Source: Ignavibacteriota bacterium (lineage in GTDB: Bacteria > Bacteroidota > Ignavibacteria > UBA10030 > SZUA-254). From it: a stretch of 38,695 nucleotides of DNA. The notes beneath the pieces were generated by a model, which made no database searches, had not been told where the DNA came from, and saw only the letters and a program-made list of their open reading frames with translations. The stretch's first letter is position 1. Every line of letters starts with the position of its first letter. The DNA is taken from assembly GCA_025358305.1 (NCBI GenBank), contig JANYJZ010000039.1:1-38695 (forward strand), read 5' to 3'. This document shows positions 1-38,695 of the stretch, one piece after another. The translations under genes and the position numbers were made by a program.

Positions 1-25
1 CGCGGTCTAGTTCTTCGTGGCTCAT
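1..25 (-). CDS. 5' end of an unknown gene leaving the window
   Basis: On the minus strand an ATG at 25 opens a frame reading MSHEELDR up to the window edge. An AGGAG Shine-Dalgarno sequence lies at 34-38, eight bases before the ATG, which is the main support for a real start. Only eight residues are visible, so no function can be given. It lies downstream of the histone-deacetylase-family gene on the same strand, about 130 bases away. Confidence 0.45.
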
Positions 26-154
26 TGTCAGTACTCCTGCGGCCATCCTCGGGATCCTTCATTGAAAGTGAGTCCCTAAGATGCCAAATACTGACATTTC
101 TATTAAGTCGAGAACATGACACTCTTATTAAGTTATTACAGCACCTTCGGGGTG

Positions 155-1108
155 TCAGGCCTTCAAGAGCATTTCGAGATGTGCTTCGACGCTCCCGGCG
201 AGCGCCTCGAGATTGTAGCCCCCTTCGAGGACGGAGACGATCCGTCCCTGGCAGTACGTCTCCGCGGCCTGGGTCATCATGCCGGTGAGGACGCCGTAGG
301 AGGATTCCGTGAGGCGCATCTGGGCGAGGGGATCGTCCCGATGGGCGTCAAATCCTGCGGAGATCATGATGAGTTCCGGCCGGAAGGCGTCGAGGTTCGG
401 CAGGACGTCACGGCGGAACGCGTCGACGTATGCTTCCTCGCCGCTCTCCGGGGGGAGCGGGACGTTCACCGTGTACTCGAGTCCTTCGCCAGCGCCGCGT
501 TCCTCCCGCGTTCCCGTCCCGGGCCAGAGCGGGAACTGGTGGAGGCTGATGAAGAGGACCGACTTGTCGTGGTAGAAGATCTCCTGCGTGCCGTTGCCGT
601 GGTGGACGTCCCAGTCAACGATCGCGACCTTCTTCACGCCGTACGCCGCCTGGGCGTACCGGGCGCCGACCGCGATGTTGTTGAAGAGGCAGAAGCCCAT
701 CACCTTGTTCTGTTCAGCGTGGTGTCCCGGCGGACGCACGGCGCAAAAGACGTTCCGGAGGATGCCCCCCATGACCGCGTCGACTCCGGCGATGACGCCT
801 CCCGCGGCGAGCATGGCGACCTCGTACGACTCCTTCGAGGCGTGCGTATCCCCTTCGTCGAGGATCCACGACCCGCCCCGAACCGCCTCTCGGACGTATC
901 GCAGGTGCTCGCTCGAGTGGACCCGCAGGATCTGTTCCTCCTCCGCCTGGTCGATGAGGAGATGCTGAAGGCGCTGCCAAAGCCCGGAGGAGCGGAGCCG
1001 GGCCGTCACGGCGCGGAGCCGATCAGCGCGTTCCTGATGGCCGACGCCCGTGTCGTGGTCGAGGAAGCGGTCATGGTAGACCAGCCCCGTTCTGGAAGGG
1101 GCGTTCAC
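155..1108 (-). CDS. Histone deacetylase family protein (AcuC/acetylpolyamine hydrolase-like)
   Basis: A 317-residue arginase/deacetylase-fold zinc hydrolase. Visible family motifs, in order, are RPPGHHAE (active-site histidine pair), DWDVHHGNGTQ (zinc-binding Asp and His), SAGFDAHRDDPL (second zinc Asp) and LEGGYN near the C-terminus, so all catalytic and metal residues appear intact. Bacterial members remove acyl groups from acetylated small molecules, polyamines or protein lysines; the substrate cannot be told from sequence. No signal peptide is seen, so it should be cytoplasmic. The start is a GTG at 1108 that overlaps the TGA of the upstream VKOR-like gene (GTGA), indicating translational coupling. 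The family assignment is firm, the substrate is not. Confidence 0.9.
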   Translation of the reverse strand: MNAPSRTGLVYHDRFLDHDTGVGHQERADRLRAVTARLRSSGLWQRLQHLLIDQAEEEQILRVHSSEHLRYVREAVRGGSWILDEGDTHASKESYEVAMLAAGGVIAGVDAVMGGILRNVFCAVRPPGHHAEQNKVMGFCLFNNIAVGARYAQAAYGVKKVAIVDWDVHHGNGTQEIFYHDKSVLFISLHQFPLWPGTGTREERGAGEGLEYTVNVPLPPESGEEAYVDAFRRDVLPNLDAFRPELIMISAGFDAHRDDPLAQMRLTESSYGVLTGMMTQAAETYCQGRIVSVLEGGYNLEALAGSVEAHLEMLLKA

Positions 1109-1530
1109 GTCTCTGCCAGGAAGAGAAGAAGCCCGAACACGCAGGCGTTGATGAGATGGCTCGTCAAGCAGAGGACGCAGTTCGTCCGGAGCCGAACGAG
1201 GAGGACGTAGGTCAGAAAGATGCCGATGGTGACCGTCCCGCCGCTCGCCATGAGGAGGGTCCGTTCCAGCAGCGGCGCCGCCCCCGGCGGCATGAGCGCG
1301 AAGGCGATAATGGCGATGTAGAAGCAGAGCCCGACCACGAAATTCGGTATGCCGACGAGATGCGCCTCCGACCGCCGGATGAGCGACTCACATTCGGCGT
1401 TGTCGAGCCTGCAGATCCGGGGGAGGGCAGGGGTGTCCGCGCGCATCTTCCCGTAGTAGACGAGCGTGAAGAGGAGCGAGATGAGAAGTCCGAAAAGCCC
1501 GAGCAAAGCGAGTGTGGCGCGTACGATCAT
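1105..1530 (-). CDS. Vitamin K epoxide reductase (VKOR) family membrane protein
   Basis: A 141-residue protein with four predicted membrane helices. It carries the VKOR cysteine pattern: C40 and C47 (C-x6-C) in the loop after helix 1 and the C118-V-L-C121 redox motif at the last helix. Bacterial VKOR homologues re-oxidise periplasmic thiol oxidases with quinone, supporting disulfide bond formation; that role is inferred from the family. The open frame extends further upstream, but that extension is antisense to the gene at 1615-2019. The ATG at 1530 begins the hydrophobic helix and sits right after a good promoter. No fused thioredoxin domain is present. Its stop overlaps the start of the deacetylase-family gene by four bases. 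Confidence 0.82.
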   Translation of the reverse strand: MIVRATLALLGLFGLLISLLFTLVYYGKMRADTPALPRICRLDNAECESLIRRSEAHLVGIPNFVVGLCFYIAIIAFALMPPGAAPLLERTLLMASGGTVTIGIFLTYVLLVRLRTNCVLCLTSHLINACVFGLLLFLAET

Positions 1531-1534
1531 GGGA

Positions 1535-1565
1535 AAAAGATACACAGACTTTTGGCCATGGTCAA
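1535..1565 (-). promoter_or_regulatory. Promoter for the VKOR-deacetylase gene pair
   Basis: On the minus strand TTG (1565-1563) is followed after exactly 20 bases by TATCTTTT (1542-1535), matching the Bacteroidota-type TTG / TAnnTTTG promoter. It also reads as a sigma70-like TTGACC-N17-TATCTT. The predicted transcription start falls at about 1530, on the ATG itself, so the mRNA may be leaderless. Confidence 0.6.
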
Positions 1566-1574
1566 GAGGGGATG

Positions 1575-1605
1575 TTGGAATTCTCGGACGGGGTGAGTAT
1601 GTTAC
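1575..1605 (+). promoter_or_regulatory. Promoter for the small protein gene at 1615
   Basis: TTG (1575-1577), a 20-base spacer, then TATGTTAC (1598-1605). It is divergent from, and interleaved with, the promoter at 1535-1565. The predicted start of transcription is within a few bases of the ATG at 1615, so the leader would be nearly absent. Confidence 0.5.
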
Positions 1606-1614
1606 CTCCCAGCC

Positions 1615-2019
1615 ATGAACGATGCCGAATCCAGACTCCGGGAAGCCCTCGAAGACATCGTCGACGGGGTGAACGTGAAGCGCGCGAAGCACGAGCTCCT
1701 TCATGACGGGAGGGATCTGACGACGCTCTTCCTGGAGGTCCTCTCCGAGCAAGGCTACCTGCCTGTCACGGTCGGCGCGGTCCAGGTCGAGCCGGGCGAG
1801 CGCGTTCCCGCGTTCCTCCTCGTGGGGACGACGGCCTTCTTCGGATGGGTCTTCTGGGAACAGTTCACCTCTTGGAAGATCCGCAAGCTCTGGGGTTCGG
1901 TGATCAAGAACGCGCGGGGGGACTGGGACATCCAGATCCCGGAGGCGCGCGCAACGACGATCTACGCGAACGCCTCGCTGAAGCTCGAGATGGACATCGA
2001 CCACCCGCCCGCCTTCTAG
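1615..2019 (+). CDS. Hypothetical protein, 134 residues
   Basis: I do not recognise this family. The N-terminal half is charged and helical. A short hydrophobic stretch near residues 64-78, with FLLVGTTAFFGWVFW as its core, could be a membrane anchor or a buried strand. The C-terminal part is rich in beta-prone residues and ends in DIDHPPAF. There is no signal peptide. It is transcribed away from the VKOR-like gene and its TAG stop lies inside a CTAG palindrome that also provides the stop of the convergent ABC permease. A promoter-like element directly precedes the ATG. The frame on this strand has no competing gene, and codon use resembles the neighbours. Confidence 0.65.
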   Translation: MNDAESRLREALEDIVDGVNVKRAKHELLHDGRDLTTLFLEVLSEQGYLPVTVGAVQVEPGERVPAFLLVGTTAFFGWVFWEQFTSWKIRKLWGSVIKNARGDWDIQIPEARATTIYANASLKLEMDIDHPPAF

Positions 2020-2777
2020 ACCGCCTTTTGGAGCGTTCGCACCGCGAACCAGAAAGACCCACAGAGAAAGAGCACGAACGCCGCCATCTCCCAGAGGATC
2101 CCGGGCCCGTCCCCCATCCCGGCGCTGCAGTACCGCAGGACATCCGTGTGCCAGGTGATCGGATTAAGGTACGAACCGATGCGGAACCACGCCGGCAGGT
2201 GTTCGATGGGGTAGAAGAGGCTGCTGAGGAAGAGGAGCACGAAATAGAGAACGTTGATCAGGGTGTTGAACGTGTCGTTGCGGCGGATCCGCAGCGCGAA
2301 GATGGCGAGAAAGAAGAACCATCCGGCCGTTCCCACAATGACGCCGCCGAGGAGGAGGGGAACGCTCCCTGACGCGATCCGGACGCCAAGGAAAAGCGTG
2401 CCGAGCGTGATCGCAACGATCCCCTGGACGAGCGACGTGAGGCAGTTGAACGTGATCTTGCCGATGAGAAACTGGCTCCGGGTCATCGGGTAGGTGAGGA
2501 ACTCGTAGAAGATACCGTTGTCCCGGTCGACGAAGAACCCGTACGAGGTATTGATGGCGATGCCGAAGCATGCCATGGACAGGACGCTCGGGAGGAAGAA
2601 CGTGTTGTAGGAGACCGACGCTCCGTCCGAAGTGATCCCGGAGGAGAACGCAGTGTTGAACCCGAGCCCGAAGATGAGGAGGTATGCGAACGGCATGACG
2701 ATGTCGTAGAAGAGCCAGACGAGGCTCGTGATCCGGATCTTGTATTCCCGGTACATGACCGCAAGAATGGGCTGCAT
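2016..2777 (-). CDS. ABC-2 type transporter permease
   Basis: A 253-residue polytopic membrane protein of the ABC-2 (DrrB/NodJ-like) family, with about six hydrophobic segments and the typical cytoplasmic N-terminus (VMYREYKIR). It pairs with the ATP-binding gene immediately upstream, so together they should form an exporter for a drug, lipid or polysaccharide; the substrate is unknown. The ATG at 2777 is chosen because the ATPase TGA and this ATG share one base (TGATG), a classic coupling arrangement. A TTG one codon earlier is a less likely start. The gene ends in a CTAG shared with the convergent gene at 1615-2019. Confidence 0.88.
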   Translation of the reverse strand: MQPILAVMYREYKIRITSLVWLFYDIVMPFAYLLIFGLGFNTAFSSGITSDGASVSYNTFFLPSVLSMACFGIAINTSYGFFVDRDNGIFYEFLTYPMTRSQFLIGKITFNCLTSLVQGIVAITLGTLFLGVRIASGSVPLLLGGVIVGTAGWFFFLAIFALRIRRNDTFNTLINVLYFVLLFLSSLFYPIEHLPAWFRIGSYLNPITWHTDVLRYCSAGMGDGPGILWEMAAFVLFLCGSFWFAVRTLQKAV

Positions 2778-3724
2778 CAAGGCTTCTCCACCTGGTCGAC
2801 GAGGTGCAGGAACGCGTCCTCGAGCGTCGATCCGCTCATCTCAAAGTGAAGGACTGGGCTGATCTTCTCGACCGACGCGAGGATCCGCAGCGCGGAGCGT
2901 TCGTCGCGGAGCGTCACCTCCGCCGTTTGGTCCCGGCTTGTGAGTTCGAGGGGAGACTCCGCGCTGATGGCGGCGAGAATCTCCTCGGAGAGCGTCTCGA
3001 CCGTCAGCGACAGCCGAAAGAGCTTTAAGGAGAGCGAGGTCACCTCCGCCGGGGATCCGGATGCGATGACCTTCCCGCGGTGGATGATGACGAGACGGCC
3101 GCAGAGCTCCTCGGCCTCCTCCAGGACGTGCGTCGTCAGGATGATGGTCCGGCCCCGGCGGGCTTCTTCGCGGATCGCGTTGATCGTCGCGCGTTTGTTG
3201 ATCGTGTCCATGCCCGTGGTCGCTTCGTCGAGAAAGATGACCGGCTTGTCGACCATGAAGACCTTCGCCACCTGCACTCGCCGCTTCATGCCGCCGCTCA
3301 GGTCGATCGGTTTCTGGTTGCGGACGTCGGCGAGGCCAAAGAGTTCTATGACGCGTTCGCTTCTCGTCTCGATCTCGGCCCAGGAGAGTCCGTGAAAGCG
3401 CCCGAAGGTGCGGAAGTTGTCCTTTACCGAGAGGAAGATCTCGACGGCGTTCTCCTGGAGGACAGCGACGATGGATCTGCGGACCTCAAGGGGGTTTCGG
3501 ACGACGTCGTGGCCGAGGATCGAGGCCTCTCCGGACGTCGGCGTGAGGAGCGTCGTCAGGAGTTTCATCGTGGTGGATTTGCCTGCCCCGTTCGGGCCGA
3601 GAAGGCCAAAAATCTCCCCGACGCGGACTTGGAAGGAGACCTCGTCGACCGCGCGCAAAGGCGGCAGGCCGCGCTGGGAGAACTCCTTCACAAGGCGCCG
3701 GACGTCGATGGCGTAGGCGTTCAC
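2777..3724 (-). CDS. ABC transporter ATP-binding protein (DrrA-like)
   Basis: A 315-residue cytoplasmic ATPase. Visible motifs are Walker A GPNGAGKST (residues 43-51), the ABC signature LSGGMKRR, Walker B VIFLDEATTGMD and the switch His in ILTTHVLEEAEEL. After the nucleotide-binding domain a C-terminal extension of about 90 residues, rich in beta strands, follows, as in DrrA/CcmA-type exporters. The start is a GTG at 3724 with a G-rich stretch a few bases upstream. It lies directly before the permease and overlaps it by one base, so the two form an exporter operon. The substrate cannot be inferred from the context. Confidence 0.9.
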   Translation of the reverse strand: MNAYAIDVRRLVKEFSQRGLPPLRAVDEVSFQVRVGEIFGLLGPNGAGKSTTMKLLTTLLTPTSGEASILGHDVVRNPLEVRRSIVAVLQENAVEIFLSVKDNFRTFGRFHGLSWAEIETRSERVIELFGLADVRNQKPIDLSGGMKRRVQVAKVFMVDKPVIFLDEATTGMDTINKRATINAIREEARRGRTIILTTHVLEEAEELCGRLVIIHRGKVIASGSPAEVTSLSLKLFRLSLTVETLSEEILAAISAESPLELTSRDQTAEVTLRDERSALRILASVEKISPVLHFEMSGSTLEDAFLHLVDQVEKP

Positions 3725-3784
3725 TGCGGACCCCCCGTGCTCACCGGAAACAGGGGGTAGCCCGTCGATTTTCCGTGGGGGGCG

Positions 3785-3815
3785 TTGTTTTTATGCTCTT
3801 TTCTCACTATATTGA
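3785..3815 (+). promoter_or_regulatory. Promoter for the rho-like operon
   Basis: TTG (3785-3787), 20 bases, then TATATTGA (3808-3815), the same spacing as other promoters in this window. It predicts a 5' leader of about 135 bases before the rho ATG at 3960, long enough for attenuation or autoregulation, as is known for rho genes elsewhere. The rest of the 3725-3959 interval shows no gene. The ABC exporter must be transcribed in the opposite direction from the same interval, but I find no good promoter for it. Confidence 0.5.
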
Positions 3816-3959
3816 AAGTACCCCAGTCGTGTCTTTTTGTGGCACAGCAGCAATCTTCCCTGACTCTGATCCAAGGACCGTGCCGTCTGCGCATTCCCTG
3901 TTCACCGTCGTCTTCAGGCAAGATAACACTTTTTTCCCCTACTACACATTCATCAATCC

Positions 3960-5078
3960 ATGGTTCAACATAGTTCTCTGAAACTGCTCGAGTTCGATTC
4001 CCGCGGCAATGGTTTCCTCCGCACCCTCTCCCTCGAACTCGACACCACCCCCAATGACATCCGTATCTCGGCGCACATCATCCGCCAGCTGAACCTCCGC
4101 GAAGGCTGTCTTCTCGAACCGATAGTGAAACCGGGTCTCCGCACGATCGAGCGCGCAACGGACATCCTCTCGGTGAACGGCCTTTCCCTAGAAGCGTGGA
4201 GCAAGGTCCCAGAATTTTCCACGCGCACTGCCGTCGATCCTGAAGAACGCCTCAAGCTGACGACCGCGCCCGACGACACGTCGATGCGCGTGGTCGATCT
4301 TCTCTGTCCCGTCGGCAAGGGACAGCGTGCCCTCATCGTTGCTCCGCCGCGCACCGGCAAGACGGTCCTCATGCAGCAGTTCGCCAAATCCATAAGCACA
4401 AACCATCCGGAAGTCGAGCTCATCGTCCTCCTCGTCGACGAGCGCCCGGAAGAGGTCACCGACATGAAGCGCACGATCCACGGCGAGGTCTTCGCCAGCT
4501 CGAGCGACAGCGACCGCGAGAGCCACGTCCGTCTCGCCCGCATGGTCCTGGAGTACGTCAAGCGCAAGGTCGAGACCGGGAAGGACGTCGTTCTCCTCCT
4601 CGACTCCATCACGAAAATGGGACGGGCATTCAACGCGGTGCAGAAGAGCAGCGGCCGGACGCTCTCCGGCGGCGTCGACATCCGCGCGCTCGAGATCCCG
4701 AAGCGGATCTTCGGCGCGGCGCGCGCCCTCGAAGGCGGCGGCACGCTTACGATCATCGCGACCGCGCTCGTCGAAACGAACTCCCGGATGGACGAGCTCA
4801 TCTTCCAGGAGTTCAAGGGCACCGGCAACATGGAGCTCGTGCTCAACCGCGACCTGTCGAACGACCGCATCTATCCCGCGATCAACATCCAGGAATCAGG
4901 CACGCGCCACGAGGAGCTCCTCTTCAAGAGCGAAACATCGCGCTACCAGGCGCTTCGGCGTTCGCTCAACCGCATGAAGCCGAAGGAAGCGATGCTCTAC
5001 GTACTCAAGGCCCTCGAAATGTACCCCACGAACCGCAAGCTGGTTGCGCGCATGACTGGGGAACGCGTGGAGGTATGA
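3960..5078 (+). CDS. rho: Transcription termination factor Rho, short form
   Basis: A 372-residue hexameric RNA/DNA helicase of the Rho family; E. coli Rho has 419 residues. The motor core is well conserved: Walker A APPRTGKT (about 128-135), VLLVDERPEEVTDMKR, Walker B VVLLLDSITKMGRAFN, the Q-loop SGRTLSGGVD and the R-loop EFKGTGNMEL. The N-terminal helix bundle is absent: the protein starts within the cold-shock-like RNA-binding domain at GNGFLR, which corresponds to GFGFLR of E. coli. By eye, the primary-site aromatic residues equivalent to E. coli F62, Y80 and Y110 are replaced, while F64 remains. Walker A has Arg where E. coli has Lys181. The stop overlaps the next gene (ATGA). It is either the organism's only, streamlined Rho or a second specialised copy. 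Confidence 0.88.
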   Translation: MVQHSSLKLLEFDSRGNGFLRTLSLELDTTPNDIRISAHIIRQLNLREGCLLEPIVKPGLRTIERATDILSVNGLSLEAWSKVPEFSTRTAVDPEERLKLTTAPDDTSMRVVDLLCPVGKGQRALIVAPPRTGKTVLMQQFAKSISTNHPEVELIVLLVDERPEEVTDMKRTIHGEVFASSSDSDRESHVRLARMVLEYVKRKVETGKDVVLLLDSITKMGRAFNAVQKSSGRTLSGGVDIRALEIPKRIFGAARALEGGGTLTIIATALVETNSRMDELIFQEFKGTGNMELVLNRDLSNDRIYPAINIQESGTRHEELLFKSETSRYQALRRSLNRMKPKEAMLYVLKALEMYPTNRKLVARMTGERVEV

Positions 5079-5959
5079 GGCGTACCGTCCCTTCCGGGTT
5101 CAACCTTTGGAGTACGATTCACAGCCACGGCTGGAGTGCCCTGCCCCCGTTCCGTATCGACCGTTCCGCCCGCTCCCTCCATCTCCTCGTCAGACTCTCC
5201 CGTTCCGCCGTCGTTCCCGTTGAACTGCGCCAGCCTTCCACCGGCACGCTTGTCGTCAAGACGCCCGCAAAGCTCGCCCCGGCCCGGCAGAAGGACCTCC
5301 TGCGCATTGTCCGTTCATGCCTCCGGCTCGACGAGGATTTTTCCGATTTCCACCGACGGGCGGAGCGGATACAGGCGTACCGGTGGGTCCACGCGTTCGG
5401 CGCTGGTAGGATGCTCCGGTCCCCAACGGTCTATGAGGATGTCCTGAAGATGCTCTGCACGACGAACTGCAGCTGGTCCCTCACGCAGACAATGGTCGGT
5501 AACCTCTGTACGGTCTACGGCGAACCCGCAGGGGAGGGTGCGCACGCGTTCCCGCTTCCCGAGACGGTCGCGGGATCGACGGACGCACACCTTCGCAAGC
5601 ATGTCCGCTCGGGCTACCGCTCCCCGTACATCCTCGAGCTCTCGCGGAAGGTCGCCCGCAATGAGATCGATCTTGAATCGTGGCGCACGAGCCCGCTGAC
5701 GACGCCGGAGCTCTTCGAGGAGATCCGGTCGGTGAAGGGGATCGGTCCGTACGCGGCCGGGAACATCCTGAAGCTCGTCGGTCGGTACGATTTTCTCGGC
5801 ATCGACAGCTGGTGCCGGAACAGGTATGCCGAACGGTTCCACGGCGGTCGGCGGGTCACGGACCGCACGATCGAACGGCGCTACCCTGCGGCCGATCCTT
5901 GGCGCGGCCTTTTTTTCTGGATGGACATGACGAAGGACTGGTACCCCCATGGCACGTAG
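5075..5959 (+). CDS. HhH-GPD superfamily DNA glycosylase (AlkA/OGG-like)
   Basis: A 294-residue base-excision repair glycosylase. The helix-hairpin-helix lies at about 218-232 (SVKGIGPYAAGNIL) and the catalytic aspartate is D244 in FLGIDSW. The position of the OGG1 catalytic lysine is occupied by Tyr, so a monofunctional AlkA-like mechanism is more likely than a lyase. An upstream helical segment with TTNCSWSLTQTMVGNLC matches the family's conserved core. The N-terminal 90 residues form the beta-rich domain seen in AlkA and OGG1. The damaged base recognised cannot be assigned. The ATG at 5075 overlaps the rho stop by four bases, and the gene's 3' end overlaps the next gene by 11 bases. Confidence 0.82.
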   Translation: MRRTVPSGFNLWSTIHSHGWSALPPFRIDRSARSLHLLVRLSRSAVVPVELRQPSTGTLVVKTPAKLAPARQKDLLRIVRSCLRLDEDFSDFHRRAERIQAYRWVHAFGAGRMLRSPTVYEDVLKMLCTTNCSWSLTQTMVGNLCTVYGEPAGEGAHAFPLPETVAGSTDAHLRKHVRSGYRSPYILELSRKVARNEIDLESWRTSPLTTPELFEEIRSVKGIGPYAAGNILKLVGRYDFLGIDSWCRNRYAERFHGGRRVTDRTIERRYPAADPWRGLFFWMDMTKDWYPHGT

Positions 5960-7178
5960 GGTCAAGGCGTTCAATGTCTGGAAGGAGATGAGCCGGGCGC
6001 TCCTATGGCGCCTGGCCGGAGCGGTGTTCCTCATGTTCTCCATCCTCGGGCCGCTCTCCGTCCTCATGGAATCGAAGACCCGGGTCGTCCCCTGGACCTT
6101 CATCCTTATCCAGTGTCTCTCCTCAGGCGGCCTCGCCGCGAGCATCATCCTTCTTGGGCGCAAACGCTGGTGGGTCATCTTCTTCCTAACGATCTTCTGG
6201 ACGGGCATCATGGTCATGAACTCGGGCGGCCTGAGTTTCGTCTTCGGCGACGGCGGCTTCCGGGTCCAGCTTGGGACGTCGATGGGCGTGCTGGATCATG
6301 TAGCGCGCACCACTCCGCTGACGATCGCGCCACAGGAACTTAGCGCCATCTACGAACAGCGCGCCATCCTCGGTGTCCTCGCCATCGCGTTCCTCGCGTC
6401 CGGGTACATCATGTTCATCCTCGTCATCCGCACGGAGGTGAAGCAGCGCTCCCGCCTCGAAACGGAGGTCCGCATCGCGCGGGAGATCCAGGAGTCGCTC
6501 CTGCCGGAGCCGATGCTCGAGACCCCCTGGTGTTCCATCGCGGGAAGGGCTCTTCCCGCGACCGAAGTGGGCGGCGACTTCTTTGATATCATTCCCCTCT
6601 CCGAGGACAGGATCGCTGTCGCCATCGCGGATGTGACGGGACACGGCGTAGGCGCGGGCATTCTCGGCGCGATGACCAAGAGCGCCTTGCGCGCTCAGCT
6701 CATACACGGCGCCGACCCGAAAGACGTCCTGACGACCCTCAACGCGGCCCTCTTCCAACTCTCCGACCAGAAAACGTTCGTCACGTTCGGCTACGCCCTC
6801 ATCGATCGGAGCGCGAGGAGTGTCCGATATGCCACGGCGGGTCATCCGCCGCTCCTCTTCCGAAACGCACGCGGCAGCGTGGAGCCTCTCCGGACGGTCA
6901 ATCTCGCCCTCGGCCTAAAGCAGGATGCGGCGTTCTCCACGGCGAGTTTGGCCTTCGCCGCCGGCGACGCGCTCATCCTATATACCGACGGCATCCTCGA
7001 AGCGGCGAACGCCCGCGGCGAGGAGTTCGGAGCGGACCGCCTGAACCTCTATGTCGCAGCCGGGCCGAACGATCCGGCCGAACTCTGCAACGGCGCGATA
7101 ACGGCGCTCTCCGGCTTCGTTGGCACTGAGACGTTCCAGGACGATGTCTCCATCGTCGCCGTACGGTTCCTCACCTAG
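5949..7178 (+). CDS. Membrane-anchored SpoIIE/RsbU-type PP2C phosphatase
   Basis: A 409-residue protein. Four hydrophobic helices occupy roughly residues 18-160, followed by a short coiled coil (EVKQRSRLETEVRIAREIQ) and a PP2C/SpoIIE domain. The metal-binding acidic residues are present in VGGDFFDI, AIADVTGHGVGAG, LYTDGILEA and DDVSIVAV, so it should be active. The REIQESLLPE linker is typical of RsbU-type phosphatases that dephosphorylate anti-sigma-factor antagonists. No partner STAS or anti-sigma gene lies nearby, so the target is unknown. The ATG at 5949 overlaps the glycosylase gene by 11 bases. The gene is probably co-transcribed with rho and the glycosylase. Confidence 0.88.
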   Translation: MARRVKAFNVWKEMSRALLWRLAGAVFLMFSILGPLSVLMESKTRVVPWTFILIQCLSSGGLAASIILLGRKRWWVIFFLTIFWTGIMVMNSGGLSFVFGDGGFRVQLGTSMGVLDHVARTTPLTIAPQELSAIYEQRAILGVLAIAFLASGYIMFILVIRTEVKQRSRLETEVRIAREIQESLLPEPMLETPWCSIAGRALPATEVGGDFFDIIPLSEDRIAVAIADVTGHGVGAGILGAMTKSALRAQLIHGADPKDVLTTLNAALFQLSDQKTFVTFGYALIDRSARSVRYATAGHPPLLFRNARGSVEPLRTVNLALGLKQDAAFSTASLAFAAGDALILYTDGILEAANARGEEFGADRLNLYVAAGPNDPAELCNGAITALSGFVGTETFQDDVSIVAVRFLT

Positions 7179-7196
7179 ACGGGAGCCCCACCCCCC

Positions 7197-7562
7197 ATGC
7201 CGAACCCAGAACACTATCTGGAGCTCATCGAGAAGGAATTCTCTGCGTCGCGCGCCGCGCTTGGAGAAGGGAACACCGGTCGGGTGCGCGTCTGTGCCCG
7301 CCGGGCGGCGGGACACGCCATCGCGTGGCTCCTTTCGGCCGAACCCCGGGCCGATTGGGGAACGGACGCGATGCGTCAGCTTCAGCACCTCCGGGATGAC
7401 GCGGAGTTCCCGGCCGAGGTGCGCGACGCGGCCCGGCGCCTCACGGCGAAGGTCACCGAAAGCTTTTCCTACCCCGACGGCGCCGATCCGCTTGTCGACG
7501 CCGGCCTCATCATCCATCATCTCCGGTCACGCGTGGAGGGGGGCGATGCGGGCGCTCATTGA
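7197..7562 (+). CDS. Hypothetical helical protein, 121 residues
   Basis: I cannot name this family with confidence. The protein is mostly alpha-helical and soluble, with no signal peptide. The segment VRVCARRAAGHAIAWLL contains an Arg-x4-His pattern, which is what the RNase motif of HEPN domains looks like, but that resemblance is short and may be chance. It lies 18 bases after the phosphatase stop and overlaps the following phosphatidyltransferase gene by 17 bases, so it is very likely part of the same operon. Its longer competing frame on the same strand is an N-terminal extension of the next gene with a poor protein composition. Confidence 0.65.
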   Translation: MPNPEHYLELIEKEFSASRAALGEGNTGRVRVCARRAAGHAIAWLLSAEPRADWGTDAMRQLQHLRDDAEFPAEVRDAARRLTAKVTESFSYPDGADPLVDAGLIIHHLRSRVEGGDAGAH

Positions 7563-8424
7563 CGAGTACCGGCGCTCTCTGAAACTCCCCGAGGCCGAGG
7601 AACTCTTCGACCTCACCTTCTACCGCCCGCTGGCGTTCGCGTTCGTGAAGGCCGTCTACCGGCTTCCGATCACGCCGAACCAGGTCACGATGCTCTCGAT
7701 GGCCTCCGGATTCGCCGCCGCCTGGTCCTTCGCGAGCGGTGCGTACCCCGCGCTCGTCTGGGGCGCGTTCTGGTATGCCCTTGCGAACATTCTCGACTGC
7801 GCCGACGGGCAGCTCGCCCGGCTGCAGAAGAGCGGCACGCCGCTCGGCCGCCTCGTCGACGGGGTCGCCGACTACGTCTCGACTGTCGCGATCTTCCTCG
7901 GGATCGGCGCCGGCCTCGCGGCCGCGGGGACGCCCAAGTGGATCCTCGTCGTGGGCGCGGGGCTCAGCAGCGCGGTTCATGCTCTTCTCTTCGACCACTA
8001 CCAGTCGGAGTTCCTCTCCGTCGTACGGTCGGAACGGACGTTCACCGCCGACGAGATCGGGAAGATCTCCGCCGAACTCGCACGCGGAGGGTCGTCCGTA
8101 GGGAGCTTCCCGCGTACGGCCGTTCTGCGGCTCTATCTTTCGTATCTCCGGCTCCAGGACCGCGCCGATCCCGGTGCCGTGAGGGGCGAGGTCGATCCTG
8201 CCGCGTACCGAAAGGCGAATACCGCGATGATCAGATTCTGGAGCATCCTGGGGCCGACGACGAACAGGACGGTATTGATCGTCTGCGCCCTCCTTGGGCG
8301 CCTTGATCTCTATCTTTGGACGGTCCTCGCCGCTCTCAACTCGTGGCTCGCTCTTGCGTATCTCCTCCAGCGCCGCGTTGACCGCACCCTGCGCACGCCG
8401 GCAGAGGGAACGGAGGCCCGGTGA
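7546..8424 (+). CDS. CDP-alcohol phosphatidyltransferase (first of a tandem pair)
   Basis: A 292-residue integral membrane enzyme. The full family motif D-x2-D-G-x2-A-R-x8-G-x3-D-x3-D is visible, running from DCADGQLAR to LVDGVADY. Such enzymes transfer a phosphatidyl group from a CDP-alcohol to an acceptor such as glycerol phosphate, inositol phosphate or serine; the acceptor cannot be assigned. At 292 residues it is longer than PgsA-type enzymes (about 180-200), with a soluble insertion between helices (roughly 150-220). The ATG at 7546 is chosen because GGAGGG ends five bases upstream and because the family's conserved region (TPNQVTMLS) follows at the expected distance. The stop overlaps the next gene as GTGA. 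Confidence 0.88.
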   Translation: MRALIDEYRRSLKLPEAEELFDLTFYRPLAFAFVKAVYRLPITPNQVTMLSMASGFAAAWSFASGAYPALVWGAFWYALANILDCADGQLARLQKSGTPLGRLVDGVADYVSTVAIFLGIGAGLAAAGTPKWILVVGAGLSSAVHALLFDHYQSEFLSVVRSERTFTADEIGKISAELARGGSSVGSFPRTAVLRLYLSYLRLQDRADPGAVRGEVDPAAYRKANTAMIRFWSILGPTTNRTVLIVCALLGRLDLYLWTVLAALNSWLALAYLLQRRVDRTLRTPAEGTEAR

Positions 8425-9308
8425 GGAACCGCCTGGGACCTCTCGAGTTCTTCCGCGCGTCGCTCAAGACGGACGCCTACTATGCCGACGAGCTGGTCAA
8501 TATCTATCTCTTGCGTCCGCTTGCTGCGTTCATCGTCTGGCTCCTCTCTCCGACGCCGGTGACGCCGAACCAGGTGACGTTTGCCGCGATCATCGCCGGC
8601 TTCGCCGCAGCGTTCGCATATCTCGGGCAGACCCCCGCCGCCGTCGCCGTAGCGGGTCTTCTCGTGACGCTGAAAGACGTCCTCGACGACGCGGACGGCC
8701 AGCTTGCTCGCGCGAAACAGCTCTATTCCCGCCGGGGGAGGTTCATCGATTCAATAGGGGACTTTGCCGTCGATGTGGCGCTCTTCAGCGCGATCACCGC
8801 AGCGGTCTATCTCCGGGCTCCCTCGGCAGCAACGCTCGTCCTCGGTGCCGCCTCGTTCTTCGGCATCACCTTGCGCGTTTCATACCACGTCTACTACCAA
8901 GCCTCGTTTCTTCACCTCCAGGAGCGCTACACGCTCAACCGCATCGTCGAGGAGATCACCGAGGAGGACAGGAAGGGCGATCCGGTCGCGCTGCGGCTGC
9001 AGCGGGTCTTCGTGCTACTCTACGGCTGGCAGGACCGTCTTATGGGGAGTCTGGACCGGTGGTGTTTCGGCGGGGAACCGGGAACGGACGAGAGCGTCCA
9101 GTGGTACGGGGACCGCGCGGGGCTGCGGCTGTCGGGGCTTATGGGATTTGGAACGGAGTTCGCGCTCCTGACGATCTGTTCGCTGTGCGACGCGCTCGAG
9201 CTCTATCTCCTCCTCAACGTCGTCCTGATGAACGGGGTCTGGCTCGCGAGCATCCTCTACCGGAGGACGATCCTCGCACCGGGTCTTCGCCCGCCTGAGG
9301 ACCTCTAA
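8421..9308 (+). CDS. CDP-alcohol phosphatidyltransferase (second of a tandem pair)
   Basis: A 295-residue membrane enzyme of the same family as its upstream neighbour. It shares TPNQVT and the intact motif from DDADGQLAR to FIDSIGDF, with the D-x2-D-G-x2-A-R-x8-G-x3-D-x3-D spacing. Both proteins have a soluble insertion in the middle (here near 160-225), so they look like paralogues from an old duplication that now differ widely. The GTG start at 8421 overlaps the first gene's TGA by four bases, so the two are translationally coupled and may form a heteromer or make two head groups of one lipid class. The product lipids are unknown. The stop at 9308 is five bases from the convergent helicase fragment. 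Confidence 0.88.
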   Translation: MRNRLGPLEFFRASLKTDAYYADELVNIYLLRPLAAFIVWLLSPTPVTPNQVTFAAIIAGFAAAFAYLGQTPAAVAVAGLLVTLKDVLDDADGQLARAKQLYSRRGRFIDSIGDFAVDVALFSAITAAVYLRAPSAATLVLGAASFFGITLRVSYHVYYQASFLHLQERYTLNRIVEEITEEDRKGDPVALRLQRVFVLLYGWQDRLMGSLDRWCFGGEPGTDESVQWYGDRAGLRLSGLMGFGTEFALLTICSLCDALELYLLLNVVLMNGVWLASILYRRTILAPGLRPPEDL

Positions 9309-9312
9309 GCGC

Positions 9313-10365
9313 TCATTCCAGCTGGATGACCCACGGCTCGAGAAGGTTTTCGCTCAATCCCTCCAGAAACCTCGACGGCTTCGTCAGGATGAGGCCCGAC
9401 TCCCGGTCGTAGACGTTGATCGGGTAGGTGATGAACAGGTGTTCCTTCGCTCGGGTGCACGCCACGTACATGAGCCTCCGCTCCTCCTCCATCTCCTCGA
9501 TCGATTCTGCGGCCCGCGACGTCGGAAACCTCCCGTCGAGGGCGTAGAGCACGAACACGCTGTTCCATTCGAGCCCCTTTGCGCTGTGGATCGTCGAGAG
9601 GACGAGAAATTCCTCTTCGTGCCCGGGCGCGGTGATGTCGGCGACGCTCTCATTGGGGGGCTCAAGGGCGAGATCTGCCAGGAGCGTGCCGACGTTGTCG
9701 TAGCGCGAGGCGATCTGCTCGAACATCTCGAGGTCCTTCTTCCGTTTGGCGTGGTCGTCGTACCGGTTCTTGAAGACGGGATGGTAGTACGTGACGAGCC
9801 GGCTTACCTTGTCGGCGGGAGGGACGCGTTCCGGGGAGAGGGACTTCAGGAGCGAAAAAAGCTCGCGCACCGGCTCGGGGTAGCCGTGGTACTGCTCCCA
9901 GAACGAGGCGACGGTGCTCGTGGCGGTGCGCTGCTGGAGGATGCCGTCGATGATCTTCTCGGCCGAACGCGGGCCGATCCCGCCGATGAGAAGGAGGATC
10001 CTGTTCCACGAGACGGCGTCGCGCGGGTTCTCGAGGACACGAAGATACGCGATCATGTCCTTTACGTGCGAGGTCTCGATGAACTTGAAGCCCCCGAACT
10101 TCAGGAACGGGATGTTCGCCTTCGCGAACTCGATCTCAAGATCGAACGAGAGGAACGACGAGCGGAACAGTACGGCGATCTCGTCGAGCGGCACGCCCTG
10201 TTCGCGGAGCTCGAGGACCTTCTGGACGACGAACTTCGACTGCACGTTCTCGTTCTCGGCGATCATGAGCTGCGGAAGGGAGCCCTCCTTCGCGTTCGTG
10301 AAGAGCTTCTTCGCGAACTTGTGGCGGACCGGCTTCCCGGCGGGCTCCTGCGGGACCTGGGTCAC
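9313..10365 (-). CDS. UvrD/PcrA-type helicase, C-terminal half (split gene)
   Basis: A 350-residue protein with only the second half of a superfamily 1A helicase. From HKFAKKLFTN onward it matches the 2A/2B domains: IAVLFRSSFLSFDLE, motif V LSTIHSAKGLEWNSVFVL and motif VI EEERRLMYVACTRAKEHLF. Walker A, the DEYQDTN box and motif III are missing here and are found in the gene at 11192-12175. The first 14 residues (TQVPQEPAGKP region) do not look like helicase. The start is a GTG at 10365, overlapping the TGA of the lipoprotein gene as GTGA. Alone it cannot bind and hydrolyse ATP; it may assemble with the N-terminal half, or the pair may be a broken gene. Both halves keep their motifs, which argues against decay. 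Confidence 0.85.
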   Translation of the reverse strand: MTQVPQEPAGKPVRHKFAKKLFTNAKEGSLPQLMIAENENVQSKFVVQKVLELREQGVPLDEIAVLFRSSFLSFDLEIEFAKANIPFLKFGGFKFIETSHVKDMIAYLRVLENPRDAVSWNRILLLIGGIGPRSAEKIIDGILQQRTATSTVASFWEQYHGYPEPVRELFSLLKSLSPERVPPADKVSRLVTYYHPVFKNRYDDHAKRKKDLEMFEQIASRYDNVGTLLADLALEPPNESVADITAPGHEEEFLVLSTIHSAKGLEWNSVFVLYALDGRFPTSRAAESIEEMEEERRLMYVACTRAKEHLFITYPINVYDRESGLILTKPSRFLEGLSENLLEPWVIQLE

Positions 10366-11189
10366 GGCCGTCCGGGGCGGTAGACGCCGAACTGTGTGAC
10401 GAGGATGGGGCCGAATTTCGATCCTACGGAGGTCGAGCGGATGGAACGCAGGCCGTCATGCGTCAACCAGGTGTGGACCGGGGTCCCGGCGGCCTGTTCG
10501 ATCTTGTAGATGATGGCGCCCGCGACCCCCGGGCCCGGCATGTTGCCGGTGATGATGATCGGCGTGTGGAGATGAGTCTGCTCGAGCGATGCTAGCACTC
10601 CTTCGCATGCGCTCTGGTCCGCCTCCGACATCTTCTCCGGCATGTGCGTGCTCACGACCGCGATCTCCCTCACGCCAGCGTCGACGAGGCCGAGGAGGGC
10701 GGATTCGAAGTTCGTCGAGGAGATCCCCGTGTAGGGCGCGTTCTCGTGGGAGTTGATCGGATAGAGGCTGTAGATCGCATTGCCCCCCTGGCGGCCGGAG
10801 ACCGTGTTCGTTTCGCCGAACGCGCTCCGCATGCCGGTGCCTTGGGCGATCGCGGTGAAGATGTCGACGCGCGTCGCGACGGCCGGATACCGCGTCATTC
10901 CTTCGACGGCGAGAATGTCGAGCTTCTCCCCAAGGACCGTCCGGCAGAAATCGTCGATGTCCGCCTGCTCGACGCGGCGATTCACCGAGCTGAGGTCGAT
11001 GCTCCCGATGCTGAGCGTGATATCGGGCCCGGCAGGCTTCTTCTCGGAAGCGGGGGGAGCGGGCGGCGGCTGTTCGCTCTTTGTTGCCTCCTGAGGTGCG
11101 GGGCACCCGGCGAGGAGAAGGGCTGCGGCGATGAGGAGTGCGATGGAGATGGTTCTGTAGATCATGATCATATCCCGTCTCTGGTCCAT
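10362..11189 (-). CDS. Lipoprotein with endonuclease/exonuclease/phosphatase-like fold, embedded in the split helicase
   Basis: A 275-residue predicted lipoprotein. The signal sequence ends in a lipobox, LLAGC, followed by a Pro/Glu/Lys-rich linker. The rest resembles the EEP (DNase I-like) fold: a strand with LDILAVEGM, GNAIYSLYPI (compare GNAILSRYPI), VVSTHMPE (compare THL) and IIITGNMPG where active enzymes have a GDFN-like box. The catalytic Asp of that box is replaced by Asn and the following Asn is lost, so activity is doubtful. Start candidates are ATG 11189, two bases after the helicase N-half stop, and ATG codons six and eight residues later. It overlaps the helicase C-half by four bases. 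Its envelope location makes a direct role in the helicase unlikely. Confidence 0.75.
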   Translation of the reverse strand: MDQRRDMIMIYRTISIALLIAAALLLAGCPAPQEATKSEQPPPAPPASEKKPAGPDITLSIGSIDLSSVNRRVEQADIDDFCRTVLGEKLDILAVEGMTRYPAVATRVDIFTAIAQGTGMRSAFGETNTVSGRQGGNAIYSLYPINSHENAPYTGISSTNFESALLGLVDAGVREIAVVSTHMPEKMSEADQSACEGVLASLEQTHLHTPIIITGNMPGPGVAGAIIYKIEQAAGTPVHTWLTHDGLRSIRSTSVGSKFGPILVTQFGVYRPGRP

Positions 11190-11191
11190 GG

Positions 11192-12175
11192 TTAGTCGAT
11201 CGCGCGGTGGAGGATCTCGTTGGCGACGTTGAGGATCGCTTGGGTGCTGCGGAAGTTCTCCTCCAGCGTGATGATCTTGCATCCCGGAAATGCTTCCGGA
11301 AAATCGAGAATGTTGCGAATCGTCGCTCCGCGGAACGAGTAGATCGACTGGGCGTCGTCGCCGACCACCATGACGTTCTGGTGCTTGAACGCCAGGAGCT
11401 TGACGATAGCCGCCTGGATCTTGTTCGTGTCCTGGTATTCGTCCACCATGATGTACGTGTAGCGCTGGGAGAGCTCCGAGCGTACCGCTTCGTGCTCCAT
11501 GAGGAGCTTCATAAGGTATACGAGGAGGTCGTCGTAGTCCATGAGGTTGTGCGCGCGCTTGTATTCCTGATAGGCGACATGGACACTACGGATCTCCTCT
11601 TCCAGTTCGAGATAGTGCGGGTAGTCGGCGGCCAGGAGGTCCTTCACAGGCGTCACGGTGTTCACCGAGCGGCTGAAGAGGTCGTTGAGCGTCTCCTTCC
11701 TCGGGAAACGCCGCTGCTTCGTGTCGAGCTTCATCCTCGTCCTGAGGAGGTTGATGACGTCAGCGGCGTCCCCCTGGTCAAGGATGGAGAAACTCCGGTC
11801 GAACCCGAGGAGCGCGCCGTACTTCCGGAGGAGAGAGTTCGCGAACGAGTGGAACGTCCCGCCGGAGACCCTTTCGCAGCGGTGGTCGAGGACGATCGCC
11901 GCCCTGCGGAGCATCTCCTGGGAGGCCTTCCGGGTGAACGTCAGGAGGAGGATGTGTTCGGGTTTCACGCCCAATTCGACCAGGTAGGAGACCCGGTAGA
12001 CGATCGTGCGGGTCTTTCCGGTCCCCGCGCCGGCGATGATGAGGTGGGGTCCGTTCACGGATGTGGCGGCCTCGTACTGGGCGGCGTTGAGCTCCTTCTT
12101 GTAATCGACGGCGAAATGCTGCGGATGGACGAGATGGAGTTCTCCGGGCGCGCGCTTGATCGTGTATGTCTTCAT
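11192..12175 (-). CDS. UvrD/PcrA-type helicase, N-terminal half (split gene)
   Basis: A 327-residue protein with the first half of a superfamily 1A DNA helicase. It shows LNAAQYEAA (Q motif), Walker A IAGAGTGKTRT, the Ia region LLLTFTRKASQEM, the Walker B box VDEYQDTN, motif III GDDAQSIYSFRGA and motif IV LEENFRSTQAILNVANEI. It stops with TAA right after HRAID, where intact relatives continue into the KKLFTN segment now found in the gene at 9313-10365. The ATG at 12175 has AAGGA seven bases upstream, and a good promoter lies just before it. The three genes from here to 9313 are packed without gaps and are probably one transcript. Confidence 0.87.
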   Translation of the reverse strand: MKTYTIKRAPGELHLVHPQHFAVDYKKELNAAQYEAATSVNGPHLIIAGAGTGKTRTIVYRVSYLVELGVKPEHILLLTFTRKASQEMLRRAAIVLDHRCERVSGGTFHSFANSLLRKYGALLGFDRSFSILDQGDAADVINLLRTRMKLDTKQRRFPRKETLNDLFSRSVNTVTPVKDLLAADYPHYLELEEEIRSVHVAYQEYKRAHNLMDYDDLLVYLMKLLMEHEAVRSELSQRYTYIMVDEYQDTNKIQAAIVKLLAFKHQNVMVVGDDAQSIYSFRGATIRNILDFPEAFPGCKIITLEENFRSTQAILNVANEILHRAID

Positions 12176-12203
12176 GCCGGGATCCTTCGGACTGGTCGTT
12201 CTT

Positions 12204-12234
12204 CCAATATATCAAATGCCCGCGGGAATGGCAA
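12204..12234 (-). promoter_or_regulatory. Promoter for the split-helicase operon
   Basis: On the minus strand TTG (12234-12232), 20 bases, then TATATTGG (12211-12204). The predicted start of transcription is near 12198, giving a leader of about 23 bases that contains the AAGGA ribosome-binding sequence. Confidence 0.55.
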
Positions 12235-12268
12235 CGGTCCCTTTCCCAGAAAACGAACCCAGAAATCG

Positions 12269-12300
12269 AAGGGGGTCTTCCGTTTCAGGAAGACCCCCTT
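12269..12300 (-). terminator. Intrinsic terminator downstream of the M28 peptidase gene
   Basis: A perfect 13-base-pair inverted repeat (arms 12269-12281 and 12288-12300) with a six-base loop. It lies 44 bases beyond the M28 stop codon and before the helicase promoter. On the minus strand the stem ends in TT and is followed by a moderately T-rich stretch. Confidence 0.65.
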
Positions 12301-12343
12301 CAAATATGACAATCACCCGCGCTCAGGGCGATGGCGAGCGGTC

Positions 12344-14569
12344 TTATCCTTCGAGGGCCTTTCTCGCTTTGTCGATCTCCCGGGCGTACGACTCGAGCAC
12401 GCCGGAAGCGATCACGATTTGCTCCTGCGCCTCCTTCCATTTCCGCTGTTCAATCGCCTCACGGATCCCGGGGAGTGTCTTCACGCCGTATCCCGTGTAG
12501 AGCCCGGGGGCGTAGATCATGTGCGTGAACCAGGGGCGTCCCGGGAGTCCCTTCTCGCGGGTGAGCGAACGCTCTGCGCGGAAAAGGATCTCGTTGAGGG
12601 TGTTGAGCGCGGGTCCGGCGAGCGGCTTTCCGATGGAGTCGAACCGCGCCTTTGCGTCGCGGTAGGAGGTGGAGGCCTGCTGAACCTGTGTCAGAGCGTT
12701 CTGGAGCGGCGAGAAATTGAGAAATGGAACGGGGTCCTTGGGCGCCGGAGGGATGAACGTCTTCATCGGGTCGGAAGCGATCACCATGGAGTTGTCGGCG
12801 AGGAGCTTGTTCGTCGCCGCCGTTTCGTCGCGCATGTTGTCGGCGAGCTGCATCACCTCTTTGACGAACTTGCCGACCGTTTCGGTGAAGTTGGAAAATT
12901 CGAACGGAAGGATCGCGGCATCGGCGAACCGGAGGACCATTCTGCCGCCTGTCCTGGCGAGCGTCACGCCATACATGAACGTCGGGTCGCCGAAGCGCCG
13001 GTAATGGTCGAACGAATCGTAGATCGAATGATACTCGCCGCCGTCGTTCTCCCCGCCGTATCCCATGCTGAGGCTTGCGATCCCCAGGTGCTGCAGAAAC
13101 GGCGTAAAATCCGATCCCGAACCGAGTGAGGAAAGACGGGGCTCGCTCCGGTCGCGCGCCTCCTGCCGCTCCTCCGGAGAGCCGTACGCGAGCGTCCGCG
13201 CCCGGGCTCGCGCTGCGACCGACACGTGCGTCTGCGGGTCCGTCACGTCGCGGGTGACGCCGGAGACGAACTTCTCGAGCGTCTGCGATCCGCCCGCGCC
13301 GAAGAACCCGCGTCCGTTGCCGTCGGTGTTGATGTAGACGACGCCGTTCTGCGTCAGCTCTTTCGCATGCGTCTCGACCCACTCGGTCGAACCGAGGAGA
13401 CCGGGCTCTTCGCCGTCCCATGCGGCATAGATGATCGTGCGTTTCGGCTTCCAGCCGGTCTTCAGGAGCGCGCCAAGGCCCTTCGCTTCCGCCATCATGG
13501 CCACTTGGCCGCTCAGCGGATCGCCTGCCCCGTTGACCCAGGCGTCGTGATGATTTCCCCGCATGACCCACTGGTCGGGATATTCCGTTCCCGGGATCTT
13601 CGCGATGACGTCATAGATCGGCTTTAGCGTCCAGTCGAACGCCAGGCGCATGTGGACCGTCGCGGGACCGGGTCCGAGATGATAGGTGATGGGCAGTGCG
13701 CCCTTCCATTCGTCGGGGGCGACCGGGCCGCCGAGGGCGCTCAGGAGCGGCAGGGCATCACGGTAGGCGATGGGAAGCACCGGGATCTTCGTCAGCGTCT
13801 TGGCTTCGGTGAGCTTCAGCCGCTTCGCATCCTTCGTGGCGCCGACGAACGGCGTGAGGGGATCGCCGGCGTAGATCGGCATGTCCGCGACGGAGCCGCG
13901 CTGCGCGCCCGAAGGCGGGCGGAACGAGCCCTTCGGGTAGTCGTCCCCCTGAAAGTAGCCGTCGTCGCGAGGGTCGGAATAGATGATGCAGCCGATCGCG
14001 CCGTGTTCCGCCGCGACCTTCGGCTTTATCCCACGCCACGAACCGCCGTAGCGCGCGATGACGATCGCACCCTTGACGTCGATGCCGGTCTTCGCAAGCT
14101 CGTCGTAATCGGCGGGCACGCCGTAGTTGACGTAGACCAGGCGCCCGGTGACGTCCCCGTCGATGGAATAGGCGTTGTACGTCGGAAGCTGCTCGCTTGT
14201 CTGGCCCGAGGTCGCATCCTCGGAGAGGATCTCCTCCTTCAGCGAGGCCGTGAACGCCGTCGGTGCGGTCATCTCCAGCGCCCGGGTGACCGGCGTCGGG
14301 AAAAGGACCTGGAACTCCTCGATGTGCGTGTCAAAACCCCACGCGGTGAAATGGGCGGCGATGAACTCCGCGTTCTGTTTGTCATAGGGCGATCCGACAT
14401 GGTGCGGATGCGCGCTGAGGACCTGCATCCAGGAGCGTATGGAATCGGCGTTGAGGGCCTGGTCGAATGTGGATTCGAGGGCCGCGGCGCCGGGCCCCTG
14501 TGCCCAGAGGCGGGCAGCGGCGAGGAGGATGAGCAAAGCGAAACTGGTCGATCGGCGAAGACACGTCAT
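12344..14569 (-). CDS. Secreted M28 metallopeptidase (glutamate carboxypeptidase II-like)
   Basis: A 741-residue zinc peptidase resembling human glutamate carboxypeptidase II (PSMA/NAALADase), normally about 700-750 residues. A signal peptide covers the first 22 or so residues, ending in RLWAQ. A PA-type insertion follows (YGGSWRGIKPKVAAEHGAIG), then the zinc site: the His in GNHHDAW, the Asp in GAGDPLSG, EE in WDGEEPGLLGS, the Asp in YINTDGN and the His in YHSIYDSF. A C-terminal helical dimerisation-like domain ends the protein. All ligands are present, so it should be an active exopeptidase for periplasmic or external peptides. The ATG at 14569 is chosen because it begins the signal peptide; an in-frame ATG 21 codons earlier adds a hydrophilic stretch. 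Confidence 0.9.
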   Translation of the reverse strand: MTCLRRSTSFALLILLAAARLWAQGPGAAALESTFDQALNADSIRSWMQVLSAHPHHVGSPYDKQNAEFIAAHFTAWGFDTHIEEFQVLFPTPVTRALEMTAPTAFTASLKEEILSEDATSGQTSEQLPTYNAYSIDGDVTGRLVYVNYGVPADYDELAKTGIDVKGAIVIARYGGSWRGIKPKVAAEHGAIGCIIYSDPRDDGYFQGDDYPKGSFRPPSGAQRGSVADMPIYAGDPLTPFVGATKDAKRLKLTEAKTLTKIPVLPIAYRDALPLLSALGGPVAPDEWKGALPITYHLGPGPATVHMRLAFDWTLKPIYDVIAKIPGTEYPDQWVMRGNHHDAWVNGAGDPLSGQVAMMAEAKGLGALLKTGWKPKRTIIYAAWDGEEPGLLGSTEWVETHAKELTQNGVVYINTDGNGRGFFGAGGSQTLEKFVSGVTRDVTDPQTHVSVAARARARTLAYGSPEERQEARDRSEPRLSSLGSGSDFTPFLQHLGIASLSMGYGGENDGGEYHSIYDSFDHYRRFGDPTFMYGVTLARTGGRMVLRFADAAILPFEFSNFTETVGKFVKEVMQLADNMRDETAATNKLLADNSMVIASDPMKTFIPPAPKDPVPFLNFSPLQNALTQVQQASTSYRDAKARFDSIGKPLAGPALNTLNEILFRAERSLTREKGLPGRPWFTHMIYAPGLYTGYGVKTLPGIREAIEQRKWKEAQEQIVIASGVLESYAREIDKARKALEG

Positions 14570-14604
14570 ATGGTGGTCCGTATGTGTGAGATGAGGGTGG
14601 TGCT

Positions 14605-14628
14605 CCCGGGCCGACAGTTCGGCCCGGG
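14605..14628 (-). terminator. GC-rich hairpin between the RDD and M28 genes
   Basis: A perfect 10-base-pair inverted repeat (arms 14605-14614 and 14619-14628) with a four-base loop, 63 bases beyond the RDD stop on the minus strand. It has no T-tract, so it may act as a weak terminator, a processing site or an mRNA-stabilising end. I found no TTG-N20-TAnnTT promoter for the M28 gene, so read-through from RDD is possible. Confidence 0.4.
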
Positions 14629-14690
14629 TCATGGGGATGAGACTCGTGGAACGGACGTGCGGTTGCTGGGTTCGCGTCTGCGCTCTCGGG

Positions 14691-15188
14691 TCACTCCTTG
14701 TTGATGACGAGGCAGCCGGCGATCATGTCGTGCAGTGCCTGCTTCTGCTGCGAGAAGCCCGCGATGATGTAGCCGATGCAGAACGTCACGGAGGAGATGA
14801 TCTTCGCGAAGTACCTTCCACTCGCGCGTCCAAACGAGATGGGGTTGCCATTCATGTCTGTGACCCGGATCCCGAGCGCCATCTTCCCGAATGTCGCTCC
14901 GCGGGTCGATTCCATGATCGCGAAATAGAGCCACTGGAGGATGAACAGGACCGACGCGATCATGAGGTACATGCCGACGATGATCGCCAGGAAACCCATC
15001 GAGGGGTTGTCAAACTCTTCGTTCGCTCCGCCGACGCCGATGACGATGACGAGCGGAATGATGAACAACAGGCTCACGAACGACGTTATGCATCCGTCGA
15101 TGATGTATGCGACGAACCGTTTCCAAAATCCGGCGTAGGACATCGGTCGGGTGGACGTTGCTGGCACTGCCATCTGTACTGGATCCAT
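14691..15188 (-). CDS. RDD family membrane protein
   Basis: A 165-residue membrane protein. The RDD signature is visible: the Arg in AGFWKRFVAYIIDG near residue 24, the Asp in the same helix, and TRGATFGKMALGIRVTD with HDMIAG near the end. About three hydrophobic helices span the rest. The family's function is poorly defined; some members affect ion antiport or membrane protein handling. The ATG at 15188 has GAGGAG about seven bases upstream, one of the clearer ribosome-binding sites here, and a promoter lies at 15254-15284. It stands alone between the receptor gene and the M28 gene. Confidence 0.85.
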   Translation of the reverse strand: MDPVQMAVPATSTRPMSYAGFWKRFVAYIIDGCITSFVSLLFIIPLVIVIGVGGANEEFDNPSMGFLAIIVGMYLMIASVLFILQWLYFAIMESTRGATFGKMALGIRVTDMNGNPISFGRASGRYFAKIISSVTFCIGYIIAGFSQQKQALHDMIAGCLVINKE

Positions 15189-15253
15189 CTCGGTCTCCTC
15201 GTCATGGTGGATAGTTTCTGTTCTCCCTCACCAAAGGGGCCTGCGTCACGGTA

Positions 15254-15284
15254 GGATTGTACAAAAAATATGGAGCGGATGCAA
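15254..15284 (-). promoter_or_regulatory. Promoter for the RDD gene
   Basis: On the minus strand TTG (15284-15282), 20 bases, then TACAAT (15261-15256); it equally reads as sigma70-like TTGCAT-N17-TACAAT. It predicts a leader of about 60 bases. The TTG element forms part of the hairpin described at 15282-15330. Confidence 0.55.
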
Positions 15285-15330
15285 CTGCGGACCCCCGAAG
15301 AAACGAACGAAGAAACGAAGGGGTCAGTTG
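15282..15330 (-). repeat. Hairpin whose loop is a perfect tandem 12-base repeat
   Basis: Arms GACCCC (15290-15295) and GGGGTC (15320-15325) pair, extended after a three-base bulge by CAACT (15282-15286) with AGTTG (15326-15330). The 24-base loop (15296-15319) is exactly two copies of CGAAGAAACGAA. The structure covers the stop codon of the TonB-dependent receptor gene and the -33 element of the RDD promoter. On the minus strand the loop is T-rich. A role as terminator of the receptor gene is possible, but not shown. Confidence 0.5.
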
Positions 15331-17303
15331 AGAAAATCCCAGCTCACCCCGAACCGTATCGCCCGGTCGGGCATCGGGTAAAAGAGCGTCGTCACGTACT
15401 GGCGGCCGAGGAGATTGTCCCAAAGGAGGTGGATGTACGCATCGCCGATATGTGCAATAAGCACAAAATCGAGCGTCCCCGACGCTCCGATGCGGACCGG
15501 TGCCGCGTCGGTGAAGACGAGCCGGCGCTCGTCGAACGATTCGCCGGTGTAGGCGCCCGTCAGCGTTGCCCGGAACCCGGTCTTCAGTCCTAGGTGGCCC
15601 CCGACGATGTTGTCGAAGAAGTAAACTCCGCACTGTGTGTGCCAATCGGGGAGGCCGGTGGATATGTCCCTGCTTCCAGGGAGGTATTCAAGGCGCAGGT
15701 CGGCTGCGAGCCAGTTGATCCGGAGCCGCGCGTCGGCGGTGACGCCGCTGATCCGTTCCTCGGGCGTCGTCCCGTACCGGTATGACGGTGTCGCCGTCGC
15801 ATCGTACCGCAAGACCACTGCGTCGTGGATGACGCGGCGGAAGAGCGAGAGCCCAAGGTGTACCCCCTCGCCCTCGCCGATGCGGAGCCCCGCTTCCAAG
15901 AGTTCGTGGCGCTCCGTCTCGGTGCTCGAGGAGCCGCCGAGGACGCTGTCGCTCCAGAATGATTCCTGTATGGTCGGGAAGCGGTACGAGCGGGAGTACC
16001 CCCCGTAGAGTTCGACGCCGGGGGCGGGTCGGAACGAGATGTCGGCGCCAGACGAGGCGCGCGTCTTCGAGAGATATTCTTCGAGTCTGCCGTAGACCGA
16101 GAGCGCGGTCTCGTCCGACGGGCGCAATGTGCCCAGGGCAAAGAGGCTCTTGTCGATCGATCGCCGCGACCCCGTGGCCGGGCTCGCGATGACCGCGCGC
16201 GAAGAGATCTCGGCGCCGACGTCGAGCGATTGTCTGCCAATCGACCGCTGCTGGAGCCAGCGGATGCCGTACCATTGTGACCGGTGGTCCTCCGCCGCGG
16301 TGATGCCATTGGAGGGACGATTCTCCTCGTCGCGGTACTCTCGCAGCTGCGTGGAGAGGTAGGCCGTCAGCGTGTGGACCACGGAGGAATCGAACCCCGG
16401 ACGGGCGGCGATGCCGACTTGGAGGTCGTAGCGCGTGATTTTCTCGTACGCGTCCGTGTTGACGACCGTCGCGCGGAGCTCTTCGAACGCGATCGAGTCG
16501 GGCGTGGAAGGGCTGATGCCGCCGTTGAGGCCGAGCTGCGTGCCGTTGTAGATCGACGAGGCGAAGAGGTCGACGCTGTTCGAAACGTTGTACCGGAGCT
16601 TTGCGCGGAAATTCCACGCGTCGTAGGCGGAGTTCGGGAAGCGCTGGTCGAATGTCGTGTGCTGCAGGCCCGTGGTGACGTTGAGCCCGCGGACGACGTC
16701 TTGGCTCACCGCACCGTCGATGAATCCGTAGCCGTGGGCGGATTCACTGTAGCGGATCCGGGACTGCGGCACGATCGCCTTGTGACTCTTCGACACGATG
16801 TTGATGAGCCCGCCGTTCGCGTCGACGGCGTAAAGGAAGCTGCGCAAGGCGGGGACGATCTCGATGCGGCCGATCTGTTCCGTCGGGTACAGTGCGAGGT
16901 TGAACACGCCGGTGAGCGGTTCGTTTAAAGGGATGCCGTCGTTCAGGATCCCGATCGACCCCTGGGTCTGTCCGCCGAGCGTCAGGCCGGTGCTGAGCCC
17001 CGGTTCACCGAGGTCGCGGGTGAAGGCGCCGGGGAGGAGGGAGAGAATGTCCGCGACCGACCGGTATTCGTTGAACGGGAGCTCGCCGCCGTCGATGACG
17101 CGGCTGCTGTCGAGGTTCCGATCGATGCTTCCCACGAGCGGGATCGGCACGACCGGCACCCGCAGGGAGTCGCCGGGGGCGCGTTGACCTTCGACTTTCG
17201 CCGTCGAGTCGCGCGACACTCTTTGGGCGGACGCCAGGGCGGGGAGGACGATGAATGCAACCGCCAGGGCGGTACAGCGAAGGCTCGTCGGAAACGTGCG
17301 CAT
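15324..17303 (-). CDS. TonB-dependent outer-membrane receptor
   Basis: A 659-residue outer-membrane protein. A signal peptide ends near residue 27 (LPALASAQ). The plug domain follows, with SVADILSLLPGAF, a GQTQGSIGILNDGIPLNEP stretch and IEIVPALRSFLYAVDANGGLINIVSK, then a beta-barrel of alternating strands ending in the aromatic WDFLN, the usual barrel C-terminus. No N-terminal carboxypeptidase-like domain and no SusD partner are present, so it is not a typical polysaccharide-utilisation receptor; vitamin or siderophore uptake is more likely, but the substrate is unknown. The frame extends further upstream through the antisense of ispE; the ATG at 17303 starts the signal peptide. Confidence 0.87.
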   Translation of the reverse strand: MRTFPTSLRCTALAVAFIVLPALASAQRVSRDSTAKVEGQRAPGDSLRVPVVPIPLVGSIDRNLDSSRVIDGGELPFNEYRSVADILSLLPGAFTRDLGEPGLSTGLTLGGQTQGSIGILNDGIPLNEPLTGVFNLALYPTEQIGRIEIVPALRSFLYAVDANGGLINIVSKSHKAIVPQSRIRYSESAHGYGFIDGAVSQDVVRGLNVTTGLQHTTFDQRFPNSAYDAWNFRAKLRYNVSNSVDLFASSIYNGTQLGLNGGISPSTPDSIAFEELRATVVNTDAYEKITRYDLQVGIAARPGFDSSVVHTLTAYLSTQLREYRDEENRPSNGITAAEDHRSQWYGIRWLQQRSIGRQSLDVGAEISSRAVIASPATGSRRSIDKSLFALGTLRPSDETALSVYGRLEEYLSKTRASSGADISFRPAPGVELYGGYSRSYRFPTIQESFWSDSVLGGSSSTETERHELLEAGLRIGEGEGVHLGLSLFRRVIHDAVVLRYDATATPSYRYGTTPEERISGVTADARLRINWLAADLRLEYLPGSRDISTGLPDWHTQCGVYFFDNIVGGHLGLKTGFRATLTGAYTGESFDERRLVFTDAAPVRIGASGTLDFVLIAHIGDAYIHLLWDNLLGRQYVTTLFYPMPDRAIRFGVSWDFLN

Positions 17304-17322
17304 GAATGGGAAGAAAGTTCCG

Positions 17323-17353
17323 AAAATATAGAGAAAACCGCCGCGAGAAGCAA
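17323..17353 (-). promoter_or_regulatory. Promoter for the TonB-dependent receptor gene
   Basis: On the minus strand TTG (17353-17351), 20 bases, then TATATTTT (17330-17323). It is squeezed into the 50 bases between the ispE stop and the receptor ATG, so the receptor can be expressed independently of ispE. The leader would be about 14 bases. Confidence 0.55.
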
Positions 17354-18196
17354 TCATTCCGGCCTGAACCCGGGCCTGGTGAGGCTTGTCCGATGCTCGG
17401 ACAGGGCGAGGACCGCGCCGCGGGCCTGCTCCTCGTCGCGGAAGAGTCCGTAGACGGACGAGCCGCTTCCAGAGAGCTGCGCGAACTCGGCTCCGCGGAT
17501 GTAGAGCGCCTGCTTCACCGCGGCGACGGCCGGGTAGGTTCGGAGCACCAGGGGCTCGAAATCGTTGCGGACGAGCGTGAGATAGCGCTTCGGATCGTGG
17601 AGATGGGCGGTGACGGACTCCTTCAGGGTCGGGCCGCCGTTCCGAGTCGGGATCGCGGAGTGCTCGTAGGCCCATGCCGTGGAGACATGGATATCCGGCG
17701 TTGCGACCACGATCCAGAAGGGGATGTCGAGCGTGACGTACTCGAGCCGCTCGCCGCGGCCGAGGCCGTACGCCGAAGTGCGGCCGAGAAAGAAGGGGAC
17801 GTCAGCGCCGAGTTCGAGAGCGAGCGCGGAAAGCGTATCGGAGGGAATGTCCTTGTTCCAGAGCCGTGCGAGGCCCCGGAGCGTCGCTGCGGCGTCGGAG
17901 CTCCCCCCGCCGAGCCCGGCTCCCGATGGGACCTTCTTGGTCAGCCTCATTGCCGCCCCTTCCTTGATCGAGCAGCGTTCTTGCAGGAGTTCCGCCGCCT
18001 TGACGCAGAGATTGGTGCCGTCGACGGGGAGGGAGGGGTCGGTACAGCTCAGCGTCACGTTCGGAGCACGTTCGAAGGCGATCTCGTCGTAGAGGTCGAT
18101 CCGGTGAAACATCGTCTCGATGTCTCTATACCCGTCCGGCCTCTTCCGGAGAATATGGAGGCCGATGTTGATCTTCGCGTATGCCCGTTCTGTCAT
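17354..18196 (-). CDS. ispE: 4-diphosphocytidyl-2-C-methyl-D-erythritol kinase
   Basis: A 280-residue GHMP-family kinase of the methylerythritol phosphate pathway to isoprenoids. It phosphorylates CDP-methylerythritol at the 2-hydroxyl, using ATP, in the cytoplasm. The N-terminal AKINIGLHILRKRPDGYRDIETMF is diagnostic of IspE, the glycine-rich ATP loop is VPSGAGLGGGSSDAAA, and the C-terminal SGSGSSVYGLF is the third GHMP motif. Length matches the family (about 280-290). The ATG at 18196 begins the conserved N-terminus. It has its own promoter, with a very short leader, divergent from that of the secreted protein gene at 18400. Confidence 0.95.
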   Translation of the reverse strand: MTERAYAKINIGLHILRKRPDGYRDIETMFHRIDLYDEIAFERAPNVTLSCTDPSLPVDGTNLCVKAAELLQERCSIKEGAAMRLTKKVPSGAGLGGGSSDAAATLRGLARLWNKDIPSDTLSALALELGADVPFFLGRTSAYGLGRGERLEYVTLDIPFWIVVATPDIHVSTAWAYEHSAIPTRNGGPTLKESVTAHLHDPKRYLTLVRNDFEPLVLRTYPAVAAVKQALYIRGAEFAQLSGSGSSVYGLFRDEEQARGAVLALSEHRTSLTRPGFRPE

Positions 18197-18210
18197 AGCT
18201 GAAATTTTTC

Positions 18211-18241
18211 TAAAAATAACCTATTTATCCCTCATTTCCAA
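18211..18241 (-). promoter_or_regulatory. Promoter for ispE
   Basis: On the minus strand TTG (18241-18239), 20 bases, then TATTTTTA (18218-18211). The predicted leader is about nine bases, too short for a normal ribosome-binding site, and none is seen. Confidence 0.55.
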
Positions 18242-18281
18242 CGAATGTCCCCGAAACGTCCGGCGAAAATCCGCCAATAAC

Positions 18282-18312
18282 TTGACATTCGTTCTCCATT
18301 TTGATACTTTTG
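18282..18312 (+). promoter_or_regulatory. Promoter for the T9SS-secreted protein gene
   Basis: TTG of TTGACA (18282-18287), with 20 bases from TTG to TACTTTTG (18305-18312): a full match to the Bacteroidota TTG / TAnnTTTG promoter, and also TTGACA-N17-TACTTT by sigma70 rules. It is the best promoter in the window. The leader to the ATG at 18400 would be about 80 bases. Confidence 0.68.
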
Positions 18313-18399
18313 CGCAGTTTCGGGGGGGATCGGGGCGCGCACATCGAACTGATCCTGGCACATTCCATCTTTTCCTTCACATCAAGAATAGGGGCAATC

Positions 18400-20982
18400 A
18401 TGAAAACTTTCTCACTGCGTTTCGTTTGTACTGTGCTCATGCTCGTGGTCACTGCGAGCGCACACGGGTTCCAGAGTTCTGCGGGAAGGATGCCTCGTTT
18501 GCCGGCGGATACTGCGCCGCAGACGATCCCGTTCAGCCAGAATTGGTCGGATACCTCGATGATCTCCGTCGACGACAACTGGTCGGGAGTCTCCGGCATC
18601 GTCGGGTACCGCGGCGACAACCTTACCGGCGCCACGGCAACGGACCCGCAGACCATTCTCGCGTCCGGCGACAGCGTCATTGACGTCAACGCGAACCAAA
18701 CCAACCCGAACACCTTCACCACCGGCGGCGTCGCCGAGTTCTCCACCCTCGCCGACCCGGTCGTGGCGCTCCAAGGCTCCGGCACGGCCGACGCGCCGTT
18801 CCTTCTCATCAGTCTGGTGACAACCGGCAAATTCGGCATCCACGTCTCCTACAACTTGCGCGACATCGACGGATCGACCGACAACGCTATCCAGCCCGTC
18901 GCCCTTCAGTATCGCGTCGGGACGACCGGATCCTTTACGAACATCCCCGCCGCATTCGTGGCGGACGCATCAAGCGGGCCGAGCCTCGCGACACTCGTGA
19001 CCCCGGTGAGCGTGACGCTGCCGGCGGCAGCCGAGGACCAGCCGGAGGTTCAGCTTCGTATCATCACGGCGAACGCGGTCGGCAGCGACGAGTGGGTCGG
19101 CGTGGACGACATCAATGTCACGGCGAATGCGGCCCCGCCGGCCTCGATCACCGCCGTCGGCGGTCCGCTGAACTTCGGCACAGTGCCCGTCGGCGATTCC
19201 TCCGGAGAGCAGACGTTCACGGTCGAAGGTGCCAATCTCACAGCAAACCTGGCCGTCACGGCTCCGGCGGGCTTCGAGGTCTCCACGACATCTGGTTCCG
19301 GTTTTGGCTCCGTCGTTACCCTCACCCCCTCGTCCGGCACTGTTGCGACGACGACAATCCATGCGAGATTCACGCCCGCGTCCGCGCACGCCTTTGGCGG
19401 AGAGGTCGCCTGCTCGAGCATCGGAGCACCGACTCAGAACGTTGCGGTGAGCGGTCTTGCGATCCCCCCCGGGTTTGCTTTGACGCCCTCAAGCATCAAC
19501 TTCGGCAACCTCCTCGTCTCTTCGACGCACACCGATACGGTGGTCGCCTCGAACGGAAGCGGAAGCGTCGTGGTGATCGGATCGGTGACGTCCACCGACT
19601 CCGAATTCACCGTCATTCCGGTGAGCGGGCTCGTGGGTTCGCTCGGTACGCGGCCATTCGCCATCTCCTTCACGCCGTCGAGCCCTGGTCTCAAATCGGC
19701 CAGCATCATCTTCATCCATGATGGTCTCTCCTCGCCCGATACGGTCGCCGTCTCTGGCACCGGCGTGAATGTGAGCTTCTTGGTGTCGCCCACGAGCGTC
19801 AATTTCGGGGACCTCAATGTCTCTTCCCTGAAATCCGACACGGTCATCGTGTCTAATCCGGGGGGCGGGACGCTCACCATTTCGTCGGTCACGTCGACGA
19901 ACGCCCAATTCACCGTGAGCCCCACGACCGGTTCGATCGGCGCATTACAGAGCGCACCGTTCATCATCACCTTCGCGCCCGTGAGCGCCGGGAGCACGTC
20001 CGGCAGCATCATCTTCATGCATAACGGACCGGGTTCTCCGGACAGCCTCGCCGTATCGGGCAACGGCATTCAGGTGATTCCCATCGCCGCGGCGCGCGCG
20101 CTGCCGAACGCGTCACAGGTGACGATCGAAGGCATCCTCACGCGATCACTGGGCGCCTTCTCGAGGATCCAGGATTCCACGGCCGGTCTGTCGATCCGTG
20201 AGGCGACGGGGGCGTACTTCGATTCCCTTACCAATGGCGGCCTGCGCCAGGGCGATCGCGTCCGGATCACCGGCAAGACCTCCGAGTTCAACGCGCTGAA
20301 GCAGATCAACGCCACGGACCTCGTTTCCTTCACGCGGATCTCTCGGGACAACCCCCTGCCCGCATCGCAGGTGGTGACCCTGGCGCAGATCGCCGCGGGC
20401 GGCGAGCAATACGAGAGTGAGATCATCACGATCCATAATATGACCATCGCTGCCGGCGGCGACGCCTCCTTCGTCGCGGCAAAGACCTACCCCGTCAGCG
20501 ACCCGTCGGACGCGTCGAATGCCGTCGCGCTCCGGACGCCGAACGCGACCGATTCGGACATCGACGGCGTGGCCTTCTCGGGATCGCCGGTGACCTTCAT
20601 CGGCGTGCTGGGACAGTTCAGCAGTGCGGACCCGGCGGCGGGCTACCAGCTTCTTCCGGTCCTCGTGACGGACATCGACTTCAGCAACAGCGTCGGGGAT
20701 CCCCCGGTGCTGCCGTCGGTGTTCGCGCTCCGCGGGAACTATCCGAACCCCTTCAACCCGACAACGACGATCGCGTTCGACCTGCCGAAGGAGGCGACGG
20801 TCACGATCGCGCTCTACAACCTCCTCGGCGAACGCGTCGATGAGATCGTGAGCGGAGAGCAGTTCCAGGCGGGGCGACACGCGGTCGCCTTCAACGCGGC
20901 GCATCTCGCCTCCGGGGTCTATTACTACCGGCTCACGGCGGCCGACTTCTCCGCGACGAGCAAGATGCTGCTCTTGAAGTAG
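18400..20982 (+). CDS. T9SS-secreted multidomain protein with ASH-like repeats and OB-fold-like domain
   Basis: An 860-residue secreted protein. A signal peptide ends near residue 20-25. A beta-sandwich-like N-terminal domain follows (to about 245), then three beta-rich repeats: a first at about 248-355, and two closely similar ASH/HYDIN-like 'choice-of-anchor D' repeats at about 360-460 and 462-560, each with NFG near its start and VAVSG or LAVSG near its end. A segment at about 565-670 (VTIEGILTR, then GDRVRITGK) resembles the OB-fold domains found in such proteins. The last 80 residues are a type A T9SS sorting domain: NYPNPFNPTTTIAFDLP, LYNLLGERV, GVYYYRL and terminal KMLLLK. It is probably exported and surface-anchored or released; its ligand is unknown. 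The ATG at 18400 starts the signal peptide. Confidence 0.88.
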   Translation: MKTFSLRFVCTVLMLVVTASAHGFQSSAGRMPRLPADTAPQTIPFSQNWSDTSMISVDDNWSGVSGIVGYRGDNLTGATATDPQTILASGDSVIDVNANQTNPNTFTTGGVAEFSTLADPVVALQGSGTADAPFLLISLVTTGKFGIHVSYNLRDIDGSTDNAIQPVALQYRVGTTGSFTNIPAAFVADASSGPSLATLVTPVSVTLPAAAEDQPEVQLRIITANAVGSDEWVGVDDINVTANAAPPASITAVGGPLNFGTVPVGDSSGEQTFTVEGANLTANLAVTAPAGFEVSTTSGSGFGSVVTLTPSSGTVATTTIHARFTPASAHAFGGEVACSSIGAPTQNVAVSGLAIPPGFALTPSSINFGNLLVSSTHTDTVVASNGSGSVVVIGSVTSTDSEFTVIPVSGLVGSLGTRPFAISFTPSSPGLKSASIIFIHDGLSSPDTVAVSGTGVNVSFLVSPTSVNFGDLNVSSLKSDTVIVSNPGGGTLTISSVTSTNAQFTVSPTTGSIGALQSAPFIITFAPVSAGSTSGSIIFMHNGPGSPDSLAVSGNGIQVIPIAAARALPNASQVTIEGILTRSLGAFSRIQDSTAGLSIREATGAYFDSLTNGGLRQGDRVRITGKTSEFNALKQINATDLVSFTRISRDNPLPASQVVTLAQIAAGGEQYESEIITIHNMTIAAGGDASFVAAKTYPVSDPSDASNAVALRTPNATDSDIDGVAFSGSPVTFIGVLGQFSSADPAAGYQLLPVLVTDIDFSNSVGDPPVLPSVFALRGNYPNPFNPTTTIAFDLPKEATVTIALYNLLGERVDEIVSGEQFQAGRHAVAFNAAHLASGVYYYRLTAADFSATSKMLLLK

Positions 20983-20998
20983 AACCATTCGAAACGAG

Positions 20999-21037
20999 AA
21001 GCTCCCGGGTCGCCGATTCCGCGCGGCCCGGGAGCTT
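20999..21037 (+). terminator. Intrinsic terminator after the T9SS protein gene
   Basis: Arms AAGCTCCCGGG (20999-21009) and CCCGGGAGCTT (21027-21037) are perfect complements, with further pairing at the inner end, followed by TTTCGTTCT. It lies 17 bases after the stop codon and separates this gene from kdsA. Confidence 0.75.
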
Positions 21038-21066
21038 TCGTTCTCCGGCGGAACGAAGCCTGTTCG

Positions 21067-21097
21067 TTGCGCCTCAGGGAGATTTTATGTACTTTTA
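21067..21097 (+). promoter_or_regulatory. Promoter for the kds-lpt operon
   Basis: TTG (21067-21069), 20 bases, then TACTTTTA (21090-21097). It is the only promoter seen ahead of the seven-gene operon. The predicted transcription start is only some six to eight bases before the kdsA ATG, which has no Shine-Dalgarno sequence. Confidence 0.58.
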
Positions 21098-21109
21098 CAT
21101 GAAGAATCC

Positions 21110-21958
21110 ATGAAAAAACCCCAACATCGGCCGAACATTGCCAGTACGCCCTTCTCGATCGGCGGCGGCAAACCCATCGTCCTTATCGCCGGCCCCTGCA
21201 TCGTGGAGGGGAAGGAAATGCTCCTGCGGACCGCGGCCGGCATCGCGGAGTGCGCGCGGCGCCACCATATTTCCTGTATCTTCAAGGCATCGTATAAGAA
21301 GGCGAACCGCACGAGCGGCGGGTCCTTCACCGGCATCGGCATGGACGAAGCGCTTTCGCTCCTCGCCCTGGTGAAGCGCGAGTTCGGCATGCCGCTCCTC
21401 ACCGACGTCCACTCGGAACATGAGGTCGACGCTGCGGCGCAGGTCGTCGACATCCTCCAGATCCCCGCATTCCTCTGCCGGCAGACGGACCTCCTCCAGG
21501 CGGCCGGAAGGACAGGGAAGGTCGTCAACATCAAGAAAGGTCAGTTCATGGCGCCCGAGGACATGGCGCACCAGGCCGAGAAGGTCCGGATGACGGGGAA
21601 CGCGAAGGTCCTCCTCACCGAGCGCGGCGCGACGTTCGGCTACCATAATCTTGTCGTCGACATGCGCTCCTTGAGCATCATGCGGAACCTCGGGTATCCG
21701 GTCGTCCTCGACGCGACGCATTCCGTGCAGCTCCCGAGCGGAGGCCGCGCCTCCTCCGGCGGCCAGCCCGAATTCATCTTTCCGATCGCCCGCGCTGGCG
21801 CCGCCGTCGGCATCGACGCGCTCTTCGTGGAGACACATCCCGATCCCCGCCGCGCAAAGAGCGATGCGGCGAGCCAGCTCAAGCTCAGTCTTCTCGATTC
21901 CCTCGTCGCCCAGGTCACCGCGATCGACACACTCGTCAAGGCCTCCTTTGGCGTCTGA
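21110..21958 (+). CDS. kdsA: 3-deoxy-8-phosphooctulonate (Kdo-8-P) synthase
   Basis: A 282-residue TIM-barrel enzyme that condenses phosphoenolpyruvate with arabinose-5-phosphate to give Kdo-8-phosphate for lipopolysaccharide. Conserved signatures are LIAGPCIVEG, FKASYKKANRTS, LLTDVHSEHEV, QIPAFLCRQTDLL, VNIKKGQFMAPEDM, ERGATFGYHNLVVDM, DATHSVQLP and VETHPDP. Cys in AGPC, where E. coli KdsA has Asn (GGMNVLES), places it in the metal-dependent class. It is first in an operon whose next genes provide the phosphatase (kdsC) and the arabinose-5-phosphate isomerase (kdsD). The ATG at 21110 has no ribosome-binding site and a nearly absent leader. Confidence 0.95.
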   Translation: MKKPQHRPNIASTPFSIGGGKPIVLIAGPCIVEGKEMLLRTAAGIAECARRHHISCIFKASYKKANRTSGGSFTGIGMDEALSLLALVKREFGMPLLTDVHSEHEVDAAAQVVDILQIPAFLCRQTDLLQAAGRTGKVVNIKKGQFMAPEDMAHQAEKVRMTGNAKVLLTERGATFGYHNLVVDMRSLSIMRNLGYPVVLDATHSVQLPSGGRASSGGQPEFIFPIARAGAAVGIDALFVETHPDPRRAKSDAASQLKLSLLDSLVAQVTAIDTLVKASFGV

Positions 21959-22472
21959 TCCCCGGCCCTCAAACGCGCTCCGCGCGAAGCTCCGTCTGAT
22001 TCGGTGCGTCGTCATGGACGTTGACGGCGTCCTCACCGACGGCCGGATCATCCTCGACGCTCGGGGGGAGGAGCTCAAGTTCTTCGACGCCCATGACGGT
22101 CACGGCATCGTCCGCGCCCAAGGCGAAGGGATCCGGTGCGCGATCATCTCGGGGCGGTCGTCGCCCGCCGTCCGCAAACGCGCCAAGGAACTCGGCATCC
22201 GCGACCTCTTTCTCGGCGTCGGGGACAAGGAGCACGCCCTCCGGAAACTCTTCGCCCGTTACTCCCTCTCCACGGCGGAGGTCTGCTGCATCGGAGATGA
22301 CGAACCCGACCTCCCGATGCTCGCGGCGGCCGGATTGAGCGCGGCGCCCTCGTCGGCGGTCGCGTCGGTGCGGCTCGCCGTCGACCTTGTCACCCGGGCC
22401 GCCGGCGGACGCGGAGCGGTGAGAGAGCTCCTCGATCTCATTCACGGCGCACAGGCCCGGCGCCCGCGATGA
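21948..22472 (+). CDS. kdsC: Kdo-8-phosphate phosphatase (HAD family)
   Basis: A protein of about 174 residues that removes the phosphate of Kdo-8-phosphate. HAD motifs are visible: MDVDGVLTDG (nucleophile and acid Asp), AIISGRSS (motif II) and CIGDDEPDLPML (motif IV, the KdsC-type GDD-x-PD). There is no cap domain, as expected of these tetrameric C0-type HAD enzymes. No ATG is suitably placed; a TTG at 21948, with AAGG six bases upstream, gives a length close to the family's 170-190 residues. It overlaps the end of kdsA by 11 bases. An upstream in-frame ATG at 21864 would add a Ser/Arg-rich stretch that is a shadow of kdsA. Confidence 0.9.
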   Translation: MASDPRPSNALRAKLRLIRCVVMDVDGVLTDGRIILDARGEELKFFDAHDGHGIVRAQGEGIRCAIISGRSSPAVRKRAKELGIRDLFLGVGDKEHALRKLFARYSLSTAEVCCIGDDEPDLPMLAAAGLSAAPSSAVASVRLAVDLVTRAAGGRGAVRELLDLIHGAQARRPR

Positions 22473-23239
22473 ACCCTTCCGGCGAACATCCCTATCCCCG
22501 GCCCCTCACCACGCGGGAACGTTCATGGCTCGAGTGGATCCTGCCGGCCGACCGGCCCGGATACGATCAGTACCGAGCGCTCCTCAAGGAACTTGCCGTC
22601 ATCGGCCAGGGACGCCGAGGGGAAGGGGAAGTGATCCTCGGCCCGCCCGGCGCACTGCCCGACCTCAACCCGCCACTGGGCCCGGTCCTCTCCTACGGCG
22701 CGATCGAAACGAACTTCGGCACGATATCGGTGACGTTCCGGGAGCCCGTTGACGGACAGATCTCGCTGGAGATCGTCAGCCACCGGTCGGACCGGGTCCC
22801 GGAGGAGTTCGAAGAGGCTCGGCGGTGGACATACGCCGCCTGGAACCCGGGCGACCCGTGTCCCCAGTGTCTCAGGCCCGTGCGGGAAGTGGCGATGCGC
22901 GCAACCGTCAGCGGCCGGTTCGTCCTCGCCGTCTGTAGCTTCGACCGGCGGCTGTGGGTGTACGATGAGGCGACGCGCGTCAACCGGCTCATTCCGGTGA
23001 CCAATTTCTACAACGAGATCATGCTCCACAAGAACATCCGCGACCCGAAGATCGCCCTCGACAGCAAGCGCTTCTTCGCGGACCTCGCCGCCTACACCGA
23101 CGCGGACCTCGCGCACGCATTTCGGACGTACAACGCCTTGAAGACGAAGGTGCACGTCGACGGCGTTGTGGAACCCGAGACGGCGGAACGCGGCGGCATC
23201 CTCCACAGATTGAAAAACATTCTTAGCGGTAACGCATGA
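22469..23239 (+). CDS. Unknown protein inside the Kdo/Lpt operon, 256 residues
   Basis: I do not recognise this family. The protein is soluble-looking, without signal peptide or membrane helices. It begins with a Pro-rich stretch and RERSWLEWILP. The middle is beta-rich (residues 74-105). A CPQC pair (C131, C134) with a third cysteine at C156 suggests a metal site or redox pair. The C-terminal part (about 165-225) is helical, with NEIMLHKNIRDPKIALDSKRFF. Its ATG overlaps the kdsC stop (ATGA), and its stop overlaps the kdsD start (ATGA), so it is locked into the operon. A role in lipopolysaccharide biogenesis is inferred from position only. Confidence 0.75.
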   Translation: MNPSGEHPYPRPLTTRERSWLEWILPADRPGYDQYRALLKELAVIGQGRRGEGEVILGPPGALPDLNPPLGPVLSYGAIETNFGTISVTFREPVDGQISLEIVSHRSDRVPEEFEEARRWTYAAWNPGDPCPQCLRPVREVAMRATVSGRFVLAVCSFDRRLWVYDEATRVNRLIPVTNFYNEIMLHKNIRDPKIALDSKRFFADLAAYTDADLAHAFRTYNALKTKVHVDGVVEPETAERGGILHRLKNILSGNA

Positions 23240-24219
23240 GCCGAGAGTCCATCATTGAAAAAGGGAAAGCGACGATCCGGATCGAAGCGGCGGCCGTCGC
23301 CGATCTCGAGGCCCGCATTGACGACCGGTTCGCCCGCGCCGTGGAACTCATGCACGCCTGCCGCGGCCGCGTCGTCATAACAGGCATGGGAAAGTCGGGC
23401 ATCATCGCGCGGAAGATCGTCGCGACGTTCAATTCGACCGGCACGCCGGCGATCTTTCTCCACCCCTCCGACGCCGTCCACGGCGACCTCGGCATGGTCC
23501 GGTCCGAAGACGTCGCGATCTGCATCTCGAAAAGCGGCGATACGGCCGAACTCTTCAATCTCGTCCCGCTCCTGAAGCGTATCGGGATACCGATCCTGTC
23601 GATGCTCGGGAATACGGCCTCGAAGATCGCCCAGCTTTCGGACATCGTCCTCGACGTCAGCGTGCGCGAAGAGGCGTGCCCGCACGACCTTGCGCCCACG
23701 TCGTCCACGACCGCGACGCTCGCCTTCGGCGACGCCCTTGCGATGGCCCTCCTCGACCTGAGGAACTTCACGCCCGAGGAGTTCGCGCTCTACCACCCCG
23801 GTGGCAACCTCGGGAAGCGGCTCCTGCTCCGGATCGACGAACTCATGGTGAAGGGGGCGGCCGTGCCGGTCGTGAAGGAGGATATCCCCGTCCGCGACGC
23901 CATCCTTGAGATGACGTCGAAGCGCCTCGGGGCGACGTGCGTCGTCAACGGGACCGGGACACTCGTCGGGGTCATCACCGACGGCGACCTGCGCCGTCTC
24001 CTCCAAAAGACGTCGGATGTCACGGGCTATGCCGCGCACATGATGATGACCAAGCACCCGAAGACGATCTCCCCGGACATGCTCGCCGCGGTCGCGCTCC
24101 AGGAGATGGAAGCGCACAACATCACGCAGCTCATCGTCGTGGATGGCGAACACCGACCCATCGGCATGGTGCACCTCCATGAACTCGTCAAAGCGGGGCT
24201 CGGCTCCGATTCACAATAA
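23236..24219 (+). CDS. kdsD: Arabinose-5-phosphate isomerase (KpsF/GutQ family)
   Basis: A 327-residue enzyme that converts ribulose-5-phosphate to arabinose-5-phosphate, the substrate of KdsA. The SIS sugar-isomerase domain occupies about residues 35-180 with VVITGMGKSGIIARKI, HPSDAVHGDLGMV, CISKSGDTAEL, APTSSTTATLAFGDALA and FALYHPGGNLGKRLL. Two CBS domains follow (about 205-325), including VVNGTGTLVGVITDGDLRRLL. Domain order and length match E. coli KdsD (328 residues). It overlaps the preceding unknown gene by four bases. KdsD, KdsA and KdsC in one operon cover the synthesis of Kdo from ribulose-5-phosphate. Confidence 0.94.
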   Translation: MSRESIIEKGKATIRIEAAAVADLEARIDDRFARAVELMHACRGRVVITGMGKSGIIARKIVATFNSTGTPAIFLHPSDAVHGDLGMVRSEDVAICISKSGDTAELFNLVPLLKRIGIPILSMLGNTASKIAQLSDIVLDVSVREEACPHDLAPTSSTTATLAFGDALAMALLDLRNFTPEEFALYHPGGNLGKRLLLRIDELMVKGAAVPVVKEDIPVRDAILEMTSKRLGATCVVNGTGTLVGVITDGDLRRLLQKTSDVTGYAAHMMMTKHPKTISPDMLAAVALQEMEAHNITQLIVVDGEHRPIGMVHLHELVKAGLGSDSQ

Positions 24220-24223
24220 CCCC

Positions 24224-24769
24224 ATGCTCCGTTCCCGCACGCTCCTCGTCGCCGCGCTCCTGTTCGCCCTTCTTTTCGCCTCGTGCGAGGAGAAGATCAA
24301 GCCGAACATCTCGTCTGCCGGCGTCGGACGCAACCTCCCGTCCCAGGAGAGCTGGAATGCGACGATCACGTTCACCGATTCGGGGCGCGTGAGCGCCGTA
24401 TTGCGCGCGGGCCATATTGCCATGTTCGAGGATACAAAACGGACGATGCTCGATTCGGGCATCGTCGTCGACTTCTATGACAACCAGCAGCGCCATACTT
24501 CCGTGCTCACCGCCCGGCGCGGCATTGTGAACGACCTGACGAAGGATTTCGAGGCGCACGACAACGTCCTCGTCGTCTCCGACAGCGGCACGACGCTCCG
24601 GACGGAGGTGCTCTACTGGCTCAATGCGACGCGGAAGGTCCGAAGCCCCGCGTTCGTCGAGATCGTCTCCCCGACGGAACAGATCCGCGGACAGGGGTTC
24701 GAGTCCGACCAGGCGCTCCGGCACTATACGGTCTTCAAGGTCACGGGCCAAGCGGCGTCCCATGAATAG
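24224..24769 (+). CDS. lptC: LPS export protein LptC
   Basis: A 181-residue envelope protein. It starts with a hydrophobic segment ending in LLFASC, which looks like a lipobox rather than the simple membrane anchor of E. coli LptC. The rest is the beta-jellyroll typical of LptC/YrbK, with repeated strands such as GIVVDFYD, VLTARRGIVNDLT and LRTEVLYWL. LptC bridges the LptBFG inner-membrane transporter to LptA. The ATG at 24224 lies five bases after the kdsD stop; an earlier in-frame ATG overlaps kdsD and is unlikely. The stop overlaps the next gene by eight bases. Confidence 0.85.
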   Translation: MLRSRTLLVAALLFALLFASCEEKIKPNISSAGVGRNLPSQESWNATITFTDSGRVSAVLRAGHIAMFEDTKRTMLDSGIVVDFYDNQQRHTSVLTARRGIVNDLTKDFEAHDNVLVVSDSGTTLRTEVLYWLNATRKVRSPAFVEIVSPTEQIRGQGFESDQALRHYTVFKVTGQAASHE

Positions 24770-26051
24770 CATCTTCGCCTCGTCCGGTCGCGTCCACTCT
24801 TTCTGCGTCTTGTTGCTCCTGTCGGCCGCCGCGGCGTTCGCGCAGGAAGGGAACATCATCATCGACCATGCCGACAGCCTCGTCGGCCTGGAGATCAACG
24901 GCGAGAAGGCGCGCGCTCTCATCGGGAACGTCCGCTTCCACCAGGGAAAGATCATCGTCACCTGCCAAAAGGCGGTCCAGAACCTCGTGACGCGCAAGGT
25001 GACGATGGAGGGGGTCGTCGAGGTCCGCGACGACACCGTGCGCATGGTGTCGTCCCGGGGGACGTACGACGCCGATTCGAGGATCGCCGAGGGATTCGAC
25101 CGGGTGATGCTGGAGGACAGGTACACGACGCTTCACGCCGGGTACGGGAAGTACTTCATCGCGGAGAAGAAGGCGTTCTTCACGACGCATGTCATCGTCC
25201 AGGACACCGCGTCGGTGCTCACGTCGAACGAGCTGACGTACGACCGTGACCGCCACCATCTCACCGCCGACGGCAACGTCATCATCGTCAACGACAAGGA
25301 TCACCTCACGGTGACCGGGGGTCATTTCGAGCATTTCCAGGAGCGCCGATACAGCGTCATGACCGTCAGGCCCCTCGTCACGCAAATAGATACGACGGAC
25401 GCAGGAACGCCCGACACGCTCACCATCAGCTGCCGCCTCCTCGAAATGACCCGGGACAGCCTCCCACGGATCGTGGCGAACGACAGCGTCCGCATGTTTC
25501 GGAGCGAGATCGCCGCAGAGGCGGGCCGTGCGGTGTTCTATACGGCGTCCGACAGCATCATCCTCCGCCGGTCACCCTTCGTCTGGTATGCCACCGGGAC
25601 GGGCGCCGCGAACCAGATCTCCGGGGATTCCATCTGGGTTCAGATCCGGAACCGGAAGCTGGAGTCGATCATCGTCCGCGGCCGTGCGGTCGCCATCGAG
25701 CAGGCCGATTCGCTCTATCCGCATCGGTTTAACCAGATGTCGGGCCAGCTCATGACCTTGCGCTTCGCCCGGAACAAGCTCTCGCGCATCGACGTCGAAC
25801 GGACCGCCACGAGCCTCTACTTCCTCTTCGACGGCGCGAAGCCGAACGGGCTCAACAAGACCTCGGGGGACCGCGTCTCGATGACGTTCCAAGAAGGGAA
25901 GATCGACAAGATCTCCGTCCTGAGCGACGTTCAGGGACAGTACGTGCCGGAGCGGCTCGTGCGCGGTCGCGAGGAGGAGTACAATCTCGAGGGGTTCAAC
26001 TACCGGGTGAAGATCACGCGCACGGAGCGCGTTGACGGCCCACAGAAATAA
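24762..26051 (+). CDS. LptA/OstA-like periplasmic LPS transport protein
   Basis: A 429-residue exported protein with a signal peptide ending in AAAFAQ (about residue 28). The mature part begins like LptA: IIIDHADSLVG, then GNVRFHQGKIIVTCQKAV, then EGVVEVRDDTVRM, an OstA jellyroll. A second OstA-like stretch follows at about 145-260 (LTADGNVIIVNDKDHLTVTGG) and a third region to the end. At 429 residues it is more than twice the size of E. coli LptA (185), so it may form a longer piece of the periplasmic bridge by itself. The ATG at 24762 begins the signal peptide. It sits between lptC and lptB. Confidence 0.83.
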   Translation: MNSIFASSGRVHSFCVLLLLSAAAAFAQEGNIIIDHADSLVGLEINGEKARALIGNVRFHQGKIIVTCQKAVQNLVTRKVTMEGVVEVRDDTVRMVSSRGTYDADSRIAEGFDRVMLEDRYTTLHAGYGKYFIAEKKAFFTTHVIVQDTASVLTSNELTYDRDRHHLTADGNVIIVNDKDHLTVTGGHFEHFQERRYSVMTVRPLVTQIDTTDAGTPDTLTISCRLLEMTRDSLPRIVANDSVRMFRSEIAAEAGRAVFYTASDSIILRRSPFVWYATGTGAANQISGDSIWVQIRNRKLESIIVRGRAVAIEQADSLYPHRFNQMSGQLMTLRFARNKLSRIDVERTATSLYFLFDGAKPNGLNKTSGDRVSMTFQEGKIDKISVLSDVQGQYVPERLVRGREEEYNLEGFNYRVKITRTERVDGPQK

Positions 26052-26066
26052 TCCGTATATTGACCC

Positions 26067-26828
26067 ATGAATACGCCCGACCAGTCCGCTCCGCTCAAAA
26101 CGCTCCGCTCTGAAGGGCTCTGCAAAGCCTATAAGAAGAAGACCGTCGTCGACACCGTGAGCATAGATGTGAAGCAGGGAGAGGTCGTAGGCCTCCTCGG
26201 ACCCAACGGCGCCGGGAAGACGACCACCTTCTACATGATCGTGGGGATGGTGAAACCGAGCGCGGGCAAGGTGTTCCTGGACGCAGCCGACATCACCGGC
26301 GAACCGATGTACCGGAGGGCCCGGATGGGCGTCGGGTACCTGTCGCAGGAGGCGTCCGTGTTCCGGAAAATGACCGTCCGAAACAACATCATGGCGATCC
26401 TCGAGCTCATGCCGATGACGAAGGCCGAACGCGCCGAGCGCTGCCAGCGGCTTCTCGAGGACTTCGGGATCGCCCATATCGCGGAGAGCAAGGGATACAT
26501 GCTCTCAGGGGGGGAGCGCCGGAGGACGGAGATCGCACGGGCTCTCGCGACGGAGCCGCAGTTCATCCTCCTCGACGAACCGTTCGCGGGGATCGATCCC
26601 ATCGCGGTCGAGGACATCATGCGTATCGTCCACGACCTGAAGAACCGGGGCATCGGCGTCCTCGTCACCGACCACAACGTCCATGAGACGCTCTCGATCA
26701 CGGACCGGTCGTACCTTCTCTTCGAAGGGAAGATCATCATGTCGGGGAGCGCCGAAGATCTCGCGAACGACCCCGAGGCCCGCAGGCTCTACCTCGGGGA
26801 AAGTTTCCGGCTCGACCGCTACGATTGA
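26067..26828 (+). CDS. lptB: LPS export ABC transporter ATP-binding protein
   Basis: A 253-residue cytoplasmic ATPase that powers extraction of lipopolysaccharide by LptBFG. Motifs are Walker [19 protein letters not shown], the Q-loop region [14 protein letters not shown] (characteristic of LptB), the signature [16 protein letters not shown], Walker [20 protein letters not shown] and the switch His in [12 protein letters not shown]. It is the last gene of the kds-lpt operon, 15 bases after the LptA-like gene. lptF and lptG are not in this window. It ends 39 bases from the convergent M61 gene, with no clear terminator between them. Confidence 0.94.
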
Positions 26829-26867
26829 GCCCAGCGCGGCGCGAGATGCCGCACTCCCGCACCTCTC

Positions 26868-28799
26868 CTACTCCGCACTGAGCTTCAGCGCTTCCCCGTC
26901 AAAGTGACAAAATTCATAGCTGAACGGATACCGGCGTTTGCACACCGGGCAGGTCCGCGTCACGTCCGCGCGCCCGCCGCTCCGGCGCGAGTCGAGCCAT
27001 GACGCGCGGAACGCTTCGATTTCCGGCGTCAGGGCAAGTCCGGCGACCTCGTAGGTCACGACCTCGACCTGGCGCTGCTCTTCGAGCGTCAGGTCCGCCT
27101 TCCTCGTTGATCCGCGCTGTTCGAACTCCACCGGGATGACGTCGCCCGGCTTGTGCCGCGCGAGGACCGAATCGAGGTCCTTCGCCGAAGCAAGCGGCGA
27201 GCCGTCGAGCCGCGTGATCCGGTCCTTCCGGTCGATGCCGGCGGCGTACCAGGGGGAGTGGACCAAGGTCGGCGCGGTCACGACCGCAGCGCCGTCTTCG
27301 TAGCGCGCAGGGAGCCATCCCGCCGAGGCCTTCCCGGGCTTCGCCTTGCGCAGGAGGAACCCCGCCTTGCCGAGAAGGGGCTGGTAATCGACGATCTCCT
27401 TTCCTTCCACGTACGAACGGAAGAACCTTCCGGCGAAGAGCGTGTCGTTGGTGACGGCCCCGAGGAGCGCCTGCACATCGCCGTTCGTGTAGGGCCGTTC
27501 GGTCTTCCCGTGGACCTCCCAGACCTTCCGCATGAGATCGTCGAGCGTTACGCCGCGGTAGTTCGCCCGGAGCGTCAGGTCGAGGCCCAGACCGATCGCC
27601 TCGCCCCAGGTGTAGTAGGAGATGAACGTGTTCCCCCGGTTCTGCACGTCGATCGACGTGGCGGCGTCGACGAAGGGGGCCTGAGCGCTCATCTCTGAGG
27701 CCGAGAAGTACTCGCGGCCGGGAGAGTTCACCATCGCGTTCACCGTCCCCGAGACCGACTGGGCGAAGCGGTCGATGCTTGACATCCCTGCCCTCTCCAT
27801 GACGAGCGTCTGGTAGTACGACGTGAACCCTTCGCCGAACCAGAGTTCGTCCGACATGTTTGCCCGGTCGAAATCGAACGGTTCGAGGGACCGCGAGCGG
27901 ATCCGCTCCATGTTCCAGGAGTGGAAGAACTCGTGCGCGAGCGTTCCGATGAGGATCGGCGCATCGGCCCTGAGGGCTCTGGTGCTCACGAGCGACGTGG
28001 AGTTCCTGTGCTCCATGCCGTCGAACGAGACGTAGGGAAGAAAGTCCGCGATGAACGTGTAGGAACCGCCGTCGTAGGCGGGGAGTTCACCGAAGACCGC
28101 CTTTTCCTCCTCCACGACGGCGCGCGCCAACGCGGCGAAGGCGTCCGCCTGTTCGGCCGTCCCGGCGTGGTGGAGCGCGAGCCGGAACGCGTGTCCTTTC
28201 CCGCCCGAGGAATCGTTCCACGTCCTGAGGACGATCGGGGCGAGTTCCGTGGGGCTGTCCATGAAGTACTGGAGGTTGGGGGCCGTGAATGCGTTCGATT
28301 CCCCGGCCGGCATGAGCTGCGTCGCGATGGTCCAGTCGCTCCCCTTGGGAATGCGGAACGCGATCGAGATCGGCCGGTCGTCGAGTCCGCGCGCCCACAT
28401 GAACGTCGCGGGCATCATGAGATGCGCGTGCGAGCGGTCGATGCCCGAATAGGTGCCGTCCGACTGGTCGGCGAAGAGCGTATAGGTGATCGTCACGGTC
28501 CCGTCGTGCCCCGCGACCTCCCATCCGGAAGGATCAGGCCGCGTGATCGGGAGCGCACGCCCCCTGCCGTCGGCCGCGGTGACGCTGTAGACGTTCTTCG
28601 CGAACTCATGGAGCGCGTAGCGCCCCGGGGACGAGCGGCTCATCCGAGCCTCGAGCATGCCCGGCGGGAGATGGGCGAACGTGACGGCAATGACCGCCTC
28701 GTGGTGGACGGCGTTGTCGAACGAGACCGTATAGGAGATCGTCGGCTGGGCCAGTCCGGCGGCCGACAGGAGAAGGAACACCACGCAGAGTCGCATCAT
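26868..28799 (-). CDS. Secreted M61-family aminopeptidase with PDZ and C-terminal zinc-ribbon-like tail
   Basis: A 643-residue protease with a signal peptide of about 17 residues (ending GLAQ). An N-terminal beta domain precedes the M61 gluzincin domain: H289-E290-x2-H293 in LAHEFFHSWN, then ELWFGEGFTSYYQ with the third zinc ligand. A PDZ domain follows at about 500-585 (SPWYAAGIDRKDRITRLDG). M61 enzymes are glycyl aminopeptidases. Unusual is the last 30 residues, TCPVCKRRYPFSYEFCHFDG, a zinc-ribbon-like half-site more typical of cytoplasmic proteins. Start: two successive ATGs at 28799 and 28796. It lies last in a minus-strand gene row after the ATP-grasp gene. Confidence 0.87.
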   Translation of the reverse strand: MMRLCVVFLLLSAAGLAQPTISYTVSFDNAVHHEAVIAVTFAHLPPGMLEARMSRSSPGRYALHEFAKNVYSVTAADGRGRALPITRPDPSGWEVAGHDGTVTITYTLFADQSDGTYSGIDRSHAHLMMPATFMWARGLDDRPISIAFRIPKGSDWTIATQLMPAGESNAFTAPNLQYFMDSPTELAPIVLRTWNDSSGGKGHAFRLALHHAGTAEQADAFAALARAVVEEEKAVFGELPAYDGGSYTFIADFLPYVSFDGMEHRNSTSLVSTRALRADAPILIGTLAHEFFHSWNMERIRSRSLEPFDFDRANMSDELWFGEGFTSYYQTLVMERAGMSSIDRFAQSVSGTVNAMVNSPGREYFSASEMSAQAPFVDAATSIDVQNRGNTFISYYTWGEAIGLGLDLTLRANYRGVTLDDLMRKVWEVHGKTERPYTNGDVQALLGAVTNDTLFAGRFFRSYVEGKEIVDYQPLLGKAGFLLRKAKPGKASAGWLPARYEDGAAVVTAPTLVHSPWYAAGIDRKDRITRLDGSPLASAKDLDSVLARHKPGDVIPVEFEQRGSTRKADLTLEEQRQVEVVTYEVAGLALTPEIEAFRASWLDSRRSGGRADVTRTCPVCKRRYPFSYEFCHFDGEALKLSAE

Positions 28800-28847
28800 A
28801 GTTGCATCCGTTGTGGAGGTGTGTTGTCGCGCCCGGAATGGGCCTCT

Positions 28848-29717
28848 CTACGATGTACGCTGCAGCGTGGAGCGGTCGATCGCGTCGCTAAAGCGTTCCG
28901 GTGCCGCCGTTTCCGCATGCAGGAAGATCGCGGGCTCGATGACCTCGAGCTCCATGAGGATGAGCACCCCGTCCTCGACGACTCCGTCGACCCTGGCGTA
29001 GAGAAGCGGCCCCGGCACGGCTGCGATGACCGCCTGTGCCTGCGCCAGGAGCCAAGCCGGCGTCACGACCGCGTCGACCGTCCCGCCGAACTCCGTTTGG
29101 ACCCGGAAGTCGCCCCGTTTGGGGCGCTTGACGACCGCGTGGCTGTACCGTCGGTCGAAAAAGAGGATCGACCATTCGCCTTCGGCGTCGATGGCTTCCA
29201 TGAAGCGCTGGACCATGACGCCCGATGCGCTGAGCATCCGCCCGAAGCGCGTCTCGTCGTCGCCCGTCACGTCTCGGGGGACGACCCATGTCTCATACGC
29301 GCTGCCGGAGATGGTCGGTTTCACGACCGAACGCGCCCAGCCTCTCGACTCGACGATGTCGCGGAGGCTCGCGCGTCCTCCGCGCACGACCCAGGCGGTG
29401 GGGGGAATGGGGATCCCCTTCCCCTCAAGGTCGCGCAAATAGGTCTTCTCCATGTTCCAGAGAACGGTCGACGCCGGGTTCGCCAGCGGAAGGGTTGCGA
29501 CCGATGCGATCCAGGCCGCGAAGGCCTCAGGCGAGAAGTAGTAGTCCCACGTGGAGCGTAGGATGATACGGTCGAACGTCTCCCACGCTACCTTGGGATC
29601 GTTCCAGACCGCGGCCGTCGCCTCAATGCCGCGACGAGCGAGCGGCGCAAGCGCCAGCTGGTCGTCGGGCGTCAACCCGGCATACTCCGCCGACGTGACC
29701 AGCGCGATGCGCCTCAT
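28848..29717 (-). CDS. ATP-grasp family ligase
   Basis: A 289-residue cytoplasmic protein with the ATP-grasp fold. An N-terminal Rossmann-like domain contains IILRSTWDYYF. A central domain follows with VVKPTISGSAYETW and VQRFMEAIDAEGEWSILFF. A C-terminal part has the metal-binding YARVDGV and LMELEVIEPAIFL. This pattern resembles RimK/glutathione-synthetase-like enzymes and the DcsG group, which join a carboxylate to an amine through an acyl phosphate. The substrate is unknown. The ATG at 29717 is chosen; a GTG three codons earlier (29726) is also possible. It starts 18 bases after the rhomboid stop, so the two are probably co-transcribed. Confidence 0.78.
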   Translation of the reverse strand: MRRIALVTSAEYAGLTPDDQLALAPLARRGIEATAAVWNDPKVAWETFDRIILRSTWDYYFSPEAFAAWIASVATLPLANPASTVLWNMEKTYLRDLEGKGIPIPPTAWVVRGGRASLRDIVESRGWARSVVKPTISGSAYETWVVPRDVTGDDETRFGRMLSASGVMVQRFMEAIDAEGEWSILFFDRRYSHAVVKRPKRGDFRVQTEFGGTVDAVVTPAWLLAQAQAVIAAVPGPLLYARVDGVVEDGVLILMELEVIEPAIFLHAETAAPERFSDAIDRSTLQRTS

Positions 29718-29735
29718 CGTGGCCACGCCGCGCGC

Positions 29736-30494
29736 TTATGCGTTCGCGCTGAATCTGTCGAGGAACGCCACCTCGATCGGCGTGAGCGTCGCAGCTCCTT
29801 GCGTCTGAAGCTTCGCCCGGATCCGCTCGAGTTCCTCGCGGTTCACCGGGTGCATCCCTTCCGTGGGGATGGCGGACCACCGCCGGAGGTCCGCGTTCGA
29901 GGGCGTCGCGACGACGGGCGCCTGCGGGGCGCCCGCGATGTGCGGATTCTTGACGAACCACTTCAGGTAGACGAACCCGCCGACGAACCCCCCGAGATGC
30001 GCGAAGTGCGCCGTGCCGTCGGTCGATCCCCCCGCTCCTCCGATGATGGAGAAGACCGCCATGCCGGCGACGAGCCAGCGCGCCTCGACCGGGATCACCC
30101 CCCAGATGTAGATCTGGGCCCGGGGCCAGAAGTACGCGAACCCGAGCAGGACGCCGAACACGCCGCCTGAGGCCCCGATGATCGCGGTCATCGGGGAGAG
30201 GAAGCACGAGACCACCGCCCCGGAGACGCCGGCGAGAAAATAGAGGATGAGGAACTGCCGCGATCCGAGCTCCATCTCGAGGCGCGGGCCGAAAAAGAAG
30301 AGCCCGAGCATGTTGAACAGGATGTGCGTGAAGTTCCCGTGGAGGAACATGTACGTGATGATCGTCCAGGGCCGCTCGAGGATGAAGGCCGGGACGAACA
30401 TGAGCGTCCGCTCCACGAGCGGGTTCGCCATCTGGAGAAAGAACACGACGACGTTCGCGATGATGATGCGGATGACCCAGCGTGTGAGAAGCAT
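29736..30494 (-). CDS. Rhomboid family intramembrane serine protease
   Basis: A 252-residue polytopic membrane protease with six predicted helices. The catalytic Ser lies in GASGGVFG, the His in HFAHLGGFVGG, and FLHGNFTHILFNML carries the conserved His/Asn of the oxyanion region. A soluble C-terminal tail of about 70 residues (about 185-252) follows, longer than in E. coli GlpG-type cores. It would cut single-pass membrane proteins within the bilayer; the substrate is unknown. The AGGAG ribosome-binding site overlaps the TAG stop of the upstream peptidase gene, so the two are coupled. Confidence 0.9.
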   Translation of the reverse strand: MLLTRWVIRIIIANVVVFFLQMANPLVERTLMFVPAFILERPWTIITYMFLHGNFTHILFNMLGLFFFGPRLEMELGSRQFLILYFLAGVSGAVVSCFLSPMTAIIGASGGVFGVLLGFAYFWPRAQIYIWGVIPVEARWLVAGMAVFSIIGGAGGSTDGTAHFAHLGGFVGGFVYLKWFVKNPHIAGAPQAPVVATPSNADLRRWSAIPTEGMHPVNREELERIRAKLQTQGAATLTPIEVAFLDRFSANA

Positions 30495-30501
30495 CGTGCT
30501 C

Positions 30502-32571
30502 CTATCGGCCGATGGATTGGATGGCCCGCTTGGTCGCCTCGAGCATCGCGGCGGCCCCGACGGGCGCGCCCGTGGCGTTCTTCATCCAAAGGTCCGGCGC
30601 GATGCTGCCGACCTTTGCCATGCGTTCGAACTCCGAGCCGATGTTCCCCGCCTTGTTCATCTGCTCCTCGATCTGGAGGGCGATGAGGTGTCCGATGGGA
30701 TAATCGGGGAGGTAGAGGAACGAATCGATCATGTGCGAGTAGATCCCCAGGAGAACGACGTCCTTCTTCCCGAAGACGGGGGCGTAGTACGTGTTCCAGA
30801 TCTCCTTCGCGATGGCGATCGTCGCCGCCTTGAGTTCGGCGGGGGTGCAGGCCGGGTGGTCGTACATCCAGTGCCAGACCCCCATATCGACCAAGGCGAC
30901 GCCGGCGATCTCGTACGTCCCCCAGAAGTCGTTGAGGGTCTTCATCGCCTCGCTCTTCGCGTCGGGCTTCGTCAGGCCGAGGAGTTCGAGGTCGTGGCCT
31001 TGGAACACGAACGCGAGCGCCTCGGTGAAGGCGGTGTTCGGGACGCCCTGGAGGAGCGAGTGGTCGTTGTCGTTGAGCGAGAAGGTCTGCTCGACGTTGT
31101 GGCCCATCTCATGGACGGCGATGTTGTACCCCTTGTAGTTCATCCCCGTCGGTTCGACCCGGGTCCGGAGATGGGCGGGGGCGGAACGCATGGAGGAACC
31201 GAGGGCGTGGCCCGAGCCGCGCGCCGGGTCGACGATGATGTTGCCGGCGAGGTACTCCGCGCGCTCCTTCGAGAACCCGAGCTTCTGGAGAAGCACCGGG
31301 ATGTCCGCCTTGTAGGCCGAGGGAGTCGGGTACTTCTTCGACACGATCTCGTCGAGCTGGGATTCGGTGTAGGTGCCCCGCTGCTTGAAGCCGTTGTACC
31401 AGATGTCGAACGGTTCGAGGGGCCGGCCGAGCCGTTTCGTGATGATCTTCGCGACCTGCGGGACGATCGGAGAGGAGAGGATGTCCGTGAGCATCTCCTT
31501 CACGCGGGCCTCGGGGATCTCTCTGTTCTCATCGAACCGCCGCGCGATGAGCGTCGGAGCAGTCGGGGAGTAGGGGTCGGCCTTCGCCGATGCAGTGAAC
31601 GTCTGAAGGAGCATCGCGTAGCGGGTGTCGGGCTCGGGGTCAGTGGAGATCTTCATGCCGGCCGGGACGGGCTTATCGGTGTCGGTCGCGGCCGCCAGGG
31701 CGATGGTGTTGGCGTAAGGGTTCCAGTCGACGTGCGGGTTGTTCACGGCCACGGCGGGGATCGTCTGGGTGACGATTCGCTCCATGACCTGCTGGATCAT
31801 CCGCTGTCGTTCCAGGCCTCCCTTCGGTTCGCTGTAGTCAGCCTTGATTTGGTCGCGCAAGTTCCAGTGCGAGAGGAGCCGCATCTTCGCCGGGAAGAGC
31901 CGCGTGCCGTCCTTCGTGACGAGGTGGTGCATCCAGATGTTGTAATCGGCGATGTACTGCGCGGCGTTCGCTTCGGCTTGGGAGACGGCCTGGTTCACGT
32001 CGGCGGGAATGCGTTTGGAGAACCGCTGCGCGAGCCGGACCTCGGCCCATTGCCGGCGCGTCCACTTCTCGCCGTCGGTGAGGCGCTCGTTGAGCGTCGT
32101 CAGGGGGAAGTTCAACAGAACGACGAACGCGAGCTTGTTCTCGAAGAGGTCATCCGTGACGTGCGCCGACGGGCTGTACGCGGCGAAGATCTCGTCGAAC
32201 GGGAGGACGGGGCCCTTCACGAGGTCGGACTGGCCGCGGAACTCGCGGCCGATCTCCCCCATGTGCCCGTCAAGCTGCTCGAGGAGGTACTCGTACCGGT
32301 TGAACATCGTGTCGAGGGTCGGCTGGTCCGCGGCGAAGTTCGTCCGCACGAACTCTTCGAACGCCGAAGCGTCGCCGTCGCCGGTGCGCCAGAAGCTCGC
32401 GGCCTGGCTCATGCCTTTGGCGAGCCGGGCGCGCTGGGCCTCGCTCAAGGAGCCCCCGAGGGAGCTCTGGAGTTTCGCGATCGACGCGGCTGCCCATGCC
32501 GGCTGCGCTGATGCGCTCCGGGAGAAGAGGAAGAGGGCGAGGAAAGCGTAGAACATAGTCCGTATCTTCAT
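30502..32571 (-). CDS. Secreted gluzincin metallopeptidase with HEMGH motif (M3-like)
   Basis: A 689-residue secreted protein with a signal peptide of about 22 residues (SRSASAQ). The zinc motif is H487-E-M-G-H491 in NIAVHEMGHNVEQ, and the Glu in AFTEALAFVFQ a few dozen residues later is the likely third ligand. The fold is largely helical around it, as in M3/M32 peptidases, but the motif differs from HEFGH (M3) and HEGGH (M32), so I cannot place it in a named family. The ATG at 32571 has AAAGGA about seven bases upstream. It precedes the rhomboid gene and is probably co-transcribed with it. Confidence 0.75.
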   Translation of the reverse strand: MKIRTMFYAFLALFLFSRSASAQPAWAAASIAKLQSSLGGSLSEAQRARLAKGMSQAASFWRTGDGDASAFEEFVRTNFAADQPTLDTMFNRYEYLLEQLDGHMGEIGREFRGQSDLVKGPVLPFDEIFAAYSPSAHVTDDLFENKLAFVVLLNFPLTTLNERLTDGEKWTRRQWAEVRLAQRFSKRIPADVNQAVSQAEANAAQYIADYNIWMHHLVTKDGTRLFPAKMRLLSHWNLRDQIKADYSEPKGGLERQRMIQQVMERIVTQTIPAVAVNNPHVDWNPYANTIALAAATDTDKPVPAGMKISTDPEPDTRYAMLLQTFTASAKADPYSPTAPTLIARRFDENREIPEARVKEMLTDILSSPIVPQVAKIITKRLGRPLEPFDIWYNGFKQRGTYTESQLDEIVSKKYPTPSAYKADIPVLLQKLGFSKERAEYLAGNIIVDPARGSGHALGSSMRSAPAHLRTRVEPTGMNYKGYNIAVHEMGHNVEQTFSLNDNDHSLLQGVPNTAFTEALAFVFQGHDLELLGLTKPDAKSEAMKTLNDFWGTYEIAGVALVDMGVWHWMYDHPACTPAELKAATIAIAKEIWNTYYAPVFGKKDVVLLGIYSHMIDSFLYLPDYPIGHLIALQIEEQMNKAGNIGSEFERMAKVGSIAPDLWMKNATGAPVGAAAMLEATKRAIQSIGR

Positions 32572-32657
32572 GGTGCGTTCCTTTGTCGTTGGTGGGTGTA
32601 TACGATCACTCGGGGTGCGATCCCGGGATGCTCCATCGTGTGTTCAGTGTGCGTGCG

Positions 32658-32858
32658 TCAGAGTTGCGTGCCGGCTCCGGCCCGGCGGTGCTGCATGAAG
32701 AGGCTCAGCGCCACTCCGAGACACATGCCGGAACTGAGGAGCAGGAGCACCTCCACAGTTCGGACGTTCTCGAACCCCGTCGAGCGCATCGCTGTCCCGA
32801 GGGTCATGACGAACATGAGGAGAAGCGTGGCGATGCGGCGCTTAAGAAGCTTGTCCAT
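32658..32858 (-). CDS. Small membrane protein, 66 residues
   Basis: A hydrophobic protein with two predicted membrane helices (about 8-24 and 35-54), a basic N-terminus (MDKLLKRR) and a short basic C-terminal tail. There is no recognisable family. A GGGA sequence lies eight to ten bases upstream of the ATG. It is placed 20 bases after the stop of the small lipoprotein gene and 86 bases before the HEMGH peptidase gene, so it probably belongs to the same transcript. It is short, so it remains a probable rather than certain gene. Confidence 0.55.
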   Translation of the reverse strand: MDKLLKRRIATLLLMFVMTLGTAMRSTGFENVRTVEVLLLLSSGMCLGVALSLFMQHRRAGAGTQL

Positions 32859-32878
32859 GCGTTGTGATCCCTACGAGA

Positions 32879-33301
32879 TTAACGGATGCGTGAGTATGTA
32901 TGGATGTAACAGTCGATGCAGAGGTCCGCGAGCCGGAGCGTGTCCGTTCCCTCGAGCGTCACCTCCTGCGGCAGAACCGTGGCCCTATCCGCGTAGTGGA
33001 TGACGTCCGAGAGCCCGCTGTGGAACGGCGTCTGCTCGCGGACGAGCATGAACCGAACAGCACGGACGAGCGTGTCGTTTCTGTACTCCTTGTACATCCC
33101 GTCCGGCAGGAAGACGGCCTTCCGCGTGTACCCCACGGACGCGGGCGTCCGCATGATGCCGGCGATGCCGCCGGTGGAGACGACCCACTGCCACGATCCG
33201 GTGATCTCGGCCGCCACCGGGCCGACGGACGTTGTGTGCGTGCAGCCGGAGAGGGCCGCGACACATCCGACGACCGTCAGAGCGAATACCCATCTGTTCA
33301 T
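32879..33301 (-). CDS. Small lipoprotein, lipocalin-like
   Basis: A 140-residue lipoprotein. The signal sequence ends in the lipobox ALSGC (Cys near residue 20). The mature part begins with ITGSWQWVVSTGG, followed by alternating strands (KAVFLPDGMYKEYRND) and ends with a LCIDCYIHTY cysteine pair. The start of the mature part resembles small lipocalin-like or META-like beta-barrel lipoproteins; the resemblance is weak. The ATG at 33301 has a strong AAAGGAG site eight bases upstream, and a promoter lies at 33345-33375, so it is probably first in a row that continues with the small membrane protein and the HEMGH peptidase. Confidence 0.75.
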   Translation of the reverse strand: MNRWVFALTVVGCVAALSGCTHTTSVGPVAAEITGSWQWVVSTGGIAGIMRTPASVGYTRKAVFLPDGMYKEYRNDTLVRAVRFMLVREQTPFHSGLSDVIHYADRATVLPQEVTLEGTDTLRLADLCIDCYIHTYSRIR

Positions 33302-33344
33302 ATCGTGCACTCCTTTCACCAGAGCGCCTGACCCCCTGTGCAGC

Positions 33345-33375
33345 ACAATGTACCGTAATCCCCAAATTTATGCAA
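33345..33375 (-). promoter_or_regulatory. Promoter for the lipoprotein-peptidase gene row
   Basis: On the minus strand TTG (33375-33373), 20 bases, then TACATTGT (33352-33345). It predicts a leader of about 38 bases that contains the AAAGGAG ribosome-binding site. Confidence 0.55.
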
Positions 33376-33397
33376 ACCTCCCGGGGCCGATAACACG

Positions 33398-33431
33398 AGC
33401 GGGGGACAGGCGTTCCGGCCTGTCCCCCGCT
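33398..33431 (-). terminator. Intrinsic terminator after the M16 gene pair
   Basis: A perfect 14-base-pair stem (arms 33398-33411 and 33418-33431) with a six-base loop, 31 bases beyond the stop of the second M16 gene. The T-tract is poor, but stem length and position fit a terminator that isolates the next promoter (33345-33375). Confidence 0.65.
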
Positions 33432-33462
33432 GCACGAAGGTCTCCTGTGTCGAGGCCGGTCC

Positions 33463-34974
33463 CTATTTCAGGAAGAGGTCGGCGACCGGGACGATCCGGA
33501 TGTTCTCCGGCTTGATATGGAGCGGGAACGCGCTGATCTCCTTGTCCTCGTCGAGGATCGACTGGGCCTTCTCGGTGGCGTACTTCATCGGGCTCGGTGC
33601 GTCGCTTACGAGTGCGTCCTTGAACGACTGGGCGTCCTTCGTGATGATCGCGACCTGCATGTTGTCGTACTGCCAGTGTTTCTTGATGGCGGCGTTGACG
33701 TCCGCGAGCGTCAGCTCGTTCATCATCTTCCGGTACGTCTCGAGGTGGCCCGTGCTCATCCCGTAATACGCGTCGTCGATGGCGTAGCCGAGGCGGTCCA
33801 TCGTCGTCTCCGCATAATGCAGGACGTACTTCCGGAGGAAGTTCTTCGTCAGGTCGAACTCGCTCTCGGTCATGCCGTTATCGACGAGGTTCTTGAACTC
33901 CCTGAGCGCGGCGCGGAGCGCGAAGTGCCGGGCCTCGTTCGGGACCGGCCGGATCCAGATCTCGAAGATCTGCTTGCGACGGCCGACGTTCTGCGGCGGG
34001 AGCTGGCGTTGGCCACCGTTCGGGTAGTTCTCGATGTAGGAGTAGTCGCCGTAGTTCAAGCCGCGGCGTTCGCGGATGACCTGGTAGAGGTGGCTGCTCG
34101 AGTTCCGGTGTTCGCCGAGCCAGGAGTTGGCGATCGCCAGCGCGTACCATTCGCGAGAGCCCCGAACGATGTCCATCGGGAAGCCCATGCTGATGGCGGT
34201 CGAGGCGGCCTCCTTCTCCACGAGGGTCACGCGTACGCCCTTCGGCGTGTTCGGCACCGGCGGAGCGGGCGCTTTCGGCGTGCCGGAGGGCAGCGCGCCG
34301 AGGTCGTTCTGGAGCGTCTTGACGAGGGTCGCGTCGTAGCCGCCGCCCAGGCCGATGACGAGATTGTCCTTCGTGTAGTACTCCTTGTAGAACTTCCGGA
34401 TGTCGTCGAGCGTGATGCTCTTGACGCTTGCAATGAGCCCCGCGTCGACGTGCGCGTAGCCCGTTCCGGTGAAGAGTTCCTGGTAGAGCACGGCCTTGCC
34501 GAGCTCCTCGTCGCTGGCGTAGCGCAGGGAGTTCTCGAGGTAGTTCAGCGTCTGGCTCTTGATGCGGTCGAGGTCCTCCTGCTTGAAGGCGGGGGTGAGG
34601 ATCGCGTCGGTGAAGAGCGAGTAGTACTCGCTGAGGTTGTCCTTGTGCGTCCGCCCGGAGAAGACGGTCATCTCCTTCGAGCACGACGCGTTGTAGCCAG
34701 CGGCGAGCGGGTAGAGCTTGCTGATGATCTGCTCGTAGCTGTTCTTCTGGGTTGACCCGTCGGAGAGCATGTCCGCCGTGAGTGCCGCGAGTCCTTCCTT
34801 GCCGACGGGGTCGTTCTGCGAGCCGACCTTGAACCAGATCCGGAACGCGATCGTCGGATCGTTGTTCACCGGCAGGAGGATGAGGTTGTTGTTCGATTCC
34901 ATGTTCTGCGCCTGTAAGGGGAGTACGGAGAATAGTATCGCGAGGGCGATCGTGCAAAAGGCCACGGTCTTCAT
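33463..34974 (-). CDS. M16 family protein, non-catalytic partner
   Basis: A 503-residue secreted protein with a signal peptide of about 22 residues (LPLQAQ). It has the two-lobed M16 fold: an N-terminal half from TIAFRIWFKVGSQNDP, and a C-terminal half with SHLYQVIRERRGLNYGDYSYI, the R/Y motif that binds substrate in M16 partners. The HxxEH zinc motif is absent: the expected position reads GLAALTADML. It should therefore pair with the catalytic subunit encoded directly upstream, as in M16B two-subunit peptidases. The ATG at 34974 shares one base with the upstream TAA (TAATG). Confidence 0.9.
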   Translation of the reverse strand: MKTVAFCTIALAILFSVLPLQAQNMESNNNLILLPVNNDPTIAFRIWFKVGSQNDPVGKEGLAALTADMLSDGSTQKNSYEQIISKLYPLAAGYNASCSKEMTVFSGRTHKDNLSEYYSLFTDAILTPAFKQEDLDRIKSQTLNYLENSLRYASDEELGKAVLYQELFTGTGYAHVDAGLIASVKSITLDDIRKFYKEYYTKDNLVIGLGGGYDATLVKTLQNDLGALPSGTPKAPAPPVPNTPKGVRVTLVEKEAASTAISMGFPMDIVRGSREWYALAIANSWLGEHRNSSSHLYQVIRERRGLNYGDYSYIENYPNGGQRQLPPQNVGRRKQIFEIWIRPVPNEARHFALRAALREFKNLVDNGMTESEFDLTKNFLRKYVLHYAETTMDRLGYAIDDAYYGMSTGHLETYRKMMNELTLADVNAAIKKHWQYDNMQVAIITKDAQSFKDALVSDAPSPMKYATEKAQSILDEDKEISAFPLHIKPENIRIVPVADLFLK

Positions 34975-36305
34975 TATTTGGCTCCTTTCAGAACGACGAC
35001 GGTGCGGCGTTCGGGGACGAAGTACTTTTTGGCGGCGTTCATGACGTCCTGGGCGGTGATGGTGTCGCTCGTCTTATAGAGCTGGTCGACGACGTCGATG
35101 TCGCCCGTGATCGCGACAAAGCGCGCGAGTCCGCCGGCGACGTGGTCGGGCGTGTCGAGCCCCATGAGAAAGTCGTACTTATTCCGCTTCTTGAGGCCCT
35201 CGAGGCGCGCTGCGTCGACGGGAGTCGTCTTGAACGATTCAAGCGTCTTGTAGACCTCGTCCCGGACGTAATTGATGTCCTCTGGGGTCTTCACCATCGA
35301 GTAGATCTCGAAGAGCGGCGTGTCCCGGTTCGGCGGGATGCTCGGGGAGATGAACTGCACCTTCTGCTCCTGGATCACGAGTTTCTTATAAAGGTCGCTG
35401 TTCTCGCCGAAGGCGAGGTCGCCAAGGAGGAGAGCCGCGACAAAATCGCGGTTGTTCGGGTCGAGCGCGTCGCCTTTGTAGGCGATGTCGATGATGGGGA
35501 GGGACTTGCCCGGGTAGGTCACATCGCCGGTGCGTTCGGCGGTCTGCGGCGGCTCCGGCGTCACCTTCGGGGCGACGTACCCCTTCTCCCAGCCGCCGTA
35601 GGATTTTTTGACCCACGCCATGGTCGTAGCGGGGTCGATGTCGCCGCAGATGACGATGACGACGTTCTCCGGGCGGTAGAACCGCTGGAAGAAGGTCTTG
35701 CTGTAGTCGTACGCCTCGGGCATCGCCTTGATGTCCGCTTCGAACCCGATCGTCGTATGCTTGTACGTGTGGACGTCGTAGGCGACGTTCTGCATCTTCT
35801 CGTTGAGGAGGGAGAAGGGCTGCGTGATGCTCTTGCGGTATTCGCCGTAGACGGCGCCCGCCTCGGTCTGGAACGCGGGCTTTGCGTACGAGAGGTGCTG
35901 GAAGCGGTCGGACTCGATCTCGATGACCCGCTCGAGGTCCTCCTTCGCGAAGTTCAGGTGGAACGCGGTGATGTCGTCGGAGGTGTAGGCGTTCGCGTTC
36001 GCGCCGATGCTCGTGACGATGCTGTCGTACACCGCTCCGGGGTAGGTTTTCGTCCCGCGGAACATCATGTGTTCGAAGAAGTGCGCAAACCCGGACTTCC
36101 CGGGCTCGACCTCGTCGCGGCTGCCGGTCCGGACGACGGAATAATACGCGACGATCCCGGGGGTTTCCATCGGGATCATGATGACCTTCAGGCCGTTCGG
36201 CAGCGTTTCTTTTTGCGCCTTGTAGGGGAAGATGTTCTCAGCCATGCTCGTGGTTCCTATACTGATGCACAGAATGCAAAGTAGTGCGGTGATTGATCGG
36301 ACCAT
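34974..36305 (-). CDS. M16 family zinc peptidase, catalytic subunit
   Basis: A 443-residue secreted peptidase. A signal peptide covers about 20 residues. The inverted zinc motif is present in GFAHFFEHMMFRGT (HxxEH), with the third ligand Glu about 75 residues later in EAGAVYGEYRKS. The C-terminal half is present but lacks the R/Y element that the neighbouring gene provides, so a heterodimer is likely. M16 enzymes degrade peptides inside a closed chamber; here in the periplasm. The ATG at 36305 has AAGGAG seven bases upstream. A longer in-frame start at 36365 would add a hydrophilic stretch before the signal peptide and is unlikely. Confidence 0.92.
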   Translation of the reverse strand: MVRSITALLCILCISIGTTSMAENIFPYKAQKETLPNGLKVIMIPMETPGIVAYYSVVRTGSRDEVEPGKSGFAHFFEHMMFRGTKTYPGAVYDSIVTSIGANANAYTSDDITAFHLNFAKEDLERVIEIESDRFQHLSYAKPAFQTEAGAVYGEYRKSITQPFSLLNEKMQNVAYDVHTYKHTTIGFEADIKAMPEAYDYSKTFFQRFYRPENVVIVICGDIDPATTMAWVKKSYGGWEKGYVAPKVTPEPPQTAERTGDVTYPGKSLPIIDIAYKGDALDPNNRDFVAALLLGDLAFGENSDLYKKLVIQEQKVQFISPSIPPNRDTPLFEIYSMVKTPEDINYVRDEVYKTLESFKTTPVDAARLEGLKKRNKYDFLMGLDTPDHVAGGLARFVAITGDIDVVDQLYKTSDTITAQDVMNAAKKYFVPERRTVVVLKGAK

Positions 36306-36358
36306 TGGGGTGCTCCTTCTCTGGATCGATGAATTGTGAAGAACCTGACAGCGGTTGA

Positions 36359-36389
36359 CTAACATAGGAAAAAATCCTCTGACTTTCCA
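36359..36389 (-). promoter_or_regulatory. Candidate promoter for the M16 gene pair
   Basis: On the minus strand TGG (36389-36387), 20 bases, then TATGTTAG (36366-36359). The -33 element is imperfect, but spacing and the -7 element agree with the other promoters here. The leader would be about 50 bases. Confidence 0.35.
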
Positions 36390-36790
36390 GCCCGGAATAA
36401 AAGACCCGCCGCTCCGGGTTCAAGGCCGGTTTCGAGCGGGCGACATCCGCGGCCGAGTACGGTTCAAATTCCTTGCTCGAGGGCCTCGGTGAGGAGGTCG
36501 CCGGTTTTCCAGGTTCAGGAGGTCCCGGCACAGAATCGAGAAAGCCCGGAACATAGAGGAGCAGCGAAATGCCCGCCCGGGCCATACGCTTGGTCATGCG
36601 GTGCTCTATCGGTACTGGATGGTCGGCCGATGAGTATACGGGCACGTGCGGAAAAGGTTGTGGGACGACGGCGCTGCAAACCCTTATAATATCAAGCGGT
36701 TATGAGACCAGTGCGCAACAAAGGGAACGATCCGCCGTAACGCTTGTACAGACCACGATCACGTACGAATTCACCCAAGGAGAACGTCCC
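36390..36790. other. About 400 bases without a convincing gene
   Basis: The interval between the M16 promoter and the repeat-protein gene holds no frame with family resemblance. A 135-codon frame runs through it on the minus strand (36645-36238) but ends inside the M16 gene and is rich in Pro and Ser. TATAAT at 36685-36690 may be part of the promoter of the gene at 36791, although no matching -35/-33 element was found. Two stretches reading GGTTCAA (near 36417 and 36462) recall tRNA T-loops, but no cloverleaf can be drawn. Confidence 0.4.
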
Positions 36791-38632
36791 ATGACCGTCC
36801 GTACCATGTTCCGACATGCCTTCCGCCACTTCGGCGCGATGGCGTCCTGGCTTGCCTGTTCGATTCTCCTCGCCGCCCTCCCCGCCTTCGGCCAGTCCGG
36901 CTCCCCGACGATCGCGGAGCTCAAGGATTTCCGCACCGAGGAGATCAAAGCCGCGGGGTTCACCCTCGCCCATGAGACGCGCGTCCACATCGACGGTCTC
37001 GGCGGCGGGGAGAAGGGCTTCATCGATCGGTGGTTCGGCGACGACGACTACGGACCGGTCCTCTACGCCGGGGGCTGGATCATCAACGCGGCAACGCGGC
37101 AGCCGGTCTGGGAGATGACGTTCGCGAACACGGCGGGCTCGTCCGACCGCAGGCGGTGCGACGACGACGTAACGCTTCCCAAGGGCTCCTACGAGGTCTA
37201 TTATTCGGCGCACGGGTACGAGCGCCGGACGCTCCTGTCGAGCTCCTCGATCAACATCGACCGACGTCCGCATAGCAAACGATCCCGAACCATGAGCGGC
37301 ATCGTCCTCGACGACGGTGACGACCACTACGACCGCATGGTCGAGGAGTTCATGAGCGAGGCAGAGCACTACGGCGTGACGCTCTCGGTGAAGCCCGAGG
37401 ACGCAGCGTCCGTGTCGAAGTTCACGGCGCCGGCGCCGGTGGAACACGCCGTCCTCGAAGCCGACCGGCTCGGTGACAAGGCGCTCATCCGGAAGACCCT
37501 TAGCGTCACCCGGGACGTCACGCTGCACGTGAGCGCCATCGGCGAGGGAAGGGGAAGGGACGACCTCTTCGATCACGGCTGGATCATCCGGACCGACACG
37601 CGCGAGCGTGTCTGGGCGATGACCGAGCATAACACCCGCCGCGCGGGAGGGGCGTCGAAGAACCGCCGGTACGACGGCGATCTCGCCCTGGCGAAGGGGA
37701 CGTACGAGCTCACGTTCGTGACGGACGATTCGCACTCGAACGACGACTGGAACGCCCACCCGCCCTATGACCCGTTCCGGTACGGCATCATCCTCGCCGC
37801 GAAGGACGAGAGCGACCGCGCCGCGGTCACCGTCGGGGCACCGGCTGTGGCCGAGAAGAACTTCCTCGAGCTGACGAAAGTGGGGAACAACGACCTGGTG
37901 AGCAGCGCTTTCACGCTCAAGAACGACGCGAAGATACACGTCTACTGCATCGGCGAACGGGACGGATCCAAGGAGGCGGCCGATTACGGATGGATCGTGG
38001 ACGCCCGGACGCGCAAGCACGTCTGGAGCCTCGACATGCGGAACAGCTACCATGCCGGCGGCGCATCGAAGAATCGCCTGGCCGACGAGATCATCTCGCT
38101 GCCGAAGGGAGACTACGTCGCGTACTACCAGACGGACGGTTCGCACGCCTACGGCGACTGGAACGACGATCCGCCGTACGACGAGGAGCACTGGGGCCTC
38201 ACCCTGAGCGGTGCGGGAGAGCGGTTCGACGCGAAGTCCGTCACCGTGTCGGCGGAAGAGCCTGAGCACGACGTCATCGCGCAGATCATCAAGGCGAAGG
38301 ACAGCAAGCGGCTCTCGAAGAGCTTCACGATCGGCGAGACGAAGAAGGTGAGGGTGTACGCGATCGGCGAAGGCGAGAACCGGGAGATGTTCGACTACGG
38401 CTGGATCGAACGCGCCGGAACCGGCGAAGTGGTCTGGGAGATGACGTACGGGATGACGACGAGGGCGGGCGGCGCGAAGAAGAACCGGATGGTCGACGAG
38501 GTGATCACGCTCGACAAGGGGCAGTACGAACTCCACTACGAGACCGACGGTTCACACGCTTTCAACGACTGGAACGCCGATCCGCCGGAGGACCCGGCGC
38601 ACTGGGGGATCTCGCTCTACCAGGAAGAATAG
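36791..38632 (+). CDS. Secreted protein with four repeats of an unrecognised domain
   Basis: A 613-residue exported protein with a signal peptide ending near residue 35 (LPAFGQ). The rest is four tandem repeats of about 100-140 residues, at about 57-200, 233-338, 372-474 and 510-613. Repeats 2 to 4 share a pattern: an FT or TL strand, V-x-V-x-I-GE, a DYGWI or DHGWI strand, a VW strand, RAGGASKNR, LPKGxYxxxYxTDxSHS, DWNxxPPxD and WGI or WGL at the end. Repeat 1 is degenerate, lacks AGGASKNR and carries insertions. The pattern suggests beta-sandwich domains with a conserved surface, possibly for ligand or metal binding. No catalytic motif and no T9SS sorting domain are seen. The ATG at 36791 has AAGGAG eight bases upstream. 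Confidence 0.82.
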   Translation: MTVRTMFRHAFRHFGAMASWLACSILLAALPAFGQSGSPTIAELKDFRTEEIKAAGFTLAHETRVHIDGLGGGEKGFIDRWFGDDDYGPVLYAGGWIINAATRQPVWEMTFANTAGSSDRRRCDDDVTLPKGSYEVYYSAHGYERRTLLSSSSINIDRRPHSKRSRTMSGIVLDDGDDHYDRMVEEFMSEAEHYGVTLSVKPEDAASVSKFTAPAPVEHAVLEADRLGDKALIRKTLSVTRDVTLHVSAIGEGRGRDDLFDHGWIIRTDTRERVWAMTEHNTRRAGGASKNRRYDGDLALAKGTYELTFVTDDSHSNDDWNAHPPYDPFRYGIILAAKDESDRAAVTVGAPAVAEKNFLELTKVGNNDLVSSAFTLKNDAKIHVYCIGERDGSKEAADYGWIVDARTRKHVWSLDMRNSYHAGGASKNRLADEIISLPKGDYVAYYQTDGSHAYGDWNDDPPYDEEHWGLTLSGAGERFDAKSVTVSAEEPEHDVIAQIIKAKDSKRLSKSFTIGETKKVRVYAIGEGENREMFDYGWIERAGTGEVVWEMTYGMTTRAGGAKKNRMVDEVITLDKGQYELHYETDGSHAFNDWNADPPEDPAHWGISLYQEE

Positions 38633-38663
38633 CGGCGAGCGAAAGAGAAACGGAAATAAAAAA

Positions 38664-38692
38664 AAGCGGCCGTGAGGATCTCACGGCCGCTT
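38664..38692. terminator. Bidirectional intrinsic terminator at the window end
   Basis: A perfect 13-base-pair stem (arms 38664-38676 and 38680-38692) with a three-base loop. It is preceded by a run of A residues, which is a T-tract on the minus strand. It can therefore end the repeat-protein gene from the left and a convergent minus-strand gene beyond the window edge from the right. Confidence 0.78.
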
Positions 38693-38695
38693 CTC

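Follow-up and report, generated by a model that had tools for sequence, protein, structure and literature searches.

The window analysed here is a stretch of 38,695 nucleotides from an Ignavibacteriota bacterium (contig JANYJZ010000039.1). The sequence of a UvrD-type helicase is divided there into two genes, hereafter named the N-half and the C-half, with a lipoprotein gene between them (Table 1). The coordinates, frames and junctions given for the three open reading frames (ORFs) in the initial annotation were borne out by the sequence, as were the completeness of the lipoprotein ORF and the presence of its lipobox. The N-half contains Walker A (GAGTGKT), DEYQDTN, motif III and motif IV, and we take it to consist of domains 1A and 1B together with the first strand and helix of 2A. 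The C-half, in which TIHSAKGLEW and EEERRLMYVACTRAK are both intact, presumably comprises the remainder of 2A, with what we take to be motifs V and VI, and 2B.

At the first junction, the N-half ends with GAC TAA, followed by CC and by the lipoprotein ATG at 11189. At the second, the overlap of stop and start codons suggests that translation of the lipoprotein and of the C-half may be coupled. A consensus scan of positions 9200-12500 returned one promoter-like site, where 0.5 are expected, and none between the three genes. Since this sole site precedes the N-half and the junctions are tight, the three genes look like a single operon. Two neighbouring CDP-alcohol phosphatidyltransferase genes (PF01066; 7120-9308, plus strand) are convergent with it. 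Between the operon and an M28 peptidase gene, a long perfect hairpin devoid of T-run is found at about 12270-12301; it is absent from the terminator scan output.

Table 1. Features of the split helicase locus in the window
Feature	Coordinates	Strand	Description	Basis
N-subunit gene of split helicase	11192..12175	-	327 aa	PF00580 match, PDB PcrA alignment, AF2 model, orthologues
C-subunit gene of split helicase	9313..10365	-	350 aa, GTG start	PF13361, PDB PcrA, AF2 model
Lipoprotein gene between the halves	10362..11189	-	275 aa, lipobox LLAGC	sequence
Junction 1, N-half/lipoprotein	11189..11194	-	TAA, two bases, ATG	sequence
Junction 2, lipoprotein/C-half	10362..10365	-	GTGA: lipoprotein TGA overlaps C-half GTG	sequence
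Promoter-like site upstream of N-half	12206..12234	-	TTGCCA-17-TATATT	consensus match

The N-half matches the full UvrD N-terminal ATPase domain (PF00580, UvrD-helicase: 1-271/271, E = 1e-76), and the C-half the full UvrD C-terminal domain (PF13361, UvrD_C: 26-347/350, E = 5.5e-47). The best stretches of the NCBIfam pcrA model are 3-295 for the N-half and 299-637 for the C-half, and PDB PcrA chains are covered over 11-303 and 309-648, respectively. In both cases the stretches nearly abut, so that almost nothing is missing or duplicated at the break. Like PcrA, UvrD and Rep, the split helicase has both catalytic domains, all motifs and 2B, matches PF00580 plus PF13361, and shares their fold. 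Unlike them, it does not carry both motor domains in one polypeptide: in the window, as in all of the split clade described below, there are two ORFs, giving two polypeptides of 327 and 350 aa, compared with a PcrA chain of 724 aa. Moreover, the halves score well under the cut-off of the PcrA equivalog TIGR01073 (277.6 bits for N and 155.4 for C, versus 911.2). The best reading of the pair is a UvrD-like SF1A helicase whose ATP site spans the subunit boundary.

The source genome (G000; 3.2 Mb, 42 contigs, completeness 100) contains two further PF00580 matches, in a 751-aa frame that is 37% identical to the N-half and in a 1255-aa frame. The initial annotation had considered that an intact copy of the split gene might exist elsewhere; this PF00580 search of the genome found none.

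Distribution and origin of the split

We searched 98 genomes of the order for both halves, with E-values up to 1e-75 for the N-half and up to 1e-60 for the C-half. Each half was found in 66 genomes and both together in 62; at least one was present in 70 of the 98, the N-half alone in 4 and the C-half alone in 4. Neither was found in 27 of the 98 genomes, indicating that the gene pair is dispensable. A fused relative in G053 (681 aa, 45% identical), which belongs to another branch, was not included in the co-presence count. Contig ends account for at least six of the eight single-half genomes: the missing partner is cut in G005, G019, G034, G081 and G083, and the contig of G011 begins within the lipoprotein gene. 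In G054, the N-half lies in two frames and falls just below threshold, and in G009 (61% complete) the N-half is present and the C-half was not found. A second N-half tail fragment was observed at a contig end in G009 (C234, L068, 4782-4889), 2.3 kb downstream of the full N-half.

A search of the class (294 genomes, 203 matching) revealed that the helicase is also split in family f9, from a different order. Among the matches listed in this search, all 99 other same-class rows are single frames of 501-770 aa. Among the best 80 loci of a scan of named genomes, 73 run through the break, 6 are split and 1 is cut at the break. Two loci flagged as split by the script (L216 and L219) pass the junction, stop 305 and 279 aa further on, and were counted as fused; L238 also ends early, and the frame of L232 continues past the end of the contig. 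The six split loci all come from UBA10030- or Ignavibacteria-type MAGs, and the nearest named relatives are Bacteroidetes bacterium UBA10030 and Ignavibacteria MAGs.

Fused orthologues of about 660-740 aa were found in Kryptonium, Ignavibacteria, Chlorobiota, Desulfobacterales, Omnitrophota and others. They are the same protein as the split pair from end to end (47-61% identity over the N-part in the fused named loci), but encoded by one uninterrupted ORF. Throughout the split clade, N-halves terminate at nearly the same place, give or take a few codons: relative to the end of the window's N-half, they extend 0 to 11 residues further or fall up to 2 residues short. At this place the fused orthologues continue straight on, in agreement with the initial placement of the break just after motif IV, where relatives continue. 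The same break recurs in dozens of other species, far beyond chance, and does not reflect an isolated insertion.

In a quick tree of 111 concatenated rows, the split/fused trait changes once, with all 60 split rows in a single clade (SH-aLRT 99). In a mixture-model tree, built on 63 of these rows after removal of G053, L138 (a long row), 33 fused rows and half of f6, the 46 split rows again all group together (support 100/99), and their clade was present in 100% of 200 bootstrap trees. One fission fits all these rows. Families branch by taxonomy, so that descent is vertical; the placement of f9 nearest to f5 is unsure (support 87).

Both halves are under strong purifying selection. The dN/dS ratio is 0.017-0.060 for the N-half and 0.016-0.070 for the C-half (10 of 13 pairs each, the others being saturated), similar to the 0.013-0.060 of the four fused pairs for which an estimate was obtained. 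We then considered the 137 columns conserved in at least 95% of 50 fused proteins: 127 are equally conserved in the split proteins (n = 60), namely 70/78 in the N-half and 57/59 in the C-half, and the ten exceptions are for the most part mild replacements.

These data bear on the possibility that the window shows an assembly artefact, the lipoprotein being misjoined into the helicase, or a recent pseudogene in decay. Most genomes are indeed metagenome assemblies, and the gene is frameshifted in G054 and G057. However, many independent assemblies show the same break, the gap being empty in some and filled by different genes in others, and dN/dS values are much lower than 1, so that this explanation has practically no chance of being correct; the misassembly and the neutral drift that the initial annotation had envisaged are both contradicted. 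The frameshifts, which affect both halves in L096 (G057) and L102 (G054) of genus g33, reflect either assembly error or decay; in G042, of the same genus, both halves are intact.

The space between the two genes

We surveyed the gap, measured from the N-half stop to the first matched C-half residue, in 58 other loci having both halves on the same stretch, after dropping the broken genes of G054 and G057 and the second copy in G055. In the latter genome, both halves occur twice on contig C31, as identical copies in inverted orientation 50 kb apart (L079 and L080), due to a duplication or to a palindromic misassembly.

The gap is devoid of any gene in 38 of the 58 loci, with at most 50 bp in 20 of them and 51-344 bp in 18. 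A lipoprotein of the window type is present in 9 loci. In 10 others, all from f5, the gap holds a homocysteine S-methyltransferase gene (e.g. L092 5352-6254; PF02574), as counted by the GGCCGT motif and confirmed with Pfam for 3 of the 10; in G048 a DUF456 gene lies beside it. The last locus, in G078, has a 23S rRNA intervening-sequence protein gene (L116 3676-4056; PF05635). Insertion of a mobile element was also considered, and dropped because the gap is empty in 38 of 58 relatives.

Since the fission is common to the whole split clade and the lipoprotein is missing from these 38 gaps, it need not have split anything. The lipoprotein is a tenant of the intergenic space and not the cause of the split, and the earlier suggestion that it had been inserted into a repair gene by an unusual mechanism is not supported. 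The locus is a clear example of an odd gene-in-gene layout produced by an ancient fission and the later turnover of lodgers.

The halves are not always neighbours. In G086 they are 7.2 kb apart with other genes in between, and in each of the 6 f9 genomes they occupy separate contigs. The clearest of these is G100, where the contig of the N-half continues for 20.9 kb beyond it and that of the C-half has 2.6 kb before it, the partner being absent from both stretches, and where the C-half has its own ATG and lies among unrelated genes. In two other f9 genomes the halves could still be within a few kb of each other, as contig ends exclude only about 2.5 kb in G128, and the N-half itself is cut in G137.

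This diversity allowed us to evaluate whether a full-length protein is restored by ribosomal frameshifting, bypassing or protein trans-splicing, as the very small gaps of 20 loci might suggest. The frame offset from N to C is 0, 1 and 2 in 18, 20 and 20 of the 58 loci, equally common, therefore, and genes of 300 aa intervene in others. Together with the distance in G086 and the separate contigs of f9, this excludes fusion by frameshift or bypass as a general route. As for trans-splicing, C-halves start near the first conserved residues and N-halves end on one point, leaving no room for a split intein. We regard restoration of the full-length protein as extremely improbable.

Predicted structure and proposed function of the pair

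The AF2 model of the N-half (pLDDT 87.4) superimposes on residues 4-304 of PcrA (3pjr_A; Z 33.2, 297 residues, 2.9 A). That of the C-half (pLDDT 86.1) superimposes on residues 326-722 of UvrD1 (9dci_A; Z 26.1, 313 residues, 4.1 A) and on residues 301-647 of E. coli UvrD (3lfu; Z 25.6, 315 residues). By the usual domain limits, the break would fall inside domain 2A, after its first strand and helix, and not between domains. On either side of it the models of the lone halves are poor: the N-half tail (301-327) has block pLDDT values of 64, 59 and 59, and residues 1-30 of the C-half are poorly ordered. Poor modelling of the lone tail is expected if it packs on the partner, although a low pLDDT is weak evidence of docking when it occurs at the end of a chain. 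From these models we infer that the tail completes 2A of the partner and may tie the subunits together.

The initial annotation had proposed that a functional two-part helicase was possible. This view is strengthened by motifs kept on both sides, the lack of frameshift in the window, and purifying selection. We consider it very probable that an old, single fission gave rise to a two-subunit helicase, and that the lipoprotein is a later, unrelated lodger. In the ancestor of the order and f9, a UvrD-like SF1A gene of about 670 aa would have been divided immediately downstream of motif IV, within a surface loop, and its two products would have become separate subunits, meeting without a peptide bond. 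The N-subunit would supply 1A and 1B, and with them the Walker sites; its C-terminal tail, formed by the strand and helix of motif IV, would be part of 2A. The remainder of 2A, with motifs V and VI, would come from the C-subunit, as would the regulatory domain 2B. By docking on 2A, the tail would hold the pair together; ATP would be bound and hydrolysed at the 1A/2A interface, now between subunits, and the motor would run 3' to 5' on single strands. The lipoprotein would be exported, unrelated to the helicase, and lodged later between two genes already independent. That the pair forms an obligate heterodimeric SF1A helicase, with its catalytic site between two gene products, which survived as long as the order and whose genes became unlinked in f9, is in our opinion likely.

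Alternatively, the halves may have parted ways, each working as a stand-alone protein (the N-half as an ATPase or single-strand binder, the C-half as a DNA-binding protein or scaffold) with no joint helicase. The distance between the genes in f9 and G086 would fit such a scenario, as would the activity that PMC3503981 claims for each of the two pieces of a Plasmodium UvrD divided within motif IV; that claim also bears on the initial proposal that neither half could work alone. But the C-half keeps nearly all its conserved columns although its motifs V and VI have no nucleotide site of their own, and the halves occur together far more often than alone, most lone cases being explained by contig ends. 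Independent functions are therefore unlikely, and the two-subunit helicase is the reading we retain.

No precedent for a split UvrD or PcrA was found in searches of an open-access library. AddAB, AdnAB and RecBCD, like the pair proposed here, are multi-subunit machines with UvrD-like motors; each of their motor cores lies within one polypeptide. Nicked PcrA crystals (PDB entries 1qhh and 2pjr) also present PcrA as several chains held together, but these were presumably cut in vitro, at other places, and not separately encoded. In Nanoarchaeum equitans, reverse gyrase, an enzyme that includes a helicase, is naturally the product of two genes (PMC3491384). Unlike the window pair, it is archaeal and a different enzyme. 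Its break is, we assume, between the helicase and topoisomerase parts, and not between motor domains.

UvrD-type helicases serve as the textbook example of an inchworm motor made of a single chain, and we find here a natural, long-lived version cut between the motor domains. It makes it possible to test whether stepping needs a covalent link, and whether subunit exchange regulates the motor. It also bears on the debate over monomers and dimers in the UvrD family, in which UvrD dimers are described as pairing through 2B (PMC13238157). Lastly, it provides a ready-made split helicase for engineering.

The lipoprotein

The lipoprotein family evolves fast, with 21-42% identity among the 18 members of our alignment A5. 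The window protein has no Pfam match at E 1, PF03372 included; 10 of the 18 members match PF03372, with a best E-value of 1.2e-5. Searches against the PDB gave no match at E 1 with the window sequence, and chance-level matches only with the 18-row profile, two of them being EEP entries (E 0.36 and 1.8). By eye, the positions in A5 where we would expect the catalytic Glu, His and Asp are mostly occupied by other residues. The lipoprotein is probably a remote and inactive relative of the endonuclease/exonuclease/phosphatase fold.

Could it be a functional third partner of the helicase? Its junctions are tight, its translation possibly coupled, and it occupies the gap in f1 and in some of f2. Yet its signal predicts that it is exported, and most gaps lack it. 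Furthermore, in nine f6 genomes the lipoprotein and helicase genes are on separate contigs, and no match to the lipoprotein was found genome-wide in G003, G006, G015 and G025, all of which keep both halves. A role in the helicase is therefore very unlikely. As a lodger, the lipoprotein entered the gap either once, before the divergence of f1 and f2, or twice.
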